Source: Candidatus Binatia bacterium | GTDB taxonomy: Bacteria; Desulfobacterota; Binatia; UBA9968 | Reading direction: 5' to 3' | Assembly (NCBI GenBank): GCA_036504975.1 | Contig: DASXUF010000052.1 | Location: 1-64,000 of the forward strand | Length of the DNA stretch: 64,000 nucleotides | Shown: positions 1-64,000 of the stretch, in pieces | Numbering within the stretch: the stretch's first letter is position 1 | Layout of the letters: the number at the start of each line of letters is the position of its first letter | The notes under the pieces: model-generated | The model's input: the letters and a program-made list of their open reading frames with translations, nothing else | What the model was told of the DNA's origin: nothing | Database searches by the model: none | Made by a program: the position numbers and the translations under genes

Positions 1-309
1 CTGGAAGCGGCGGCCTTTTTTCTCCAGCAATCTCTGGAAAAATATCTCAAGGCATTTCTCTTGAGCCGCCAATGGAAGCTCAGGAGAATTCACGAGCTTG
101 ATGCGTTGTTGGACGAAGCCGTGAGACACGATTCCGCTCTGGAAGCGTTTCGGGACTTATGCGAGCGTGTATCGGGATATTATTTTGCCGAGCGTTATCC
201 ACCTCTCGGCGCCTTCGATCTCGATCCCGAGGATATCAAAGAAGACTTAACGGCGGCCCGCAGCTTCGTAAAGACAATGTTTCCCGGCGAGAAGCTGGGC
301 CGCGCCTGA
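1..309 (+). CDS. HEPN-domain protein, C-terminal part (cut by window start)
   Basis: The frame is open from base 1 to the TGA at 307-309, so the N-terminus lies outside the window. The first residues (AAFFLQQSLEKYLKAFLL) are the helix typical of HEPN proteins, followed by a basic stretch with a His (RRIHELDALL), aromatic residues and a second helix ending near ARSFVKTMF. HEPN proteins of this size usually pair with a small MNT nucleotidyltransferase encoded just upstream, forming a toxin-antitoxin-like unit. That partner would lie before base 1 and cannot be seen. Family assignment is from motif recognition. RNase activity is known for some HEPN families and only inferred here. Confidence 0.7.
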   Translation: MEAAAFFLQQSLEKYLKAFLLSRQWKLRRIHELDALLDEAVRHDSALEAFRDLCERVSGYYFAERYPPLGAFDLDPEDIKEDLTAARSFVKTMFPGEKLGRA

Positions 310-323
310 TCCGTCCCGCGCAT

Positions 324-560
324 ATGGCGATTACAAAACAGATCGTCGCACATAAGATTGCAGCATACCTGCGCCATGACATCTCTCTTGCCGAATTGGT
401 GGATTGGACGGAAAAGGCGATGATGGAGGGGTAATTTGACGAGAAGGAGGCAGTTCTAACGCTAAGCTGTCGCGCCGCACAAGGAATCTCGAAGGCCCTC
501 GAACAATTCCGGGAAATCGCGAATGACTTAGGAGCGGCGAATCGCTCAAAGAACGAGTGA
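324..560 (+). pseudogene. small conserved hypothetical gene interrupted by one in-frame TAA
   Basis: ATG at 324 opens 36 codons (MAITKQIVAHKIAAYL..., then LAELVDWTEKAMMEG) that stop at TAA 432-434. The same frame then runs open through FDEKEAVLTLSC... to a TGA at 558-560. In related proteins as I remember them, the MMEG motif is followed by an acidic residue and F-D-E. A single GAA to TAA change at 432 would therefore restore a protein of about 78 residues. The family is a small helical protein of unknown function, often near toxin-antitoxin genes. It follows the HEPN gene by 14 bases. It could be a true nonsense mutation, a sequencing error, or a genuine 36-residue peptide. Confidence 0.5.
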
Positions 561-567
561 GATCGCT

Positions 568-1116
568 ATGGGTGGAATTGGAAGCGGCAAGCGGCCGAGA
601 GTCGAGCGCGCTAAAGTAGTAGAGCTGGCGAGAAAACATCCCGAATATACCTATGCGGAAATCGGCAGGATGGTAGGTGGAATCACGAGGGAAAGAGTCA
701 GGCAAATTTTGGCGGAGGACGGGAGCTTCAAAAAGCATGCGGTAAAATGCTTTTTCTGCCGTGGTTCAATTCCCCGCACCAAGTTGCGGTATGCCGACAT
801 TCAATTCCAAGACGACGGTCCGGCGGCGAGAAAGAGCGTGTACCAATGCGCCGCCTGCGCCTTGAGACGAAAAAAAGAAAGAAAAAAGAATCGTCTGATT
901 ACGCTATTCTGCGATCAGTGCGGGCGATTTTTCACCAAATCTGATTCCGAGTTACGAAAGGGCAAGTTCCGAGGATATTACCATAGCTGGTGTTCCGAAA
1001 AATGCCGCGGCAGATGGTTTGAGGCGATGCGGTCAAAAACCGCCATTATCGAACGCAAAGGCCAGCCAAGTACCACATTGGGCGCTTGGAAAAAGCTAAG
1101 TAAGCAGGCAGAATAG
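568..1116 (+). CDS. HTH plus multi-CxxC zinc-binding protein
   Basis: This 182-residue protein has a sigma-region-4-like helix-turn-helix at about residues 14-50 (TYAEIGRMVGG, then ITRERVRQIL). Four cysteine clusters follow: C61/C64, C94/C97, C115/C118 and C142/C146, separated by very basic stretches such as ALRRKKERKKNR. The spacing suggests two treble-clef or ribbon-type zinc sites. It is most likely a DNA- or RNA-binding protein of an accessory region. I do not recognise a named family. It lies just after the broken small gene and 48 bases before the VapBC-type pair. It could be an HNH-like protein without the nuclease signature, since I see no HNH histidine motif. Confidence 0.6.
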   Translation: MGGIGSGKRPRVERAKVVELARKHPEYTYAEIGRMVGGITRERVRQILAEDGSFKKHAVKCFFCRGSIPRTKLRYADIQFQDDGPAARKSVYQCAACALRRKKERKKNRLITLFCDQCGRFFTKSDSELRKGKFRGYYHSWCSEKCRGRWFEAMRSKTAIIERKGQPSTTLGAWKKLSKQAE

Positions 1117-1164
1117 GTCATTAGGGCAGAGGCGAACGACTGAGAGCGAGTACTGGGAGGAGAT

Positions 1165-1389
1165 ATGAGTATAGAAAAATCGGTGTTGGAAAAGCTGCTC
1201 AAGTTGCCTCTGGAAAAGCAAAAGGAGGTTTTGGACTTCGTAGAGTCGCTTCAAAAGCAGACTAGCCCGCGCCGTCCCCGCCGGAGCTTGAAAGGCCTGT
1301 GGGCCGACCTGGGAGTGCAGCTTTCCTCTGAGGATTTGGCCGAAGCGCGGCGCGAAATGTGGGGAGGCTTTCCGAGAGAGGATGTTTGA
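1165..1389 (+). CDS. DUF2281-type antitoxin of a VapBC-like pair
   Basis: This 74-residue protein begins LEKLLKLPLEKQKEVLDFVE, the usual N-terminal helix of DUF2281 proteins. Its tail (LWADLGVQLSSEDLAEARRE and on to GGFPREDV) matches antitoxins paired with PIN toxins. A strong ribosome site, GGGAGGAG, ends two bases before the ATG. Its stop overlaps the start of the PIN gene as TGATG at 1387-1391, so the two are translationally coupled. The expected role is to bind and neutralise the PIN toxin and repress the operon, by analogy with the family. Confidence 0.8.
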   Translation: MSIEKSVLEKLLKLPLEKQKEVLDFVESLQKQTSPRRPRRSLKGLWADLGVQLSSEDLAEARREMWGGFPREDV

Positions 1390-1820
1390 TGGCCGCTGTA
1401 GTTGCCGATACCCACGTTGCGGTTTGGTATCTGCTGAGTGCGAAGAATTTATCTTTAAATGCCCAACGAGCAATGGACGACGCAGCCAAGGCGGGAGACC
1501 CCGTCTATGTGTCTTCTATTTCCTTAGTGGAGGTTGTGTACCTCGTGGAAAAGGGAAAGCTGCCTCGTGTGGTCCTCGACCGGTTGACTAGCGCGCTTTC
1601 GGAACCAACTTCCGGTTTCCTCATCGCCGCGCTCGACTTTCCTGTGGTATCAGCCTTACCGCAAATCTCGCGAGACATGGTTCCAGATATGCCCGACAGA
1701 ATTATCGCGGCCACAGCGCTGCATTTGGGACTGCCGCTGGTGACTCGCGATTCTAAGGTAATCAACTGCGAAGGCTTGCCTCTACACCCCTTTCCTTCCG
1801 ATTCTCGTTCACTGCAATGA
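1389..1820 (+). CDS. PIN-domain ribonuclease toxin (VapC-like)
   Basis: The start at 1389 overlaps the antitoxin stop, giving 143 residues, a normal VapC size. The PIN acidic residues are visible: D7 in VVADTHVAVWYL, E48 in SISLVEVVYL, D103 in MPDRIIAATALHLG and D121 in LVTRDSKV. These coordinate Mg2+ for cleavage of RNA, usually tRNA or rRNA, in characterised VapC toxins. The target here is unknown. All four positions are intact, so the toxin looks functional. Its stop TGA overlaps an ATG (1817-1820) that opens a fragment of dgkA. Confidence 0.85.
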   Translation: MAAVVADTHVAVWYLLSAKNLSLNAQRAMDDAAKAGDPVYVSSISLVEVVYLVEKGKLPRVVLDRLTSALSEPTSGFLIAALDFPVVSALPQISRDMVPDMPDRIIAATALHLGLPLVTRDSKVINCEGLPLHPFPSDSRSLQ

Positions 1821-1906
1821 CCAAAGCTTTAACCCGCTTATTATGGGCCACCCGCTATTCGCTGGCGGGGCTGCCCGTGGCCTGGGGCCAGCAGGGGTTC
1901 CGGCGG
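1817..1906 (+). pseudogene. 5' fragment of a second dgkA (diacylglycerol kinase)
   Basis: From ATG 1817 the frame reads MTKALTRLLWATRYSLAGLP and on through VAWGQQGFRR. This parallels the N-terminus of the intact dgkA at 4177 (MTSQPFTRLYWATRYSLAGL and on). At the nucleotide level a run of 28 bases is identical between about 1843-1870 and 4209-4236. Similarity stops at about 1906, where the opposite-strand binding-protein gene ends (1908). All membrane and catalytic parts are missing. The fragment overlaps the vapC stop, so an ancestral vapC-dgkA junction may have been split by the 1.9-4.0 kb insert. Confidence 0.7.
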
Positions 1907-1907
1907 C

Positions 1908-2888
1908 TTACGGACGCCAGTTTGTCTTCATGAGCTGACGATCCGCCTCCGCTGCGAAGCTGAAATCGTAAGCGCGGCCGGCCGGCACGGGCTCTTTGAC
2001 GGCGGCGACCTGACGGATGATGTCGAGGTCGTTTTTTTGCGTCTCCTCGTCCACGGTCCCGCCGCGCGTGAAAGTTCCGATCAGATCATCGTAGACGCGG
2101 CCCGCCATGTTCCGTTCCACACCCGAGAACTTTACGACGGCTGCTACGGTCGTTTCCCGGTCTTGGTGCATGAGACGCAGCGCTTTGAGCGCCGCCTTGA
2201 TAAATCCAGCAACGAACTTGGGTTGCTCCTTGATCACGCGATCTGAGGTGGCGAGCGTGCCCCAGGAATTCTTGACCTCGGTCCCGAAATAGAACAGCTC
2301 TTTCATGCCTTTTTCCATCCCCACGTAGCGCTGCTCGACGCTCAAGATCGCGGCGTCCACCGCTCCGGCGAGCAGCGCCGTGATCTGATTCCCCGAGCCG
2401 GGATCGAGATAGATTAAATCCTGGTTCGGGTCGAGCCCGTGCCGCGCGAGGATCTGTTTCAACATGAACGTCGCGATGGCGGCGATGCCCGTGGTGGCGA
2501 TTTTCTTCCCTTTGAGGGCTTTCGGGCTGCCGATCTCCGGCCGGGTCAGGAGCCATTGATGCACCCTGTCGTTGACCGCGAGGACCGTTTTCAACGGCGC
2601 GTCGGCCTTGGTGACGGCGACGAGAGCGCTGCTTCCGGCCGCCGTGAACTGGACGCTTCCCGCCAGCAGCGCCTGGATGCTCGGTGTCGGCTCAATGTAG
2701 GTGATTTTCAGATCGATTCCTTCCTCGCGCATGTAGCCGCGCTCCTGCGCCAGCGGATAAATCACCTGCTGGAAGCTCTTGGTGGGGATGGCCATCGTCA
2801 GAGTGTCGAGGGCGGCGACCTTGGCCGGGGCAAGCACGAGCGCCAAAATACCGATCGTGAGAACCATGGTGGAATTGAATCGTTTCAT
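1908..2888 (-). CDS. ABC transporter substrate-binding protein, SsuA/TauA/NMT1 type
   Basis: A signal peptide of about 26 residues (hydrophobic core MVLTIGILALVLAPAKVAA) precedes a 300-residue type 2 periplasmic binding fold. Typical NMT1/SsuA features are LAQERGYMREEGIDLKITYI, LLAGSVQFTAAGSSALVAV, LKGKKIATTG and LLAGAVDAAILS. Family members bind sulfonates, taurine, nitrate, pyrimidine precursors or other small organics, and the ligand here cannot be read. No permease or ATPase is adjacent; the companion gene 24 bases upstream on the same strand is an amidohydrolase. The two may serve one catabolic function, with import through a distant transporter. Confidence 0.85.
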   Translation of the reverse strand: MKRFNSTMVLTIGILALVLAPAKVAALDTLTMAIPTKSFQQVIYPLAQERGYMREEGIDLKITYIEPTPSIQALLAGSVQFTAAGSSALVAVTKADAPLKTVLAVNDRVHQWLLTRPEIGSPKALKGKKIATTGIAAIATFMLKQILARHGLDPNQDLIYLDPGSGNQITALLAGAVDAAILSVEQRYVGMEKGMKELFYFGTEVKNSWGTLATSDRVIKEQPKFVAGFIKAALKALRLMHQDRETTVAAVVKFSGVERNMAGRVYDDLIGTFTRGGTVDEETQKNDLDIIRQVAAVKEPVPAGRAYDFSFAAEADRQLMKTNWRP

Positions 2889-2912
2889 TTCGTCATCCTC
2901 ACTGCACGCGAG

Positions 2913-4004
2913 TTACAGCCCGTAAAGCCGGCGCGGATTATCGCAGAGTATTTTTTCCGTCAGCGGCGGCGGTATGTCCTCGCGCGCTCTCATCGTTGCG
3001 ACGAGATGGCGCTCCTCGGAGGGATCGTTATGGCCGTAGTCGGAGCCGATGATCAGGTGATCCTCTCCCGTGCATCGCGCGAGATAGGGCACGTCCTCAT
3101 CCGCCTCGCAGGCGACGTAGAGCCTGCATTCGCGAAAGAGATCCGCGCTCGCGCCATATCTCCAGCGATCGCGCAGCAGCCTTTTGAGAATGTGCACGAG
3201 AAACGGCACCCAGCCCGCGGAGGCCTCGATAAAACCGAACCTGAGCCTGGGAAACATGTCGGGGATCTTATTGGCGACCAGATCGCGAAACGCCGCCAGA
3301 GGCAAAACCCTGCTGGCGAGGAAGCTGTGGTTGCGCTCGACGTCGATCAAGTCCAGCAGCGCCGTATTGCCGATCGCCGTGTGAATGCAGATGGGCATAG
3401 CGACATCCATGGCCGCCTGGTAAACCGGAAAGAAATAGGGATTGTCCAAGGTTTTGTCGCCTTCGAGCCCGCGGAAGAATACCCCGACGGCGCCGTGATC
3501 CTTCGCCCACTTGATCTCCTTCACCGATTCCTCGACGGCCCTTAAGGGCGGGACCACCACCCAGCGGAGACGGCCGCCGCTTTTGGAGCAGGCGTCCGCC
3601 AGCCAGCGGTTGTAGGCGCGGCACAAAGCGATCTCCAGCAGGGCGTCGTCGGTCAGGTAGACGAGGAACAACGTGGGGTAGATCACCTGCAACTCGACCC
3701 CGAGCTTGTCCATGTCTCTCAAGCGCGCTTGTGGATCCGTCAGCTCGCGGCATGCGATATGGATGTCGCCGCGGGACGACTCGTGCTTGGAGGCCGAGGG
3801 CGTGATCAGGCGGAAGCTCGCTCTTCCCACCGGCCGTGGAAAGATATTGCCGTCGATCAGCCAAAAGGCGTTCCGCGGGCCATAAAGAGTGTCGTCAGGC
3901 ACCGAGACGACAACCGGCCGTCGCGGATACATTTCACGGTCGATCAATTCCCACATTCGATTGGACTCGGCGATATGAGTGTCTGCGTCGACTACTCCGG
4001 CCAT
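2913..4004 (-). CDS. metal-dependent amidohydrolase, ACMSD/amidohydrolase-2 family
   Basis: This 363-residue protein has the amidohydrolase-2 layout: a first metal motif DADTH (D6-H10), H208 in ICIHTAIG, E260 in FGFIEASAGW, and the C-terminal GSDYGHND with D322 and H325. This superfamily includes ACMSD, gamma-resorcylate decarboxylase and 2-pyrone-4,6-dicarboxylate lactonase. A decarboxylase or hydrolase acting on an aromatic or ring-cleavage acid is therefore likely, but the substrate is not determinable. It is probably co-transcribed with the downstream binding-protein gene. Both stand in an insert bounded by dgkA sequences. Confidence 0.85.
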   Translation of the reverse strand: MAGVVDADTHIAESNRMWELIDREMYPRRPVVVSVPDDTLYGPRNAFWLIDGNIFPRPVGRASFRLITPSASKHESSRGDIHIACRELTDPQARLRDMDKLGVELQVIYPTLFLVYLTDDALLEIALCRAYNRWLADACSKSGGRLRWVVVPPLRAVEESVKEIKWAKDHGAVGVFFRGLEGDKTLDNPYFFPVYQAAMDVAMPICIHTAIGNTALLDLIDVERNHSFLASRVLPLAAFRDLVANKIPDMFPRLRFGFIEASAGWVPFLVHILKRLLRDRWRYGASADLFRECRLYVACEADEDVPYLARCTGEDHLIIGSDYGHNDPSEERHLVATMRAREDIPPPLTEKILCDNPRRLYGL

Positions 4005-4109
4005 AAGAGATCTCCTTCACGGGCTTGCGGCCCCGTGTCTACTCGTCTAGGTATACCGCAGGCTCAAAGGTGGTTGTCAACACCCTAATACACCGACTTA
4101 GAGCTCGTC

Positions 4110-4139
4110 TTGCCTTCCTTCTGCTTCATCGCGTAATAT
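4110..4139 (+). promoter_or_regulatory. possible sigma70-type promoter upstream of dgkA
   Basis: TTGCCT (4110-4115) and TAATAT (4134-4139) are separated by 18 bases and lie 38 bases before the dgkA ATG. The -10 box is good and the -35 box fair. The assignment rests on sequence match only. Confidence 0.35.
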
Positions 4140-4176
4140 CCCACGATCGCTGAAGAAAACTTCGCCGTTTGTTTCG

Positions 4177-4527
4177 ATGACATCACAGCCTTTCACACGC
4201 TTATATTGGGCCACCCGCTATTCGCTGGCGGGGCTTCGCGTGGCCTGGGGCCAGCAGGCGTTTCGTCAGGAGATAGCCGTTCTTGTCGTGCTCGTGCCCG
4301 CGGCTTTGTGGCTCGGACAAAACGGCGTGGAGCGGGCGCTGCTGATCGGTAGCTGGGTGCTGGTGATCTTGGTGGAGCTGATCAACTCCGCGGTCGAAGC
4401 GGTGGTCGATCGGGTCGGGCTGGAGCGACACGAACTGGCGGGAAAAGCAAAGGATCTCGGATCGGCCACCGTGTTTTGCGCGATTCTACTCGCTATCGGC
4501 GTTTGGGCGGTCGTATTGGCGAGCTAA
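4177..4527 (+). CDS. dgkA: diacylglycerol kinase, DgkA type
   Basis: At 116 residues it is close to the usual length of about 120. DgkA is a small integral-membrane enzyme that phosphorylates diacylglycerol with ATP for lipid recycling. Three transmembrane helices are visible (about 31-47, 52-68 and 94-114). The conserved active-site segment is ELINSAVEAVVDR followed by HELAGKAKDLGSA. The N-terminus carries ATRYSLAGLRVAWGQQAFRQE, the amphipathic surface helix. The start is the ATG whose sequence is echoed by the fragment at 1817. It converges with the next gene, overlapping by 4 bases. Confidence 0.9.
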   Translation: MTSQPFTRLYWATRYSLAGLRVAWGQQAFRQEIAVLVVLVPAALWLGQNGVERALLIGSWVLVILVELINSAVEAVVDRVGLERHELAGKAKDLGSATVFCAILLAIGVWAVVLAS

Positions 4528-4901
4528 TTCGTGCTCGATTGAGTGGGACGATATGACGCCCTGCTTCGGGTCGCACGAGTCCGATTTTCCAGGCCGTACC
4601 TGAGGTCGATCCCGCCGATGTATTCGAGAGTATAGCGAACGTAACGTTGCAGAAGCTTGGAAACCTGCTGGCAGAAAGGTCCGTCGTCGAACAGCAGGCA
4701 GCCGACGTACGATGTCCCCTCGTGTTCGATGGTGAGAAAACATTTGCCGTGAGGGTCGAGCTTGGATGGCGTGACTTCAACGAGCGTGCCGACTTCGCCC
4801 GAAAGATTGAGGTTCTTTTTTTGACCCGATATCCAAGTCCAGGCCGGAGGCCAATTGCTGCCGCTTCTGTACGACATCAATGGATGATTTCGCAATTCCA
4901 T
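4524..4901 (-). CDS. conserved hypothetical protein
   Basis: This protein of 125 residues begins MELRNHPLMSYRSGSNWPP and contains GEVGTLVEVTPS, FLTIEHEGTSYVGCLLFDD and VSKLLQRYVRYTLEYIGGID. I recognise this as a widespread soluble family without assigned function, typically starting HPLM(S/T)YRG..NWPP. It has no signal peptide or membrane segment. The C-terminal 25 residues are basic and low in complexity, and probably extend beyond the family's conserved core. It is convergent with dgkA, sharing the last 4 bases. Function unknown. Confidence 0.65.
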   Translation of the reverse strand: MELRNHPLMSYRSGSNWPPAWTWISGQKKNLNLSGEVGTLVEVTPSKLDPHGKCFLTIEHEGTSYVGCLLFDDGPFCQQVSKLLQRYVRYTLEYIGGIDLRYGLENRTRATRSRASYRPTQSSTN

Positions 4902-5018
4902 GTAAGCACTATTTTATTGCCGCAGCGGTTTTGAACAATCAGGTAAATACCTGGCGAAGATTAAATTTCTCGGGCGATAGCCGAGTAACGATATTCCGGC
5001 GCAGAGGGTCGGCATACG

Positions 5019-5288
5019 TTATGCGCTACGCCGGTTGGATCGGTAAAGCGCTGAACGTTGCACTGCGAAGTCGATAAACTGCACCGCCGGCGGACAATGT
5101 ACTTGAGCCGCCTGGCGCAGGACCGGCACCTCGGTCTCATCGCAGGTCACGACAAACTCGTCGGGACTTTCTATTCCGCCGAGCAGCTCGACCGCTTTTT
5201 CCAGTGCGGTATGGATCCCGGCTTTTTTCGAGACGCGGCTCAGCAAACATTCGCGCCACTCGGGCTGCAAATGAATTTCAACATCCAT
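5019..5288 (-). CDS. hypothetical protein
   Basis: The ATG at 5288 is chosen because GAGGTG precedes it by five bases. The in-frame GTG at 5297 overlaps that ribosome site. The 89-residue product (MDVEIHLQPEWRECLLSRVS and on) is mixed alpha/beta with no membrane segment. Its C-terminus (ALYRSNRRSA) is basic. I recognise no family. It lies 117 bases downstream of no obvious promoter and is divergent from the phosphoesterase at 5437. The 148-base gap between them could hold two promoters. Confidence 0.45.
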   Translation of the reverse strand: MDVEIHLQPEWRECLLSRVSKKAGIHTALEKAVELLGGIESPDEFVVTCDETEVPVLRQAAQVHCPPAVQFIDFAVQRSALYRSNRRSA

Positions 5289-5436
5289 CGGAAACACCTC
5301 GATGATTTTAAATTACAATATTAATAGCCGGATACCGCGCGATGAACAATTGGGTGAAGACCCCAAAGTTGTCATGGAGTTGACCTGAAGGAAATAATTT
5401 TTACAGATTGAAAAAGCCTACAGCTCGATATCTCCA

Positions 5437-5946
5437 ATGGCGAAAAAACAAAGACAAACCAACCGGCTCATCGGAGTCATCTCGGATACTCACGGTCTGA
5501 TGCGGCCGGAAGCGCTGCGCGCGCTCGCAGGCGCCGACCTGATCATCCACGCCGGCGATATCGGAAAGCCGGAAGTTGTCGCGGCTTTGCAATCCATGGC
5601 GAAGGTGATCGCCATTCGCGGGAATAACGATCGGGGCGCTTGGGCGCGGAAATTTCGCGAGACGGCCGTCGTGAAAACCGGCCGGATAAAAATCCTTGTC
5701 GTGCACGAGGTCAAAGGATTGGCCATCGATCCGAACGCCGCCGGTTTCCGCGTCGTGATCAGCGGCCATTCTCATTCTCCTTCAATCGTCGAGCGCGACG
5801 GTGTCCTTTATCTGAATCCCGGCAGCGCCGGCCCGCGGCGGTTCAACCTGCCGATCGCGGTCGCCAAATTGCGTCTCAAGGGATCTACGGTCGGTGCCCG
5901 CATCTTGAAGTTGAACCCGTCCGCCGTCGCTAAAAGAAATCCTTGA
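5437..5946 (+). CDS. metallophosphoesterase, YfcE/MJ0936 family
   Basis: This 169-residue protein has all calcineurin-like metal motifs of the YfcE family: ISDTHG near residue 15, HAGDIG near 38, IRGNNDRG near 58, LVVHE near 87, and SGHSHSP near 109, ending with LNPGSAGPRR. The ligands D, H, N and the GHSH pair are intact. Characterised relatives are Mn2+-dependent phosphodiesterases of unclear physiological substrate. The gene is transcribed toward the pyr operon, and its TGA lies inside the -35 box of the predicted pyr promoter. Confidence 0.9.
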   Translation: MAKKQRQTNRLIGVISDTHGLMRPEALRALAGADLIIHAGDIGKPEVVAALQSMAKVIAIRGNNDRGAWARKFRETAVVKTGRIKILVVHEVKGLAIDPNAAGFRVVISGHSHSPSIVERDGVLYLNPGSAGPRRFNLPIAVAKLRLKGSTVGARILKLNPSAVAKRNP

Positions 5947-5971
5947 CTTCGGCCGCGATAGAACATATAAA
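5943..5971 (+). promoter_or_regulatory. sigma70-type promoter of the pyr operon
   Basis: TTGACT (5943-5948) and TATAAA (5966-5971) are separated by exactly 17 bases. A start near 5978 would leave a leader of about 114 bases carrying the PyrR attenuator. The -35 box overlaps the stop codon of the phosphoesterase gene. Confidence 0.65.
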
Positions 5972-5979
5972 AATTTAAG

Positions 5980-6087
5980 CCTTTTAAACCAATCCGGTGA
6001 GATTGGCAAAGGTCTCATGAAAACTCAAAATCTAATCCATCAGTACGCCCGAAGACCTGCGTGGTGACTCCCGGAGGTCTTTTTTTA
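5980..6087 (+). promoter_or_regulatory. PyrR-dependent transcription attenuator (leader RNA)
   Basis: Three mutually exclusive stems are visible. The anti-antiterminator is CCAATC (5989-5994) with GATTGG (6001-6006), extended by CCTTT (5980-5984) with AAAGG (6008-6012). Its apical part reads AATCCGGTGAGATT, matching the PyrR-binding consensus ARUCCNGNGAGGYU at all but one position. The antiterminator is GGTCT (6011-6015) with AGACC (6053-6057). The terminator is AGACCT (6053-6058) with AGGTCT (6075-6080), followed by a T run. By the known mechanism, UMP-bound PyrR stabilises the first stem and so allows termination before pyrR. Confidence 0.8.
6053..6087 (+). terminator. intrinsic terminator of the pyr attenuator
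   Basis: A six-base stem AGACCT/AGGTCT with a 16-base loop that may extend the stem (ccCGG region), followed by seven T residues from 6081. It ends five bases before the pyrR ATG, the position expected for leader attenuation. Confidence 0.75.
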
Positions 6088-6091
6088 TTTT

Positions 6092-6637
6092 ATGGAAACG
6101 GAGAAACGCGTCTTGCTCGAGAACGAAGAGGTTCAAAGGACCATCAGCCGGATGGCGCATGAAATCGTCGAGAAGAGCGGCGCGGAAAGCCTCGCGTTGA
6201 TAGGGATTCGCTCCGGCGGCGCGTATCTCGTCCGGCGCATAGGGCGAAAGATCGAAGCGCTGACCGGGAATTCGCCGGCCGTCGGGGTGGTCGACGTCAC
6301 GGCGTATCGCGACGATATTGAGAAGCATCCGGGCGAGCGATCGGCGCGCATGGATGTGCCGGTCGCCGTGGATCAGCGGACGGTGGTGCTGGTTGACGAC
6401 GTGATCAATACCGGGCGGACGATTCGGGCGGCGCTGGAAATGCTCGGCCACGCGGGCAAGCCGAAGAAGATCCTGGTCGCGACCTTGGTCGATCGGGGCG
6501 ACCGCGAGCTGCCGATCCGGGCCGACATCGTCGGCAAAAACGTGCAAGTCGAAGAATCGGAACGGGTGAATGTTTTGCTTCAAGAGTCGGACGGAGGCGA
6601 TGTCGTAACCGTGACGAAACATTCGCCAAGAAAATAA
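6092..6637 (+). CDS. pyrR: PyrR, pyr operon attenuation regulator/uracil phosphoribosyltransferase
   Basis: At 181 residues it has the normal PyrR length. The PRPP-binding loop VVLVDDVINTGRTIRAAL and the family-specific DRGDRELPIRADIVGKNV are intact. PyrR binds UMP and the leader RNA, and many members also make UMP from uracil and PRPP. A matching leader RNA lies directly upstream, so it very likely autoregulates this operon. The downstream pyrB gene encodes a second PyrR domain. In this copy the residue after VDDV is I-N-T, where B. subtilis PyrR has L-Y-T; the fused copy keeps the tyrosine. Confidence 0.93.
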   Translation: METEKRVLLENEEVQRTISRMAHEIVEKSGAESLALIGIRSGGAYLVRRIGRKIEALTGNSPAVGVVDVTAYRDDIEKHPGERSARMDVPVAVDQRTVVLVDDVINTGRTIRAALEMLGHAGKPKKILVATLVDRGDRELPIRADIVGKNVQVEESERVNVLLQESDGGDVVTVTKHSPRK

Positions 6638-6652
6638 AATCGCAAGCGATCC

Positions 6653-8635
6653 ATGAAGTTCGATATGCCGTCTTCAAAACCAGGCCTGATTTCGATCGAA
6701 GATTTGAGCGACCGCGAGATCGAAGAGATTTTCGCCCTGGCCGATACGATGCTGCCCGAGAACCGGAACCCTTCCGAGGCGCGCGCGCTCGGCGGCAAGA
6801 TCATGGCGACGCTCTTTTATGAGCCGAGCACGAGAACGCGGCTTTCTTTCGAATCGGCGATGCAGCGGCTCGGCGGCTCGGTGATCAGTTGCCCGGACAT
6901 GAAAAGCTCCTCGGCCGCCAAGGGCGAGACCATCGCCGACACCGCGAGGGTCGTTTCCAGTTATGCCGATGTCTTGGTCGTACGCCATTACTGGGACGGC
7001 GCGGCGCAAGCGATGGCGGAGTATGCGAGCGTTCCCGTGATCAACGCCGGCGACGGCAGCCACGAGCATCCGACGCAAACGCTCGGCGACCTCTATACGC
7101 TCAAGAAAGAAAAGGGCGATTTGAAGGGGCTGACGGTCGTGATCTGCGGCGATTTGAAGCACGGCCGGACCATTCATTCTCTGGTCTACGCGCTGGCGCG
7201 CTTCGGCGTGAACGTAGTGACGCTGGCCGCGGGCGGCATGGCGCTGCCGCAATACGTGATCGAAAAACTCGAACGGGAGCAGCACTACAACTTGACTCCG
7301 GTCGCTTCGGACGACCTGCAGGCGGCGATGGCGGAGACCGACGCCATCTATCTCACCCCTGACCAGCCGCACCAGCTCGCGCTTTTCACTCAGGTGGATC
7401 AGGACATCCAGGGCCGGATCAAGAGCATGGCCGCGGGACTCAAATTCGACGCATTCTATGTCACGCGCAAACAAAAAGAGCGCATGAAGCAGGGAAACGG
7501 CGGCGAAGCCGGGGGCTATCCAAGCCTCGGCGAAGGTTTTCTCAAGGAGCGGCGCTTCAAGGATACCGTGGTGATGCACCCGCTGCCGCGGGTCGATGAG
7601 CTGTCGCCGGAAATCGATAAGGATCGCAGGGGAATCTACTTCAAGCAGGCGGCTTATGGGGTGCCGATTCGGATGGCGCTGCTCAAGTTCCTGCTGGGGC
7701 CGTCAGCCCCGGCGCGGAGCCGCGCGCCGGAGAAAAAGCGGCTGCTGTACGAAAGCCCCGAAGCGATCGGCCCTCAATGCGCCAACGCCAATTGCGTGAC
7801 GCGAACCGAGAGCCTTTCGGCGCGCCCGAGCTTCGAGCTGTTGTTTTCCGGTCCCGGGGGCGCTCTGATTTTGCGCTGCTCTTACTGCAATCATCAGCTC
7901 AGGGTCGAGTACGTGGGTCACACGAGCTCGCGGCGCTATTGTCCCTACGATTTTTCGCTCGACGAGACGTTCTCCGGCTGGCTCAAGCGCGGCGAGCTGG
8001 CGATCTTCGACTCCATCAAGCAGGCCGAGGAGCTGGGCTACGAGCCGTACAAGAGCGGGCCGCAGCGCAACATTCTCGGCGAAGAGGAGATTCGCGGCGC
8101 GATTCAAAGAATGGCCGAGCAGATTTTCAACGAGAGCGAAGATTCCGAGCGCCTGGTCCTTCTCGGCGTCAAGACCAAGGGAGCGGTTCTCGCCCGGCGC
8201 ATCGCCGATGAGATAGAAAAATCCCGGCGGCGCAAAGTCGAGGTCGCCGAGATCGAGATTTTCGGCAGCGATGAAGGCATTCACAGAATTTGCGAGCCGG
8301 GCGCGGAGGCGGAGCCGCTCGCCCTCAAGGATCGTCCCGTCGTCATCGTGGACGACGTCATTTATACCGGGCGCACGGCCAAAAGCGCCCTCAGCATCAT
8401 CTTTAAAGCCGGCCGGCCCAGATCCGTGCGTCTGGCGGTGCTGGTGGACCGCGGCCACCGTGAAGTGCCGGTCAAGCCGAACTACGTGGGAAAGCACATT
8501 CCGAGTTCCGAAAAGGAGAGGGTGCGCGTCAAGCTGCGCGAGGTGGAGCAGGACGAGCGCGATAAAGTCGTGATCTATTCGATCATCGGACTGAATGAAA
8601 GCCGGCAGCAGCCGGCGGCCGGTGGTCAGCCATGA
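6653..8635 (+). CDS. pyrB: aspartate carbamoyltransferase fused to a PyrI-like zinc domain and a PyrR domain
   Basis: The frame encodes 660 residues, about twice a normal PyrB. Residues 1-350 are the catalytic chain: EPSTRTR (57-63), the 80s-loop SSSAAKGET with K90, HEHPTQ (137-142) and HPLPR (309-313). Residues 365-430 carry C376-x4-C381 and C409-x2-C412, the spacing of the PyrI zinc domain (CANANC, then [10 protein letters not shown]). Residues 471-645 are a complete PyrR domain with PRPP loop [11 protein letters not shown] (566-574) and [19 protein letters not shown]. There is no break in frame or composition at the junctions. It follows pyrR by 15 bases and overlaps carA by 4. The first step of pyrimidine synthesis may be physically coupled to PRPP/UMP sensing; this is inference. 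Confidence 0.9.
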
Positions 8636-9801
8636 AGGCGATCCTGGCGCTGGCAGACGAAACGTTTTACCTCGGCCGCTCCTTCGGCGCCGAAGGGGAA
8701 GCGATCGGCGAGGTCGTGTTCAACACCAGCATGACCGGTTACCAGGAGATCCTGACCGATCCTTCCTACGAAGGGCAATTGGTGGCGATGACTTATCCCG
8801 AGATCGGCAACGTCGGCGTCAACCCGGAAGACGTGGAGTCGCTGAAGCCGTACGTCAAAGGCTTCATCGTCAAGGAGTATTGCGCGTTACCCAGCAATTG
8901 GCGCGCGACCCAGCCGCTCGGCGAATACATGAAAGAGCACGGCATCGTCGGCATCGAGGGAATCGACACCCGGTCTCTGGTTCGCCGCCTGAGGGATCAT
9001 GGATCGCAGGAGGCGATCATTTCGACGCGGAGCGATAATCCCGCAGAGCTGATCGCGAAAGCGAAAGCGTCGCCGGGCCTGGTCGGGAGAGATCTGGTCA
9101 AAGAGGTTAGCTGTTGGGAAAGCTACGATTGGGACGAGGGAGGCTGGGAGCTGGGAACCGGGTACAGGAAAAGAATAGAGGCGGACGGCGCAAAGAAACC
9201 GCGCAAGACCAAAACGGCAAGCTTCGAGCAGCCGCGATTTTCGGTCGTCGCCTACGACTACGGCATCAAGCGGAATATCTTGCGCGGCCTCGCCGAGTCG
9301 GGCTGCACGGTGAAAGTCGTTCCGGCCGGAACTGCAGCCGAGGACGTTCTGGCGCTCAATCCGAATGGCATTTTTCTCTCGAATGGGCCGGGAGATCCCG
9401 ACGCGGTCCCATACGCGAAGGAAAACGTCCGGAAGCTCATCGGAAAAAAGCCGATCTTCGGCATCTGTCTCGGCCACCAGATCCTCGGCCTGGCGCTCGG
9501 CGGAAAGACTTACAAGTTAAAATTCGGCCATCACGGCGGCAATCAGCCGGTGATGGATTTGACCACGCGCAAAGTCGAGATCACGACGCAGAACCACGGC
9601 TTCGCCGTGGACGCCGACTCGCTCAAGGACGCCGCCGTCGTGACGCATCTCAACTTGAACGACCACACCGTCGAAGGCCTGGCGCACCGCGAGCTGCCGA
9701 TCTTCTCCGTCCAGTATCATCCGGAATCTTCTCCCGGCCCGCACGACGCGCGCTATCTGTTCAAGCGTTTCGTCGAGATGATGGAGAAGCAGGGGCAGTG
9801 A
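8632..9801 (+). CDS. carA: carbamoyl-phosphate synthase, small (glutaminase) subunit
   Basis: The 389 residues comprise the CPSase small-chain N-domain ([26 protein letters not shown]) and a class I glutamine amidotransferase domain. The nucleophile is C279 in [10 protein letters not shown], with H363 and E365 in [10 protein letters not shown]. It hydrolyses glutamine and passes ammonia to CarB. The ATG overlaps the pyrB stop as ATGA. A lysine-rich insertion near residues 178-200 ([17 protein letters not shown]) joins the two domains and is longer than in E. coli. Its stop overlaps a GTG that starts the first gene of an inserted cassette, so carA and carB are no longer adjacent. Confidence 0.96.
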
Positions 9802-10070
9802 AGCTCCAAGAAACGAAGTTAGTCTCCGAACAACTGGCTACTGAGGACCCTTCTGCTATCTGCGCGTGTCAGGAGCCAGGTATTTTCAATTGCGGGATGA
9901 AAGGAATTTTAGCAGGGGAGCCGCAAGACAACGGCTGTCGATATGTCGAACGTTGTGATGCGTGCGAGCGCTTCGATTCTGATGAGGCAGCTTGCGAAGA
10001 GTTTGCGCGTCTTATGGGTGGCCGATGTTGTTATGACCCTGACGAAATAATAGTTTGGTTCCCAGCATGA
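9798..10070 (+). CDS. cysteine-rich small hypothetical protein in the carA-carB insert
   Basis: GTG at 9798 overlaps the carA stop (GTGA). The 90-residue product contains nine cysteines. The C-terminal half, [20 protein letters not shown] and on to [17 protein letters not shown], resembles small proteins found in accessory loci that I cannot name. The cysteines suggest metal binding. It ends ATGA-overlapped with the PLD gene. An alternative start is ATG 9897. Function unknown; operon position suggests it belongs with the nuclease and toxin genes rather than with pyrimidine synthesis. Confidence 0.5.
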
Positions 10071-10969
10071 ACGAGACGGTCACACACGCAACTATACTGA
10101 GAAGTCTTTGGACAGAAAGTTTGCAGGGGCTTCTTTCGCAAGTCGAGGATAACCTCATGCTGGTGTCACCGTTCGTTAAGCTCTCAAAGGCAGGGGAAAT
10201 ATTAGCTGAACTAAGCCACCGAGGAGTTCAAAACAAGGTGCGGCTTGTAATGCTCACCGACCTACGTCCCGAATGCGCTCTAAGCGGATCGCTGGACTTA
10301 GAAGCGTTGATTGCGCTCGGACATGGAATTCCGAATTTTCTCTTAACACATCTACCAAGTCTTCATGCGAAAGTTTACATCGCGGACCAGAAGGCAGCTA
10401 TTGTGACGTCCGGTAATCTAACTGATTCAGGTGTGAGTGGAAATATTGAGTACGGAGTGGCTTTCAGCGATAAAAGCGTGGTCACTCAAATACGCGAGGA
10501 TTTTGAGCAGTACTCGTTACTAGGGGCGAAGGTGTCATCCACAGAGATCGAAGCGCTACTGGATGAAGTGAGAGAACTTAAAGAACTTTATCAGAAGGCC
10601 GAGCAAGGAATACGCGTTCGAGCCAGACTGGCCTTTAAACGGAAACTCCAAGCGACGCATTTACAGCTTCTCCGACACCGCGCAAAAGGGAAAACAACAC
10701 ACGCTATATTTTCCCAGACAATTCTATTTCTGCTCGCAAAAGGACCGCTACGAACAACTGAAATTCATCCTCTGATCCAAAGGCTGCATCCTGACATTTG
10801 TGACGACTCCATTGATCGTGTGATCGATGGCGTGAGCTTTGGCAAGAAGTGGAAGCGCCACGTAAGAACTGCACAGCAGTTCCTAAAAAGAGAGGGCAAG
10901 ATCGGATACGGCGGAGAACGGTGGCATCTCATGTCCAATGAACCGGAGGCCAAGAATGGCAAAGTCTGA
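10067..10969 (+). CDS. phospholipase D-like (HKD) nuclease-type protein
   Basis: The start at 10067 overlaps the previous stop. In 300 residues there is one HKD-type motif: SLHAKVYIAD (H100, K102, D107) followed by VTSGNLTDSGVSGNIEYG (S115, N117). Single-motif PLD proteins work as dimers and include the Nuc nuclease and the BfiI restriction enzyme. The C-terminal half (about 170-300) is helical and basic, ending with a region that looks like a winged-helix (LRTTEIHPLIQRLHPD). DNA binding and cleavage are plausible. A helicase partner, common for such nucleases in defence loci, is not present. Confidence 0.7.
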   Translation: MNETVTHATILRSLWTESLQGLLSQVEDNLMLVSPFVKLSKAGEILAELSHRGVQNKVRLVMLTDLRPECALSGSLDLEALIALGHGIPNFLLTHLPSLHAKVYIADQKAAIVTSGNLTDSGVSGNIEYGVAFSDKSVVTQIREDFEQYSLLGAKVSSTEIEALLDEVRELKELYQKAEQGIRVRARLAFKRKLQATHLQLLRHRAKGKTTHAIFSQTILFLLAKGPLRTTEIHPLIQRLHPDICDDSIDRVIDGVSFGKKWKRHVRTAQQFLKREGKIGYGGERWHLMSNEPEAKNGKV

Positions 10970-11198
10970 AAGGGCTATGAAAAAAGATCTTAAAGAAGCG
11001 AACGCAGAGGTGTTCTATAAAGCCTTCCGTTCTATGGACTCGGCTTCCAGGCGCCGGTTGGCGCTGCGTATCTTAAAAGACGAAGCCCTTCTCGAAGATC
11101 TGTATGATCATTTCCTGATTCAAGAAGCTGAAAAAGAAAAAGGACGCAGCATTCCATGGGAGGAATACCTCGATAAGAGGGACCGACGGACCAGCTGA
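10956..11198 (+). CDS. antitoxin partner of the RelE-like toxin
   Basis: The ATG at 10956 is preceded by GGAGG seven bases upstream, which decides it over the upstream ATG at 10938. The 80-residue product is strongly helical and charged (KDLKEANAEVFYKAFRSMDS, then LALRILKDEALLEDLYDH). It overlaps the end of the PLD gene by 14 bases, and its stop overlaps the toxin start as TGATG. Position and size identify it as the antitoxin; the sequence is not a family I can name with confidence. Confidence 0.65.
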   Translation: MAKSERAMKKDLKEANAEVFYKAFRSMDSASRRRLALRILKDEALLEDLYDHFLIQEAEKEKGRSIPWEEYLDKRDRRTS

Positions 11199-11455
11199 TG
11201 ACGTATCGGCTGTATCTTAGACCGGCAGCTGAGAAGGATTTACAGTGGCTCCCGAGAGAAGTTGCAAGTCGCGTGGAGAGAGCCATCAACCGATTATGTG
11301 ACGAACCTAGACCGAGAGGTTCCAAAAAGCTGTCAGGCTACGAAAATGAATGGCGAGTAAGAGTCGGGGACTATAGGATCTTGTACACCATTGATGATGC
11401 GAAAAAAGAGGTGCGGATCGCTCGCGTAGCTCATCGAAGAGAAGTTTACCGCTAG
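11198..11455 (+). CDS. RelE/ParE superfamily toxin
   Basis: The 85 residues show the full RelE pattern: [60 protein letters not shown] and the C-terminal VAHRREVYR. RelE toxins cut mRNA in the ribosomal A site; the R residues in RVGDYRILY and the tail H-R-R-E-x-Y typical of active toxins are present. The stop TAG lies two bases before the carB start codon, so ribosomes finishing the toxin could reinitiate on carB. Confidence 0.88.
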
Positions 11456-11457
11456 CC

Positions 11458-14400
11458 ATGCCCAAGCGCAGCGACATTCACTCGATCCTGCTGATCGGCT
11501 CGGGGCCGATCGTGATCGGCCAGGCGTGCGAGTTCGACTACTCCGGCACGCAGGCGTGCAAGGCGCTGAAGGAAGAGGGCTTCCGCGTAGTCCTCGTCAA
11601 CTCCAATCCGGCGACGATCATGACCGATCCGGAATTTGCGGACCGTACTTACATCGAGCCCATCACCGTCGATCTCGTCGAAAAGATCATTCAGAAAGAG
11701 CGGCCGGATGCACTGCTTCCGACCATCGGCGGACAGACCGCGCTCAACATCGCCATCGACCTGGCGGAGCAGGGGATCCTGGAGCGCTACGGCGTCGAGA
11801 TGATCGGCGCGAATCTCGAGGCGATCAAGAAAGCCGAAGACCGCGATCTATTCAAGGAAGCGATGGCGCGGGCCGGTCTCGATCTTCCGCAAAGCGGCTA
11901 CGCCCGCAGCATGGCCGACGCCAACCGAATCCAGAAGCGCCTCAGCTTTCCGGTCATCATCCGTCCCTCGCGCACGCTCGGCGGCAGCGGCGGCAACATC
12001 GCCTACGGCGCGGACGATTTCAAAGAAGTCGTCCAGCGGGGCCTGGACATCTCCCCGGTCCACGAGGTTCTCATCGAAGAGTCCGTGCTCGGCTGGAAAG
12101 AGTTCGAGCTGGAGGTGATGCGCGATCACAAAGACAACGTGGTGATCGTCTGCTCGATCGAGAATTTCGATCCGATGGGCGTGCACACCGGCGACTCGAT
12201 CACGGTCGCTCCCGCGCAAACCCTCACCGATAAAGAGTATCAGATCATGCGCGACGCCGCCCTCCGCGTGATCCGCGAGATCGGCGTAGACACCGGCGGA
12301 TCGAATATTCAGTTTGCCGTCAATCCCGCCGACGGGCGCATGGTCGTGATCGAGATGAACCCGCGGGTCTCGCGCAGCTCGGCGCTGGCGAGCAAGGCGA
12401 CCGGCTTTCCCATCGCCAAGATGGCCGCCAAGCTCGCCGTTGGCTACACGCTGGACGAGATTCCGAACGACATCACGCGCGAGACGCCGGCGTGCTTCGA
12501 GCCGACGATCGACTACGTGGTCGTAAAGATCCCGCGCTTTACTTTCGAGAAATTCCCCCAGGCGCAGGATATCCTCACGCCGCAGATGAAGTCGGTCGGC
12601 GAAGCGATGGCGATCGGCCGCACGTTCAAAGAGTCGCTGCAGAAGGCGATGCGCTCGCTGGAGATCGGCTCTTACGGCTTCGAAGAGAAGCTGGCGCCCG
12701 GAGAAGGCGACCGGGATGAAAAATTGCGCTCGCTCGAAAACAAGCTTCGGGTGCCGAACGCCGACCGCTTGTGGCACTTGGCCGACGCGCTCAGAGTCGG
12801 AATGACGATCGAGAAGATTTACGGCCTCAGCAAAATCGATCCGTGGTTTTTGGACCAACTCCGCCAGATCGTCGCCGCCGAGGAAGAGATCAAAGCCGCG
12901 CGCGGCGAGGGCGGCGCCCTCACGGCCGAATTTTTCCACAGGGTGAAGCAGATGGGCTTTTCCGACCGCAGGCTGGGAAAGCTCCTGGGACGACCGGAGG
13001 AAGATATCCGCGCGCAGAGAACCGAGGCGGACGTGCGCGCCGTATTTCGCGCCGTCGATACCTGCGGCGCTGAGTTCGCAGCCTATACGCCGTACCTTTA
13101 CTCCACCTATGAAGGAGAAGACGAGTCGAACCGGACGCCGAAAAAGAAGATCATGATTCTCGGCGGCGGGCCCAATCGAATCGGCCAAGGCATCGAGTTC
13201 GACTACTGCTGCGTTCACGCGGCGTTCGCCCTCAAGGAAGACGGCTACGAGACCATCATGGTCAACTGCAATCCCGAGACGGTCAGCACCGATTACGACA
13301 CCTCCGACAAGCTCTACTTTGAGCCGCTGACGCTGGAAGACGTGCTCAACATCGTGGAGCGGGAAAATCCCGACGGCGTCATCGTCCAGTTCGGCGGCCA
13401 GACGCCGCTGAAGCTCGCTTTGGCGCTGGAGCGGGCGGGCGTCAAGATCATCGGCACCTCCCCGGACAGCATCGACCTGGCCGAGGACCGCGAGCGCTTC
13501 AAGCAACTCCTCGATCGTCTCGGCTTGAAGCAGCCGATGAGCGGGACGGCGCGCTCGTACGAGGACGCGCTGCAGATCGCCGAGCTGCTCGATTATCCCG
13601 TGCTGGTTCGTCCTTCCTACGTCCTCGGCGGGCGGGCGATGGAGATCGTCTACGACCGGGACACTCTCAAACGTTACATGACGCACGCGGTCGCGGCGTC
13701 TCCCGAGCATCCCGTTCTGATCGACAAATTTTTGGACGACGCGATCGAGCTGGACGTGGATGCGCTGGCCGACGGCGAGCGCGTCGTGATCGGCGGCATC
13801 ATGGAGCACATCGAGCGCGCCGGCGTCCACTCCGGCGACAGCGCCTGCAGCCTGCCGCCGAAGTCGATTTCGCCCGCGATCCAGCAGGAGATCCGCCGGC
13901 AAGCTTCGGCTCTGGCGGTGGCGCTCAACGTCCGCGGCTTGATGAACGTGCAATTCGCCGTCAAGGGCCAGGACATCTACGTTCTCGAAGTCAACCCCCG
14001 CGCCTCGCGCACGGTGCCGTTCGTGAGCAAGGCGACCGGCGTCCCGCTGGCAAAAATCGCCGCGCGCATCATGGTCGGTAAAAGACTCGACGCGCTGGCC
14101 GCCGAAGTCCTGCCGCGACATATCTCGGTGAAAGAATCGGTTTTCCCGTTCAATAAATTTCCCGGCGTCGATACCCTGCTCGGGCCGGAGATGAAGTCCA
14201 CAGGAGAGGTCATGGGAATCGATGCGTCTTTCGGGCTCGCGTACGCAAAAGCGCAGCTCGGCAGCGGCACCCGGCTGCCGCGCGGCGGCAAAGTCTTCAT
14301 CAGCGTGCGCGACGAAGACAAGGAGCCGGTCGCCCGGATCGCCGGAAAGCTCCAGCGACTCGGCTTTCGGATTGTCGCTACTCGAGGTACCGCCGCTTAT

Positions 14401-14691
14401 TTTCTGCTGCATGGAATCTCCGCCGAGACCGTCAAAAAAGTTCAGGAAGGGAGCCCGAACATCGCGGAGGCGATCAAAAACGGGGAGATCGCAATGGTGA
14501 TCAATACCCCGATGGACGCGCACTCCCACGCGGATTCGTTCCACCTCAGGCGCAACGCCGTCGATTACCAGGTGCCCTATTTCACCACCATCGCCGGCGC
14601 GGACGCGGCGGCGGAAGGAATCGAATTGCTCAAAGATCGCGAGTTCGACGTCCGCCCGCTGCAGGAATATCTGGCGCCGACTCAAGTATGA
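11458..14691 (+). CDS. carB: carbamoyl-phosphate synthase, large subunit
   Basis: At 1077 residues it is full length. Two homologous halves each hold an ATP-grasp domain. The first starts [20 protein letters not shown] and has [16 protein letters not shown]; the second starts [20 protein letters not shown] and has [16 protein letters not shown]. They are joined by the oligomerisation region (about 400-550). The C-terminus is an MGS-like allosteric domain ([17 protein letters not shown]), where UMP or IMP act in E. coli. It makes carbamoyl phosphate for PyrB. It begins 2 bases after the toxin gene and overlaps recG by 4 bases. An extended, nonstandard linker ([17 protein letters not shown]) is seen near residue 480. 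Confidence 0.97.
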
Positions 14692-16907
14692 AGGATGCGG
14701 GCGGAGGGATGAATCCATCCTCGATGCCTTCTAAGCCCGTCGCGGCTTCACCCAAAGATTGTTTTCGCGCGCTTTTGACCCCGCTGCGCTTTCTCAAGGG
14801 CATCGGCCCGACGCGCGCCGAGCAGCTCGAAGGCCTGGGACTCAAAACCGTCGAGGACCTGCTCTATCACCTGCCGTTTCGCTACGAAGACCGCCGCGCC
14901 ATTCGAAAAATCCGCCAGGCGACGGTAGGACGGGAAGAAACTTTCATCGGCAAGCTCGCCGCCGTGAGCCAGCGCTACGTGCCGAAGATGCGGCGGCGGA
15001 TTCTCACGGCGACGCTCGCCGACGAAACCGGCCTGATCGGGTTGGTGTGGTATCGCGTCCCGCCCTACATGGCGCAGGGGCTGCAGAAAGGCCGGCTCCT
15101 CCTCGTCCACGGAAAAGTCGAGCCGGGAATCGGCGCGCAAAAGAAAATCGTCCACCCCGAATTCGAAGCGCTCGACCCCGAGGATCAGGGAGACAAGGAA
15201 AAAGTCCTGCCGATTTATTTGCGTCCCGCCGGCATCCCGCTCCGGACGATGCGCCGGTGGATGATCGAGGCCCTGGAGAAATACGCCGGCTATTTGCCGG
15301 GATTCCTGCCCGACTCGCTGGTCAAAAAACAAGGCCTGGTCGATCTCACGCGCGCGATGCGCGAGGTTCATCGGCCGGAAAAAACCGCCGACCTCGCCGC
15401 TCTGAACGGCTTCGCCTCGGCCGCCCACCGGGCGATCGTCTTCGATGAGTTCTTTTACCTCCAGCTCGGACTCGCGCTCAGGCGCAAACGCCGCGCGGCG
15501 GAGAACGGGATCGCGTTCGGCGGCGAGAAAAAGACGCTGACGCGGAAAATGTGGGAGATGCTTCCCTTCGCCTTGACCCGTGCACAGGAAAAAGTGCTGC
15601 GGGAGATTTCCCTCGACATGGCCGCGGCGCGGCCGATGCAACGGCTCTTGCAGGGCGACGTCGGCTCGGGCAAGACGATCGTCGGCTGGTTCGCGGCGCT
15701 GCGTGCGATCGAGAACGGCTTTCAGGCGCTGTGGATGGCGCCGACCGAGCTTTTGGCCGAGCAGCACTATCTCAATCTCAAGGGCTTTGCGGAGCGGCTC
15801 GGCGTTTCGGCCGCGTTGCTCACCGGCTCGCTCGCGGCCAGAGCCAAGTCGGAGATCGTCGACAAAATGAAAACCGGCGCGATCCATTTCGTCGTCGGGA
15901 CGCACGCGCTGATTCAGGAAGAAATTCAAGTCCCGCGCCTGGGTCTCGGCATCATTGACGAGCAGCACCGCTTCGGCGTGATGCAGCGGATGGCGCTCCA
16001 GCGGCTCGCCGCGTGCCGCGGCGCCGATCGCTCTTCAGCGGTGAGCTCGGTCGAACCCCAGCCGGACATTCTTTTGATGAGCGCGACGCCGATTCCGCGC
16101 AGCCTGGCGATGGTGCTCTACGGCGATCTCGAAGTCTCGTCGCTGAACGAAATGCCTCCGGGCCGGACTCCGGTCGAGACGCGGCTGGTGCGCGAATCGC
16201 AGCGCGCGAGACTTTACGACCTGGTGCGCGCCGAGATTCAACAGGGGCGCCAGGCCTACGTCGTCTACCCGCTGGTCGAAGCCTCCGAGCGCCTGCCGGT
16301 CCGGGACGCCACGGGGATGGCGCAGGAGCTGTCTCAGGAGGCGTTCAAGGAATTTCGCGTCGGCTTGCTTCACGGACGCATGTCGGGCGGCGAGAAGGAT
16401 GAGGTCATGCGCCGCTTCAAAGACGGCGCGCTCGAAATTCTCGTCGCGACGACCGTGATCGAAGTCGGCATCGACGTTCCCAACGCGACGATCATGGTGG
16501 TCGAGCATGCCGAGCGCTTCGGCTTGTCCCAACTGCATCAACTGCGCGGCAGAGTCGGCAGGGGCCGGCACCGCTCGCAATGCCTGTTGGTTTATTACGG
16601 ATCGAACCGTTCGGAGGCCCTCGCGCGGCTGCGTGTTATGGAAAAGGAGCACGATGGATTCAAAATCGCGGAAGCCGATCTTCGGCTCCGCGGTCCGGGC
16701 GAAATGCTCGGCACGCGTCAGGCGGGGCTGGCGGACTTTCGGCTGGCTAACCTACTGCGCGACGCGAGTGTGTTGTTAGATGCGCGTCAGGAGGCGCTCG
16801 CCTGGCTCGAGACCGACCCGCATCTCGCGCGGCCGGAGTCGCGCGCGCTGAAAGCGGTGCTCAAACACCGCTGGGGCGGCCGGTTGGAACTAGGAAGCAT
16901 AGGGTGA
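14688..16907 (+). CDS. recG: ATP-dependent DNA helicase RecG
   Basis: The 739 residues begin with a short extension and then the RecG wedge domain ([29 protein letters not shown]). Helicase motifs follow: Walker A GDVGSGKT at about 325, DEQH box IIDEQHRFG at about 422, [14 protein letters not shown] at about 465, and motif [11 protein letters not shown] near 620. The C-terminal RecG segment [18 protein letters not shown] is intact. RecG remodels stalled forks and branched DNA. A non-conserved stretch ([15 protein letters not shown]) sits between motifs II and III. The start at 14688 overlaps the carB stop; ATG 14709 is an alternative. Confidence 0.95.
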
Positions 16908-16931
16908 ACGGGCACGAGGCGGGCGGTTGTA

Positions 16932-16960
16932 GGGGCAGGCCCCTGTGCCTGCCCCTTTTT
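16932..16960 (+). terminator. intrinsic terminator after recG
   Basis: A nine-base perfect stem GGGGCAGGC (16932-16940) with GCCTGCCCC (16947-16955), six-base loop, then TTTTT. A second inverted repeat follows at once, GGGCGACC (16963-16970) with GGTCGCCC (16977-16984). The pair looks like a dispersed repeat that serves as the operon terminator. Confidence 0.65.
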
Positions 16961-17095
16961 CCGGGCGACCACGGGGGGTCGCCCCTACGCAATTTTGTTA
17001 AATTGAATCAATAGCTGCCGCCTCTCTCGTTTGCGAACGACGTGCGTATAGCTTAAAATCAAGACGGACTTTCAATCGATTGAGAGGGAAAAAGA

Positions 17096-18274
17096 GTGGA
17101 ATTCTCGCGCATCAAGAGGCTGCCTCCCTACGTCTTCAACATCATCACCGATCTGAAGCAGGAGGCGAGACGAAAAGGCGACGACATCGTCGACTTCGGC
17201 ATGGGCAATCCCGACATGCCGTCGCCGCCGCACGTCGTCGCCAAGCTCGTCGAGGCGGCCAAGAAGCCGCAGAACCATCGCTACTCGGTGTCGCGCGGAA
17301 TCTACAAGCTAAGGCTCGCGATCTCCGACTGGTATCGCAAGCGCTACGAGGTTGCGATCGATCCCGATACCGAGGCGATCGTCACGATCGGCGCGAAAGA
17401 GGGACTGGGCCATCTGGTGTGGGCGATCGTCGATCCGGGCGACGTGGTTTTTTGTCCGAGCCCGACCTATCCGATCCACCAGTATTCCGTCATCCTCGCC
17501 GGCGGCAACCTGCACAACATCCCGATGTATTCGGGCGAGGATTTTCTCGGACGCATGCAAGAGGCCATAAAGCAGACCTCGCCCAAGCCCAAGCTGCTGA
17601 TCGTGAGCTTCCCGCACAATCCCACCACCGAAACGGTGGAGCTGGATTTTTTCGAGCAGGTCGTCCGCTTCGCCCAGGAGCACGGACTGCTGATTATTCA
17701 CGATCTGGCCTATGCGGACCTCGCCTTCGACGGGCACAAGCCGCCGAGCCTCCTCCAGGTGCCGGGCGCCAAAGAGATCGGCATCGAGTTTTTCTCGCTT
17801 TCCAAGAGCTACAACATGCCGGGATGGAGAATCGGCTTCGCCGTCGGCAACAAGGAAATGGTCCATGCGCTCGCGCGCCTCAAGAGCTACCTCGACTACG
17901 GCATTTTCCAGCCGGTGCAGATCGCCGCGATTCAGGCGCTCAACGGTCCGCAGGATTGCGTCGAGGAGATTCGCGAAACCTACCGGCGGCGGCGCGACGC
18001 GCTGGTCGACGGCCTCGACCGCATCGGGTGGAAGATCAAAAAGCCCCGTGGGACGATGTTCGTCTGGGCGGAGATTCCCGAGCCCTGCAAAAAAATGGGC
18101 TCGGTGGGCTTCTCGAAGTTTCTACTGCAAGAAGCCAAGGTGGCGGTTTCTCCGGGCATCGGCTTCGGCGACTACGGCGACCCGTACGTTCGCTTCGCCC
18201 TGATCGAGAACGAGCACCGCACCAAGCAGGCGGTCCGGACGATCCGCCGCGCGCTCGGCAAAGTTCTCGACTAA
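17096..18274 (+). CDS. alaC: alanine/aspartate-type aminotransferase, AlaC family
   Basis: This class I PLP aminotransferase has 392 residues and follows E. coli AlaC along its length ([57 protein letters not shown]). The PLP lysine is in [15 protein letters not shown] at about 237, with [12 protein letters not shown] before it and the carboxylate-binding arginine in [11 protein letters not shown]. It starts at GTG 17096 behind GAGAGGG. AlaC transfers amino groups between glutamate and pyruvate. Its usual place next to hom and thrC in deltaproteobacteria suggests a role in aspartate-family amino acid supply. Confidence 0.9.
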
Positions 18275-18275
18275 C

Positions 18276-18399
18276 GGCTGCTGAAAACCGTTTGTCGTGC
18301 TTCGACTAAGCTCAGCACGAACGGTCGGTGTATCGATTGAGAATAATTTAACCGGTCATCCTGAGCTTGTCGAAGGATGACTAAGAAGTTTCAGCAGCC
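18276..18399. repeat. palindromic element with CTGCTGAAA ends
   Basis: The outer inverted repeat is GGCTGCTGAAA (18276-18286) with TTTCAGCAGCC (18389-18399). Inside lie two facing copies of a TTCGACnAAGCTCAGCA-like repeat (about 18298-18325, and the complementary CTGAGCTTGTCGAAGGATGA at 18361-18380). The transcript would fold into a long branched hairpin between alaC and hom. No coding content. Confidence 0.7.
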
Positions 18400-18425
18400 C
18401 CTTGGAATCCCATAAAAGTCTTTTG

Positions 18426-18453
18426 TTGCCGTTCTCCCAAGCTGAGGTAAACT
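18426..18453 (+). promoter_or_regulatory. possible promoter upstream of hom
   Basis: TTGCCG (18426-18431) and TAAACT (18448-18453), spacing 16, lie 21 bases before the hom ATG, just outside the palindromic element. It is a weak match. Confidence 0.25.
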
Positions 18454-18473
18454 GCGACCGGTGAAGGTTGGAC

Positions 18474-19844
18474 ATGCCTGAGAAGCGAAAAAAAATCGGC
18501 ATCGGGCTGCTCGGCTCCGGCACGGTCGGAGAGGCGGTGCAGGACTTCGTGTTTCAGGACGCGAAGGGCGGCGAGCCGCAGCTAGAGATCGTCAAGATCT
18601 ATACCCGGCAGCCGAAGGGCAAGAAGTGGCATGCCTCGCGCGCTTCTCTCTTCACGACTAAAGCTGAAGAGGTCATCGCTCATCCGGACGCCGAGATCAT
18701 CGTCGAGGCGCTGGGATTGCAAGACGAGGAGGAGCTTTCGCGCTTCAAAGATCTCATCGTCGCCGCGCTCAAGAAAGGCAAGGCGGTGGTGACTTCGGAC
18801 AAGGCGGTGTTGGCGAAGCACGGCGCCGAGATTTGGCAGGCGGCGCGCAAGTACGGCGGCGAGCTCCGTTTCGAGGCGTGCGTCGCCGGCGGCGTGCCGA
18901 TCATCCGCTCGATCACGGAGAGCTTCGCCGCCGAGGAGCCGGAGGCGATCTACGGCATCGTCAACGGCACCTGCAACTACATTCTAACCGAGATGGCGCG
19001 CGGCGGAAAATCCTACGAAGCCGCCCTCAAGGAGGCCCAGGAGCGCGGATATGCCGAAACCGATCCGGCAGCGGACACGAGCGGCAAAGACGCCGAGGCG
19101 AAGCTCGTTCTCCTCGCCGCCGTGACTTTCGGCCTTCAGGCGGGGCCGGGAATTTTCTGGCGCAAGGGCATCGAAGAAATCCACGCGCTGGACTTTCTGT
19201 ACGCGAGCCGCAAAGGGCGGAGCACCATCAAGCACCTCGCGGTCGCGCGCCGCGACGGGGAGTCGATCCAGGCTTATGTTTCGCCGGTGCTGGTGCCCGA
19301 GGAGCATTTTCTCGCGGCGATCGACGGCGCCACCAACGCGGTTTTTTTCAAAGGAAAAAAAAGCGGCGACGCGGGACGCGATTGGAACTACGTCTTCGCC
19401 GGTCCAGGGGCCGGCGGCGGGCCGACGGCCGTCGCGATCCTGGGCGACGTTTACGACCTGGCGCGCGGCCGGCCGCGGCGCGGTGGTCCCGGCGCTCTCG
19501 TGAAACCCGGCGCTTTGACGATCCGCGCCGCCGACGAGATCGGCGTTTGTTTTTACTCGCGCTTCATCGTGAAGGACCGCGCCGGCATCGTCGGAGATAT
19601 CTGCCAGACTTTGGGCGACACGGGCATCAACATTTCCGAGATCTGGCAGTTGAGCCACGGCCGGGACGAGCTCGAAGGATTGGCGCGCCGCTACCGGATC
19701 GCGGAAAAACCGGACGGGATTCTGCCGTTCGTCATCACGCTGGAGAGGGCTTCCATCGGACAGATAAAGAATGCTATGAAAGTTCTCAGCGCGCGGGATT
19801 ACATGCTGGCCGAGCCGCTTTGGTTTCCGATCTGGACGGCATAA
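18474..19844 (+). CDS. hom: homoserine dehydrogenase with ACT domain
   Basis: ATG 18474 is preferred over the in-frame TTG at 18468 because GAAGG at 18463-18467 is then well spaced. The 456 residues comprise a Rossmann domain (IGIGLLGSGTVGEAVQDF), the catalytic domain (VNGTCNYILTEMARGGKSYE, AETDPAADTSGKDAEAKL) and a C-terminal ACT domain (RFIVKDRAGIVGDICQTLGD). It reduces aspartate semialdehyde to homoserine, and the ACT domain implies feedback control, usually by threonine. The N-terminus has a loop (IYTRQPKGKKWHASR) not common in short forms. It is followed by thrC after 51 bases. Confidence 0.95.
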   Translation: MPEKRKKIGIGLLGSGTVGEAVQDFVFQDAKGGEPQLEIVKIYTRQPKGKKWHASRASLFTTKAEEVIAHPDAEIIVEALGLQDEEELSRFKDLIVAALKKGKAVVTSDKAVLAKHGAEIWQAARKYGGELRFEACVAGGVPIIRSITESFAAEEPEAIYGIVNGTCNYILTEMARGGKSYEAALKEAQERGYAETDPAADTSGKDAEAKLVLLAAVTFGLQAGPGIFWRKGIEEIHALDFLYASRKGRSTIKHLAVARRDGESIQAYVSPVLVPEEHFLAAIDGATNAVFFKGKKSGDAGRDWNYVFAGPGAGGGPTAVAILGDVYDLARGRPRRGGPGALVKPGALTIRAADEIGVCFYSRFIVKDRAGIVGDICQTLGDTGINISEIWQLSHGRDELEGLARRYRIAEKPDGILPFVITLERASIGQIKNAMKVLSARDYMLAEPLWFPIWTA

Positions 19845-19895
19845 AAATGGTTTCGAGTTTCGGGTTCCGAGTTTCGAGTTGAGTGAAGGAAGACA

Positions 19896-21017
19896 GTGCA
19901 AGCGAAGGACAACATCCTGAAATCTTCGAAACGGTCGCCGACCCAAATCTCCGCCTGGCCCGGCGTGATCCGCTACTACCGCGACCTGCTGCCGGTCGAG
20001 AAGGAAGAATGCATCGTCACCTTGAACGAGGGCAACACGCCGCTCGTCCGCTGCGGCAACCTCGAGCGCGCCATCAACGCCGATATCGAGCTTTACTTGA
20101 AGCTCGAAGGGCTGAACCCGACCTGCTCGTTCAAAGATCGCGGCATGACCGTCGCCATCACCAAGGCGGTCGAAGAAGGCAGCCGCGCCGTGATTTGCGC
20201 GTCTACCGGAAACACCTCGGCGTCCGCCGCGGCGTACGCGGCGCGCGCCGGGCTCAAAGCTTACGTGCTCATTCCCCAGGGCAACATCTCGCTGGGAAAA
20301 TTGAGCCAGGCGATGATCCACGGCGCGAAGGTGATCGAGATCGCCGGCAACTTCGACGCCGCGCTCAAGATGGTGCGGCAGGCGGCGCGCGATTACCCGG
20401 TGACGCTCGTCAACTCGCTCAATCCCTACCGCATCGAAGGACAGAAGACCGCCGCGTACGAGATTTGCGATTCTCTCGGCGCGGCGCCGCAATATCATTT
20501 TCTTCCGGTCGGCAACGCCGGCAACATCACCGCCTACTGGAAGGGCTACCGTGAATATAAGGATATGGGCCGGATTGCGGCGCTGCCCAAGATGATGGGC
20601 TTTCAGGCGGCCGGCGCCGCGCCGATCGTTTTGGGAAGGGTGATCGAGATGCCGGAGACGATCGCGTCGGCGATCAAGATCGGCAACCCGGCGAGCTGGC
20701 AGAGCGCGATCGCGGCGCGGGACGAATCCGGCGGCGCGATCGAAAGCGCCACGGACGACGAGATTCTCGCGACGTACAAGCTCCTCGCCGCCACAGAAGG
20801 AGTTCTCGCCGAGCCCGCCTCGGCCATATCCATCGCGGGAGTCATCCAGAAGCAAAAGGACGGAATCTTTCGCAAAGGGGACGTGGTCGTCTGCACGCTG
20901 ACCGGCCACGGCCTCAAAGATCCGGACACGGCGATCCGCCAGTCCGACCAGCCGATCCGGATCGCCGCCGACTTGAAACTCTTGAAAGAAATCTTCGAGC
21001 GCGAAGCCAAGTCATGA
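19896..21017 (+). CDS. thrC: threonine synthase
   Basis: GTG 19896 lies eight bases after a GAAGGA site and gives 373 residues, the short ThrC form. The PLP lysine is in NPTCSFKDRGMT near residue 80; the phosphate-binding loop is CASTGNTSASAAAYAARAG. It converts O-phosphohomoserine to threonine. The short gap from hom contains imperfect TTTCGAGTT repeats. Its last codons overlap the start of apgM as ATGA. It needs phosphohomoserine, and no classical thrB is nearby. Confidence 0.95.
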   Translation: MQAKDNILKSSKRSPTQISAWPGVIRYYRDLLPVEKEECIVTLNEGNTPLVRCGNLERAINADIELYLKLEGLNPTCSFKDRGMTVAITKAVEEGSRAVICASTGNTSASAAAYAARAGLKAYVLIPQGNISLGKLSQAMIHGAKVIEIAGNFDAALKMVRQAARDYPVTLVNSLNPYRIEGQKTAAYEICDSLGAAPQYHFLPVGNAGNITAYWKGYREYKDMGRIAALPKMMGFQAAGAAPIVLGRVIEMPETIASAIKIGNPASWQSAIAARDESGGAIESATDDEILATYKLLAATEGVLAEPASAISIAGVIQKQKDGIFRKGDVVVCTLTGHGLKDPDTAIRQSDQPIRIAADLKLLKEIFEREAKS

Positions 21018-22240
21018 AGTACATCATTCTACAGGGCGACGGCATGGCCGATTATCCGTTGGAAAGTCTCGGCGGCAAGACTCCGCTCGAAGTCGCCGCG
21101 ACGCCCAACATGGACTGGCTCGCCTCCCACGGGGTCTTCGGCCTCGCGCACACCATCCCGGAAGGGTTTCCGCCCGGCAGCGACGTCGGCAACATGAGCA
21201 TCCTGGGCTACGATCCGGCGCGCTATCATACCGGCCGCGCGCCGCTCGAAGCCGCCAGCGTCGGCGTGACGCTGGCGCCGGCCGATATCGCCTTTCGCTG
21301 CAATCTGGTCACGCTCGACAAAATAGAAAACGGCGCCGTCATGCGGGATTTTACAGCCGGACACATCACGAGTGCAGAGGCGGCGGAGATCGTTCGGGAC
21401 TTGAACGAAGAATTGTCCGGAGACGGCGTCGAGTTCCATCCCGGCGTGAGCTATCGGAATCTCATGGTCTGGCGCGGCGGCAAAGAGAAAATGCAGACCA
21501 CGCCGCCGCACGACATCACCGACCGGGAGATCGGCGCGTATCTGCCCGCGGGAGACGGCGCGGAGCGGTTGCTGGATTTACAGCGCCGCTCGCAAGAGCT
21601 TCTCGCCGCGCATCCCGTTAACCGGCGGCGCGCGCAAAAAGGCGCGCGGCCCGCGACTTCGATCTGGCTTTGGGGACAGGGGCGGGCCCCGGCGCTGCCG
21701 ACCTTGAAAGAGAGATTCGGCATCGATGGCGCGGTGATCTCCGCCGTCGATATCATCAACGGCCTCGGCGTCTACGCCGGACTGGAGCGGATCAAGGTTC
21801 CCGGCGCCACGGGATTCTTCGACACCAATTATAAAGGAAAAGGCGAATACGGCGTGGCGGCGCTGGAGCGGAAGGATCTGATCTTCATTCACGTCGAAGC
21901 GCCCGACGAAGCCGGCCACATGGGCGACGCGGACAAGAAGGTCAGAGCGATCGAGGATTTCGACGAAAAGGTCGTGGGGACCGTGCTCCGCGGGATGGAG
22001 AAACGGAACGACTGGCGGCTTTTGTTGCTGCCCGACCATCCGACGGCGACGGTATTGAAGACCCACGTCGGCGATCCGGTGCCGTTCGTGTTTTTCGACG
22101 CGAGCCTCCACGCCGGGCGAAATCAATTCGGCTTCAACGAAAGCGACGCGAAGAAGAGCGGCGTCGTGGTGCAAAGGGCCCACTCATTGATGGACGCTCT
22201 TATAGGAGGGACCAAGCCGTGGATCGAAACCTCGCATTAG
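21014..22240 (+). CDS. apgM: ApgM-family phosphoglycerate mutase-like enzyme, probable homoserine kinase substitute
   Basis: The 408 residues belong to the alkaline-phosphatase-like archaeal iPGM group: metal site QGDGMADYP (D9), catalytic serine in PPGSDVGNMSILGYDPARYH, then VEAPDEAGHMGDADKKVRAI and LLPDHPTATVLKTH. Archaeal members interconvert 2- and 3-phosphoglycerate. In bacterial threonine operons that lack thrB this gene has been proposed as the functional analogue of homoserine kinase. Here it is translationally coupled to thrC, matching that pattern. A true glycolytic role is the alternative. It overlaps glpX by 22 bases. Confidence 0.85.
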   Translation: MKYIILQGDGMADYPLESLGGKTPLEVAATPNMDWLASHGVFGLAHTIPEGFPPGSDVGNMSILGYDPARYHTGRAPLEAASVGVTLAPADIAFRCNLVTLDKIENGAVMRDFTAGHITSAEAAEIVRDLNEELSGDGVEFHPGVSYRNLMVWRGGKEKMQTTPPHDITDREIGAYLPAGDGAERLLDLQRRSQELLAAHPVNRRRAQKGARPATSIWLWGQGRAPALPTLKERFGIDGAVISAVDIINGLGVYAGLERIKVPGATGFFDTNYKGKGEYGVAALERKDLIFIHVEAPDEAGHMGDADKKVRAIEDFDEKVVGTVLRGMEKRNDWRLLLLPDHPTATVLKTHVGDPVPFVFFDASLHAGRNQFGFNESDAKKSGVVVQRAHSLMDALIGGTKPWIETSH

Positions 22241-23172
22241 AAGTGGTTCGGGTGACCGAGGCCGCCGCCTTGTCGAGCGCGCGGCTGATGGGAAAAGGCG
22301 ATGAAAAGGCCGCCGATCAGGCGGCGGTGGACGCGATGCGCCAGGCGTTCAACGGCGTCGCCATCAATGGGACGGTCGTGATCGGCGAAGGCGAAAGAGA
22401 CGAAGCGCCGATGCTCTATATCGGAGAGCGGGTCGGCAGCGGCGAGGGCCCGAAGGTGGATATCGCGCTCGATCCGCTCGAAGGGACCACGATCTGCGCC
22501 AACGGCGGCCCGAACGCCTTGTCGGTCATCGCGATCGCCGAGAGCGGAAATTTTCTCCACTGCCCCGACACCTACATGGACAAAATCGCCGTCGGTCCCG
22601 TGGGCAAGGGGGTCGTCGATCTTGACAAAAGCCCGACCGAGAATTTGAAGGCCCTGGCCAAGGCCAAGGGCGCGCGCGTCGAGGACATCACCGTGATTAT
22701 CCTCTACCGGCCGCGGCACGAAGCGCTGATCAAAGAGGTGCGGGAGGCGGGCGCGCGCATCCGGCTGATCAGCGACGGCGACGTTTCGGCGGCGATCGCC
22801 ACGACCAAGCCGGAGACCGGAATCGATCTTTTGCTGGGCATCGGCGGCGCCCCCGAGGGAGTCCTGGCGGCGGCGGCGCTGCGCTGCGTCGGCGGCGAAA
22901 TGCAGGGGCGGCTGAAGCCGAGAAACCCCCAGGAGATCGAACGCGCGCGGGCGATGGGGATCAAAGACATCGGGAAGAAATTCTCGATCGACGAGCTGGC
23001 GAACGGAGAAGTGATGTTCGCGGCCACTGGCGTGACCGACGGCGACTATCTCGACGGCGTCCACTTTTTTCCCGGCGGCGCGACGACCCACTCCGTGGTC
23101 ATGCGCTCCAGCACGCGCACGATGCGGTTCATTCATACGACGCATCATTTCGCCTTCAAGCCCAAGTACTAA
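22219..23172 (+). CDS. glpX: fructose-1,6-bisphosphatase class II (GlpX)
   Basis: GTG 22219 is placed eight bases after AGGAGGG, a strong ribosome site inside the end of apgM. The 317 residues match GlpX: VIGEGERDEAPMLYIGE, DIALDPLEGTTICANGG with metal-binding D and E, ISDGDVSAAIATTKP and GIGGAPEGVLAAAALRCVGGE. It removes the 1-phosphate of fructose-1,6-bisphosphate in gluconeogenesis. Coupling to the threonine genes is unusual functionally, but frequent in this gene order as I remember it. A palindromic repeat follows. Confidence 0.96.
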   Translation: MDRNLALEVVRVTEAAALSSARLMGKGDEKAADQAAVDAMRQAFNGVAINGTVVIGEGERDEAPMLYIGERVGSGEGPKVDIALDPLEGTTICANGGPNALSVIAIAESGNFLHCPDTYMDKIAVGPVGKGVVDLDKSPTENLKALAKAKGARVEDITVIILYRPRHEALIKEVREAGARIRLISDGDVSAAIATTKPETGIDLLLGIGGAPEGVLAAAALRCVGGEMQGRLKPRNPQEIERARAMGIKDIGKKFSIDELANGEVMFAATGVTDGDYLDGVHFFPGGATTHSVVMRSSTRTMRFIHTTHHFAFKPKY

Positions 23173-23174
23173 GC

Positions 23175-23297
23175 AGGCTGCTGAAAAGCCTCATATGCTT
23201 CGTTGCGATTGATTCGTCTCGCTCGACGTACTGAAATGAGTACGCCTGCGCTCGCCGAATCTTCCGCGCCTTGCCTCTGAGAGCTTTTGAGCAGCCT
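23175..23297. repeat. palindromic element with CTGCTGAAAAG ends
   Basis: AGGCTGCTGAAAAG (23175-23188) faces CTTTTGAGCAGCCT (23284-23297) with one mismatch. The interior includes GTACTGAAATGAGTAC, a second palindrome. It has the same outer ends as the element at 18276 but a different core, so the two are likely members of one mobile or hairpin repeat family. Confidence 0.65.
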
Positions 23298-23331
23298 GCA
23301 AGATTTTTAAAGTCTTGTTAAGAGCCATGAG

Positions 23332-23553
23332 ATGAAACAGAAACGGCGGAGCGATATTCTTCTTCTCGCTCTCGCCATGGTCTTCGTCTGCGCCGTTGCG
23401 CTATGGTTTTTTTGGCCGGAGCTTTCGTGGCGCCTGGGTTGGGACGAAAAGAAAGCTGCGCCGGGGCGCGCCACTGGCCAAGCCAAAGAGAAGCTCTACG
23501 AGGACGACCGAAGAAAGCTGGACGAATTGCTCAAGCAGCGGCAATCGAAGTAG
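23332..23553 (+). CDS. small single-pass membrane protein
   Basis: This 73-residue product has one transmembrane helix (about residues 9-28, ILLLALAMVFVCAVALWFFW) after a basic N-terminus. A charged cytoplasmic or periplasmic tail (KEKLYEDDRRKLDELLKQRQ) is probably coiled. There is no known family. It lies 52 bases before the MFS transporter and may be its accessory peptide, though nothing in the sequence proves it. Confidence 0.55.
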   Translation: MKQKRRSDILLLALAMVFVCAVALWFFWPELSWRLGWDEKKAAPGRATGQAKEKLYEDDRRKLDELLKQRQSK

Positions 23554-23605
23554 AGCAGGGCACCGCTGCCCCCGCCGATTCGATATCCAAATATAAAAGG
23601 TCATC

Positions 23606-25156
23606 TTGGTCAACGCATCTGAATCACCTCCCACTCCTGGTCGCGCCATTGCCGTTTCCGGGGTCATGCTGGTTATTTTTTTGTTCGCGATCGACGGCAC
23701 CGTCGTCAGCGCCGCCATGCCGACGATCGTCGGCAAGCTGGGCGGATTGGAGCTCTACAGTTGGGTTTTTTCCGCTTACATGCTCACCTCGGCGCTTTCG
23801 ACGCCCCTCTTCGGCAATCTTTCCGATCTCTACGGCCGCCGCCGCTTGATGTTGATCGGTATCGGCCTGTTCACGCTCGGCTCGGCTTTGTGCGGCATGG
23901 CTCAGACGATCGAACAGCTCGTCGTCTTCCGCGCCGTCCAGGGCTTGGGCGGCGGAGCGATCTACGCGCTGTCGTTTATTATCATCGGATTTTTATTCCC
24001 GCCGGAAAAACGGGCGCAGATGCAGGCGCTGATCAGCGGACTCTGGGGCATCGCTTCTATTTTAGGACCTCTGGCCGGCGGCGTCCTCACGCTGTACTGG
24101 AGCTGGCGTTGGATTTTTTTCATCAATCCGCCGCTTTGCCTGATCGCCGCGGTGTTGATCGGCCTCGGCGTGAGCGAAGCCCAGGCCGAGGGCCGGCGCC
24201 GGCCGGATTTGAAAGGAGCGGCGACGCTTCTGATCGGATTGTTTTTCCTGTTTTACGCGCTGGAACAAGGCCAGAGAAACGCCTTCGACTTCGACGGAAT
24301 CCTATCGGGGTTGCTGGTCGCGGCCGGCGCCGCGCTTTACTGGTTCTACAGAATCGAGCGGCGGGCCTCGGAGCCGATCCTGCCGCCCGCGCTGTTCCGT
24401 CTGCGGCTATTCGGCATCTGTCTGGCGCTCTCGTGGCTCGCCTCGATGGGAATGTTCGGCGTCATCACCTACCTTCCTCTCTACGTTCAGGGCGCCCTGG
24501 AAGGCGACGCCGCGCATGCCGGCCTCTCTTTGGTTCTCGCGAGTCTCGGTTGGACGGCCGGAAGCTTCATTGCCGCGCCGGGAATGAATCGTCTCGGCTA
24601 CCGGGCAGTCTCCGCGGCCGGGATGCTGCTCATGGTCTTCGGCTATGGCTGGTTCATCGCCGCCGCCGATCGACTGGGATTTTTCTCGGTGCTGGCGGTC
24701 GGCTCCTTGATCGGCGTCGGCATGGGAATGGTTTCGATCACCACCATGGTCGCGGCGCAGAATACCACGCCCCGAGAACAACTCGGGGCTGCCACGTCGA
24801 CGGTGATGCTTTCGCGCATGCTCGGCGGGGCTTTCGGAATCGCATTGATGGGCAGCGTCCTGGTCGGTCGCATGGAACGGCGGTTGATCGCAGTTTCCTT
24901 CGGCGCTTTCGATGATGTTGGAGGCGGTTTGCTCAAAAAACTCGCCAATCCGCAAAACCTGCTGGATCCCGCGACGCGGGATTTGATTCCGGAATCTTTC
25001 CGGGCTTTCCTCGTCGAGATTTTAGCCGGCTCCGTCCGGCATGCCTTTTTGGCCGGATTCTTTGTCATGCTGGTCGGCCTCGTCGTGAGTTTTTTTATGT
25101 CGCCGTCGACGCCGGCCGACGCCAACGGGGAGAGGAAAGATCGTGCCACACTGTAG
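23606..25156 (+). CDS. MFS drug-efflux type transporter, DHA2 (14-TM) family
   Basis: TTG 23606 sits five bases after AAAAGG and gives 516 residues, the DHA2 length. Motif D1/loop 1 FAIDGTVVSAAMPTIVG, the loop 2-3 motif GNLSDLYGRRRLMLIG and motif C-like GPLAGGVLTLYWSWRWIFFI are clear. About 14 hydrophobic helices can be traced. The final helix precedes a hydrophilic tail (TPADANGERKDRATL). DHA2 members export drugs, dyes or bile salts with proton exchange. The substrate is not predictable. No TetR/MarR regulator is adjacent. Confidence 0.88.
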   Translation: MVNASESPPTPGRAIAVSGVMLVIFLFAIDGTVVSAAMPTIVGKLGGLELYSWVFSAYMLTSALSTPLFGNLSDLYGRRRLMLIGIGLFTLGSALCGMAQTIEQLVVFRAVQGLGGGAIYALSFIIIGFLFPPEKRAQMQALISGLWGIASILGPLAGGVLTLYWSWRWIFFINPPLCLIAAVLIGLGVSEAQAEGRRRPDLKGAATLLIGLFFLFYALEQGQRNAFDFDGILSGLLVAAGAALYWFYRIERRASEPILPPALFRLRLFGICLALSWLASMGMFGVITYLPLYVQGALEGDAAHAGLSLVLASLGWTAGSFIAAPGMNRLGYRAVSAAGMLLMVFGYGWFIAAADRLGFFSVLAVGSLIGVGMGMVSITTMVAAQNTTPREQLGAATSTVMLSRMLGGAFGIALMGSVLVGRMERRLIAVSFGAFDDVGGGLLKKLANPQNLLDPATRDLIPESFRAFLVEILAGSVRHAFLAGFFVMLVGLVVSFFMSPSTPADANGERKDRATL

Positions 25157-25453
25157 ACGAAAAAAGCTTTCTTTGCCCCTTGGCGCGAGGACTTTCAGCG
25201 CGGCGGCGCTGAGGCCGCGTCCTTCGACAAGGCTCAGGATGCGCGGCGTTGAAGAGTTCCGCTCGTGGTGAGCTTGTCGAACCATGCGTATTCTGCCCTT
25301 CTGCGGTGAGTTCCGTGTTTTCCGACATTCGGTTGCGGCATTACCGCGCTGGGTTCTTCGTGGTGATAGACCTTTTGATCACGAAGGACGAGGAAGTGGT
25401 TACACGGAACGATCCGGAATAAAAAAGAGCGGAGGAGTCGAAGAAATACAACG
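25157..25453. repeat. intergenic region with facing TTCGAC/CTCA repeats
   Basis: A 297-base gap. CCTTCGACAAGGCTCAGGAT (25213-25232) faces GTGAGCTTGTCGAACCATGC (25268-25287), two arms of the dispersed palindromic repeat seen elsewhere in this window. No gene is supported in the rest. Confidence 0.55.
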
Positions 25454-26662
25454 ATGAGCGAGACACAGACAAGCGTCAAAGAGAGCGCCTTGGACCGCAA
25501 TGCCGCCTTCGGCATCGTTTGCAGCGCTCATTTTTTCAATCACTTTCAATCGGCCATGCTGGCCGTAATCTACCCGCTCATGATGAAGGACCTGGGCATC
25601 GGTCTCGTCGCGCTGGCGACGATCGCCGCTACCTACAACACACTGAACAATATTTTTCAGGTGCTGTACGGCTTTGTCGTGCCGTACGTCCGCAGGGGAG
25701 TGATCCTGGGTGTCGGAAATTGCCTGCTCGGGCTTTCCGTAGTGGGAAGCGGGTTTGCGGCGGGCTATCACCATTTTTTCGCGACCCGCCTGCTCGGCGG
25801 TCTCGGCGCCAGCCCGCAGCACACGGTCGGCTCGAGCATTCTTGCGGTTCACTTCGGCAACGCGCGCGGGCGCGCGCTGGCCTTTCATTCCACCGCCGGG
25901 CACATCGGAGGCTTGGTGGCGCCGCTCATCGCGGCGCTGATGCTGACGTACTTAAGCTGGCGCGGGCTCTTCTGGACCATCGGCGCGATCACCACCGTCG
26001 TGGGCATACTCTTTTTTGTTTTTCGGGATCGGATGCGTCCGGCGGCTTCCGAGGCGCGGAAGTCGAGACTGACGCCGCTCGGCTGGGAGGCCTACAAGAA
26101 ATGCCTCAAGAATAAAAATATTCTGCTCGTCTCGCTCGTCTTTATGGCCGGCGCCGCCGGACGCGGGCAGGACATCAACGAAATTTACATCGTCCCTCAC
26201 TTCGTCCACGACTTCGGCATGGAGGTCGCGCACGCGGCGTTCCTGTTTACGCTGATTCAAGTCGGTGGATTGATCGGCCCGATCGCCTGGGGGTGGATCT
26301 CCGACCGCTACAATCGCAAGTTGGTGATTCAAGCCTCGCTGGTGATTTCCGCCGTATCGACGTTTTGGCTCGCCTGGCAGGAAAACGTTTCCGCTTCCCT
26401 CTTCGTCAACCTCGTTATCTACGGTGCCGCGGTAACGTCTCGTCAAACACTCACGCAAGCTTTGCTTAGCGATTTAGTGGGAGAAGATCTCTTCGACGCG
26501 GCTTTCAGCCTCTACTACTTCATCGGCTTTCTCTCGATCCCGTTCTGGACTCTCATCACCGGCGGCATCATGGCGAACTACGGCTTCGGCCCAGCGTTCA
26601 GCCTGATCTCAACTTCGTATCTGCTCGCCTCGGGGTTACTGCTGTTTCTTCGGAGAAGATAG
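25454..26662 (+). CDS. MFS transporter, 12-TM
   Basis: The 402 residues fold into about twelve helices, with a shortened loop motif (VVPYVRRGVILGVGN), PxxP-like HTVGSSILAVHFGNARGRAL, GHIGGLVAPLIAALMLTYLS (motif C region) and the second-half loop GWISDRYNRKLVIQ. The subgroup resembles organic-anion or oxalate/formate-type carriers, at low certainty. The last 26 codons (GFGPAFSLISTSYLLASG and on) recur as remnants at 30604 and 35022. In those places they abut a convergent glycosyltransferase gene that is missing here, so the original downstream neighbour of this gene has been replaced. Confidence 0.85.
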   Translation: MSETQTSVKESALDRNAAFGIVCSAHFFNHFQSAMLAVIYPLMMKDLGIGLVALATIAATYNTLNNIFQVLYGFVVPYVRRGVILGVGNCLLGLSVVGSGFAAGYHHFFATRLLGGLGASPQHTVGSSILAVHFGNARGRALAFHSTAGHIGGLVAPLIAALMLTYLSWRGLFWTIGAITTVVGILFFVFRDRMRPAASEARKSRLTPLGWEAYKKCLKNKNILLVSLVFMAGAAGRGQDINEIYIVPHFVHDFGMEVAHAAFLFTLIQVGGLIGPIAWGWISDRYNRKLVIQASLVISAVSTFWLAWQENVSASLFVNLVIYGAAVTSRQTLTQALLSDLVGEDLFDAAFSLYYFIGFLSIPFWTLITGGIMANYGFGPAFSLISTSYLLASGLLLFLRRR

Positions 26663-26770
26663 ATATTCCCCCCTCTCCCCTCGTAAGAGATATGCTTTCC
26701 CAACCAGTGGAGAATCGTCATCAAATGGCGTAATATAAATAATCAATTTCTTCACTGGTTACTTCCAGCG

Positions 26771-27769
26771 ATGGTTGCTTCCCTCGAAGTACGCTTCAAC
26801 GGATTCCTTGCTTCGCTGCCAGGGTTTGAGGCGATCGACAGCCTTGATCTCCCGCAAGATCCGGAACACCGCCGCAAGGCCGACTTCCTTCTCGCCGGCC
26901 GCAATGTCATTCTGGAGAAGAAGACCTTAATGGTCGATACATCTCACAAAATCGAGCCCGCGGTCGAAAAGCATCGCAATCGGAAGGAATTTCCGCTGTT
27001 TTCTGGAACCGCGGATCTTCGAAAAGTACTCTCGCGCCTGCCTGACGGTGAGGACGTCTATCGTCGGCTATACCTTTCGATCACGCGTTCTGTTGAAGAA
27101 GCAGTTCGCTCTGCGGAGGAGCAAATTTCCCATACACGGCATGTTCTCAACCTCTCAGATTCGGTGGGACTTCTGGTAATCCTCAATGAGTCAGTTCAAC
27201 TGCTCGATCCGAATGTAGTCGGTTACCGCACGGCTAGCCTGATGCGCCGCGAACGGACAGGCAAATCTTCATCGGACAAGCTTGACTTTGTCTGGTTGCT
27301 CTTCGAGAGCCACGCGCTTGGGGGAGCAGCTGACACACCGGCATTCCCAAGCGTGCTGATCTCTGGAGAACGAGCCGCAAAATTCCCGTGGTTCACCGCC
27401 TTTCACGATGATATCGTTAATCGATGGGCTGCGTTTAACAATGGCGCTGTTGTCGACGGGGGAAGCCCAAATCCGAGTTCCTTAAAGTTCGCTCCAACCG
27501 AAGAGCTACGCAGCCCAAATCCGACACATCTGCCAAGGCACGAGGTTTGGCGCCGTCAATACAGATTGAGGCCATACTTGCGTCATCTGAGTGATGCCGC
27601 CGTCCTTGAGCACGGTAGTAAGATCATGCAACGCTTGATACCGCACTTCTTGCGGGGTGGGCCAGGCTATATTGCAGAAGTAGTGAATCCTCTGATGGAA
27701 GAGTTCACTCACTTTCAAGAGGAGGCAGGTCACCGTGCACTTGACTGGCGAGATATACCGAAACCTTAA
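26771..27769 (+). CDS. hypothetical protein, possible PD-(D/E)XK nuclease
   Basis: The 332-residue frame opens with GTG... or ATG 26771 in an AT-richer stretch. The N-terminal part shows D38 in RRKADFLLAG and E49-x-K51 in VILEKKTL, the D...ExK spacing of PD-(D/E)XK nucleases, with an upstream acidic residue possible at D30. The middle (VGLLVILNESVQLLDPNVVG) looks like a beta-alpha core. No known family name. It is the first gene of the island after the MFS gene and has lower GC than its left neighbours. The nuclease idea is inference from three residues. Confidence 0.5.
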   Translation: MVASLEVRFNGFLASLPGFEAIDSLDLPQDPEHRRKADFLLAGRNVILEKKTLMVDTSHKIEPAVEKHRNRKEFPLFSGTADLRKVLSRLPDGEDVYRRLYLSITRSVEEAVRSAEEQISHTRHVLNLSDSVGLLVILNESVQLLDPNVVGYRTASLMRRERTGKSSSDKLDFVWLLFESHALGGAADTPAFPSVLISGERAAKFPWFTAFHDDIVNRWAAFNNGAVVDGGSPNPSSLKFAPTEELRSPNPTHLPRHEVWRRQYRLRPYLRHLSDAAVLEHGSKIMQRLIPHFLRGGPGYIAEVVNPLMEEFTHFQEEAGHRALDWRDIPKP

Positions 27770-28125
27770 CTCACCAATCGAGCGGCAGGCACGAGTAACC
27801 TCGTCGCTGCCATTCACATCAAATCTTCTCCCTAAGAAAAAGTAGCTCCGAGTAGAAGCTCGACTTGAGAAGACCTGACGGTAGCACCTCTTGACGTCTA
27901 GGGAATATGGAAATCCTTTGTGGCGCAGAGGCTATCTAAAACCAGCCCGTCCCTGTTTTTCCTCTGTCCTGTTTTTTCTTCCTGTATTTTCTCTATTTTT
28001 TCTCAGGCGCAACTTATGAGCACATCGCAATGGAAAGACACCTCCGGTGAATGCAAATAGCTAATGTGATTTCCTTATTTCTGCCCGACTTGCCGCAGCG
28101 CAGAAGCCTGGGATAGAGTTCGGGA
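27770..28125. other. 356-base region with no supported gene
   Basis: AT-richer sequence between two hypothetical genes. I see no ORF with a convincing start, no tRNA and no clear inverted repeat. Confidence 0.5.
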
Positions 28126-28941
28126 GTGGGACGGAAATCACGGTTCAAGAAAACTAACCTGATCCGGAAACCGGGAGTGGCAGAAAACCCCAGACGGAAA
28201 CCTTTGGATATATGGCTCACGATTGCGAGTGTGGTTGTTGGAATAGTGTTTTTTTGGCTTCCAAAAAACCAATCGGTCTTAATCTTCAGTTTAGTATCGA
28301 TGTTTGTTCTATCACTGCATCCAGTTTGGAATTTATGGTGGATCGAGAAATCGTTAATGCGACGGTTTGCGGCGTTATCGATTCTAGTCTGCGTTGTAAT
28401 CGCATTTGGTTTCCTAGCATGGCCATCTCATGTTCAGGCCCCGCTTATCGTGTCGGGTGTTACAGGTAATAATAAGCCAGGTGCCGACATCCACGGGATT
28501 AAGTGGCAATCCTATTACTCGGAGTTGCGAATTACGTTCATGAATCCCACCGAGGATGACTATAAAAATTTGGACGTATCGGTATTTATTCCAAACCTTG
28601 CGGTGATGGGTATCGCCGAAACAACGAATCTTCCGAATGTGTTGTTTGGTCGGGTGTCGATGTTTGGGTCGCGTTCTCCTGGTATGATTCTGTGGTCCGC
28701 TAATGAGCCCTATCGTATCAGGGCCGATGTATTGCCACGGCGCGGGAGGTTTCAGATGGTTTTCGCCCTTGCCGCGCTGAAAGAAAATCTTGCAGAACTC
28801 GATTTATCGTCAGAGACAGCATCTGATTTTTCATTCCTGTTTGATGAAAAGCGCGCCGCCAGCGATGTTACTGTGACAGGTCAATATCAGATTGGGTCAG
28901 AAATTCGGAAGGTTTCCGAAAAGCTTCTCAGTGGTAAGTAG
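28126..28941 (+). CDS. hypothetical membrane protein
   Basis: Of 271 residues, the first half has three hydrophobic helices (about 27-45, 49-66 and 81-100: WLTIASVVVGIVFFWLP, VLIFSLVSMFVLSL, FAALSILVCVVIAFGFLAW). A soluble C-terminal half follows (SYYSELRITFMNPTEDDYKN and on) that is probably a beta-rich extracytoplasmic or cytoplasmic domain. The GTG start at 28126 lacks a good ribosome site; TTG 28204 is an alternative that would remove the basic N-terminus. No family recognised. Base composition is lower in GC than the surrounding chromosome. Confidence 0.55.
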   Translation: MGRKSRFKKTNLIRKPGVAENPRRKPLDIWLTIASVVVGIVFFWLPKNQSVLIFSLVSMFVLSLHPVWNLWWIEKSLMRRFAALSILVCVVIAFGFLAWPSHVQAPLIVSGVTGNNKPGADIHGIKWQSYYSELRITFMNPTEDDYKNLDVSVFIPNLAVMGIAETTNLPNVLFGRVSMFGSRSPGMILWSANEPYRIRADVLPRRGRFQMVFALAALKENLAELDLSSETASDFSFLFDEKRAASDVTVTGQYQIGSEIRKVSEKLLSGK

Positions 28942-29121
28942 CCCCAGGGCCAGCGGTTCTACTTGCTGATGGCAGCGGCTATGCGGATGGCCGGCATTCG
29001 TCGGCACAGTCCCACAATAAATATGTCAACCTGAAATCGGATTTGCTGGTCGATGTGTTAACGGGCTGTTTACAGAGACAAACCGAGGAAAAGGAAAAGC
29101 CCGCTAAGTCCGCATAAGATG

Positions 29122-29186
29122 TGGCGTCCCCGACGGGATTCGAACCCGTGTTGCCGGTGTGAAAGGCCGGTGTCCTGGGCCAGGCT
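29122..29186 (-). pseudogene. truncated tRNA-Glu(TTC)
   Basis: This carries the 3' CCA, T arm, anticodon arm (TTC) and part of the D arm of the tRNA-Glu found whole at 35904-35981. The 5' 12-13 bases are replaced by the end of higA at 29186. The anticodon stem has an additional C-A mismatch (GTGTGAAAGG instead of GCGTGAAAGG). It cannot form a complete tRNA. Confidence 0.85.
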
Positions 29187-29467
29187 CATGCAATCCGCTT
29201 CACTTTGATGCGCTCAGCGGCCTTCTCAATTTGCGCAAGGTCGTATTCCATCTGCATGCCAAGCCATACCTCGGGACTCGACCCGAACGCCTTGGAGAGG
29301 CGGATCGCCATCTCCGGGGAGATCCCGGCCTTTTCATTCACCAGATTGTTGAGTGCCTGACGCGTCACTCCAAGACGCTTGGCCGCTTCGGTGACAGTCA
29401 AATTTAGCGGCTCAATGCATTCCTGGCGCACAATGCGACCGGGGTGCGGTGGATTCTTCATGCGCAT
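29186..29467 (-). CDS. higA: HigA-type antitoxin, HTH (XRE) protein
   Basis: ATG at 29467 is preferred because GAGGAG lies six to seven bases before it; an upstream TTG overlaps the toxin stop. The 93 residues contain the HigA signature KNPPHPGRIVRQECIEPLNL and an XRE helix-turn-helix (VTEAAKRLGVTRQALNNLVN, then SPEMAIRLSKAFGSSPEVWL). It should bind HigB and repress the operon. The stop codon lies exactly at the broken end of a tRNA-Glu copy, so this TA pair was inserted at, or moved with, that tRNA fragment. Confidence 0.92.
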   Translation of the reverse strand: MRMKNPPHPGRIVRQECIEPLNLTVTEAAKRLGVTRQALNNLVNEKAGISPEMAIRLSKAFGSSPEVWLGMQMEYDLAQIEKAAERIKVKRIA

Positions 29468-29484
29468 AGCAAACTCCTCTTTCT

Positions 29485-29763
29485 TCAATGATAGTCGATC
29501 AAGTCAACGTCGTAGGCGTGGCCTTCCTCAAAGCGGAATATAAGGCGCCAGTTGGCCCGCACAGTGACGCTCCAAAAATCCTTAAGATCGCCTTTCAACC
29601 GATGGAGTCGGAAGCCCGGCAGATCCATGTCAGAAGGTTTGCGGGCGCGGTTAAGAACGGCCAGGATGTTTTCCACCTTAGCGACATGATCCGCGCGAAG
29701 CCCCTTCGCCTCGCCCTTTTCAAATAGCCGCCTCAAGCCTTTGTGCCTGAAGCTTTGAATCAC
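29485..29763 (-). CDS. higB: HigB-type toxin (RelE superfamily)
   Basis: The 92 residues match HigB: IQSFRHKGLRRLFEKGEAKG, ILAVLNRARKPSDMDLPGFR, LHRLKGDLKDFWSVTVRANW and RLIFRFEEGHAYDVDLIDYH. The basic residues and C-terminal DYH used for ribosome-dependent mRNA cleavage are present. The toxin gene comes first, as usual in higBA. It lies 95 bases from a complete tRNA-Glu gene, so the pair is bracketed by two tRNA-Glu copies. Confidence 0.92.
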   Translation of the reverse strand: MIQSFRHKGLRRLFEKGEAKGLRADHVAKVENILAVLNRARKPSDMDLPGFRLHRLKGDLKDFWSVTVRANWRLIFRFEEGHAYDVDLIDYH

Positions 29764-29858
29764 GTCGTCACTCTAGCATGTAGGGTGACAAGCATCAATT
29801 GTCATTTGGTAGGTAGTGAGACGTCAACCCGGCTCCGATCGGCAAGCGGTTGATTTTT

Positions 29859-29936
29859 TGGCGTCCCCGACGGGATTCGAACCCGTGTTGCCGGCGTGAA
29901 AGGCCGGCGTCCTGGGCCAGGCTAGACGACGGGAAC
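29859..29936 (-). tRNA. tRNA-Glu(TTC), copy B
   Basis: All four arms and an encoded CCA (TGG at 29859-29861 on this strand) are present, and the anticodon loop is CTTTCAC. The acceptor stem carries one change from copy D (GGGAAC instead of GGGGAC at 29931-29936), giving a G-U pair instead of G-C. It is probably still foldable. It is one of four same-orientation copies between 29.1 and 36.0 kb. Confidence 0.9.
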
Positions 29937-30052
29937 CGCATGTGAGCCCGTGCTGGATTGAACCGGCCTTCTCGCGTCAGGTCTTTTGCTGTTTCTTGGC
30001 CGGAAGGAATCGCTAGATTGACAGCGACATGCTCGATGGGTACGATGAGGCC

Positions 30053-30280
30053 ATGACTAATAAGATGACTAAGACGATAGAATTTGAGACCGAATTGACT
30101 GGCAGTCGCACTCTGAACATACCCCCGGAAATTGCCGCAGCCTTGCCGTCGAAGGGGACGGCGACCGTTGTGGTCTTTGTAGAGATGGACCCCGAGGACG
30201 CCGCGTGGCGCAAGGCGGCCTACGAGCAATTTCTGAGCGATGACTCAGAGCAAGACGCGGTCTATGACAAGTACCGTTGA
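30053..30280 (+). CDS. AbrB/MazE-like antitoxin, copy 1
   Basis: Alignment with the copy at 34473 places the start at ATG 30053; ATG 30065 is the second choice. The protein has an AbrB-like swapped-hairpin N-terminus (FETELTGSRTLNIPPEIAAA, then LPSKGTATVVVFVEMD) and an acidic C-terminal tail (EQFLSDDSEQDAVYDKYR) suited to wrap a toxin. It overlaps the PemK-like gene by 17 bases, which couples their translation. Function as antitoxin is inferred from fold type and partner. Confidence 0.75.
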   Translation: MTNKMTKTIEFETELTGSRTLNIPPEIAAALPSKGTATVVVFVEMDPEDAAWRKAAYEQFLSDDSEQDAVYDKYR

Positions 30281-30590
30281 TCTTGGCGACGTATATGTCT
30301 GTGTTTTTCCTTTCACCTCCGGGCAAGCAGCCAAGGCTAGACCTGTTCTGGTATTGATGGACCTTGGCCCGGATTGCCTCGTCTGCCGAATCACCTCTGT
30401 TCCCCATAGTGGTTTCCTCGACCTGCCGGTGACCAACTGGCAGGAAGCGGGTCTTGAGAAACCATCCACCATCCGGCTGTCGCGCCTGGTCACTGTGGAA
30501 AAGCCTCTGCTCAGATTCCATATCGGAAAATTGGCCAGCAAGGATTTAGATCGAGTGAGAACGCTGTGGAATGAAAAGTTCCGCTTGTGA
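30264..30590 (+). CDS. PemK/MazF-family toxin
   Basis: ATG 30264 gives 108 residues with the PemK core: LGDVYVCVFPFTSGQAAKAR, PVLVLMDLGPDCLVCRITSV and a hydrophobic C-terminal helix (LASKDLDRVRTLWNEKF). The R-P-V motif and the R-I-T/S region of the endoribonuclease active site are seen. It should cleave mRNA when free of the overlapping antitoxin. The second antitoxin copy at 34.5 kb has lost this toxin after nine codons. Confidence 0.85.
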   Translation: MTSTVDLGDVYVCVFPFTSGQAAKARPVLVLMDLGPDCLVCRITSVPHSGFLDLPVTNWQEAGLEKPSTIRLSRLVTVEKPLLRFHIGKLASKDLDRVRTLWNEKFRL

Positions 30591-30603
30591 TGTGCCTTTG
30601 AGC

Positions 30604-30684
30604 GGCTTCGGCCCCGCCTTCAGCCTGATCTCGACTTCTTATCTCCTCGCCTCGGCGCTACTCCTGTTTCTTCGCGGAAGATAA
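30604..30684 (+). pseudogene. 3' remnant of the MFS transporter gene, copy 1
   Basis: Twenty-six codons plus stop (GFGPAFSLISTSYLLASALL and on to FLRGR) correspond to the last residues of the MFS protein encoded at 25454-26662. There is no upstream reading continuity. Its last 27 bases overlap the 3' end of the convergent glycosyltransferase gene, so this is probably the ancestral MFS/glycosyltransferase junction carried in a duplicated block. Confidence 0.85.
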
Positions 30685-31488
30685 ATTTCCCTCGGTGAAA
30701 TCCCCTCGCTCATGTTTCGTCGAGACGGCAAGCGGGTAAAGACCGAACTCCGCCGCAACGGTCTCGGTTAAAGGCTCCAACATGAATAACTGGACGAACT
30801 GTTTTTTCGCGCGGCTGAGGAAAACCCTGGGGTTTTGTTTCAGATCCGAAAAACGATCTCTCCTGCTGCGATTACCTTCGCCATGCTTTGTGTCGACATA
30901 AACGGCGCCAGGAAAGGGCAGAGGGAGCAGTGACTTTCTCACTCGCGAAGGACTTAGCGAAGGCAGATCCGAATCTTCGATGTCTTCGTTCTCAGGCAGC
31001 TTCAAAAGATCGTGCCTGATGAGGTGGCTGGTGCCGCACCAGTGGTGGAATCCGTGTTTTTTGAGATAGATGCGCCGCGCGCCGTCGCGATAGAAATAGC
31101 CGCTATCAAAAAACCATCCGTGAGCCTGAGGATTTCGCTCGACGAATTCGGCGAGCCGGTTGCTGACACAATCGTCGGCATCGACTTGCATCACGTGGGA
31201 CGGAGTGAATTTCCGGGCAAGAACGAATCCTCTGGCGCGCTTGCGGTATTTGTCCTGATTCAGAGACGGATGGTGATTGGAATCGGGCACGGGAAAATCG
31301 CCGCCCGCGTAAGTGACCGCGGGATGGTTGAAGTCGATCGTCGGCTTCTCGTGACAAACTACGATGACTTTAAACGCCGCCGATGTTTGATTACAGACCG
31401 ATTTGAGACACCTCTCGAAGAGCCTGCTCACGTAGTCCCATGATCTGGCGACGCGGCGGCTCTTCAGCGGTATGACGAAGACCAGCAT
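30658..31488 (-). CDS. putative glycosyltransferase, GT-A type, copy 1
   Basis: The 276 residues start MLVFVIPLKSRRVARSWDYV, with CLKSVCNQTSAAFKVIVVCH typical of family 2-like nucleotide-sugar transferases and a DxD motif at D103-D106 (MQVDADDCVSN). A conserved HGFHHWCGTSHLIRHDLL block follows. The substrate is unknown. It is a close paralogue of the gene at 35055. The central part of the two genes is nearly identical at the DNA level, while both ends differ more. Its start lies 18 bases from a tRNA-Glu fragment, the same distance as in the second copy. Confidence 0.75.
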   Translation of the reverse strand: MLVFVIPLKSRRVARSWDYVSRLFERCLKSVCNQTSAAFKVIVVCHEKPTIDFNHPAVTYAGGDFPVPDSNHHPSLNQDKYRKRARGFVLARKFTPSHVMQVDADDCVSNRLAEFVERNPQAHGWFFDSGYFYRDGARRIYLKKHGFHHWCGTSHLIRHDLLKLPENEDIEDSDLPSLSPSRVRKSLLPLPFPGAVYVDTKHGEGNRSRRDRFSDLKQNPRVFLSRAKKQFVQLFMLEPLTETVAAEFGLYPLAVSTKHERGDFTEGNLSSAKKQE

Positions 31489-31506
31489 CTTCGAGTTGGA
31501 AGGTTT

Positions 31507-31550
31507 TGGCGTCCCCGACGGGATTCGAACCCGTGTTGCCGGCGTGAAAG
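31507..31550 (-). pseudogene. truncated tRNA-Glu(TTC), 3' half only, copy C
   Basis: From the encoded CCA through the T arm to the anticodon loop (GGCGTGAAAG) it is identical to the intact copy D. The identity ends at 31550 and unrelated sequence follows. The breakpoint inside the anticodon loop is a usual crossover position for tRNA-targeting integrases. Confidence 0.88.
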
Positions 31551-31585
31551 TGAGGTGACGCCTTTCGGGGGAAGGCTAACGAAAT

Positions 31586-31616
31586 AGGGGGCTTATCGCA
31601 AGCCCCTTATTTTTTT
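31586..31616 (+). terminator. intrinsic terminator-like hairpin
   Basis: AGGGGGCTT (31586-31594) pairs with AAGCCCCTT (31600-31608), followed by a T-rich run. No plus-strand gene ends close by; the hairpin sits between the tRNA fragment and a minus-strand gene. It may have come with the inserted cassette. Confidence 0.5.
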
Positions 31617-31712
31617 GACTTTTCACATTTCTGAAAGCCCGTGCATAGAGTGCGTAAAGTGCAACTGCTACCCCAAGAAGTGTTGACGACGTGCAGACAC
31701 GGAGCCTCTTGT

Positions 31713-32768
31713 TTACTCGATGCCCATGCCAAGAAACTTACGGGCTTCGGCTGTGCAAACAAAGCTAGAAAACCCATGGTTGTAAGCTGTGAAAATTCCC
31801 CCATGATTGATTCCCGCGTCTCGTAGCCTCTCGCCCACCTTTTTTCCTTCTATTTCGCTTCCGCAGACGGTTTGCACGAGGATGTGATCCGGAAGGTTCT
31901 TAGAAAGCAGTTCGACGAAAGGAGCATCTGTTGCGCGCCAGCCGATCACCAAAAGTTTCCTTGTTTGAGGCAAACACTTTTTGAGCGTCTCTATGTGCTC
32001 GGGCGGACATTCAAAATCAAGTTTGTTCTCAACGGGAATTGCTATCGCGGGGAATAGAGCCTTACCGCTATATTTTCGTACAGTAAGTTGATGTTGATTT
32101 GTAAATTGGTCGGTAATAAGTCGGCCGACGATGATTTGAGGCGCTAAGCGTATTACTTCGGCTGGGATCTGATTATCTTGTAGCGTATGTATTTCCCTGA
32201 GAGGCGGAACGTCTCCAAGTACCCTACCCCAGTTTATCGAACCATGTATTTTGAAAACCTTGTAGTCGCTTGAATGAACGTAGTCCGACATAGATTCAAT
32301 TGTGGTTTCAACAGTGGCAAGGGCGTCTTCAAGCATAGTGTCGTAATTGAATGTTACGAGTGAGACCGGCGTAGAATAGTTACGCAGCTGCCTAATCAGA
32401 TACAGAAGCGCTTTGTAATTTGTCACTCCCTTGTGAATATTCTCCCACCGCTTTTGACACTCCCAAATCATTGCTTGGAGATAGTAGAGAACTGCAACGA
32501 TCTCACGTTGTCCTTGACTGTGTTTTTTAGCGCCTGCTTGTAGATGTTCGAGCACACGTTCAACTGGGAGGTCCTGATTTCGGTGCCGCAGAAAAGTCAC
32601 TATCGGCGAACAATCAGGGAATCGTTGCATCGCATTAGCAAAGTGTTCTCTGTCGTCGAAAAGCTGATCAGCTAGCGGAAGTCGTGCGTCACTCCCCGGC
32701 GTAGTTCCCGGAGGATAGGAAGCCGCTGAATCGTAAGATGCTCCAGCGCCGAATATTACGGTGAGCAT
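31713..32768 (-). CDS. SIR2-like domain protein (possible NADase defence effector)
   Basis: This 351-residue protein begins VIFGAGASYDSA (residues 4-15), the nucleotide-binding loop of SIR2-like proteins. It continues with LVTFNYDTMLEDAL (N141, D143), KIHGSINW (H175) and LLVIGWRATDAPF, the usual order in bacterial SIR2 effectors. There is no additional Argonaute, TIR or helicase domain. Known relatives deplete NAD+ during phage infection. A solitary one with this architecture could be a defence protein or part of a system with the divergent genes 120 bases away. It is AT-richer than the chromosome, which suggests transfer. Confidence 0.75.
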   Translation of the reverse strand: MLTVIFGAGASYDSAASYPPGTTPGSDARLPLADQLFDDREHFANAMQRFPDCSPIVTFLRHRNQDLPVERVLEHLQAGAKKHSQGQREIVAVLYYLQAMIWECQKRWENIHKGVTNYKALLYLIRQLRNYSTPVSLVTFNYDTMLEDALATVETTIESMSDYVHSSDYKVFKIHGSINWGRVLGDVPPLREIHTLQDNQIPAEVIRLAPQIIVGRLITDQFTNQHQLTVRKYSGKALFPAIAIPVENKLDFECPPEHIETLKKCLPQTRKLLVIGWRATDAPFVELLSKNLPDHILVQTVCGSEIEGKKVGERLRDAGINHGGIFTAYNHGFSSFVCTAEARKFLGMGIE

Positions 32769-32887
32769 GTGTTTAGCTCCATTTTACTTTGAGGACAGTT
32801 TATAGCACATAGGCTCCTAGCGAACACTGGCGGGGCTTGCTTCCTTACTATATCTTATCTTAGAGTGCGGGTATGACGAATGGGTAG

Positions 32888-33583
32888 ATGCCGATGCAAA
32901 ATTCAATTCGAGTCACGCCTATAAGCCCACAAGTTCGCTATCGATCGACCTTTTTTCCACCCAACTATAACCTTGTTAAACAGGATGTCGGAATTGCCCT
33001 GGCAACGAAGATAACGGAAGTGCTTCATCTGAGGTCCAGCACTCTCATATTTAATCAAAACAACATGAGTGCGCAGTACCTTTCATTTCGGTACGTATAT
33101 CCGAATGAACCGATGCGTTATTTTGATGTATCTATTGGAATAGACCAGGCAGACCTCCTGTTTTTCAGTCCTGCGACAGCAGCCGAACTAAAGGAAGGAG
33201 TGCTTAAAATTTGGGAACCCCTTCTTGAAAAATCAAAGCCCAATATCACCGAGAATTATTTTGAAGCCACTTTCCATTCCGTTGCTGAAGATTCCGCTAA
33301 CGTTAACAGTTTTCTAGATCAGTTCGTAAAGATCCAGACAGCTAGAACCGATTTTTATAAGGGATTTTCTCTAACGGTCAACCATCCTGAAGTGATGGGA
33401 GACGCGCGCCTGACGATTGAACGCTCGAATGCGAACCCAGCGGGGCTATATTTAGCGTTCGCGGCAGTTAGCAAAAATAAAGTAAAAGATATAAATTCAT
33501 TAGCGTCTCTGATTGATAAAGCGATTTCCATTTATCGGGACATTCAGGGCTTAGCACAAATCGAAGTAGTGGAGCCAGAATAG
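32888..33583 (+). CDS. hypothetical protein of the island (divergent from SIR2 gene)
   Basis: The 231 residues carry no signal or membrane segment. They are rich in Asn, Ser and Phe (YLSFRYVYPNEPMRYFDVSI, FLDQFVKIQTARTDFYKGFS). The fold looks alpha/beta and resembles sporadic families of about 230-260 residues (TIGR04255-like) without certainty. Its stop overlaps the next start as TAGTG, so the next protein is translationally coupled. The start has a second ATG at 32894. Function unknown. Confidence 0.6.
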   Translation: MPMQNSIRVTPISPQVRYRSTFFPPNYNLVKQDVGIALATKITEVLHLRSSTLIFNQNNMSAQYLSFRYVYPNEPMRYFDVSIGIDQADLLFFSPATAAELKEGVLKIWEPLLEKSKPNITENYFEATFHSVAEDSANVNSFLDQFVKIQTARTDFYKGFSLTVNHPEVMGDARLTIERSNANPAGLYLAFAAVSKNKVKDINSLASLIDKAISIYRDIQGLAQIEVVEPE

Positions 33584-33996
33584 TGGACGGACTACAAAGA
33601 CCCTTAGATGACCATAACCGGCGAGCTTATCAATTCCCTACTGCAACCGGCACAACTAATGTCGGTTCAATAGGCTTTCTCGGTTTACGAGCGTTAGGTG
33701 GTGTTTCGGGGTTGGTTTTTGATGCACCAGTGCAACCAAACTTGAATCGCGTCTTTAATCCCCCGGTTTCGCGAGCGGGCGGTTATAGAACGCGAGAGTT
33801 GGAGTGGCGTAAAAATAATGCAGAGGCTCTTCGAAGCTTTGCCGGGCAATGGGTAGCCCTCGAAGGAGAAGAAATCATCTCTCACGGTCCTGATCCTGTA
33901 GTAGTTGCCGCTGACGCCAGGGCACGAGGAATTAGGACACCCTACATCTTTTATGTAGAGTTTTTGGCTAAGGATGTGATTCGTATCGGAATCTAA
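33583..33996 (+). CDS. DUF5678-like protein
   Basis: GTG 33583 overlaps the previous stop. The C-terminal half (WRKNNAEALRSFAGQWVALE, then GEEIISHGPDPVVVAADARARG) matches the short DUF5678 pattern. The first 65 residues are glycine-rich and disordered-looking (GTTNVGSIGFLGLRALGG). DUF5678 proteins are often encoded next to small retropepsin-like proteins, as here. Biochemical role unknown. Confidence 0.65.
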   Translation: MDGLQRPLDDHNRRAYQFPTATGTTNVGSIGFLGLRALGGVSGLVFDAPVQPNLNRVFNPPVSRAGGYRTRELEWRKNNAEALRSFAGQWVALEGEEIISHGPDPVVVAADARARGIRTPYIFYVEFLAKDVIRIGI

Positions 33997-33998
33997 AG

Positions 33999-34415
33999 GT
34001 GGAAACGGTTAACTACCAACACGTTTTTAACTACCGTCATCTCGAAGAACACACCTTCCCCATTCTCCAGTTGCGAGTTCTAAATCCACTCGACCTCGAT
34101 CGGGGGATGGATACAGATGGCTATCTTGATTCCGGGTGCCAAGCCTCACTGTTTGAGGGTTCGATCGCCAGCATCATTGGTCTTGATCTCCTTGCCGGGG
34201 AACCGAAGTTATATGCGCCGTTAAGTGGCCCTGGTATTGAGGCAAGACTACATTCAATTCGTCTTTCACACCCAGACCTTGGCAACTTTGACCTGAAAGT
34301 AGGGTTTAGCTTGACGCGGATTCCGAGAAATCTACTAGGTCGGGATTTTTTTAACCTTATGCAGGTAGGATTCCGTGAGAGACGCTTAACATTCTATATG
34401 AATCGTACACCCTAG
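33999..34415 (+). CDS. retropepsin-like aspartyl protease domain protein
   Basis: GTG 33999 starts two bases after the previous stop. The 138 residues contain the D-S-G active-site triplet (GYLDSGCQASLFEGS, D44-G46) and a LLGRDFFNLMQVGF segment (112-125), the paired features of the retropepsin-like clan that works as dimers. In these families the triplet is often D-T-G or D-S-G. It forms a three-gene operon with the two preceding proteins. The target is unknown. Confidence 0.7.
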   Translation: METVNYQHVFNYRHLEEHTFPILQLRVLNPLDLDRGMDTDGYLDSGCQASLFEGSIASIIGLDLLAGEPKLYAPLSGPGIEARLHSIRLSHPDLGNFDLKVGFSLTRIPRNLLGRDFFNLMQVGFRERRLTFYMNRTP

Positions 34416-34472
34416 GAAGTGTCCGTCTTTAATATCTCGGATGATCTCGGCGGATTGGCGTGTTCCGAGGCT

Positions 34473-34688
34473 ATGACTAAGACGATAAAATTTGAGACCG
34501 AATTGACTGGCAGTCGCACTCTGAACATACCCCCGGAGATTGCCGCAGCCTTGCCGTCGAAGGGTACGGCGACCGTAGTGGTCTTTGTGGAGATGGATCC
34601 CGAGGACACCGCATGGCGCAAGGCGGCCTATGAGCAGTTTCTGAGCAATGATTCAGAGCAAGACGCGGTCTATGACAAGTACCGTTAA
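34473..34688 (+). CDS. AbrB/MazE-like antitoxin, copy 2 (toxin lost)
   Basis: The 71 residues differ from copy 1 at only a few positions (I-K-F for I-E-F, P-E-D-T for P-E-D-A, S-N-D for S-D-D). The nucleotide sequence stays close to copy 1 through the end of the gene and a few codons beyond. Its partner toxin is truncated. An antitoxin without a toxin may protect against the related PemK protein encoded at 30264. Confidence 0.75.
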   Translation: MTKTIKFETELTGSRTLNIPPEIAAALPSKGTATVVVFVEMDPEDTAWRKAAYEQFLSNDSEQDAVYDKYR

Positions 34689-34697
34689 TCTCGGCAT
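34672..34697 (+). pseudogene. remnant start of the PemK-like toxin gene
   Basis: ATGACAAGTACCGTTAATCT (from 34672) encodes MTSTVNLG, matching the first codons of the toxin at 30264 (MTSTVDLG). After 34697 the sequence is unrelated. The toxin body is absent. Confidence 0.75.
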
Positions 34698-34740
34698 TCT
34701 ACAGACTTTTTGCTCTATCCAAATCGTTGCTGGTACAGCA

Positions 34741-34986
34741 ATGACAACTCCAATCAAACTCCTTGATGTTGTGGCGCTTACGGTAGACCTCCCTGAATAC
34801 AAACTCTGGCGCGGCCAGGTGGGTACAGTGGTCGAAATTCTGGACGGCGGTAAGGCTTTCGAAGTCGAATTCAGCGATCGCGACGGACGCACGTACGAGT
34901 CCGTCGGCTTACGGCCCGACCAAATCATGGTGTTGCACTATGAGCCCCTGACCGCCCCGCCATCCTCAGCCCAGGAGCCAGCATAG
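34741..34986 (+). CDS. DUF4926 domain protein
   Basis: The 81 residues match the small DUF4926 family: IKLLDVVALTVDLPEYKLWR, GQVGTVVEILDGGKAFEVEF and SDRDGRTYESVGLRPDQIMV. The family is SH3-like and commonly follows DUF6883-type genes in toxin-antitoxin-like settings. Here the upstream partner is not present and the gene begins 44 bases after the toxin remnant breakpoint, so it probably entered with the sequence that replaced the toxin. Confidence 0.8.
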   Translation: MTTPIKLLDVVALTVDLPEYKLWRGQVGTVVEILDGGKAFEVEFSDRDGRTYESVGLRPDQIMVLHYEPLTAPPSSAQEPA

Positions 34987-35021
34987 ATCAGTGACGAGGA
35001 CTGACTGACCCTGTCTTCGGT

Positions 35022-35081
35022 GTGATTTCCAGGTCTTATCTGCTCGCTTCGGGGTTACTGTTGTTTCTTCGCGGAAGATAA
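35022..35081 (+). pseudogene. 3' remnant of the MFS transporter gene, copy 2
   Basis: The codons SYLLASGLLLFLRGR and stop, plus a degraded stretch before them, match the C-terminus of the MFS protein encoded at 25454. The last 27 bases overlap the 3' end of glycosyltransferase copy 2, the same arrangement as at 30658. Confidence 0.8.
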
Positions 35082-35885
35082 ATTTTTGGCGGCGTCACCC
35101 ACGACATTGCTTTTCGTCGAGACAGGGAGCGGATAAAGGCCGAATTCTGCCGTGAGCGCTTCGGTTAACAGCTCTGACCTGAATAGTTGGACGAACTGTT
35201 TTTTCGCCCGGCTGAGGAAAACCCTGGGGTTTTGTTTCAGATCCGAAAAACGATCTCTCCTGCTGCGATTGCCTTCGCCATGCTTTGTGTCGACATAAAC
35301 GGCGCCAGGAAAGGGCAGAGGGAGCAGTGACTTTCTCGCTCGCGAAGGACTTAGCGAAGGGAGGTCCGAATCATCAATGTCCTCTTTCTCAGGCAGATTC
35401 AAAAGATCGCGCCTGATGATGTGGCTCGTCCCGCACCAGTGGTGGAATCCGTGTTTTTTGAGATAGATGCGCCGCGCGCCGTCGCGATAGAAATAGCCGC
35501 TATCGAAAAACCATCCGTGAGCCTGAGGATTTCCCACGACGAATTCAGCGAGCCGGTTGCTGACACAATCGTCGGCATCGACTTGCATGACATGCGACGG
35601 TTCAAATTGGCGGGCAAGGAGGAATCCTCTGGCGCGCTTGCGGTATTTGTCCTGATTCAGAGACGGATGGTGATTGGAATCAGGGACGGGAAAATCGACG
35701 CCCTCGTAAGTGACTGACGGATGGCTGAACTCGATCAATGGCATTTCGTGACAAACCACGATGACTCTAAACGCCGGCGATGTTTGATTGCAGACCGATT
35801 TGAGACACCTCTCAAAGAGCAGGCTCACATAGTCCCACGACCTGGAAACGCGGCGGCTTTTCAGCGGTATGACGAAGACCAGCAT
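35055..35885 (-). CDS. putative glycosyltransferase, GT-A type, copy 2
   Basis: The 276 residues are co-linear with copy 1 (MLVFVIPLKSRRVSRSWDYV, MQVDADDCVSN, HGFHHWCGTSHIIRRDLL). The block from SLSPSR to KKQFVQLF is almost unchanged, while the N-terminal 60 and C-terminal 40 residues have more substitutions. Both copies keep the DxD residues, so both could be active. It is the copy next to the intact tRNA-Glu and tRNA-Lys, probably the ancestral location. Confidence 0.75.
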   Translation of the reverse strand: MLVFVIPLKSRRVSRSWDYVSLLFERCLKSVCNQTSPAFRVIVVCHEMPLIEFSHPSVTYEGVDFPVPDSNHHPSLNQDKYRKRARGFLLARQFEPSHVMQVDADDCVSNRLAEFVVGNPQAHGWFFDSGYFYRDGARRIYLKKHGFHHWCGTSHIIRRDLLNLPEKEDIDDSDLPSLSPSRARKSLLPLPFPGAVYVDTKHGEGNRSRRDRFSDLKQNPRVFLSRAKKQFVQLFRSELLTEALTAEFGLYPLPVSTKSNVVGDAAKNLSSAKKQQ

Positions 35886-35903
35886 CTTCGAGTTGGAGGG
35901 AAT

Positions 35904-35981
35904 TGGCGTCCCCGACGGGATTCGAACCCGTGTTGCCGGCGTGAAAGGCCGGTGTCCTGGGCCAGGCTAGACGACGGGGAC
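35904..35981 (-). tRNA. tRNA-Glu(TTC), intact copy D
   Basis: The 78 bases include the encoded CCA (TGG at 35904-35906). The acceptor stem GTCCCC/GGGGAC is perfectly paired, the anticodon stem is CCGGC/GCCGG with loop CTTTCAC, and the T loop is GTTCGAATC. It lies five bases from tRNA-Lys. It is the probable integration target of the island at 29-35.9 kb. Confidence 0.95.
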
Positions 35982-35985
35982 ATGG

Positions 35986-36061
35986 TGGTGAGCCGTGCCG
36001 GATTCGAACCGGCGACCCTCTGCTTAAAAGGCAGATGCTCTACCGCCTGAGCTAACGGCTC
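35986..36061 (-). tRNA. tRNA-Lys(TTT)
   Basis: The 76 bases include an encoded CCA (TGG at 35986-35988). Acceptor stem GAGCCGT pairs with ACGGCTC, the D arm contains TTAGCTCAG, anticodon loop CTTTTAA and T loop GTTCGAATC are standard. It is transcribed together with tRNA-Glu copy D. Confidence 0.95.
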
Positions 36062-36385
36062 GCGATTAATTGGAAACATCCATTCATAACGGGAATACCC
36101 CGGCAAGTCAACGAAATCGGCGCAAAAGGACTCTTGGCTAGTGCGTCATTTGGGAGAGATCCTTCACTTCGTTCAGGATGACATCTGAGTCTTTTTCTTT
36201 CTGTCATGCTGATTAATATGAAAGCGAAGCGAAGCATCTCTCTTTTCTGCTCAGGGCTGGCTCTGCCAAGATCTCGGTTGTTGGATTAGGTCCCCCGCGG
36301 GCTGTAATGACCGACCATGGTCAGTTCGCTTTCAGCCTTCGTTCGTCTGTTGCATGCCCATCATTAAGAATGGTAATGGAGAATC
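36062..36385. repeat. 324-base gap with a dispersed-repeat fragment
   Basis: Contains GATCCTTCACTTCGTTCAGGATGACA (about 36158-36183 in part), a GAAGCGAAGCGAAGCATCTC stretch and no supported gene. The last 15 bases hold a GGAGA ribosome site for the cupin gene. The remainder shows nothing I can assign. Confidence 0.4.
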
Positions 36386-37399
36386 ATGAGCAAGATGGAT
36401 GAATTAAACCGCCAGCTCGAAGAAAATAATCTGCTCGGTTACTGGAACATCGTGCGTGGCCGGGGCGACGACTACGAGCCGAAATCTTCCTTCGAGCCCT
36501 GCGTGTGGAAATGGCAGGACGTTGCGCGCGGATTGGACAAGGCCGGTGAGACTCTGGACCTGGAAGATTCTTTCCGGCGCTTCATCGGCTTCTCCACGCC
36601 GGCGCTTAAAGGCAACACGACGCATACGCTCTTGCTCGGCGCGCAGCTCGTCAAGCCCGGAGAGATCGCCAAAGCGCATCACCACACGATGGGCGCGATC
36701 CGCTTCGTCATCCGCGGCGGCGGCGCCGAAACCACGATCAACGGCGAGCCGTTTCCGATGTATCCCGGCGACCTCGTCACGACGCCGAGCTGGACTTGGC
36801 ACGATCACTATAACGGCTCCGAGGAGCCGATTATCTGGCTCGACGGCGCCGACGGCCCGTTCTTGAGATATCTCCAGCAGGGCTTCGGCGGGAGGTTCGA
36901 GAAGGATCAACAGCCTCACTCCCGCGCCGCGGATTCCTCTTCTTATGAATTGTCTCCCGTGCGTCCGAGCTGGATTCGCAGCGACTCTTTACAGCCGCCG
37001 CCCTATCGCTATCGCTGGGAGGATACCGAAAAGGCATTGAGCGCCCTCGGCGAAAAGCCGGGCGATCCCTGTGACGGAATTCTTCTGCGCTACGTGAATC
37101 CGGTGAATGGCGGCCCGACGTTGCCGACTCTTTCCTGCGAGATGCAGATGCTGCGCCCCGGCGAGGAGACCAAAGAGCACCGGCACACGAGCAGCGCGAT
37201 CTATCACGTGTTCAGAGGCAAAGGCTTCACGATGATCGACGGAGAGCGGCGTGAGTGGGAGACCGGAGATTCCTTCACGGTGCCGCTCTGGCGCTGGCAT
37301 TTCCACGGCAACAGCGGGCGCGAGCCGGCGCTCTTGTTCGGCATGAACGACAGGCCGATCCTCGACGCCTTCGGCTTCCATCGCGAAGAGGCGAGGTGA
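36386..37399 (+). CDS. gentisate 1,2-dioxygenase-like bicupin
   Basis: The 337 residues form two cupin domains. The N-terminal one has H98 and H100 in AKAHHHTMGAIRFVIRGGG and H139 in SWTWHDHYN, the Fe(II) ligand set of gentisate and salicylate dioxygenases. The C-terminal one keeps KEHRHTSSAIYHVFRGKG and WRWHFHGN. These enzymes open gentisate between C1 and C2 to give maleylpyruvate. An RraA-like gene follows 3 bases later. A substrate such as a hydroxybenzoate is likely; salicylate or 1-hydroxy-2-naphthoate are alternatives. Confidence 0.85.
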   Translation: MSKMDELNRQLEENNLLGYWNIVRGRGDDYEPKSSFEPCVWKWQDVARGLDKAGETLDLEDSFRRFIGFSTPALKGNTTHTLLLGAQLVKPGEIAKAHHHTMGAIRFVIRGGGAETTINGEPFPMYPGDLVTTPSWTWHDHYNGSEEPIIWLDGADGPFLRYLQQGFGGRFEKDQQPHSRAADSSSYELSPVRPSWIRSDSLQPPPYRYRWEDTEKALSALGEKPGDPCDGILLRYVNPVNGGPTLPTLSCEMQMLRPGEETKEHRHTSSAIYHVFRGKGFTMIDGERREWETGDSFTVPLWRWHFHGNSGREPALLFGMNDRPILDAFGFHREEAR

Positions 37400-37402
37400 T
37401 CG

Positions 37403-38077
37403 GTGGCGCAAGATAAAATAGACGCACTGGTTGCGCGCCTCGCCAAGCTCGATACCTGCGCGGCGTCGGATGCGCTCGACCGGCTCGGGCTTCGCGGCGC
37501 CACGATCGGCATTCGCCCGGTGTGGCCGTGCGCGCGCATCGTCGGGCGCGCGGTGACGTGCAAGATCAAGCCCGCCGGTCTGGAAAAATCGAAACAGCAC
37601 CTCGGCACGCCGGCGATCGACGCGGCCAGGCCCGGAGACGTGATCGTCATCGACAACGGCGGGCGCATGGAAGTCTCGGCGTGGGGCGGACTGCTCTCGC
37701 TCGCCTCGAAGCTCAAGGGACTGAGCGGCGTCGTGATCGACGGCGCCTGTCGCGACGTCGATGAAAGCCGCGACGTGGGATTTCCCGTTTACGCGCGCGC
37801 GGTGGTCCCCGTGACGGCGCGCGGCCGCATCATGCAGGACAGCGTGAACGAAGAGATTCAGTTCGGCGGCGCGCAGGTTCATCCGGGAGATCTGGTGATC
37901 GCCGACGGCAGTGGCGTCGTCATCATCCCGTCCTCGCGGGCGCCGGAGGCGGTCGGCGAGGCTGAGAAGATAGCCGCGCACGAGGCCAAAATGGCGGAAG
38001 GAATCCGTAGCGGACGCTCCGTCGTCGAAGTAATGGAAAGCCTCGGATACGAAGCCATGCTCAGAAAAGAAAAGTGA
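37403..38077 (+). CDS. RraA-like 4-hydroxy-4-methyl-2-oxoglutarate aldolase/decarboxylase family protein
   Basis: The 224 residues match the RraA/HMG-aldolase fold: CAASDALDRLGLRG, GRAVTCKIKP, DVIVIDNGGRMEVSAWGGLL, GVVIDGACRDVDESRD with the catalytic R-D pair, and QFGGAQVHPGDLVIADGSGV. Catabolic members cleave 4-carboxy-4-hydroxy-2-oxoadipate or decarboxylate oxaloacetate at the end of aromatic ring-cleavage pathways. Adjacent to a ring-cleaving cupin, a catabolic role is more likely than RNase E regulation. GTG start 3 bases after the preceding stop. Confidence 0.85.
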   Translation: MAQDKIDALVARLAKLDTCAASDALDRLGLRGATIGIRPVWPCARIVGRAVTCKIKPAGLEKSKQHLGTPAIDAARPGDVIVIDNGGRMEVSAWGGLLSLASKLKGLSGVVIDGACRDVDESRDVGFPVYARAVVPVTARGRIMQDSVNEEIQFGGAQVHPGDLVIADGSGVVIIPSSRAPEAVGEAEKIAAHEAKMAEGIRSGRSVVEVMESLGYEAMLRKEK

Positions 38078-38164
38078 GCCTACCTTGCATCGATAAGTTC
38101 AACACAAAAATATTTAATACCTTAACTAACCCACCGATTTCTCGACGCTTTTTTCGTTTTCTCC

Positions 38165-38193
38165 TTGCCACCTCTCCCCGCTTTCTGTATATC
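38165..38193 (+). promoter_or_regulatory. probable sigma70-type promoter of the transport/oxygenase region
   Basis: TTGCCA (38165-38170) and TATATC (38188-38193) have 17-base spacing, giving a start near 38200, about 36 bases before the first binding-protein ATG. It is the best promoter match in the 38-64 kb region, most of which has short gaps. Confidence 0.5.
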
Positions 38194-38236
38194 CTGGAAT
38201 AGCTGCTCTTAGAACGTAGCGGCGAAGTATAACTCT

Positions 38237-39346
38237 ATGAAGCTGAGCCTTCTCGGAATAATTTTATCATTAGTCTGGCTTCTCGCGCTGCCGCAATACG
38301 CGCGCGCCGATTGGAAGCAGGACTGGGAAAAGACCGTCGCCGCGGCGGAAAAGGAAGGCGAGGTCGTGCTTTACGGCCAAGGGAGGGTCGGGGTCAGCGA
38401 CGCGATTAGAGAGTTTCAGAAAGGTTATCCGAAAATCCGTCTGAATTTCGTCTCGGGGCAGGGGAGCGAGCTGGCGAAAAAAATCATGGCGGAAAAGCGC
38501 GCCGACAAGCACCTCGTCGACGTCGCGGTCGGCGGCGGCGGGACGATGGTGCTCGTGTACCACAAGGCCGGTCTGCTCGAAAAGATGAGCTCGGCGTTCA
38601 TTCTTCCCGAGGTGAACAACGCGGCTCTCTGGTGGTCGAAGAAGCATCATTATGCCGACCCGGATCAGAGCCGCGTCTTCATGGCCCAGGGCGACTTGGA
38701 CGACCGGATCGGCGCATACAACAAGAACCTTCTGAAGCCGGCGGAGATCCACTCTTGGTGGGACGTGCTCGATCCCAAATGGAAGGGGCGGATCGTGATG
38801 TCGGACCCCAAGTGGGCGGGCAATATCGGCTCCTGGAGGTATCTCTACTACGCGCCGGAATTGGGTCCGAAGTTTATCAAGCGATTTCTCGAAGAGGCTG
38901 CGCCCGTGTTCTCGACCGACGAGCGGCAGATGATCGATTGGCTCGCGGGAGGAAAGTACGCGATGTACTTGTTGGCCAAAGACGAGAACATCGAGCAGGC
39001 GGTCAAGCAGGGACTCCCCATCGATACGCTCCGGGCGCAAAAAGACGGCGGCAGCATCACCACCGGTTCCGGACACATCAGCTTCTTTCAGAAACCGCCC
39101 CATCCGAATGCGGCGCGGGTCTACATCAACTGGTTTCTCTCCCGTGACGGACAGCTCGCGTGGCAAAAGTACACGCTCGGAAACTCGCTACGCACGGACA
39201 TTCCGAAAGACATGCTGCCCGGAGGCCGGACCCAGGTCCCCAAGGAGGGCCGCTCGTATATGATGACGAGCTTGCCGCAATACGAGGACGTGAAGCCGCT
39301 GAGAAGTCTGGTGGACGAAGTTTTGTCGAAGCGGCCCGTGAAATAA
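38237..39346 (+). CDS. ABC substrate-binding protein, Fe3+/polyamine type, paralogue 1
   Basis: The 369 residues start with a signal peptide of about 24 (MKLSLLGIILSLVWLLALPQ, cleavage after YARA). The mature type 2 periplasmic fold begins DWKQDWEKTVAAAEKEGEVV. Paralogue landmarks are MAEKRADKHLVDVAV, LDPKWKGRIVMSDPKW, DERQMIDWLAGGKY and KPPHPNAARVYINWFLSRDG. The ligand-contacting segment differs from the next copy (RLRAQKDGG against LYGLPEEG), so the ligands may differ. It is the first gene after the predicted promoter and is followed after 2 bases by paralogue 2. Confidence 0.9.
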   Translation: MKLSLLGIILSLVWLLALPQYARADWKQDWEKTVAAAEKEGEVVLYGQGRVGVSDAIREFQKGYPKIRLNFVSGQGSELAKKIMAEKRADKHLVDVAVGGGGTMVLVYHKAGLLEKMSSAFILPEVNNAALWWSKKHHYADPDQSRVFMAQGDLDDRIGAYNKNLLKPAEIHSWWDVLDPKWKGRIVMSDPKWAGNIGSWRYLYYAPELGPKFIKRFLEEAAPVFSTDERQMIDWLAGGKYAMYLLAKDENIEQAVKQGLPIDTLRAQKDGGSITTGSGHISFFQKPPHPNAARVYINWFLSRDGQLAWQKYTLGNSLRTDIPKDMLPGGRTQVPKEGRSYMMTSLPQYEDVKPLRSLVDEVLSKRPVK

Positions 39347-39348
39347 GC

Positions 39349-40494
39349 ATGAAGCGAAGAGGCGATAAAATTTCTTTTTTATTCAGCACGACGGGGACGC
39401 TCGTTGCGACGCTGGGCCTGCTTTTGTTTTCGATTCATAGCGTGCCGGCCGCCGAGACGGCCGGCTGGGAAGCGGAATGGAAAAAAACATTGTCTGCCGC
39501 GGAAAAAGAGGGGCAGGTCGCGGTTTATGGACCTCCGGGAAACGAGTACCAAGACGCGATCACGTCGTTTCAAGAGCGCTACCCCAAGATTAAGCTCAAC
39601 TATGTGCCCGGTTCCGGAAACGCCAATTCGCAGCGCCTCTTGACCGAGCGCCGCGCTGAGAAATACCTGGCCGACCTCTTCATCAGCGGGTCGGGCACAT
39701 TGGTTCTGGTGATTCACAAAGCGGGCATCCTGGAGCCGATCGCTCCGCTTCTCATACGGCCCGAGAGCAAAGACGTCTCCGGCTGGTATGGCAAGAAGCA
39801 TCACTACGCGGACGCCGAGAATCAGTACATCGTGATGATGCAGGGCAACGTGCAGACCGACCTCGGCGCTTACAACGCGACCCTGGTGAGTCCGGCGGAG
39901 ATTAAATCGTTCTGGGATATTCTCAATCCCAAGTGGAAAGGGAAGATGGCTGCTTTCGATCCGCGCGATCGCGGCCACATCCAGCGCATGCGCGCCCTGT
40001 ACTACAATCCGGCGCTGGGCGGTGAGTTCCTGCAGCGGCTCTTCGGGGAGATGGACCTGACGTTGGGCAGGGATCAGAGGCAGTTGCTCGATTGGGTGGC
40101 TGGAGGAAAGTTTCGCATATATCTCTTCGCCACGAGCAGCGATGTCGACGACGCCAAAAAAAAAGGGCTTCCGGTGGGCCTGCTCTACGGCCTGCCTGAG
40201 GAGGGCTACATCTCCGGCGGGTTCGGCCATCTCGCGGTGGTCAGCAAGGCGCCGCATCCCAACGCGACGAAGGTTTTCGTCAACTGGATACTGTCGAGAG
40301 AAGGTCAGCTCCAGTGGCAGAAAAGGTCGGATAACAATTCCCTCAGAATGGACATCCCGAAAGATATGCTCACAGACCAGCTCTCAATTCCTAAAGAGGG
40401 AGTCAAATATCTCAACCCGAGCCTTCCCCAATACTCAGATGTGACGCCGGTCTTGAAGATCGTCGAAGCGACCCTGGGAAAGGCGGGCAAGTAG
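39349..40494 (+). CDS. ABC substrate-binding protein, Fe3+/polyamine type, paralogue 2
   Basis: ATG 39349 lies two bases after the preceding stop. The frame extends upstream to 39160, but that part lies inside paralogue 1 and would hide the signal peptide (about 36 residues, core TTGTLVATLGLLLFSIHSVP). The mature part shows EAEWKKTLSAAEKEGQVAVY, GPPGNEYQDAITSFQERYPK, TERRAEKYLADLFISG, NPKWKGKMAAFDPRDRG and APHPNATKVFVNWILSREGQ. It is more like paralogue 1 than the later copies in gene order and landmarks, suggesting tandem duplication. Next comes a Rieske oxygenase. Confidence 0.9.
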   Translation: MKRRGDKISFLFSTTGTLVATLGLLLFSIHSVPAAETAGWEAEWKKTLSAAEKEGQVAVYGPPGNEYQDAITSFQERYPKIKLNYVPGSGNANSQRLLTERRAEKYLADLFISGSGTLVLVIHKAGILEPIAPLLIRPESKDVSGWYGKKHHYADAENQYIVMMQGNVQTDLGAYNATLVSPAEIKSFWDILNPKWKGKMAAFDPRDRGHIQRMRALYYNPALGGEFLQRLFGEMDLTLGRDQRQLLDWVAGGKFRIYLFATSSDVDDAKKKGLPVGLLYGLPEEGYISGGFGHLAVVSKAPHPNATKVFVNWILSREGQLQWQKRSDNNSLRMDIPKDMLTDQLSIPKEGVKYLNPSLPQYSDVTPVLKIVEATLGKAGK

Positions 40495-40519
40495 CGGATC
40501 GCGAGAAGGAGGAGACCCG

Positions 40520-41707
40520 ATGTTGACCAGAGAAGAAAACGAGATGATCACCCGCGTGGGGCGGGGGACGCCCGCCGGCGAGCTGTTGCGCCGCTACTGG
40601 CTTCCCATCTCCGTGGCCCAGGAGGTTACGGAGGAGAAGCCGACAAAATTCGTCCGCGTTCTCGGCGAGGACCTCGTGTTGTTCCGCGATAAGAGCGGAA
40701 GAGTCGGCCTGCTGGAGGACCGCTGCTCGCACCGCGGCGCTTCGCTTTCTTACGGACGCGTCGAAGAAAGAGGGATCTCCTGTGTCTACCACGGCTGGCT
40801 CTATGACATCGAAGGCAACTGCCTGGAAGCCCCACCCGAGCCGCCCGGGAGCAAATTCTGCCTCTCGGTCAAGCATCGGGCTTATCCCGTGCAAAAACTA
40901 ACCGGCCTATACTGGGCTTATCTCGGGCCGCAGCCCGCTCCGGTCATTCCCAAGATCGACGTCTGGGCGCGGAGCGACGGCCGCAAAAAAGTAGTCGTCC
41001 AGCCGCAGCTCGACTGCAACTGGTTTCAGGCGATGGAAAACTCCGTCGATCCGGCCCACCTGCAGATCCTGCACCAGGATACGGCATTGGACGCCGGCCG
41101 CGGGCGCAAGCCGCCGAGCACGACGCGCGGGTTCACCGACGACATCGAGAGCTTCGAGTTTCACGAAATTCCGCTCGGCATCATGAAGAAGCGAACGTAC
41201 AAAAACGGCATCGTCGACGAGCACCCGGTGATCTTCCCGAATATCCTGCGCCAGGGAAACGGCGCGCAGATCCGGGTGCCGATCGACGACACGCACACGA
41301 TGATCTTCATCGTGCGGTTCTTCCCCAACCCCGACGGCAAAGTCACCGAGGACGATGAGGTGCAAGTCGATTACGTGAAGCCGTACAAAAATCCTCCGGA
41401 CGGTCTGCATCCGTTCGCCCGGTTCACGCTCAACGAAGTCCAGGCGCAGGATCACATGGCGTGGGAGACGCAGGGGCCGATCGCCGATCGCACGCGCGAG
41501 CGTCTTGCCACTTCCGACCGCGGCATCGTCATGCTGCGCGAGATGCTGAAGCGCGAGATCGGCAAAGTCCAGCAGGGCCAGGATCCCAAGTGCGTCACGC
41601 GCGATCCGGACCACGAGATCATCGACACCAAAGTGATGGAGTCGATCCGCGAGATGACCTACTGGAGAGAAGGCAAAGACACGGGCGTCAGCCGGCGGGC
41701 GGGTTAG
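40520..41707 (+). CDS. Rieske non-heme iron oxygenase, alpha subunit type, paralogue 1
   Basis: The 395 residues carry a Rieske [2Fe-2S] site, C69-x-H71 (RCSHRGASLSYG) and C88-x2-H91 (CVYHGWLYD), and a mononuclear iron site D177, H180, H185 (ENSVDPAHLQILHQD). The N-terminus (MLTREENEMITRVGRGTPAG, then ELLRRYW) is shared with the two other Rieske genes of the window. It resembles the phthalate 4,5-dioxygenase/oxygenase-only subgroup that takes electrons from a separate reductase. No reductase or ferredoxin gene is seen nearby. Hydroxylation or O-demethylation of an aromatic acid is the likely reaction. Confidence 0.9.
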   Translation: MLTREENEMITRVGRGTPAGELLRRYWLPISVAQEVTEEKPTKFVRVLGEDLVLFRDKSGRVGLLEDRCSHRGASLSYGRVEERGISCVYHGWLYDIEGNCLEAPPEPPGSKFCLSVKHRAYPVQKLTGLYWAYLGPQPAPVIPKIDVWARSDGRKKVVVQPQLDCNWFQAMENSVDPAHLQILHQDTALDAGRGRKPPSTTRGFTDDIESFEFHEIPLGIMKKRTYKNGIVDEHPVIFPNILRQGNGAQIRVPIDDTHTMIFIVRFFPNPDGKVTEDDEVQVDYVKPYKNPPDGLHPFARFTLNEVQAQDHMAWETQGPIADRTRERLATSDRGIVMLREMLKREIGKVQQGQDPKCVTRDPDHEIIDTKVMESIREMTYWREGKDTGVSRRAG

Positions 41708-41731
41708 GAAAGCGAAGAACAGCGGACCGCG

Positions 41732-42520
41732 ATGACCAACCTCGACGAAGCGCGTGAGCTTGTCGCGCGCTCGTGTCGCATTCTCGGCAAGCTCAACATG
41801 ACCAAGGAGCCGAGCGGGCACGTCAGCGCGCGTATTGCCGGTAGCAACACGATTTTAATCAAGGCGAGAGGCAGGGGAGAGTCGGGGCTCAGATTTGTGA
41901 CCGAGCGCGATCTGATCACTGTAGATATCGACGGCAAAAAGCTGGAAGGCCGCGACGATCTCGCCGTGCCGCAAGAGGTTTTCATCCACACCTGGATCTA
42001 CCGTGCGCGGCCCGACGTTGGGTGCGTCATTCACGTGCATCCGGCGACCGTCGTACTCTTTACGATCTGCGATCTACCGATCTTGCCGTTGTTCGGCGCT
42101 TACGATCCAAGCGGGCTCCGTCTCGCGATGGAGGGCGTGCCGACCTATCCCCGGAGCGTTCTCATCGCCAACGACAAACTGGGAAAAGAATTGGCCGCGT
42201 CTTTGGGCAAGCAGCGCGCCTGTCTCATGCGCGGGCATGGGATCACCGCGGTCGGGCCGAGCGTTCAGGAGGCGACCTTGACGGCGATCCGGCTAAACGA
42301 ATTGGCCGAGATCAATTACCGCGGCCGATTGCTGGGGAATCCACGGCCGATTTCAAAGGAAGACATGGAGACTTTCTCGGCTTTGCCGGCCGAAGGACGC
42401 AAGTCGAGCGTGCACACGGAGTCCGCCTGGCGCTACTATTGCAATCTCCTCGATGAAGAAATAATCTCACCTCCCGGAAGAAGCGCCGCGACGGACAGAG
42501 ATGGCAAATTCGGTTCTTGA
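41732..42520 (+). CDS. class II aldolase/adducin family protein
   Basis: The 262 residues contain the class II aldolase core: KLNMTKEPSGHVSARIAGSN, the zinc pair in VIHVHPATVVLFTICDLP and a third histidine in LMRGHGITAVGPSVQEAT. Family members are fuculose- or ribulose-phosphate aldolases, dehydratases and decarboxylases of hydroxyaromatic acids. Next to a Rieske oxygenase a decarboxylase-type role is plausible but unproven. Its last 20 bases overlap the ABC ATPase gene. Confidence 0.85.
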   Translation: MTNLDEARELVARSCRILGKLNMTKEPSGHVSARIAGSNTILIKARGRGESGLRFVTERDLITVDIDGKKLEGRDDLAVPQEVFIHTWIYRARPDVGCVIHVHPATVVLFTICDLPILPLFGAYDPSGLRLAMEGVPTYPRSVLIANDKLGKELAASLGKQRACLMRGHGITAVGPSVQEATLTAIRLNELAEINYRGRLLGNPRPISKEDMETFSALPAEGRKSSVHTESAWRYYCNLLDEEIISPPGRSAATDRDGKFGS

Positions 42521-43592
42521 GTTTCTGGAAGTCACCAAGCGGTTTGGGGATTTTACCGCCGTCGATCGCATGAGCTTCACGCTCTTAGCGGGCGAGTTCT
42601 TCACCCTGTTGGGACCTTCGGGCTGCGGAAAGACCACCACGCTCAGGCTAGCGGCCGGCCTCGAAGAACCGGACGCCGGAGAGATTCTTTTGAACGGGGT
42701 TCCCATCGCCGCGCCGCAGCGCGGGACCTTCGTGCCGCCGGACAAGCGCCGGATGGGAATGGTTTTTCAGTCGTACGCGATCTGGCCGCACATGACCGTG
42801 TTCGAGAACGTCGCCTTTCCTCTCAGGGTGCGCCGGGAAACGGCCGCCGAGATTAAAAAGCGCGTCCTCCAGGCGTTGGAAACTGTGGGACTTGCGGGAA
42901 TGGAGGAGCGCGGCGCGACCGAAGCTTCGGGAGGCCAGCAACAGCGCGTCGCTTTGGCGCGCGCGCTGGTTTACACCCCGGCGATTCTTCTGCTCGATGA
43001 GCCGCTCTCCAATCTGGACGCCAAGCTGCGCGAGCAAATGCGCTTCGAGCTGCGCGCGCTGCAACGCAAGCTCAAGCTCACCATTCTTTATGTGACGCAC
43101 GATCAAACGGAGGCCATGACCTTGTCGGATCGCATCGCGGTGGTCAATCGAGGGCGCTTGGAACAAATCGGCCCGCCCGTCGAAGTCTATGAAAAACCCG
43201 CGACCGCTTTTGCCGGCGAGTTCCTGGGGCGTACGGTCATGTTCGAAGGCACGATCAGAAATAACCATGCCGGCCGGTGCGTCGAGCTGGTCGAGGGGAG
43301 CGGCCGGCTCTTTCTGGATCAGAACCAGGCGGGCCGCTTTGCCGGAGGCGAAGCCGTAAGGATTCTCACCCGCCCGGAGGACATCGAGATCCTCCCCCAG
43401 GGCGAACTGTCTCAGAACGTTATCCCCGCCAGGATCGAAGAGGTCGCCTACCTGGGCGACCATTTCGAGTATCACGTCAATGCGGGAGGGCATTCTTTGG
43501 TGCTTTCGGCCACAAAAAGAGAGCGGCATACGGCAGGGGCCGAGGTCCGTCTGCGCTTCGATCCCGCAAGGCTCAACATTCACCCGCGCTGA
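42501..43592 (+). CDS. ABC transporter ATP-binding protein, PotA/FbpC type, 1
   Basis: The 363 residues contain Walker A GPSGCGKTTTLR near residue 36, Q-loop MVFQSYAIWPHMT, signature ASGGQQQRVALARAL, Walker B ILLLDEPLSNLDAK and switch VTHDQTEAMTLSDR. The C-terminal 110 residues are the TOBE-like regulatory region (QAGRFAGGEAVRILTRPEDI). It energises the permease encoded 5 bases later. Two such ATPases must serve nine binding proteins in this window, if they act only locally. Confidence 0.94.
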   Translation: MANSVLEFLEVTKRFGDFTAVDRMSFTLLAGEFFTLLGPSGCGKTTTLRLAAGLEEPDAGEILLNGVPIAAPQRGTFVPPDKRRMGMVFQSYAIWPHMTVFENVAFPLRVRRETAAEIKKRVLQALETVGLAGMEERGATEASGGQQQRVALARALVYTPAILLLDEPLSNLDAKLREQMRFELRALQRKLKLTILYVTHDQTEAMTLSDRIAVVNRGRLEQIGPPVEVYEKPATAFAGEFLGRTVMFEGTIRNNHAGRCVELVEGSGRLFLDQNQAGRFAGGEAVRILTRPEDIEILPQGELSQNVIPARIEEVAYLGDHFEYHVNAGGHSLVLSATKRERHTAGAEVRLRFDPARLNIHPR

Positions 43593-43597
43593 AATCT

Positions 43598-45328
43598 ATG
43601 GCTTCCTCCGCTACCACCCTTACCCTTCCTCGCGTCCGACTCCGTTTGAGACCGTTCCGCCTGGCGGAAATCTTGATGCTCGCCTTTTTTGGCGCGGCCA
43701 TGGGTTTGCCGCTGCTTTTTCTTCTCACGGGAAGCTTCAATCTGTCGCCCCCCAGCCGCGAGGTGGTCTACGGGCTGGGAAACTGGGTCCGGGCCTTCTC
43801 CGATCCGGCCACGTTGAGCGCTCTCTGGATGAGCTTTCTCCTTTCCGTGGTTCGGCTGCTTCCGGCCATGGTTCTTGCCATCTTGTTCGCCTGGCTCATC
43901 GCGCGAACCGACATGCCCGGAGGCAAAACGATCGAGTCTTTCTGCTGGATCGCTTATTTCGTGCCCGATTTTCCCCTGGTTCTGGCGTGGGTCCTACTGC
44001 TCGATCCTAACTTCGGCTTTCTCAACACGGCGGCGAAGAGCCTGCCTTTCGTCGAAGGGCCGCTGTTCAATCCCTACAGCTTCTGGGGGATCGTATGGGT
44101 GCACACGGCGACCGGTGGCATCTGGTTCAAGGTCATGCTGCTCACGCCCATCTTCCGGCGTCTCGGCGCTTCGCTGGAAGAGGCGGCGCGGGTTTCCGGC
44201 GCCGGCACGGCAATGATGCTCCGGCGCATCACGTTGCCGGTGCTTTCGCCGATGATTCTGGCGGTCTCCGTCTTGAGCTTCATCCGCGGCCTCCAGTCTT
44301 TCAATACCGAGCTTCTCCTGGGGACTCCCGTGGGGATCTATGTCTATTCCACGAAGATATACGATTATATTCAGCGCGAGCCGGCGGCCTACGGCGAAGC
44401 GACCGCGCTCGGGTCGGTCTTCCTGCTGGTCCTGGCGATCCTCCTTTTTGCCTATTGGAAATTGCTCAGCGGCAAGAGAAAATTTACCGTCGTGACCGGC
44501 CAGGGTTACTCGACCGCGCGCGTGAAGCTCGGAAAATGGCGCTATGCCGCGCTCGGCGGCTGTGCGGCGTACATCGCCGTTATGATGCTGCTGCCGCTGC
44601 TCTTCCTCGTGATCGGCTCTTTTATGCGCCGCTACGGATTCTTCGGCATCAACGCGCCGTTCACCCTGGCGCACTGGCAGCGTCTTTTCGCCGACCCGAT
44701 CTTTTTGGTCTCGCTGAAAAACAGCCTGATCATCGCGACGGTCACCGCGCTCGGCGGCATCTTGCTGTATTCGACGGTGGCTTATATGTTGGTCTCGCGG
44801 CGCATGATCGCCGCTGCGGCGCTGGAGAGCTTTTGCTGGCTGCCGCACGTTCTGCCGGGAATTCTTTTGGGTCTCGGCGTTTTGTGGCTCTTTCTCTCCA
44901 CGCCGCTCCGCCACGTCCTGTACGGCACGGTCTGGGGCATCGCCTTCGCCTTGATACTCAGCGATAGTCCGGTGACGACCCAGGCCTTTAAGGCGGGCTT
45001 GTTGCAGCTCGGCGCCGACCTGGAGGAAGCCGCCAGAGTGAGCGGCGCGTCGTGGTGGTATACGTACAGGAGGATTTTGCTGCCACTGCTGGGTCCGATC
45101 GCCGCCGCCGTGGGACTCATGAATTTCGGCGGCGCGCTCACCAGCATCAGCACGCCCGTGCTGCTTTACAGTCATCAATCGCGGCCGCTCTCGATCCTTC
45201 TCCTGGAGTACAGCTTCACCGGAGAGCTGGAGCGCGGGGCGGCCTTGGGGCTCCTGATCACGATGATCATTTGCTCGATGATGTTCGTGGCGAGAAAATT
45301 CGGCCTGGAACTTTCCGGATCGCGCTGA
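43598..45328 (+). CDS. ABC transporter permease, double-length FbpB type, 1
   Basis: ATG 43598 is chosen as the first start after the ATPase stop; the frame continues upstream inside that gene. The 576 residues hold two homologous permease halves with about six helices each. Each half has an EAA loop: SLEEAARVSGAGTAMMLRRI near residue 190 and LEEAARVSGASWWYTYRRIL near 480. Such fused permeases occur in Fe3+ and thiamine transporters, and one gene can make the whole channel with an ATPase dimer. It is followed 35 bases later by a binding protein. Confidence 0.92.
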   Translation: MASSATTLTLPRVRLRLRPFRLAEILMLAFFGAAMGLPLLFLLTGSFNLSPPSREVVYGLGNWVRAFSDPATLSALWMSFLLSVVRLLPAMVLAILFAWLIARTDMPGGKTIESFCWIAYFVPDFPLVLAWVLLLDPNFGFLNTAAKSLPFVEGPLFNPYSFWGIVWVHTATGGIWFKVMLLTPIFRRLGASLEEAARVSGAGTAMMLRRITLPVLSPMILAVSVLSFIRGLQSFNTELLLGTPVGIYVYSTKIYDYIQREPAAYGEATALGSVFLLVLAILLFAYWKLLSGKRKFTVVTGQGYSTARVKLGKWRYAALGGCAAYIAVMMLLPLLFLVIGSFMRRYGFFGINAPFTLAHWQRLFADPIFLVSLKNSLIIATVTALGGILLYSTVAYMLVSRRMIAAAALESFCWLPHVLPGILLGLGVLWLFLSTPLRHVLYGTVWGIAFALILSDSPVTTQAFKAGLLQLGADLEEAARVSGASWWYTYRRILLPLLGPIAAAVGLMNFGGALTSISTPVLLYSHQSRPLSILLLEYSFTGELERGAALGLLITMIICSMMFVARKFGLELSGSR

Positions 45329-45363
45329 CGGCGCGGCGAACGATCGTCAAAGGAGACGCGAGG

Positions 45364-46461
45364 ATGAAAAGTCTAGTCGTGATTTTGCTGCTGTCGGCTT
45401 GGCTCGCTCCCGCCGGGGCGCAACAAAAAGCCACGGAACAGGAGTGGAAAAAGATTCTGGACGCGGCCAAAAAAGAAGGCAAGGTCGTCGTCATGGGCTC
45501 GCCGGACCCCGTCATGCGGAACGAAATCATCCCCAAATTCACGTCGCGCTACGGCATTCAGGTCGAGTTCGTCGCCGGGCGTTCGAGCCAAACCGTCCCG
45601 CGGGTAAGAAACGAGCGCGCATCGGGCATCTACTCCATGGACGTCTTTCTTTCCGGCCCCGACACGACCGCCAACACGCTTTACGGGGAGAAGCTGATCG
45701 ACCCGCTCAAGCCGCTGCTGGTATTGCCCGAGGTCGTGGACGGCGCCAAGTGGAAGCGAGGGAAAATCTGGTTCGTCGATCCGGAGGAAATGTATATCGT
45801 TCGTGCGTTCAGCAACACGGCGAGCCTGCTCTTCATCAACACCGATCACGTCAAGCAGCAAGAGCTCAAGTCGGTCAAAGATCTCCTCAACCCCAAATGG
45901 AAAGGGAAGATTTCATCCGAAGATCCCACCTCCACGGGGGCGGGGGCCAACCTGGCGGCCCAGTTTTACAATCAGCTCGGCGAAGATTTCGTGAGAAAAC
46001 TCTACATTGAAAATAAGGTGGTGCCGACGCGCGACCGGCGGCAGATGACCGATTGGCTGGCGCGCGGCACCCATCCGATCTGCCTCAGCTGCCGCGAAGA
46101 CGATACCCGGCCGCTGGTCAAGGACGGCTTCAAGATTCTCGAGATTTTCGAGCTCGCCGACTTTCCCGGGATCATCAACGGCTCGCCGTGGATGCTGACG
46201 GTCGCCAACAAGGCGCCGAACCCCAAAGCCGCTCAGGTCTTCGTCAACTGGCTGCTCTCCAAGGAAGGCCTGGAGATCTACGGCCGCGGCTATGGCTCCG
46301 CGACCTTGCGCACCGATATCGACGAATCGTATCTGCAGCCCGCCAGCATTCCCAAACCGGGCGGCAAGTATTTCGACGATACCGAATGGAGCTGGATCAT
46401 CACGGGAAGACACGAGAACCGGGAAAAGATTTGGAAAATCTTGAAGGAAAGCAAAAAGTGA
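45364..46461 (+). CDS. ABC substrate-binding protein, Fe3+/polyamine type, paralogue 3
   Basis: ATG 45364 is chosen: it follows GGAG and gives a 19-residue signal peptide (MKSLVVILLLSAWLAPAGA). The upstream extension to 45052 lies inside the permease. The 365 residues show KVVVMGSPDPVMRNEIIPKF, VPRVRNERASGIYSMDVFLS, LNPKWKGKISSEDPTSTG and APNPKAAQVFVNWLLSKEGL. A CISCRED-like loop with two cysteines (ICLSCREDDTRPL) sets it apart. It completes an ATPase-permease-binding protein trio in consecutive order, so it is the best candidate for the cognate partner of transporter 1. Confidence 0.9.
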   Translation: MKSLVVILLLSAWLAPAGAQQKATEQEWKKILDAAKKEGKVVVMGSPDPVMRNEIIPKFTSRYGIQVEFVAGRSSQTVPRVRNERASGIYSMDVFLSGPDTTANTLYGEKLIDPLKPLLVLPEVVDGAKWKRGKIWFVDPEEMYIVRAFSNTASLLFINTDHVKQQELKSVKDLLNPKWKGKISSEDPTSTGAGANLAAQFYNQLGEDFVRKLYIENKVVPTRDRRQMTDWLARGTHPICLSCREDDTRPLVKDGFKILEIFELADFPGIINGSPWMLTVANKAPNPKAAQVFVNWLLSKEGLEIYGRGYGSATLRTDIDESYLQPASIPKPGGKYFDDTEWSWIITGRHENREKIWKILKESKK

Positions 46462-46569
46462 CGGACGCGGTCGAGCCGCGAGGTCCGCTATTGCCTAGAA
46501 TCGCCACCTTATATATATAGGCAGCGGCCGGCGGAGAGCCGCCGTGGCGCCGGGAGGAGATAAGAAATC

Positions 46570-47517
46570 ATGGCGGGGAAAAGGAAGATTCGGGTTTATT
46601 ACCGTGCGCCGAGCCACGTGCCGCTGTGGAAAGTGATGGAGGAGGGAGGGTTTTTCGAAAAGCACGGCGTCGAGATCGAGCTCGGCTCCAGAGAAGGAAA
46701 GCGGGAGCAGGCGCTGAAAGAATTGCGGGCCGGCGAGCTGGACATTATCTCCGGCAACCACCACAATCTCTACGCGCCGCGGGCGTTGAACAGAGAGCCG
46801 TTCGTCCACATCGCCCAGACCAACAACTTGTGGAAAGAAAACTGGCTGGTGGCGCGTCCCGGCATTCGCGGCCTTCGGGACCTGAAGGGCAAGCGCATCG
46901 CGATGGACGACTTCCATAGCCATACGGGGCTCAACGTCTGGCGCTTCCTCCAGATCAACGGTTTGGAAGAGGGCCGAGACGTGACGCTGGTGAACGGCGA
47001 GCGCAAAGGATTGGACCGGGTTCGAAAAGTGATGTCGGGAGAGTACGACGCGACTTTCGTGCGCGCCATCGAGCAGCTTCGCGCGTGCGCGATCGGCGCC
47101 AACGTCATCGAGCTTCCAATCTCTATGCCGATGATCGAAGGCGTCACGGTCACGACGACGACGACCTACGTCAATGACCATCAGGAAGAGGTGCGCGGTC
47201 TTCTGCACGCGCTGATCGACGCGATCCACTTTTTCAAAACCCGGCGTAAGGACACGATCAGGATTTTGAAGGAGAAATGCGCCGACGTCGTGAAGCTGGA
47301 GTCGGACGAGGAGATGGGATTGTTCTACGACAACACGGAAAAATCTCTCGAGCCGAAGCCCTATCCCACGCTCGGGGCGATCGAGAACGTCTTTGCCCTG
47401 GCCGTGCGCGAGAAGCCGGAGATCCGTGATTTCAACCCTCTGGCCTTGTGGGACCTGCACTACGTGCGGCAGATCGACGACAGCGGCTATATCGACAAGT
47501 TGTACGCCGCGAATTAG
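46570..47517 (+). CDS. NMT1/THI5-type binding protein lacking a signal peptide
   Basis: The 315 residues begin MAGKRKIRVYYRAPSHVPLW and enter the binding fold at once, with no hydrophobic leader. NMT1 landmarks are MEEGGFFEKHGVEIELGSRE, ELRAGELDIISGNHHNLYAP, LRDLKGKRIAMDDFHSHTGL and MSGEYDATFVRAIEQLRA. Periplasmic members of this family have a signal; without one it may stay in the cytoplasm, as the eukaryotic THI5 enzymes do, or serve as a sensor or enzyme. No upstream in-frame start would add a leader, because a GGAGGAG ribosome site lies just before the ATG. A palindrome follows its stop. Confidence 0.8.
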   Translation: MAGKRKIRVYYRAPSHVPLWKVMEEGGFFEKHGVEIELGSREGKREQALKELRAGELDIISGNHHNLYAPRALNREPFVHIAQTNNLWKENWLVARPGIRGLRDLKGKRIAMDDFHSHTGLNVWRFLQINGLEEGRDVTLVNGERKGLDRVRKVMSGEYDATFVRAIEQLRACAIGANVIELPISMPMIEGVTVTTTTTYVNDHQEEVRGLLHALIDAIHFFKTRRKDTIRILKEKCADVVKLESDEEMGLFYDNTEKSLEPKPYPTLGAIENVFALAVREKPEIRDFNPLALWDLHYVRQIDDSGYIDKLYAAN

Positions 47518-47532
47518 TGACCCTCACCCCTT

Positions 47533-47556
47533 CCCTCTCCCGCACGCGGGAGAGGG
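47533..47556. repeat. perfect palindrome, terminator-like
   Basis: CCCTCTCCCGC (47533-47543) pairs with GCGGGAGAGGG (47546-47556) around two bases, within a CCTCACCCC...GGTGAGAG extension. No T run follows. A dispersed repeat of this kind is common in such genomes; it may act as a Rho-dependent stop or mRNA stabiliser. Confidence 0.6.
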
Positions 47557-47628
47557 TGAGAGAGGGCGTCGCGCGCAAAGCCGCAAAGGACGCAAAGGGA
47601 AGAGGTTGATCCATAGGCGCCGGATCAC

Positions 47629-48741
47629 ATGAAGATTAAACATTTGCCGGCAATCGCATTTTTTCTAGTTTCGTTGGCCTTCGCCGCCGACGGATGGGCG
47701 CAGTCGGACTGGAGCAAGGAATGGGAGAAAACCGTCCAGGCTGCCAAGAAGGAAGGACAGATCGCGATCTACATCTATCGTTACGAGCGCGTGCTGGAGG
47801 CCTTTAAGAAAGACTACCCGGACATCAAAGTGCTTACGGTGACCGGTACGGGCAACCAGCTCGGCACCAGGATCGTGACGGAGCGCCGCGCCGAAAAATA
47901 CATCGCCGATATCTTCAGCACGGGACCGAACTCGGCCTACAACATCCTTTATAAGGGGAAGATGCTCGATCCGCTGAAGCCGATGTTCGTACTTCCCGAG
48001 GTTTTGGACGAATCCAAATGGTACGGCGGCAGGCATAACTTCCTCGACCAGGAGGGCAAGCACATCTTCGGCTATCTAGCCAACCCCAGTTCGGCGCAGC
48101 TCTATTACAACAGCAAACTTTTGAACGAGAAAGAGATCAAGTCGCACTGGGACCTCTTGAACCCAAAATGGAAGGGCAAGATCGTTTCGCTCGATCCGCG
48201 TCTCACCGGCCTCGGACAGACGATGCAGTTTCTCTACTATCATCCCGAGCTCGGCCCGGATTTCATCAAGAAGTTTTTCGGCGGCATGGACGTAACCTAC
48301 GCCAGGGAGTTTCGCCAGATGACCGACTGGCTGGGCCAGAATAAATTCGCCATCTGCGTCGGCTGCAAGGACGCGGAGCGGGCGAAGCATCAGGGCTTGC
48401 CGGTGGATAGCTTCGACAACAGCCTGTGGAAAGAGGGCGGGGCCTTTTCCAGCGGCGGCGGCAGCCTGAGCCTGCTCAAGAACGCGCCCCATCCGAACGC
48501 TGCCAAGGTTTTCATCAACTGGATACTGTCCCGCAAAGGCCAGATCGCGCTGCAAAAACTGGCCGATCCCGACGATCCGCCGAACTCGCGCCGGAACGAT
48601 ATTCCGAAAGACGATGTCCCGATGGCGAACCGGCTGGTGGAGGGCAGAAAATATCTCGACGTGGGGCGCCCCGAATGGCAGGATCTGGAGCCGATCTTTC
48701 AACTGGCGCGCGAGATCATGAAAGCATACGAGAGCAAGTAA
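47629..48741 (+). CDS. ABC substrate-binding protein, Fe3+/polyamine type, paralogue 4
   Basis: The 370 residues have a 24-residue signal (LPAIAFFLVSLAFAADGWAQ). The mature part starts SDWSKEWEKTVQAAKKEGQI. Characteristic segments are VTERRAEKYIADIFSTGPNS, GGRHNFLDQEGKHIFGYLAN, TYAREFRQMTDWLGQNKFAI, a CVGCKDAERAKHQGLPVD loop and APHPNAAKVFINWILSRKGQ. Two cysteines in the C-x2-C loop near residue 244 are unusual for the group. It precedes a Rieske oxygenase by 10 bases. Confidence 0.9.
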   Translation: MKIKHLPAIAFFLVSLAFAADGWAQSDWSKEWEKTVQAAKKEGQIAIYIYRYERVLEAFKKDYPDIKVLTVTGTGNQLGTRIVTERRAEKYIADIFSTGPNSAYNILYKGKMLDPLKPMFVLPEVLDESKWYGGRHNFLDQEGKHIFGYLANPSSAQLYYNSKLLNEKEIKSHWDLLNPKWKGKIVSLDPRLTGLGQTMQFLYYHPELGPDFIKKFFGGMDVTYAREFRQMTDWLGQNKFAICVGCKDAERAKHQGLPVDSFDNSLWKEGGAFSSGGGSLSLLKNAPHPNAAKVFINWILSRKGQIALQKLADPDDPPNSRRNDIPKDDVPMANRLVEGRKYLDVGRPEWQDLEPIFQLAREIMKAYESK

Positions 48742-48751
48742 GGAGTCGGTC

Positions 48752-49918
48752 ATGTTGAGCAGAGAAGAGAACGCATACTTGACCCAAGTTGGACCCGGAA
48801 CTCCGGCGGGGGAGATGCTGCGCCGCTACTGGCATCCGGTCGCGGTTGCCGGCGAGCTGACCGAAGAGAAACCGATCAAAGCCGTGCGCATCCTGGGCGA
48901 GAATCTGGTCGTGTTCCGCGACACCGAGGGCCGCTACGGACTTGTCGCCGAGCGCTGCCCGCACCGCAGCGCTTCGCTCGCCTACGGCAGAGTGGACGCG
49001 GAGGGCATTCGCTGCCCTTATCATGGATGGAAGTACGACCGCGCCGGACACTGCTTACAGCAACCCGCGGAATCTCCCGAGAGCACTTTCAAGGACCGCA
49101 TCCGGACGCGGGCTTATCCCGTAGAAAAGCTGGCGGGTTTATTGTTCGCATACATGGGACCGGAGCCGGTGCCGCTGCTGCCCCGCTGGGACGTTCTGGC
49201 GCGGGAGGACGGCAGGCGCTGGACCGTCATCGATTCATTGATCGATTGCAACTGGCTCCAACCGATGGAAAACTCGGTCGATCCGGCACATCTCTTCTGG
49301 CTCCACGGCGACTCGGCACATCTCGTCGGCCACTCGCCCGACTACGGCGAGACGCACGACTTCATCCGCTTCGAATACGGCATCATGAAGCGCCGGACGA
49401 CTCCGGGAAAAAAGCCCGGCGACCCGCCGATGGTGGACGAGCACCCGCTGGTTTTCCCGAGCACCTTGAGACACGTCGCGAGGTTCAAGAAAGACGTAGG
49501 CTTCCGCCACAACCTGCAGATCCGCGTGCCGGTGGACGATACGCATACGCAGGTTTACCGCGTGAACTTCGTGCCGAGCGCGACCGAGCGCTCGCCGGCC
49601 GACCAGGATCCGCCTTTCGAGCACTGTGCGCTCAAGGGGCCCGACGGCCGCTTCAACATGACCATGGTCTCCGCGCAGGACGCGATGGCGTGGGAGACTC
49701 AAGGAGGCGTGACCGACCGCACGCAGGAGAACCTCGGCGCCTCCGACATCGGGGTCATCACGCTCAGGAAGCTGCTCAAGGAGCAGATCGACATCGTCCG
49801 CGCCGGCGGCGAGCCGATGGGCGTCGTTCGCGATCCGAAAAAAAATAAAATCATCGAGTTCGACGTCATCAACGAGCGAATCGGACTCTTTCGGTCCACG
49901 GACAAGAAAGTGGCGTAA
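48752..49918 (+). CDS. Rieske non-heme iron oxygenase, paralogue 2
   Basis: The 388 residues start MLSREENAYLTQVGPGTPAG, like paralogue 1. Rieske ligands are C69/H71 and C88/H91 (RCPHRSASLAYG, CPYHGWKYD). The mononuclear iron site is D177, H180, H185 (MENSVDPAHLFWLHGDS). A bridging aspartate in this motif is kept. The substrate-binding C-terminal half differs considerably from paralogue 1 (KPGDPPMVDEHPLVFPSTLR). The binding-protein/Rieske pairing seen here repeats at 39.3-41.7 kb and at 60.5-63.2 kb. Confidence 0.9.
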   Translation: MLSREENAYLTQVGPGTPAGEMLRRYWHPVAVAGELTEEKPIKAVRILGENLVVFRDTEGRYGLVAERCPHRSASLAYGRVDAEGIRCPYHGWKYDRAGHCLQQPAESPESTFKDRIRTRAYPVEKLAGLLFAYMGPEPVPLLPRWDVLAREDGRRWTVIDSLIDCNWLQPMENSVDPAHLFWLHGDSAHLVGHSPDYGETHDFIRFEYGIMKRRTTPGKKPGDPPMVDEHPLVFPSTLRHVARFKKDVGFRHNLQIRVPVDDTHTQVYRVNFVPSATERSPADQDPPFEHCALKGPDGRFNMTMVSAQDAMAWETQGGVTDRTQENLGASDIGVITLRKLLKEQIDIVRAGGEPMGVVRDPKKNKIIEFDVINERIGLFRSTDKKVA

Positions 49919-49939
49919 CAACAATCAAAAGAAGAATCC

Positions 49940-50025
49940 AGAAGTCAGAATTCAGAATCCAGAATGAAGGCGAAGAAGCTCCGCGCTCTTAAATCCTGGC
50001 TCCTGGATTCTGGCTCCTGACTTCT
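49940..50025. repeat. inverted repeat (AGAAGTCAG...CAGAATCCAG)
   Basis: The arms at 49940-49962 and 50003-50025 match at about 20 of 23 positions and would form a hairpin with a 40-base loop between the Rieske gene and the bicupin gene. The same type of sequence is a dispersed repeat in related genomes. Confidence 0.6.
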
Positions 50026-50047
50026 ATTTGCGAGGAAGGAGAATCGG

Positions 50048-51175
50048 ATGGCTGAAAAAGAGAAAGTCGAAAAACTGGACCCCAGCAAGTTGCCGCGGGT
50101 CGATACCTATCACGATTGGCAGGCGGCGCAAAAAATTCCCATCATCAACGGCTTCTTCGTCGAGGACATCAAGACCGTCGAAGTCGCACCATGGGACTTG
50201 AAGGGCGGCCTGGGGGCGTTCGTCGTGCTCGACGGCACCGGCGGCGTGAACGACGCCTACATCTGCGAGATCCCGCCGGGCGGAAAGCTCAAGCCGCAGA
50301 AGCATCTCTACGAAGAGATGGTCTACGTCGCCAAGGGCCACGGCGCGACCACGGTCTGGCAAAAAGACGGCAAGAAGCATACTTTCGAATGGGGGCCCGG
50401 GAGTCTCTTCGCGATTCCCCTCAACGCGCGGTACCAGCACTTCAACGGCAGCGGCAGCGAGCCCGCGCGCTACTTCGCCGTGACCAATAGCTGCTTCATG
50501 ATGAATCTGTTTCACAATCTCGATTTCATCTTCGACGACGATTTCGCCTTCACCGACCGCTTCGATCCGTCGGTGGACGATTACTTCAGCGGCAAGGGAC
50601 AGATTCACGGCCGCTTCTTCATGACCACGAACTTCGTCGCCGACACGCACATGGTCACGCTCAAGGACTACAGCGAGCGCGGCGCTGGCGGGACGAATAT
50701 GAAGTTCGACCTCGCGGGCCAAACCATGGGCTGCCACATTTCCGAATTTCCCGTCGGGACCTATAAGAAAGGCCATCGCCACGGACCGGGCGCGCACGTG
50801 ATCGTTCTCAGCGGCCAGGGATATTCGTTGCTCTGGCCCGAAGGGCAGGACATCCAGCGCGTCGATTGGCGCCAGGGCAGCGTCGTCGTGCCGCCGAACC
50901 AGTGGTTCCACCAGCACTTCAACTCCGGCGCGCGTCCGGCGCGTTATCTCGCTCTGCGCTGGGGGAGCTGGCGGTACCGATTCATGAGGTTGACCGACAG
51001 CGAGGGTTCGACTTATACCAGCGTCAAGCAGGGCGGCGGCCAGATCGAATACGAGGACGAGAATCCGCGGATTCACCCGGAATTCGAGGAAGGCGTCAGG
51101 AGGGCCGGAGCGGTCTGCCGGATGGGCGAGCATCATCCGAAGTGCAGCCAGAAAGTTTCAGCCAAGGCGGGCTAG
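50048..51175 (+). CDS. bicupin protein
   Basis: The 375 residues contain two cupin folds. The first has KLKPQKHLYEEMVYVAKGHG and FAIPLNARYQHFNGSG, the second YKKGHRHGPGAHVIVLSGQG and WFHQHFNSGARPARYLALRW. Histidines that could bind metal are clear in both (H-x-H and a later H). It is related to the large bicupin proteins found with aromatic degradation genes, not to gentisate dioxygenase at 36386. A dioxygenase or isomerase role is possible. The C-terminus (RMGEHHPKCSQKV) is hydrophilic and variable. Confidence 0.7.
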   Translation: MAEKEKVEKLDPSKLPRVDTYHDWQAAQKIPIINGFFVEDIKTVEVAPWDLKGGLGAFVVLDGTGGVNDAYICEIPPGGKLKPQKHLYEEMVYVAKGHGATTVWQKDGKKHTFEWGPGSLFAIPLNARYQHFNGSGSEPARYFAVTNSCFMMNLFHNLDFIFDDDFAFTDRFDPSVDDYFSGKGQIHGRFFMTTNFVADTHMVTLKDYSERGAGGTNMKFDLAGQTMGCHISEFPVGTYKKGHRHGPGAHVIVLSGQGYSLLWPEGQDIQRVDWRQGSVVVPPNQWFHQHFNSGARPARYLALRWGSWRYRFMRLTDSEGSTYTSVKQGGGQIEYEDENPRIHPEFEEGVRRAGAVCRMGEHHPKCSQKVSAKAG

Positions 51176-51246
51176 GGCGACCCGACGAGCAGCAACCGAA
51201 GCGCGGCGAAGTAACGGACAATGGCAGAGAAGCCAGGGGGGTATCT

Positions 51247-52983
51247 ATGGCCGACGTAGCAGTCCCCGTCGTCAACGTCAGATTCAGCGCCATCCGGCGG
51301 TCGCTCAACGGCGGCGTGCTCCTCATGGCGCTGTTGATCGGTGTCATGGGGTTTTACGTTCTCTATCCGCTCATTCTGATTCTCATCAACAGCTTCAATA
51401 TCGCGACCATCGCCGAGCCGCCGGTCTATGGCCTCCAGGCGTGGCGCGACGCCTTCAGCGAGCCCGGCATATGGCGCTCGCTGTGGAACAGCGTCAAGGT
51501 CGGCATCGCGCTTCAAGCCGTGGCGCTGCCGCTCGGCATATTTATCTCGTGGTTGCTCTCGCGGACCAACATCTACTTTTCCTCCGGCTTCGAAGTCTTC
51601 TTCTGGGTCTCTTTCATCATGCCCAACATCGCCACGACTTTCGGCTGGATGTTGCTGCTCGACCCGAACACGGGACTCATCAACACGTGGCTTAGAGATC
51701 TTCCTCTGATCGGCGGCCTGAACTTCAATATATACTCGTTCTGGGGAATCATCTGGGCGCACGTGGTGTCGAACGGGATCTCCACCAAAGTGATGCTGAT
51801 GACGCCGGCGTTCCGCCGCATGGACGCTTCGCTCGAAGAGGCGAGCCGCATGTCCGGCGCCAGCACCTGGACGACGATGCTCCGCATCACCGTCCCGATG
51901 ATGACGCCGATCATCGTCGTGGTTTTTCTCTTGAGCGTCATCCGCATCTTCAGCAGCTTCGAAACCGAGCTGCTTTTGGGCGTGCCGTGGGGGTTTTACG
52001 TCTATTCGACGAAGATCGTCGATCTCGCGCGGCAGGAGCCCCCGCTGGTGAACCAGGCGGCGGCGCTCGGCAGCATCATCCTGGTTTTTCTCGCGGTCTT
52101 CATTCCTCTGCAGCGAAAGCTGATCAACCGCCGTCAGTTCACCACCGTGACGGGCCATTTCAAGCCGCGCATCATCGACCTCGGAGCCTGGCGCTGGCCG
52201 GCGACCGCGTTCGTGGCGCTCGTCGTGTTTCTTCTCGACTTCGTGCCGGTGTTGAGCGTCTTGGGCGGCAGCTTCATGACCCGCTTCGGATTTTTCAACC
52301 TGCCGAAGACCTGGACGGTCCAGTATTGGACCATGGCGCTCTCCGACTCGCGCATCACGATGGCGCTGCAAAACACCCTGATCGTGGCGGTGAGCGCCGC
52401 GGTGGTGGGCGCGTTGGTCTTTTCTCTGATCGCTTACGTGATCGTGCGCACGAAGCTTCCCGGCCGCGCGATTCTGGATTCGATCTGCTGGCTTCCTTCG
52501 GCGATTCCCGGAGTGCTCGCGGGCCTGGGGCTTCTATGGCTCTTTTTAGGAACGCCCGTCTTCCGTCCCTTTTACGGGACCATGTATTTGCTCGTCATCG
52601 CCTACGTGCTCGGCGGGATCACGCTTGCGACGCAGATTTTGAAGGCCAACTTCATCCAGCTCGGCAGCGAATTGGAAGAGGCCTCGCGCATGTCCGGCGC
52701 CGGCTTCTGGCGCACTTACTTCGGCATCGTGATTCCTTTGATGGCGCAGTCGATCGTGATGGTCGCCGTCATCAAGTTCATGTTCGCCTCCCAGCACGCG
52801 TCGAGCGTGATCCTGCTGGCGACATCGGAGACGCGGACGTTGATTCTCCTCGCGCTCGATCAGGTCTTCGCCGGCCATCGCGAAGTCGCCAGCATCACGG
52901 TCGTGTTCATCATGGCGCTGACCCTGGGCGTGGCGTTGGTCGCGCGCTCCTTCGGACTGAAAGTCGGACTGCGCACGGAATAA
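51247..52983 (+). CDS. ABC transporter permease, double-length FbpB type, 2
   Basis: ATG 51247 is the start, after an AGGGGGG ribosome site. The frame extends upstream into the bicupin gene and is ignored there. The 578 residues have two permease halves, with EAA loops SLEEASRMSGASTWTTMLRI and LEEASRMSGAGFWRTYFGIV. It is followed by an ATPase gene 21 bases later. This transporter lies between a bicupin gene and a further permease. Confidence 0.92.
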   Translation: MADVAVPVVNVRFSAIRRSLNGGVLLMALLIGVMGFYVLYPLILILINSFNIATIAEPPVYGLQAWRDAFSEPGIWRSLWNSVKVGIALQAVALPLGIFISWLLSRTNIYFSSGFEVFFWVSFIMPNIATTFGWMLLLDPNTGLINTWLRDLPLIGGLNFNIYSFWGIIWAHVVSNGISTKVMLMTPAFRRMDASLEEASRMSGASTWTTMLRITVPMMTPIIVVVFLLSVIRIFSSFETELLLGVPWGFYVYSTKIVDLARQEPPLVNQAAALGSIILVFLAVFIPLQRKLINRRQFTTVTGHFKPRIIDLGAWRWPATAFVALVVFLLDFVPVLSVLGGSFMTRFGFFNLPKTWTVQYWTMALSDSRITMALQNTLIVAVSAAVVGALVFSLIAYVIVRTKLPGRAILDSICWLPSAIPGVLAGLGLLWLFLGTPVFRPFYGTMYLLVIAYVLGGITLATQILKANFIQLGSELEEASRMSGAGFWRTYFGIVIPLMAQSIVMVAVIKFMFASQHASSVILLATSETRTLILLALDQVFAGHREVASITVVFIMALTLGVALVARSFGLKVGLRTE

Positions 52984-53004
52984 CCGGCACTCGGCGGGAG
53001 ACGG

Positions 53005-54117
53005 ATGAGCTTCCTTCGCATTCAAGAACTCACCAAGCGCTTCGGTGAAGTCACCGCGGTCAGCCGATTGAATATCGAGATCCGCGACGGCGAGTTTTTC
53101 ACTCTCCTGGGATCGAGCGGCTGCGGCAAGACGACGACGCTCCGAATGCTCGGCGGCCTGGAGAAACCCGACGGCGGCGCGATCCATCTGGGCGAGCGCT
53201 GCCTCGTGTCGCACGCCGAAGGCGTTTTCATCAAACCCGAGCGGCGCGACATGGGGATGGTGTTCCAGTCCTACGCGCTGTGGCCGCACATGACGGTTTT
53301 CGAGAACGTCGCGTATCCGTTGAAGCTGCGCCGGATGAAGGGGCCGGTCATCCGCGAGAAAACCCGCGCGGCCCTAGAACTCGTTGGCCTCGGCGGTCTG
53401 GAGGAGCGCGCCGCGCCCGCGCTCTCCGGCGGGCAGCAGCAGCGCGTCGCGCTCGCGCGAGCGCTGGTCTTTTCGCCGCGCGTTCTGCTTTTGGACGAGC
53501 CGCTCTCCAACCTGGACGCGCGCCTGCGCGAGGAGATGAGGCGCGAGCTCAAGTCCCTGCAACGCCGCGTCGGCGTTACGGTCGTGTTCGTGACGCACGA
53601 CCAGATGGAAGCGCTCAGCCTCTCGGACCGCATCGCCATCATGAACTACGGTAGGCTCGAACAGGTCGGCACGCCGGAAGAGGTCTATTACAAGCCGGCG
53701 ACGCCGTTCGCGCGGGACTTTTTAGGAAAGGTATTCGCCTTGATGGGAAAAATCGTAGAAGCGAACGCCGACGGATGCCAGGTCGAGCTTAAAGATCTCG
53801 CCGCGCCGCCGGTGCGCGTCCGGGCCTGTCCTCCGGCCGTAGAGGGCGCGTGGACGGCCGGCAGGGAAGTGATGGTCGCGATCCGGCCCGAGCAGATCGC
53901 GCTCTCCGGCTCTACAACGGGCGGCAAGTGGAACGTTCTTCCCGTGACTCTGCAATCCAGCCAATTCCTCGGCGACCGCTACGAGTATACGGTCGGGGTC
54001 GGATCGGAGAGCCGCGTTTTGACGACGCCGGCTTCGAATCCGCTCAAACCGGGGCAACAGATTTACCTCGAGCTCGATCCTGAAGCGATCACGCTCTGGC
54101 CGACCTCGGCCGCCTGA
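53005..54117 (+). CDS. ABC transporter ATP-binding protein, PotA/FbpC type, 2
   Basis: The 370 residues have Walker A GSSGCGKTTTLRML, Q-loop MVFQSYALWPHM, signature LSGGQQQRVALARAL, Walker B VLLLDEPLSNLDARL and H-switch FVTHDQMEALSLSDR. The C-terminal TOBE-like part (REVMVAIRPEQIALSGSTT) is present. It follows permease 2 and precedes permease 3, so it may energise both. No third ATPase exists in the window. Confidence 0.94.
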   Translation: MSFLRIQELTKRFGEVTAVSRLNIEIRDGEFFTLLGSSGCGKTTTLRMLGGLEKPDGGAIHLGERCLVSHAEGVFIKPERRDMGMVFQSYALWPHMTVFENVAYPLKLRRMKGPVIREKTRAALELVGLGGLEERAAPALSGGQQQRVALARALVFSPRVLLLDEPLSNLDARLREEMRRELKSLQRRVGVTVVFVTHDQMEALSLSDRIAIMNYGRLEQVGTPEEVYYKPATPFARDFLGKVFALMGKIVEANADGCQVELKDLAAPPVRVRACPPAVEGAWTAGREVMVAIRPEQIALSGSTTGGKWNVLPVTLQSSQFLGDRYEYTVGVGSESRVLTTPASNPLKPGQQIYLELDPEAITLWPTSAA

Positions 54118-54201
54118 TTTCATGGACACCGAAAGGTATTGCGCTTGGTCGTCGGGCGCGCGGAACCGATCGCCGCGGAGCATCGACGGCGGCATTTCAA
54201 A

Positions 54202-54290
54202 TTTCAAATCTCAGATTGCAATTTGAAATCTGAGATTTGAGATTCCGAGCTTGGTTCGACAAGCTCACCGCCCTGAGCAAAGTCGAAGGG
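54202..54290. repeat. inverted repeat and dispersed TTCGAC repeat
   Basis: TTTCAAATCTCAGATT (about 54202-54217) faces AAATCTGAGATTTGA (54226-54240). It is followed by TTCGACAAGCTCACCG and CTGAGCAAAGTCGAAGG (about 54256-54288), facing arms of the repeat at 18298 and 60437. It fills the gap between the ATPase gene and permease 3. Confidence 0.55.
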
Positions 54291-54303
54291 AAGCGAGGAT
54301 AGG

Positions 54304-55995
54304 GTGCGGCGACTACGAATCGAGGCGGAGACTTTCTGGTGCGCGGTCGTGCTCGCCGGGGTCGCTTTTTTCGTCCTCTATCCGATCCTTTTGATCGTCG
54401 TCAACAGCTTCCAGGTCTCCAAGCCCGGCGCGCCGCCGCTTTACGGCCTTGGCGGATGGCGCGCGGTCCTCTCCGAGCCCGGCATGCGCGGCGCGCTTTA
54501 CAACACCTTCGCGCTGCTCGTCAGCCGGCAGGTTCTTTCTTTTCCGGTCGCCGTCCTCATCGCCTGGCTGCTCGCCCGCACCGATCTTCCGGGCAAATAC
54601 GGCCTCGAGTTCATGTTCTGGCTCTGTTTCTTTCTGCCTTCGCTTTCGGTTACGCTCGGCTGGATCCTGATGCTGGATCCGGACTACGGCATTGCGAACC
54701 AGGTTTGGAAAACGCTCTTCGGCACCGCGACGGGGCCCTTCAACATCTATTCCTTCTGGGGCATCGTCTGGGCGCACATCGGCCACAACACGACTGCGGT
54801 GAAGGTCATGCTGCTGACCCCCGCCTTCCGCAACATGGACGCGTCGCTGGAAGAGGCTTCCGAGACCTCCGGCGCGAGCGCGATCGGCACCTTGGTGCGC
54901 ATCTTGATTCCGATCATGACGCCGGTCTTCATGGTCGTGCTCATCCTCGCGATCATCAACGGCCTGCAGGCGTTCGAGGTCGAGATGATTCTGGGCGCGC
55001 CGATCGGCCTCCACGTCTACAGCACCAAGGTCTATCAACTGGTCCAGGCCGAGCCGCCGTCCTTCGGTCCGGCGACGGCCCTCAGCACGCTCGTCCTTCT
55101 CGTGCTTCTTCCTTTGATCTTCACCCAGCGCCGGCTGATCGGCCAAAGACAATACACGACGATCACCGGGCGCTTCCGCCCCAAGCCGATCGCGCTCGGC
55201 AAATGGAAGGTTCCGGCGCTGATTTTTGTTTCGCTGGTGGCGGGCGTGATCACGCTCGTTCCGATGTCGTTCGTCCTGATGGGAACCTTCATGTCGCTCT
55301 TCGGCTTTTTTCACATCGAGCATCCCTGGACGCTCAGCAACTGGGCGCGCGTTTTCGACGACCCAATTTTTCTCTTGTCGCTGAAGAACACCATGCTCAT
55401 GTCGCTCGGCGCGGCGCTGTTTTCCGTGTCGCTGTTTTCCATCGTCGCCTACATCTCCGTCCGGACAAAGTTCGTCTGGCGGTCGGTGTTGGATTTCATC
55501 TCGTGGTTTCCCTCCGCCGTTCCCGGCATTTTGATGGGCATCGGCCTCTTGTGGCTGTTCCTCGACGTTCCGGTGTTCCGCTTTCTCTACGGCAGCATCT
55601 GGCTGCTCATCATCGCCACGGTCATCAGCAGCATCACCCTGGGCACGCAGCTTCTGAAGAGCAATCTGCTCCAGCTCGGCATGGAGCTGGAGGAAGCGTC
55701 CCAGGCCGTCGGCGCTTCGTGGTGGACGACGTTTCGCCGCATCGTCGCGCCGCTCATGTTTCCGAGTCTCCTGCTCGTCAGCGTGCTCAGCTTCATCCAC
55801 GCGGCGCGCGACATCAGCAACGTCGCTCTTCTGGCCACTTCGGGCAGCCGGACGCTCGCGCTCTTGCAGTTGGACTTTATGGTGTCGGGCCGTTACGAAA
55901 GCGCGGCGGTGGTGGCGACGATCGTGATGGCTTTGACGACGGGAGTCGCGCTGCTGGCGCGTTTCTTTGGACTGCGAGTGGGGATACGGACATGA
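54304..55995 (+). CDS. ABC transporter permease, double-length FbpB type, 3
   Basis: GTG 54304 gives 563 residues with two permease halves. EAA loops are LEEASETSGASAIGTLVRIL and LEEASQAVGASWWTTFRRIV; the second has an altered S-Q-A-V in place of A/S-R-V/M-S-G. About twelve helices can be traced. No ATPase follows, and three binding proteins come next, starting 24 bases later. It would have to use ATPase 2 or a distant one. Relation to permease 2 is close in order and length, suggesting duplication. Confidence 0.92.
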   Translation: MRRLRIEAETFWCAVVLAGVAFFVLYPILLIVVNSFQVSKPGAPPLYGLGGWRAVLSEPGMRGALYNTFALLVSRQVLSFPVAVLIAWLLARTDLPGKYGLEFMFWLCFFLPSLSVTLGWILMLDPDYGIANQVWKTLFGTATGPFNIYSFWGIVWAHIGHNTTAVKVMLLTPAFRNMDASLEEASETSGASAIGTLVRILIPIMTPVFMVVLILAIINGLQAFEVEMILGAPIGLHVYSTKVYQLVQAEPPSFGPATALSTLVLLVLLPLIFTQRRLIGQRQYTTITGRFRPKPIALGKWKVPALIFVSLVAGVITLVPMSFVLMGTFMSLFGFFHIEHPWTLSNWARVFDDPIFLLSLKNTMLMSLGAALFSVSLFSIVAYISVRTKFVWRSVLDFISWFPSAVPGILMGIGLLWLFLDVPVFRFLYGSIWLLIIATVISSITLGTQLLKSNLLQLGMELEEASQAVGASWWTTFRRIVAPLMFPSLLLVSVLSFIHAARDISNVALLATSGSRTLALLQLDFMVSGRYESAAVVATIVMALTTGVALLARFFGLRVGIRT

Positions 55996-56019
55996 GAAAA
56001 CCCGTTCAGGAGTAAAATT

Positions 56020-57132
56020 ATGATTTCTTCCCGCATACAAAGGGGCGCGGCGATACTGGCGCTGTTTCTTTTTCTCGGCTTCGTCTGGGAGGCGACCGCG
56101 CAAAGCAAGATGCCGAAGGAATGGGAGTCGGTCTTAGCCGCGGCGGAAAAGGAAGGCCAGCTCAATATCGCGGGACCTCCCGGCGACATCTACCGCCTCG
56201 CGCTCGTGGAGTGGTTTCAGAAAAAATTACCCAAGATCAAGGTCGAGTACAACGGCGCGAGCGGGCGCGACCAGGTGCCGCGCCTCACGCGCGAGCGCCA
56301 GTCCGGGATTTTCAATTGGGACCTCTACATCGGCGGGCCGACCTCGCCGTTGGGCGCGCTCAAACCGATCGGCGCCTTCGATCCGTTGATGCCGGAGATG
56401 CTTCTGCCGGAAGCGCTCGACGACGGCAAGTGGTACGGCGGGTTTCGCGCGGGATTCATGGATCTGGAGGAGAAGCTCTACTACGCGTTCGATGGCACCG
56501 GCTCCGACCTCGTCTACATCAACACCGACCTGGTTTCGCCCGCCGAGCTCAAATCCTTCAAGGATCTGGCGAACCCCAAATGGACGGGAAAAATCATCTG
56601 GGAAGATCCCCGGCAGGAAGGCTCGGGCCTCAATTCCGCCCTGTTGTTTTATCTGAGCTATGGAGAAGCCTTTCTGCGCAAGCTCCTGGGCGAGCAGAAG
56701 ATCGTTTTCACGCGCGACCGCAGACAGCTCACCGAATGGGTCGTGCGCGGCCGCTATCCGATCGCCGTCTCGCTTCCCTCCGACCAGCTCAAGATTTTCC
56801 TCGAAAAGGGCGTCGGCAAGAACGTGAAGCCGGTGGAGGATCCGGACTTCATCCAAGCGATCAACCCGGGCTTCGGCGCTTTCGGCGTCCTCAACCGCCG
56901 CCCGCACCCGAACGCGGCCAGGGTCTATCTTAATTTGCTGCTGTCGAAAGAAGGGCAGCTCAGTTGGGTGACCAAAGGCGGGGGGAGAAACAGCCGGCGT
57001 CTCGACGTCCCCCTAGGCGATCCGGAACTCGCGATCAAGCCCAACCAAAAATACGTCCAGAGTCAAAGCGAGAAGATGATCGAGCAGCGCAAGGCGGTCG
57101 TCAAGCTGGCCAAAGAGACGATTCCGCAGTAA
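56020..57132 (+). CDS. ABC substrate-binding protein, Fe3+/polyamine type, paralogue 5
   Basis: The 370 residues have a signal of about 28 (RGAAILALFLFLGFVWEATA). Mature landmarks are EWESVLAAAEKEGQLNIAGP, GDIYRLALVEWFQKKLPKIK, NGASGRDQVPRLTRERQSGI, WDLYIGGPTS and RRPHPNAARVYLNLLLSKEG. Together with paralogue 6 it forms a subgroup marked by AGPPGD, SGRD and RERQ-G segments not present in the others. It follows permease 3 directly and should be its main partner. Confidence 0.9.
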   Translation: MISSRIQRGAAILALFLFLGFVWEATAQSKMPKEWESVLAAAEKEGQLNIAGPPGDIYRLALVEWFQKKLPKIKVEYNGASGRDQVPRLTRERQSGIFNWDLYIGGPTSPLGALKPIGAFDPLMPEMLLPEALDDGKWYGGFRAGFMDLEEKLYYAFDGTGSDLVYINTDLVSPAELKSFKDLANPKWTGKIIWEDPRQEGSGLNSALLFYLSYGEAFLRKLLGEQKIVFTRDRRQLTEWVVRGRYPIAVSLPSDQLKIFLEKGVGKNVKPVEDPDFIQAINPGFGAFGVLNRRPHPNAARVYLNLLLSKEGQLSWVTKGGGRNSRRLDVPLGDPELAIKPNQKYVQSQSEKMIEQRKAVVKLAKETIPQ

Positions 57133-57144
57133 GGAGTTTTTACG

Positions 57145-58248
57145 ATGAAGTTTCCATCGTCGCTGCTCGGTTTTGTCGCGGGTTTTTTCCTTTTGCAGTC
57201 GGCGGCTGCGGCGGCCGAATCGAGTCCCTCCGCGCCGAAGGAATGGGCGGATGTCGTCCGCGCCGCCGAAGCTGAAAAGCAAGTCAGCATCGCGGGCCCG
57301 CCCGGGGATGCCTTCCGTGCGGCGATCACCGACGGATTTCAAAAAGCCTACCCGAAAATAAAAGTCGAGCTTCTTGGCGGGAGCGGGCGCGACAAGGTCG
57401 CGCGCATCCTGCGCGAGAGGCAGGCCGGACTTTACGAGTGGGACCTTTATATCTCGGGTCCGACTTCGGCGCTCGCGGCCTTTAAGCCTATCAACGCGTT
57501 CGATCCCTTCAGGCCGCTGCTCGTTCTCCCGGAAGTGAAGGACGATAAGAACTGGATCGGCGGCCTCGACGCCGGCTGGGCCGATATCGATAAAAAGCTG
57601 TACTACACCTTCGCGGGAACCTTGGCCGGCGACAACGTCCACGTCAACTGGGACTTCGTCCCGAAGGGCGAGATCAAATCGGCGCAGGATTTATTGGATC
57701 CCAAATGGGCGGGAAAGATCGTCATGCAGGATCCGCGCATCGAGGGCAAGGGGTTGAACGACGCCCTGGTGCTGTCGCTGGCCTACGGCGAGAGCTTCGT
57801 CAAGCGGCTTTTGCGCGAGCAGAAAATCGTCTTCACCAACGACCGGCGCCAGCTCGTCGAGTGGATCGTGCGCGGCCGCTATCCGATCGCGATGGGTCTC
57901 AACGAATACTTTCTTACGATCTTTCAGGAGAAAGGCGCGGGAAAAAACGTCGCCGCCGTAGTCGATCCGAAGACTGCCATGTACTGGTCGTCGGGCTCCA
58001 GCGGCATCGGCTTTTTCAACCGCGCGCCGCATCCGAACGCGGCCAAAGTCTACGTCAACTGGCTCCTGTCGCGCGCGGCGCAGGCCGATTGGATCAAGAC
58101 CGAGACCAACAGCCGGAGGGCGGACGTGCCGGCTTTCGACCCCGCGAGCGCTCTGAAGCCGGGGCAGACCTACCGCAACACGCAGGCCGAGGACATGCTC
58201 CCGGCGCGCAAGCAGATCGAGCGGCTCGCCAAGGAAGCGATCCAGTAA
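57145..58248 (+). CDS. ABC substrate-binding protein, Fe3+/polyamine type, paralogue 6
   Basis: The 367 residues have a 24-residue signal (SLLGFVAGFFLLQSAAAAAE). Landmarks KQVSIAGPPGDAFRAAITDG, LLGGSGRDKVARILRERQAG and YEWDLYISGPTSALAAFKPI tie it to paralogue 5, from which it probably arose by tandem duplication (gap 12 bases). The loop NEYFLTIFQEKGAGKNVAAV matches the EKGVGKNVKPV loop of paralogue 5. The C-terminal segment after APHPNAAKVYVNWLLSRAAQ is as in the family. Confidence 0.9.
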   Translation: MKFPSSLLGFVAGFFLLQSAAAAAESSPSAPKEWADVVRAAEAEKQVSIAGPPGDAFRAAITDGFQKAYPKIKVELLGGSGRDKVARILRERQAGLYEWDLYISGPTSALAAFKPINAFDPFRPLLVLPEVKDDKNWIGGLDAGWADIDKKLYYTFAGTLAGDNVHVNWDFVPKGEIKSAQDLLDPKWAGKIVMQDPRIEGKGLNDALVLSLAYGESFVKRLLREQKIVFTNDRRQLVEWIVRGRYPIAMGLNEYFLTIFQEKGAGKNVAAVVDPKTAMYWSSGSSGIGFFNRAPHPNAAKVYVNWLLSRAAQADWIKTETNSRRADVPAFDPASALKPGQTYRNTQAEDMLPARKQIERLAKEAIQ

Positions 58249-58305
58249 ACGTCGATGAAACCATCATTGCAACGCCGTTGTCGAATCGGGTATTCTTTTA
58301 TCGGA

Positions 58306-59436
58306 ATGAACCGAAATCAGTGGAAGATCGCGTGGATCCTGTTCGTGGTCGCTTTTTTGCCCGCTCGGTTTGATGCGATCGGCGCCGAGGTGAAGCCGGG
58401 GGGGGACGCCGAGTGGACCAAGCGGGTGGCCGCGGCAAAAAAAGAAGGCAAGCTGTCGGTCTTTCTGTTTCAGCGCGACAATATCGAAGCCGCAGTCAAA
58501 TCCTTCGAGAAGGCTTTTCCGGAGATTCAAGTTTTAACGGCGAGCGCATCGGCGCCGGAGACCGGGCCGCGCATCATGGCGGAGCGGAGAGCCGAAAAGT
58601 ATCTCTGGGATCTTTGTATCTGCGGCCCCACCACTCCTTACGCGGTTCTCTATCCCGCGAAGGCCCTGGATGCCGTCAAACCGGCGTTGATGCTGCCTGA
58701 AGTCGTGGATGAGTCCAAGTGGTGGGGCGGGAAGCATCACTACATGGACCCCGACGGACAGCATATCTTCGTTTTTTTGGGCAGCGTCGAGATGCCGAAC
58801 CTTTATTACAACAAAAATCTCGTCGACCCGAAAGAGATGCGCTCTTTTTGGGATTTGACGAATGCCAAGTGGCGGGGCAAGATCCTGGCCATGGATCCCC
58901 GCCAGCCGGGCCGGCAACGTGTCAGCGCGCGGTTTCTCTATCACATCCCGGAGCTTGGAGCGCCGTTTCTCGCGCGCCTATTTACGGAAATGGACGCGAG
59001 CCTGAGCCGGGACGACCGCCAGGCGATGGATTGGCTGGCCACGGGAAAATTCCCGCTATGTCTTTTCTGCGGCGATATCGACAAGGCGCGAGCGCAGGGC
59101 CTTCCGGTGGGAGAGTTTAGCACCTACACTTGGAAAGAGAGTCCGGCGATCTACTCGGGGAGCAACGGCACGGTGGCTTTAATGAACAACGCGCCGCATC
59201 CGAACGCGGCCAGAGTTTTCATCAATTGGCTCCTCTCCAGGGAAGGTCAGACGAATTTTCAGAAGGTCATGAATACGCCGGACGTAGTGATGGAATCGAT
59301 GCGCCAGGACATCGGCAAGGATCCGATCGCGCCGGAAAGGCGGCGCGCCCCCGGTGTGAAATATATTCTCATGGATACGCCCGAGCGGAGCGATCAGGCG
59401 CCGGTCGCGAAGCTGCTCAAGGAAATCATCAAATAA
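58306..59436 (+). CDS. ABC substrate-binding protein, Fe3+/polyamine type, paralogue 7
   Basis: ATG 58306 is preferred because it gives a normal signal (MNRNQWKIAWILFVVAFLPA, cleavage after IGA). ATG 58255 would add 17 basic residues (MKPSLQRRCRIGYSFIG) and is possible. The 376 residues show EWTKRVAAAKKEGKLSVFLF, MAERRAEKYLWDLCICGPTT, SKWWGGKHHYMDPDGQHIFV and APHPNAARVFINWLLSREGQ. It belongs with paralogues 8 and 9 by the WW(G/E)G..HHY motif. A LigB-type dioxygenase follows 16 bases later. Confidence 0.88.
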   Translation: MNRNQWKIAWILFVVAFLPARFDAIGAEVKPGGDAEWTKRVAAAKKEGKLSVFLFQRDNIEAAVKSFEKAFPEIQVLTASASAPETGPRIMAERRAEKYLWDLCICGPTTPYAVLYPAKALDAVKPALMLPEVVDESKWWGGKHHYMDPDGQHIFVFLGSVEMPNLYYNKNLVDPKEMRSFWDLTNAKWRGKILAMDPRQPGRQRVSARFLYHIPELGAPFLARLFTEMDASLSRDDRQAMDWLATGKFPLCLFCGDIDKARAQGLPVGEFSTYTWKESPAIYSGSNGTVALMNNAPHPNAARVFINWLLSREGQTNFQKVMNTPDVVMESMRQDIGKDPIAPERRRAPGVKYILMDTPERSDQAPVAKLLKEIIK

Positions 59437-59452
59437 TAGAACGGAGAATTTT

Positions 59453-60418
59453 ATGGCGGAAATCGTACTGGGACTTGGGACCTCGCACAGCCCGCAACTC
59501 AGCATCTCGTGGGAGGAGTGGAACCTGCTCAGGCAAAAAGACGAGACTGATCCACGGCTCGACTACAAAGGGCTGCTCGCGACCGTGCGGCAAAAAAAGC
59601 CCAATATCGAAGAGGAGCTGACGGAAGAAAAGTGGCGCAAGCGCTACGACGGCTGCCAGAAGGGGATCGCGGCGGTCGGCGCCGCGCTGAAGGCGGCCAA
59701 GCCGGACCTGGTCGTCGTCTTCGGCGACGACCAGCACGAGCAGTTCGGCGACGACAACATGCCGGCGTTCGCGCTCTATCATGGGAAAACACTGCCGGTG
59801 GTGCATCATACCGGCCGGAATCCGGCGGCGTGGAAAAGCGCCGAAGAACGCGGCTGGGCCGAGACCGACGCCGAGTATTCCAACGCAGTGGAGCTGGCGC
59901 AGCATTTGATCTCGGCGTTGACCGCGGACGAGTTCGACGTGACGCGCTGCAATCGGCTCCGGCCGGAGATCGGCGTCGGCCATGCCTTCAGCTTTCTTTA
60001 CCGCCGGATCTGGCCCGGCGGGAAGGTGCCGATGCTGCCGGTGATGGTCAACACCTACTATCCGCCGAACCAGCCGACGCCCAAGCGTTGTTACGATCTG
60101 GGGAAGGCGGTTCGGCGCGGCATCGAGTCGTGGAAGCAGAACGCGCGCGTCGTCTTGATGGCCTCGGGCGGCCTGAGTCACGTGATCATCGACGAAGAGC
60201 TGGACCAGATCACGATCGACGGCTTGATGAACAAGGACCGCAACAAGCTTTTTTCCCTGCCCCGTCCGAAACTCAAAGGCGGCACTTCCGAGATCCTCAA
60301 CTGGGTCGCGCTCGCAGGGGCGATGGAGAATAGCCGGATGGAGCTGATCGATTACATTCCCACGTACCGCTCTCCGGCGGGTACCGGCTGCGGCATGGGC
60401 TTCGCGAAGTGGAGCTGA
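59453..60418 (+). CDS. LigB-type class III extradiol dioxygenase
   Basis: The 321 residues match the LigB/protocatechuate 4,5-dioxygenase beta-like family: GLGTSHSPQLS with H12 and LVVVFGDDQHEQFGDDNMPA (D92, D93, H95), ending in a GGLSHVIIDEELDQITIDGL segment with the catalytic histidine. The C-terminus GTGCGMGFAKWS is family-like. Such enzymes split aromatic diols next to a hydroxyl using Fe(II), with possible substrates gallate, protocatechuate or 3-O-methylgallate. No alpha (LigA) subunit gene is seen. It fits with the gentisate-type cupin and Rieske enzymes as an aromatic ring-opening set. Confidence 0.85.
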   Translation: MAEIVLGLGTSHSPQLSISWEEWNLLRQKDETDPRLDYKGLLATVRQKKPNIEEELTEEKWRKRYDGCQKGIAAVGAALKAAKPDLVVVFGDDQHEQFGDDNMPAFALYHGKTLPVVHHTGRNPAAWKSAEERGWAETDAEYSNAVELAQHLISALTADEFDVTRCNRLRPEIGVGHAFSFLYRRIWPGGKVPMLPVMVNTYYPPNQPTPKRCYDLGKAVRRGIESWKQNARVVLMASGGLSHVIIDEELDQITIDGLMNKDRNKLFSLPRPKLKGGTSEILNWVALAGAMENSRMELIDYIPTYRSPAGTGCGMGFAKWS

Positions 60419-60436
60419 GTTAGGGACCACTGAGCG

Positions 60437-60540
60437 TGCTTCGACCCTTCGACATCGCTCAGGACAGGCAAGCTCAGCACGAACGGAAGACTTAATGCGC
60501 TATCTTCCTCTCTCCGTTCGCCCTGAGCGCGTCGAAGGGC
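60437..60540. repeat. dispersed palindromic repeat (TTCGAC...CTCAG type)
   Basis: CCCTTCGACATCGCTCAGG (about 60445-60463) and CCCTGAGCGCGTCGAAGGG (about 60520-60539) are facing arms; an additional AAGCTCAGCACGAACGG copy lies between. The right arm is inside an N-terminal extension of the next reading frame. Confidence 0.65.
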
Positions 60541-60551
60541 CAGATTTCGAA

Positions 60552-61658
60552 ATGATAACAATAGTACAAGCAGCCAAATCGTCGGCGGTCCTCGTGCTGA
60601 CGCTTTTCTTGTGCGGCCGCGCGCTCGCGGCGGACTCGCAGGCCGAATGGGAGCGCACGCGCGCCGCGGCCGAGAAGGAAGGCGTGGTCTCGTATTACAC
60701 TCTGGGCGACGATTACGCCTACATCAAAGAGTTCGAGAAGAAATTTCCTAAGATCAGAGTCAAAATCGAGCCGGGAAAAGGCAGCGAGCTGCTCTCGCGC
60801 ATCTTGGCGGAGTGGCGCGCCGGCAAGTATCTTACCGACGTGGCCCGCATCGGCAATACCTCCCCGTACGCGCTCTATCAGGCGAAGGCGCTGCAGCCGA
60901 TGCCATCCGCCTTCATTCTTCCGGAAGTGAAAGACGAGGCCAAATGGTGGCAGGGCAGGCACCAATACGCCGACCCGGAGGGTCGATACATCTTCGTTTC
61001 CGTCGGCAGCGTGTCGAACAACATGGCGGCGTACAATACCGATCTGGTGAACCCCTCGGAGCTCAACTCATACTGGGAGGTTTTGGACAAATGGAAAGGA
61101 AAAATAGTGGTCATGGACCCGCGGGCGGGCGGTTACGGCCGCAGCGGCGCGCGGTTCGCCTACTACAATCCGCAGCTCGGCCCGCGCTATCTCCAGCGGC
61201 TGTTTGGCGAGATCGGTGTGACCCTCTCGCGCGACTATAACCAGGCGATCGATTGGGTGGCGACAAAGAAGTTTGCTATTTTTCTTTTCGGCAACGGCGA
61301 CGATATACTGCAGGCTCGGGCGCAGGGGCTGCCGATCAACACCATCGACACGGGCGGGTGGAAAGAGGGGACGGCGCTGGAGCCGGCGGCGTTTACTTTC
61401 GTACTCATGGACAAAGCGCCGCACCCGAACGCGGCCAAGATTTTCATCAACTGGCTGCTCTCGCGCGAAGGGCAATCGGCGATTCAGAAAGAAGGACAGA
61501 CGAATGACTCTCTCCGAATCGATATTCCAAAAAACGAGGTCCGGCCTTACATGCGCCGCCGCGACGGCGCAAACTACGTCGTCACCTGGACCCCCGAGTG
61601 GATGGACACGGAGCCGATGATGAAGGTCATCAACCAGGCGCTGGGGGCGGGAAAATGA
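60552..61658 (+). CDS. ABC substrate-binding protein, Fe3+/polyamine type, paralogue 8
   Basis: ATG 60552 is chosen because it opens directly on a signal peptide (VQAAKSSAVLVLTLFLCGRA, cleavage after ALA). The frame extends to 60495 only through translated repeat sequence (LSVRPERVEGPDFE). The 368 residues show EWERTRAAAEKEGVVSYYTL, RILAEWRAGKYLTDVARIGN, KWWQGRHQYADPEGRYIFVS and APHPNAAKIFINWLLSREGQ. GEWRAG in place of ERRAEK, and the IGNTSPY segment, mark it as divergent in the ligand region. Next gene is a Rieske oxygenase. Confidence 0.9.
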   Translation: MITIVQAAKSSAVLVLTLFLCGRALAADSQAEWERTRAAAEKEGVVSYYTLGDDYAYIKEFEKKFPKIRVKIEPGKGSELLSRILAEWRAGKYLTDVARIGNTSPYALYQAKALQPMPSAFILPEVKDEAKWWQGRHQYADPEGRYIFVSVGSVSNNMAAYNTDLVNPSELNSYWEVLDKWKGKIVVMDPRAGGYGRSGARFAYYNPQLGPRYLQRLFGEIGVTLSRDYNQAIDWVATKKFAIFLFGNGDDILQARAQGLPINTIDTGGWKEGTALEPAAFTFVLMDKAPHPNAAKIFINWLLSREGQSAIQKEGQTNDSLRIDIPKNEVRPYMRRRDGANYVVTWTPEWMDTEPMMKVINQALGAGK

Positions 61659-61944
61659 GGGGTGCGTGCCGGGTGGCACCCACTCTCCGAGCCCGCGCGA
61701 TGGGTAGCTACTTATTCCAACCGGCGGTGTCGGACGCGCGGGCCTCTCCGAGCGGGCACCACCCGGCACTCGGAGGGAGAGAAAGGGCGAAATACGTCAT
61801 GCCCGCGAAAGCGGGCATCCAGGTTCGGGGCAGAAATGGTGGGGAAAAAACTGGATTTCCGCCTACTCGGGAATGACAAAAGAGGTTCCGAGCTGATGGC
61901 GGAGAGCTGATTGCTTCCCAGCGAGATTCTTACGAGAGGTATTT
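61659..61944. repeat. 286-base gap with two nested palindromic repeats
   Basis: GTGCCGGGTGG (about 61666-61676) faces CCACCCGGCAC (61759-61769). A second hairpin, TGCCCGCGAAAGCGGGCA (61800-61817), is the start of a common 'cgcgaaagcggg' repeat with its other arm near 61855-61880. No gene is supported. The last bases hold GAGAGG before the next ATG. Confidence 0.6.
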
Positions 61945-63168
61945 ATGTTGACAAGAGAAGAAAATGAACGATTGACCCGCGTCGGCGCCGGGACGCCCGT
62001 CGGCGAATTGTTGCGCCGCTACTGGTATTCCATCGCGGCGGCCTCCGAGCTGGCGCGGCACCCGACGAAGCTGGTCAAGATTCTCGGCGAAGAATTGGTC
62101 TTATTTCGCGATGGACAGGGAAAACTCGGACTCATCGGCGCGTACTGCGCGCACCGCCGCGCCCAGCTCGTCTACGGCATTCCCGAGGCCGACGGCTTGC
62201 GCTGCCCCTATCACGGCTGGAAATACAACGGTGAAGGACGTTGCGTAGAGCAGCCTTTCGAAGAAACGGTGAAGCCCGGCAATACCTTCAAGGACAGCAT
62301 TCAATTGCCGGCGTATGCGGCCGAGGAACTGGGTGGACTCATCTTCGGTTATCTCGGGCCGAAGCCGGTTCCTTTGCTGCCGCGTTGGGACCTTTTGGTG
62401 GAGGAAAAAGTCTGGCGCGAGATCGGCCACGCGGTGACCGCGTGCAACTGGCTTCAAACGACGGAGAACATTCTCGACCCGGTCCATGTCGAGTGGCTGC
62501 ACGGCGAGTTTCGCACTTACGCCGCGCAGAAGACCGGGAAGGGCGAGCGCAGCCGAAAGCACATCCGCCATCTGAAGATCGGCTTCGACCTGGCGGCTTA
62601 CGGAATTATCAAGCGGAGAATATTGGAGGGGGAGACGGAGGAGTCCGACGATTGGAAGATCGGCCACTGGCTGGTTTTTCCCAGCACGCAAAAAGGGCCG
62701 GATATGCTGCGCTTCCGCGTGCCCGTGGACGATACGAACACCGCGCAGTGGTATTACTCCGTTCACCCGGTGAACGAAGGCGACCAGCAGAAGGCGAGTG
62801 AGATACCGCTCTACGAGATGCCTTCGCCGGTGCTGGACGAGCACGGTCAGCCGCAACTGGATCTTCTGAACAGCGACGTCGATCCCCAGGACAATGCCAT
62901 TTTCGCCTCGCAACAGACCGTTTTTGATCGCACGCAAGAGCTTCTGGGAGAATCCGACCGCGGCATCGTGATGTACCGCCATCTCCTCGATCACCAGATC
63001 AAGTTGATCCATGAAGGGAAAGATCCCATGAACGTCTTCCGTGACCCGAGCGCCAACGTCTGCCTCGAACTGCCGACCGAAAGCCGGGAGAAATTCCTGA
63101 CCGGGCGTCTGGGCGCGCGAGCGCGCTATTCGCGCAGGTATCGGTCGATTCTAAAAGTACCGGCGTGA
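61945..63168 (+). CDS. Rieske non-heme iron oxygenase, paralogue 3
   Basis: The 407 residues start MLTREENERLTRVGAGTPVG. Rieske ligands are C68/H70 (AYCAHRRAQLVYG) and C87/H90 (LRCPYHGWKYN). The mononuclear iron site is D178, H181, H186 (TENILDPVHVEWLHGEF). It is the most divergent of the three, with N-I-L in place of N-S-V before the D-P. The C-terminal substrate domain (PVNEGDQQKASEIPLYEMPS) is also different. GAGAGG lies before the ATG. It is followed after a repeat by a further binding protein. Confidence 0.9.
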   Translation: MLTREENERLTRVGAGTPVGELLRRYWYSIAAASELARHPTKLVKILGEELVLFRDGQGKLGLIGAYCAHRRAQLVYGIPEADGLRCPYHGWKYNGEGRCVEQPFEETVKPGNTFKDSIQLPAYAAEELGGLIFGYLGPKPVPLLPRWDLLVEEKVWREIGHAVTACNWLQTTENILDPVHVEWLHGEFRTYAAQKTGKGERSRKHIRHLKIGFDLAAYGIIKRRILEGETEESDDWKIGHWLVFPSTQKGPDMLRFRVPVDDTNTAQWYYSVHPVNEGDQQKASEIPLYEMPSPVLDEHGQPQLDLLNSDVDPQDNAIFASQQTVFDRTQELLGESDRGIVMYRHLLDHQIKLIHEGKDPMNVFRDPSANVCLELPTESREKFLTGRLGARARYSRRYRSILKVPA

Positions 63169-63214
63169 GAAGACAATTTTCAATGTTGAGTGTTGAATGA
63201 TGAATTCGAAGATC

Positions 63215-64000
63215 ATGCTTCGACAGGCTCAGCACGAACAGAAAGCTGTCATCGGTATAAACTTTACGCCGTTCGTCCTGAGCGCGTCGAAGGGCGGACG
63301 GCGGATTTCTCGACTGAGCTTTGCATTACTGTTCGTCGTTCTCGTTTCTCAATCCATAACCTCGCTTGCCGCGGAGTCCAAAGAGAGCGAGTGGGAGCGA
63401 ACCGTCGCGGCGGCGAAGAAGGAAGGGAAGCTGTCGCTCTATCTTTATCAAGGCGACGGCGAGCTGGAAGGCGTAGCCCAGGCTTTTCAAAAAAAATATC
63501 CCGAGGTTGCCGTGACTACCGTACCAGGCCGGGGAAACGTGCTCGGCCCGAGAATCATGGCGGAAAGGAGGGCGGGAAAATATCTCGTCGACGTTTACAT
63601 CGGCGGCCCCACGACGCCTTACACCGTCTTTTACCCGGCTAAAATACTCGAGCCGATCCGGAGCGCCTTTATTCTGCCCGAAGTCCTGGACGAATCGAAG
63701 TGGTGGGAGGGCCGGCACCACTACATCGATCCCGAGAACAAATACATCTTTGTCTTCGTCGGCAGCGCGTCCGGCGGCTACGTCTCTTACAATTCGAAGC
63801 TGGTGAATCCGCGCGAGTTCAGTTCTTACTGGGATTTCATCCAGCCCAAATGGAAGGGCAAAATCCTTTCGAAAGACCCGAAGGTTTCCGGCAGCCAGCG
63901 GATCGGCACCCGCATCCTCTACTATACCCCCGGACTCGGTCCTGAATTCTTGCGCCGTCTTTACAGCGAGATGGACGTCGTCTTGAGCCAGGAGATCCGC
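63215..64000 (+). CDS. ABC substrate-binding protein, Fe3+/polyamine type, paralogue 9 (cut by window end)
   Basis: The frame is open past base 64000. In-frame starts are ATG 63200 and ATG 63215; both lead through translated repeat (LRQAQHEQKAVIGINFTPFV, then LSASKGGRR) before the signal peptide core SRLSFALLFVVLVSQSITSL. Mature landmarks are EWERTVAAAKKEGKLSLYLY, IMAERRAGKYLVDVYIGGPT, SKWWEGRHHYIDPENKYIFV and QPKWKGKILSKDP. It is closest to paralogues 7 and 8. The true start is uncertain; a repeat insertion may have moved or removed the original one. At least 260 residues are in the window. Confidence 0.85.
   Translation, partial: MLRQAQHEQKAVIGINFTPFVLSASKGGRRISRLSFALLFVVLVSQSITSLAAESKESEWERTVAAAKKEGKLSLYLYQGDGELEGVAQAFQKKYPEVAVTTVPGRGNVLGPRIMAERRAGKYLVDVYIGGPTTPYTVFYPAKILEPIRSAFILPEVLDESKWWEGRHHYIDPENKYIFVFVGSASGGYVSYNSKLVNPREFSSYWDFIQPKWKGKILSKDPKVSGSQRIGTRILYYTPGLGPEFLRRLYSEMDVVLSQEIR
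63217..63298. repeat. dispersed palindromic repeat overlapping the start region of paralogue 9
   Basis: GCTTCGACAGGCTCAGCACG (63217-63236) and CGTTCGTCCTGAGCGCGTCG (63270-63289, continuing AAGGGCGG) are facing arms. Unlike in the other places, the repeat is read through in frame by the next gene, in which no start codon lies between the repeat and the signal peptide. Confidence 0.6.

Follow-up and report, generated by a model that had tools for sequence, protein, structure and literature searches.

A fused aspartate transcarbamoylase of Binatia with a PyrR domain in the position expected of the PyrI effector domain: a putative built-in nucleotide sensor

Within a window of 64,000 nucleotides (the whole stretch of DNA that was analysed) from a Candidatus Binatia genome, a single gene (6653..8635, forward strand) encodes a protein of 660 amino acids in which an aspartate transcarbamoylase (ATCase) catalytic chain, PyrB, is followed by a zinc domain of the PyrI type, then by a linker and a PyrR domain. 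ATCase, a textbook example of an allosteric enzyme, catalyses the committed step of pyrimidine synthesis; in bacteria, PyrI is the classical arm through which it is controlled. On the reading that we favor, and regard as rather probable, UMP or PRPP would bind to the PyrR domain, which would thereby set the activity of an enzyme assembled from six chains, with control divided between this domain and a second, separate PyrR. Comparison of sequences suggests that the fused PyrR probably stands in for the effector domain of PyrI as an allosteric UMP/PRPP sensor, and that it is likely the separate PyrR that acts on the RNA leader.

The reading frame is open throughout, contains all domains and has the separate pyrR directly upstream. 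PyrB occupies residues 1–350 (6653..7702), the PyrI_C-type zinc domain (PF02748) residues 371–420 (7763..7912), a linker module conserved in alignments (AEELGYEPY...GPQR) residues 421–470 (7913..8062) and the PyrR domain, defined by PF00156, NF003549 and residue comparisons, residues 471–645 (8063..8587), all on the forward strand. Pfam placed OTCace_N at residues 12–151 (174 bits), OTCace (77 bits), PyrI_C at 375–417 (25.3 bits against a cut-off of 23.4) and Pribosyltran at 476–617 (78 bits). The same protein passed the NCBIfam equivalog models for both PyrB (TIGR00670, 304 bits, cut-off 237) and PyrR (NF003549, 163 bits, cut-off 138), and scored under the cut-offs of four other PyrR models, NF003545 to NF003548. 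The residue numbers and domain limits that an earlier note had drawn from the window (PyrB 1–350, PyrR 471–645) proved right, and the cysteines it had named, C376, C381, C409 and C412 of the zinc domain, are conserved in 120 of the 120 best-listed homologues (the window's own included).

A fusion of this kind could be an error of assembly or sequencing, a reading to which we give practically no weight. A protein search matched 6,313 proteins, presumably including plain PyrBs; domains were counted in the best 120 of these (67–100% identity, the window's own included), and OTCace and Pribosyltran domains occur together in one protein in all 120. When the linker region was used to scan one genome per species, 47 loci were obtained. 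The linker is in frame with PyrR sequence at 47 of 47, and PyrB lies in that frame at 46; the remaining locus, L053, is cut before PyrB by a contig end. A frame of more than 600 amino acids with PyrB, linker and PyrR is present at 42 of the 47 (one of which, L042, begins at a contig end); of the other five, L037 and L053 are cut at their start by a contig end, L043 is cut at its end, and L057 and L078 are frame-broken inside the PyrR part (8350–8498 and 8407–8501, respectively). Those two breaks could be taken to favor an error, as could genome G400, whose frame length equals that of L057 and which probably carries the same gene, the single stop codon inside the matched stretch in three of 52 fusion genomes (G382, G376 and G356), and genome G121, where the gene is split over two contig ends. 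Against this stand the 42 loci with one long frame and the 52 of 118 genomes of the window's class that carry the fusion. Since the fusion recurs across homologues and class genomes, an artefact is excluded. Homologues with pyrB and the second pyrR as separate genes, named beforehand as the outcome that would contradict the fusion, were not seen (46 of 47 loci are fused), and the original observation is confirmed.

The 52 genomes, drawn from a class that we take as Binatia, all belong to three families. In the window's family the fusion is present in 17 of 19 genomes, the two misses, G298 and G346, being 93% and 87% complete; in the second family it is present in 29 of 29 (one split over two contig ends, one frame-broken) and in the third in 6 of 6. 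No full-length match occurred in any of the 64 remaining class genomes, including eight of another family in the window's order, and across a sample of the phylum the fusion was found in 7 of 297 genomes. Two operon types are apparent: pyrR–fusion–carA–carB in clade A, to which the window belongs, and pyrR–fusion–pyrC–carA–carB in clade B. A separate pyrR lies directly upstream at all 44 loci with upstream sequence (L037, L042 and L053 begin at a contig end).

Public records give a scattered picture of these genes. NCBI labels 28 of the 47 loci Myxococcota (via "Deltaproteobacteria bacterium"), 10 Pseudomonadota and 8 Binatota, with one unlabelled; single database names of homologues point to Methylomirabilota or Verrucomicrobiae. 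We read the divergent labels as old or loose. Homologues that carry a name are called either aspartate carbamoyltransferase or pyrimidine operon attenuation protein, and one name gives both activities. Because the names cover a single domain, the fusion is mostly hidden in public annotation. A literature search covering titles and the openings of abstracts of open-licence papers returned no description of a PyrB–PyrR fusion, and the words "pyrimidine" and "carbamoyl" do not occur in the main text of a Binatota paper (PMC8262859).

Judged by its sequence, the fused protein is an aspartate transcarbamoylase whose carbamoyl-phosphate and aspartate site residues are intact. The equivalents of 13 of 14 E. 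coli site positions (S52, T53, R54, T55, K84, R105, H134, Q137, R167, R229, Q231, P266 and L267) are kept in 112 of 112 fused rows, and that of S80 in 111. At the position of E. coli Glu239, which we take to be an important T-state residue, only 15 of 112 rows have Glu. Compared with E. coli PyrB and PDB chains, the aspartate domain has an insert at about residues 236–262 (7358..7438, forward strand; limits set by eye), which precedes the Arg229 equivalent and contains a conserved PHQLALF motif (SHQLSLF in G003, a relative without PyrR). This region has low pLDDT in both AlphaFold models, which were built from 57 and 113 sequences and have mean pLDDT values of 73.0 and 72.7, with most of residues 600–660 below 50. 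The models are thus weak at the PyrR end and in the insert, where it matters, and docking of the zinc domain and pairing of PyrR stay predictions. In a comparison of both models with the PDB, the best 50 listed matches of each were ATCase chains; PyrR and PyrI entries do not figure among those 50, which says nothing against these folds.

The part of PyrI that is present is the zinc domain. The slice comprising zinc domain and linker did not reach the whole-chain PyrI model TIGR00240 (18.2 bits, cut-off 148.6), and Pfam gave no match to the PyrI nucleotide-binding domain, PF01948, in the fused protein at E values up to 0.1. Nor was PF01948 matched in any of 20 genomes of the window's order, its own included; a control search matched in 7 of 14. 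The earlier note's claim that the N-terminal nucleotide-binding domain of PyrI is absent thus holds. Because PF01948 is absent from the three-part fusion, the PyrR domain takes up the position in which the PyrI effector domain is expected, and the further proposal that it may replace that domain fits this anatomy: zinc domain kept, PF01948 absent, PyrR in its place. The linker itself is of no recognized family: residues 411–487 matched no Pfam family at E values up to 5, and a likeness of residues 421–470 to an Ada-type metal-binding module, noted by eye, was dropped on that result. Cys430, within the linker, is present in 120 of the 120 best-listed close homologues and is Tyr in both aligned clade B members; it is therefore not a fifth metal ligand of the whole family.

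Relatives lacking the fusion, or its last domain, provide some information on the parts. Nine class genomes without the fusion were considered. In seven, a PyrB with the HPGPxNRG motif, which we take to mark the B. subtilis type, is encoded with pyrR just upstream, and the fused PyrB therefore differs in type from these seven. The other two, of family f97, have a short PyrB of the HPLPR type, and no pyrR was found within their 9.0 and 5.3 kb of locus sequence. In the phylum sample, the G003 protein has PyrB, zinc domain and linker and ends at a stop codon without reaching a PyrR, and that of G035 has PyrB and zinc domain only, showing that the zinc foot can exist without a PyrR domain. Genes for PyrB with the zinc domain and no PyrR lie at L012 1504–2910 and L014 1468–2736 (468 and 422 amino acids), in phylum members other than the source of the window. 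A search with the G003 linker found the PyrR-less form in 3 of 17 candidates, G003 itself included; either few such forms exist there, or their divergence is too great for the word filter to pass them.

To compare the two kinds of PyrR we used 113 fused rows (109 distinct, the window's appearing twice), 45 separate PyrRs of fusion genomes and 36 PyrRs of other phylum genomes; the rows are related and the counts stand for few events. In a tree, one branch (100/100) sets the fused domains apart and a second (95/94) does so for the separate PyrRs from these genomes, so that the residue counts represent few events, long kept. The PRPP-loop pair Asp105–Asp106 is present in every fused row and in all 45 separate and all 36 other PyrRs. 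Fused rows also keep Gly111 (113/113), Thr113 (113/113) and Arg138 (112/113). His140, presumably a nucleotide contact, occurs in 110/113 fused, 0/45 separate and 26/36 other PyrRs. The YRDD loop (Tyr/Phe-Arg-Asp-Asp), which we take to be part of the catalytic flexible loop of PyrR, shows the reverse: 0/113 fused, 45/45 separate and 36/36 other. In the window's fused domain D567 and D568 of the PRPP loop and H602 are kept, E489 and E494 replace His22 and Arg27, and the YRDD loop is absent. An additional lineage, the third, came from a separate later search that gave 66 proteins, the PyrR part being cut out in 40 (the protein of L118 is counted both here and among the 113). It repeats the pattern of the fused rows, with an acid at position 27 in 39/40, YRDD in 0/40, Asp–Asp in 40/40 and His140 in 39/40.

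The earlier note described the PRPP loop as intact. This stands for the window's fused domain and fails for the family, Arg112 being replaced in 51 of 113 fused rows (by Trp in 31); the third lineage has Trp at this position in 40 of 40. Ligand binding may therefore differ, or be lost, in some lineages. The intact loop in the window, together with the name of the NCBIfam model that was passed (bifunctional regulator and uracil phosphoribosyltransferase), might suggest that the fused domain is still active as a uracil phosphoribosyltransferase, which would make the protein a bifunctional enzyme of salvage and de novo synthesis. With the presumed catalytic loop YRDD missing from 113/113 fused rows and 40/40 of the third lineage, we consider this very unlikely. 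The residue pattern rather fits, as far as sequence comparison goes, a domain that binds a ligand and has lost its catalytic role.

Loss of YRDD, and replacement of Arg112 in those 51 rows, would suit a domain that had given up ligands altogether and served as a pairing module, a structural part joining trimers from which control by ligand has been lost. The two phylum genomes with PyrB and zinc domain and no PyrR, and the three such proteins (query included) found by the search, can be put on the same side. Weighing against it is the near invariance of Asp105, Asp106, Gly111, Thr113, Arg138 and His140. In an alignment of the best 120 homologues the first half of the fused domain drifts, and the contrast with these residues suggests a pocket in use; we therefore hold the purely structural reading to be unlikely.

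The residues that bear on RNA show a different pattern. We take Thr18, His22, Arg27, Arg141, Arg146 and Lys152 of B. subtilis PyrR to be involved in RNA binding, position 27 being Arg in that protein. His22 is absent from all 113 fused rows and present in 30/45 separate and 26/36 other PyrRs. Position 27 is acidic in 108/113 fused, 0/45 separate and 1/36 other, and basic in 41/45 separate and 32/36 other. Arg19 is found in 19/113 fused rows (the window's included), 45/45 separate and 36/36 other PyrRs. Arg141 occurs in 111/113, 35/45 and 35/36, a basic residue (Arg or Lys) at position 146 in 113/113, 45/45 and 21/36, and a basic residue (Lys or Arg) at position 152 in 113/113, 43/45 and 28/36, respectively. 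By the counts for YRDD, position 27, His22, Arg19 and His140, the two PyrR copies of one operon show largely opposite losses. The basic patch at 141, 146 and 152, presumed to contact RNA, stays in the fused domain by the same counts. Loss of the RNA face is accordingly partial, as judged from these residues, with the window's copy also keeping Arg19. As the part of the presumed RNA face on helix 1 is lost or reversed, RNA binding by the fused domain itself is the less likely possibility, and with it the earlier note's alternative that the enzyme joins the attenuation complex in this way (His22 0/113, acid at position 27 in 108/113).

Opposite losses raise another possibility: that the fused domain and the separate PyrR form a pair, a mixed attenuator protein in which the half that senses nucleotides is part of the enzyme. 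The two genes are side by side at 44 of 44 loci with upstream sequence, and their losses are roughly complementary, with His140 in 110/113 fused and 0/45 separate copies and the helix-1 RNA residues and YRDD reversed. However, the separate PyrR keeps both the PRPP-loop Asp–Asp and YRDD in 45 of 45, and His140 is also missing from 10 of 36 PyrRs of other phylum genomes. Furthermore, each group forms one side of a branch, and each residue loss may therefore be a single event. We judge the mixed attenuator to be quite improbable. Its wider form, in which PyrR in Binatia would have split into an RNA-face copy and a nucleotide-pocket copy on the ATCase that pair, so that the enzyme senses for the attenuator of its own operon, is to us equally doubtful.

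The surroundings of the gene are those of a pyrimidine operon. The separate pyrR (6092..6637, forward strand) encodes 181 amino acids with Arg19, His22, Lys at position 27 and the YRDD loop, lacks His140, and scores 187 bits against the NF003549 cut-off of 138. The same genome has a third PyrR-like gene (G000:C17:38174-38683; L004 1477–2019), located after an open reading frame (ORF) that by eye is amidohydrolase-like; its product has the YRDD loop, lacks His22 and has Glu at position 152. The fusion is followed by carA (8632..9801, forward strand; PF00988 and PF00117), which overlaps its end by 4 bases, and by an ORF for 1,077 amino acids (11458..14691, forward strand) that, used as a query, matched related loci and that we name carB on presumed homology. 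Between carA and carB (10055–11455) the operon is interrupted by a PLD-like gene, a small ORF and a ParE-type toxin gene. At L040 (8901–13136) carA and carB form a single frame of 1,412 residues.

Upstream of the separate pyrR lies a predicted PyrR-binding leader RNA, consisting of hairpin and terminator (5977..6088, forward strand), that matched RF00515 with 44 bits (E 0.0009), under the gathering score of 54. That score was passed at 4 of 12 clade A loci given (of 13 in the clade) and at none of 11 clade B loci given (of 34 in the clade); by eye, hairpin and terminator are kept at most loci of both clades. An Rfam P10 match at 5700–5756 falls inside an ORF (5437–5946) and was taken as chance.

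Inside the leader is a short ORF of 16 codons and a stop (6017..6067, forward strand), which begins past the 3' arm of the PyrR hairpin and ends in the terminator loop. In 9 of 13 clade A leaders, the window's included, the stop of such an ORF lies 10–25 bases before the T run; in L034 it lies, by eye, in the terminator loop, and L036, L039 and L040 are exceptions. At L036 (about 3555–3560) the leader ORF is a start codon followed immediately by a stop, hairpin and terminator still being there. In 27 of 32 clade B leaders the stop falls between 14 bases before and 7 after the start of pyrR, overlapping it as ATGA in 14 of the 27; two of the remainder are without the leader motif and three without such a stop. 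In these counts, which stand without a shuffle control, the pyrR start is estimated from the alignment. The layout suggests that PyrR may exert control via translation of the leader: by hiding the start of the leader ORF, bound PyrR would allow the terminator to form, a scheme that the layout fits. We presume a similar scheme in the leader of the Thermus pyr operon, where, as we understand it, the PyrR hairpin overlaps the start of a leader peptide ahead of the terminator. The likeness lies in this overlap, while the lineage differs and here the fusion gene follows.

Returning to the sensor reading, support comes from the conservation of the fusion, the intact ATCase residues, the lack of a PF01948 match in 20 of 20 genomes, the residue pattern of the fused PyrR against that of the two comparison groups and its repetition in the third lineage, the separation of fused and separate copies in the tree, and the PyrR leader before the separate pyrR. 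Counted against it are the altered Arg112 in part of the family, the basic patch that stays at 141–152, the weak models and the rarely kept Glu239. In one known type of ATCase, two trimers are combined with three regulatory dimers, the regulatory chain being separate or fused (PMC4581275), and nucleotides are bound by the regulatory subunits (PMC7878868). In the fused protein the zinc domain would attach to the catalytic domain in the manner of PyrI, PyrR domains would pair between trimers, and six identical chains would so rebuild the layout of two trimers and three dimers seen in E. coli. UMP as inhibitor and PRPP as antagonist would compete in the PyrR pocket, and a nucleotide bound there would shift the assembly between states of low and high activity. 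The leader RNA at the head of the operon would be the target of the separate PyrR, in which more of the RNA-facing residues are kept; control of expression and control of activity would therefore be split over two PyrR copies.

Comparison with known systems places the protein among several. With the dodecameric ATCase of E. coli it shares the HPLPR motif in PyrB, the cysteine spacing of a PyrI-type zinc domain and an extra domain attached where a nucleotide-binding one is expected; it differs in that the PyrI effector domain is absent and a PyrR domain present, and in that the order is PyrB–zinc–PyrR, whereas in PyrI the effector domain comes before the zinc domain. With PyrR of the B. subtilis type the fused domain has in common the PRT fold, the Asp–Asp of the PRPP loop, His140, Arg141 and a passed NCBIfam PyrR model; unlike that protein it is joined to an enzyme, has an acid at position 27, lacks His22 and YRDD and adjoins a more canonical PyrR. 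As in CAD and the ATCase–DHOase complexes, a pyrimidine enzyme is physically joined to a partner, but the partner here is a domain of the regulator type and not an enzyme of the pathway.

An ATCase in which a whole lineage has the PyrI zinc foot together with PyrR is likely to be a natural swap of one sensor for another. With it one could ask by experiment if a sensor unrelated to PyrI can be coupled to ATCase through the zinc foot, and operons with two PyrR copies of largely opposite losses offer material for separating RNA binding from nucleotide sensing.
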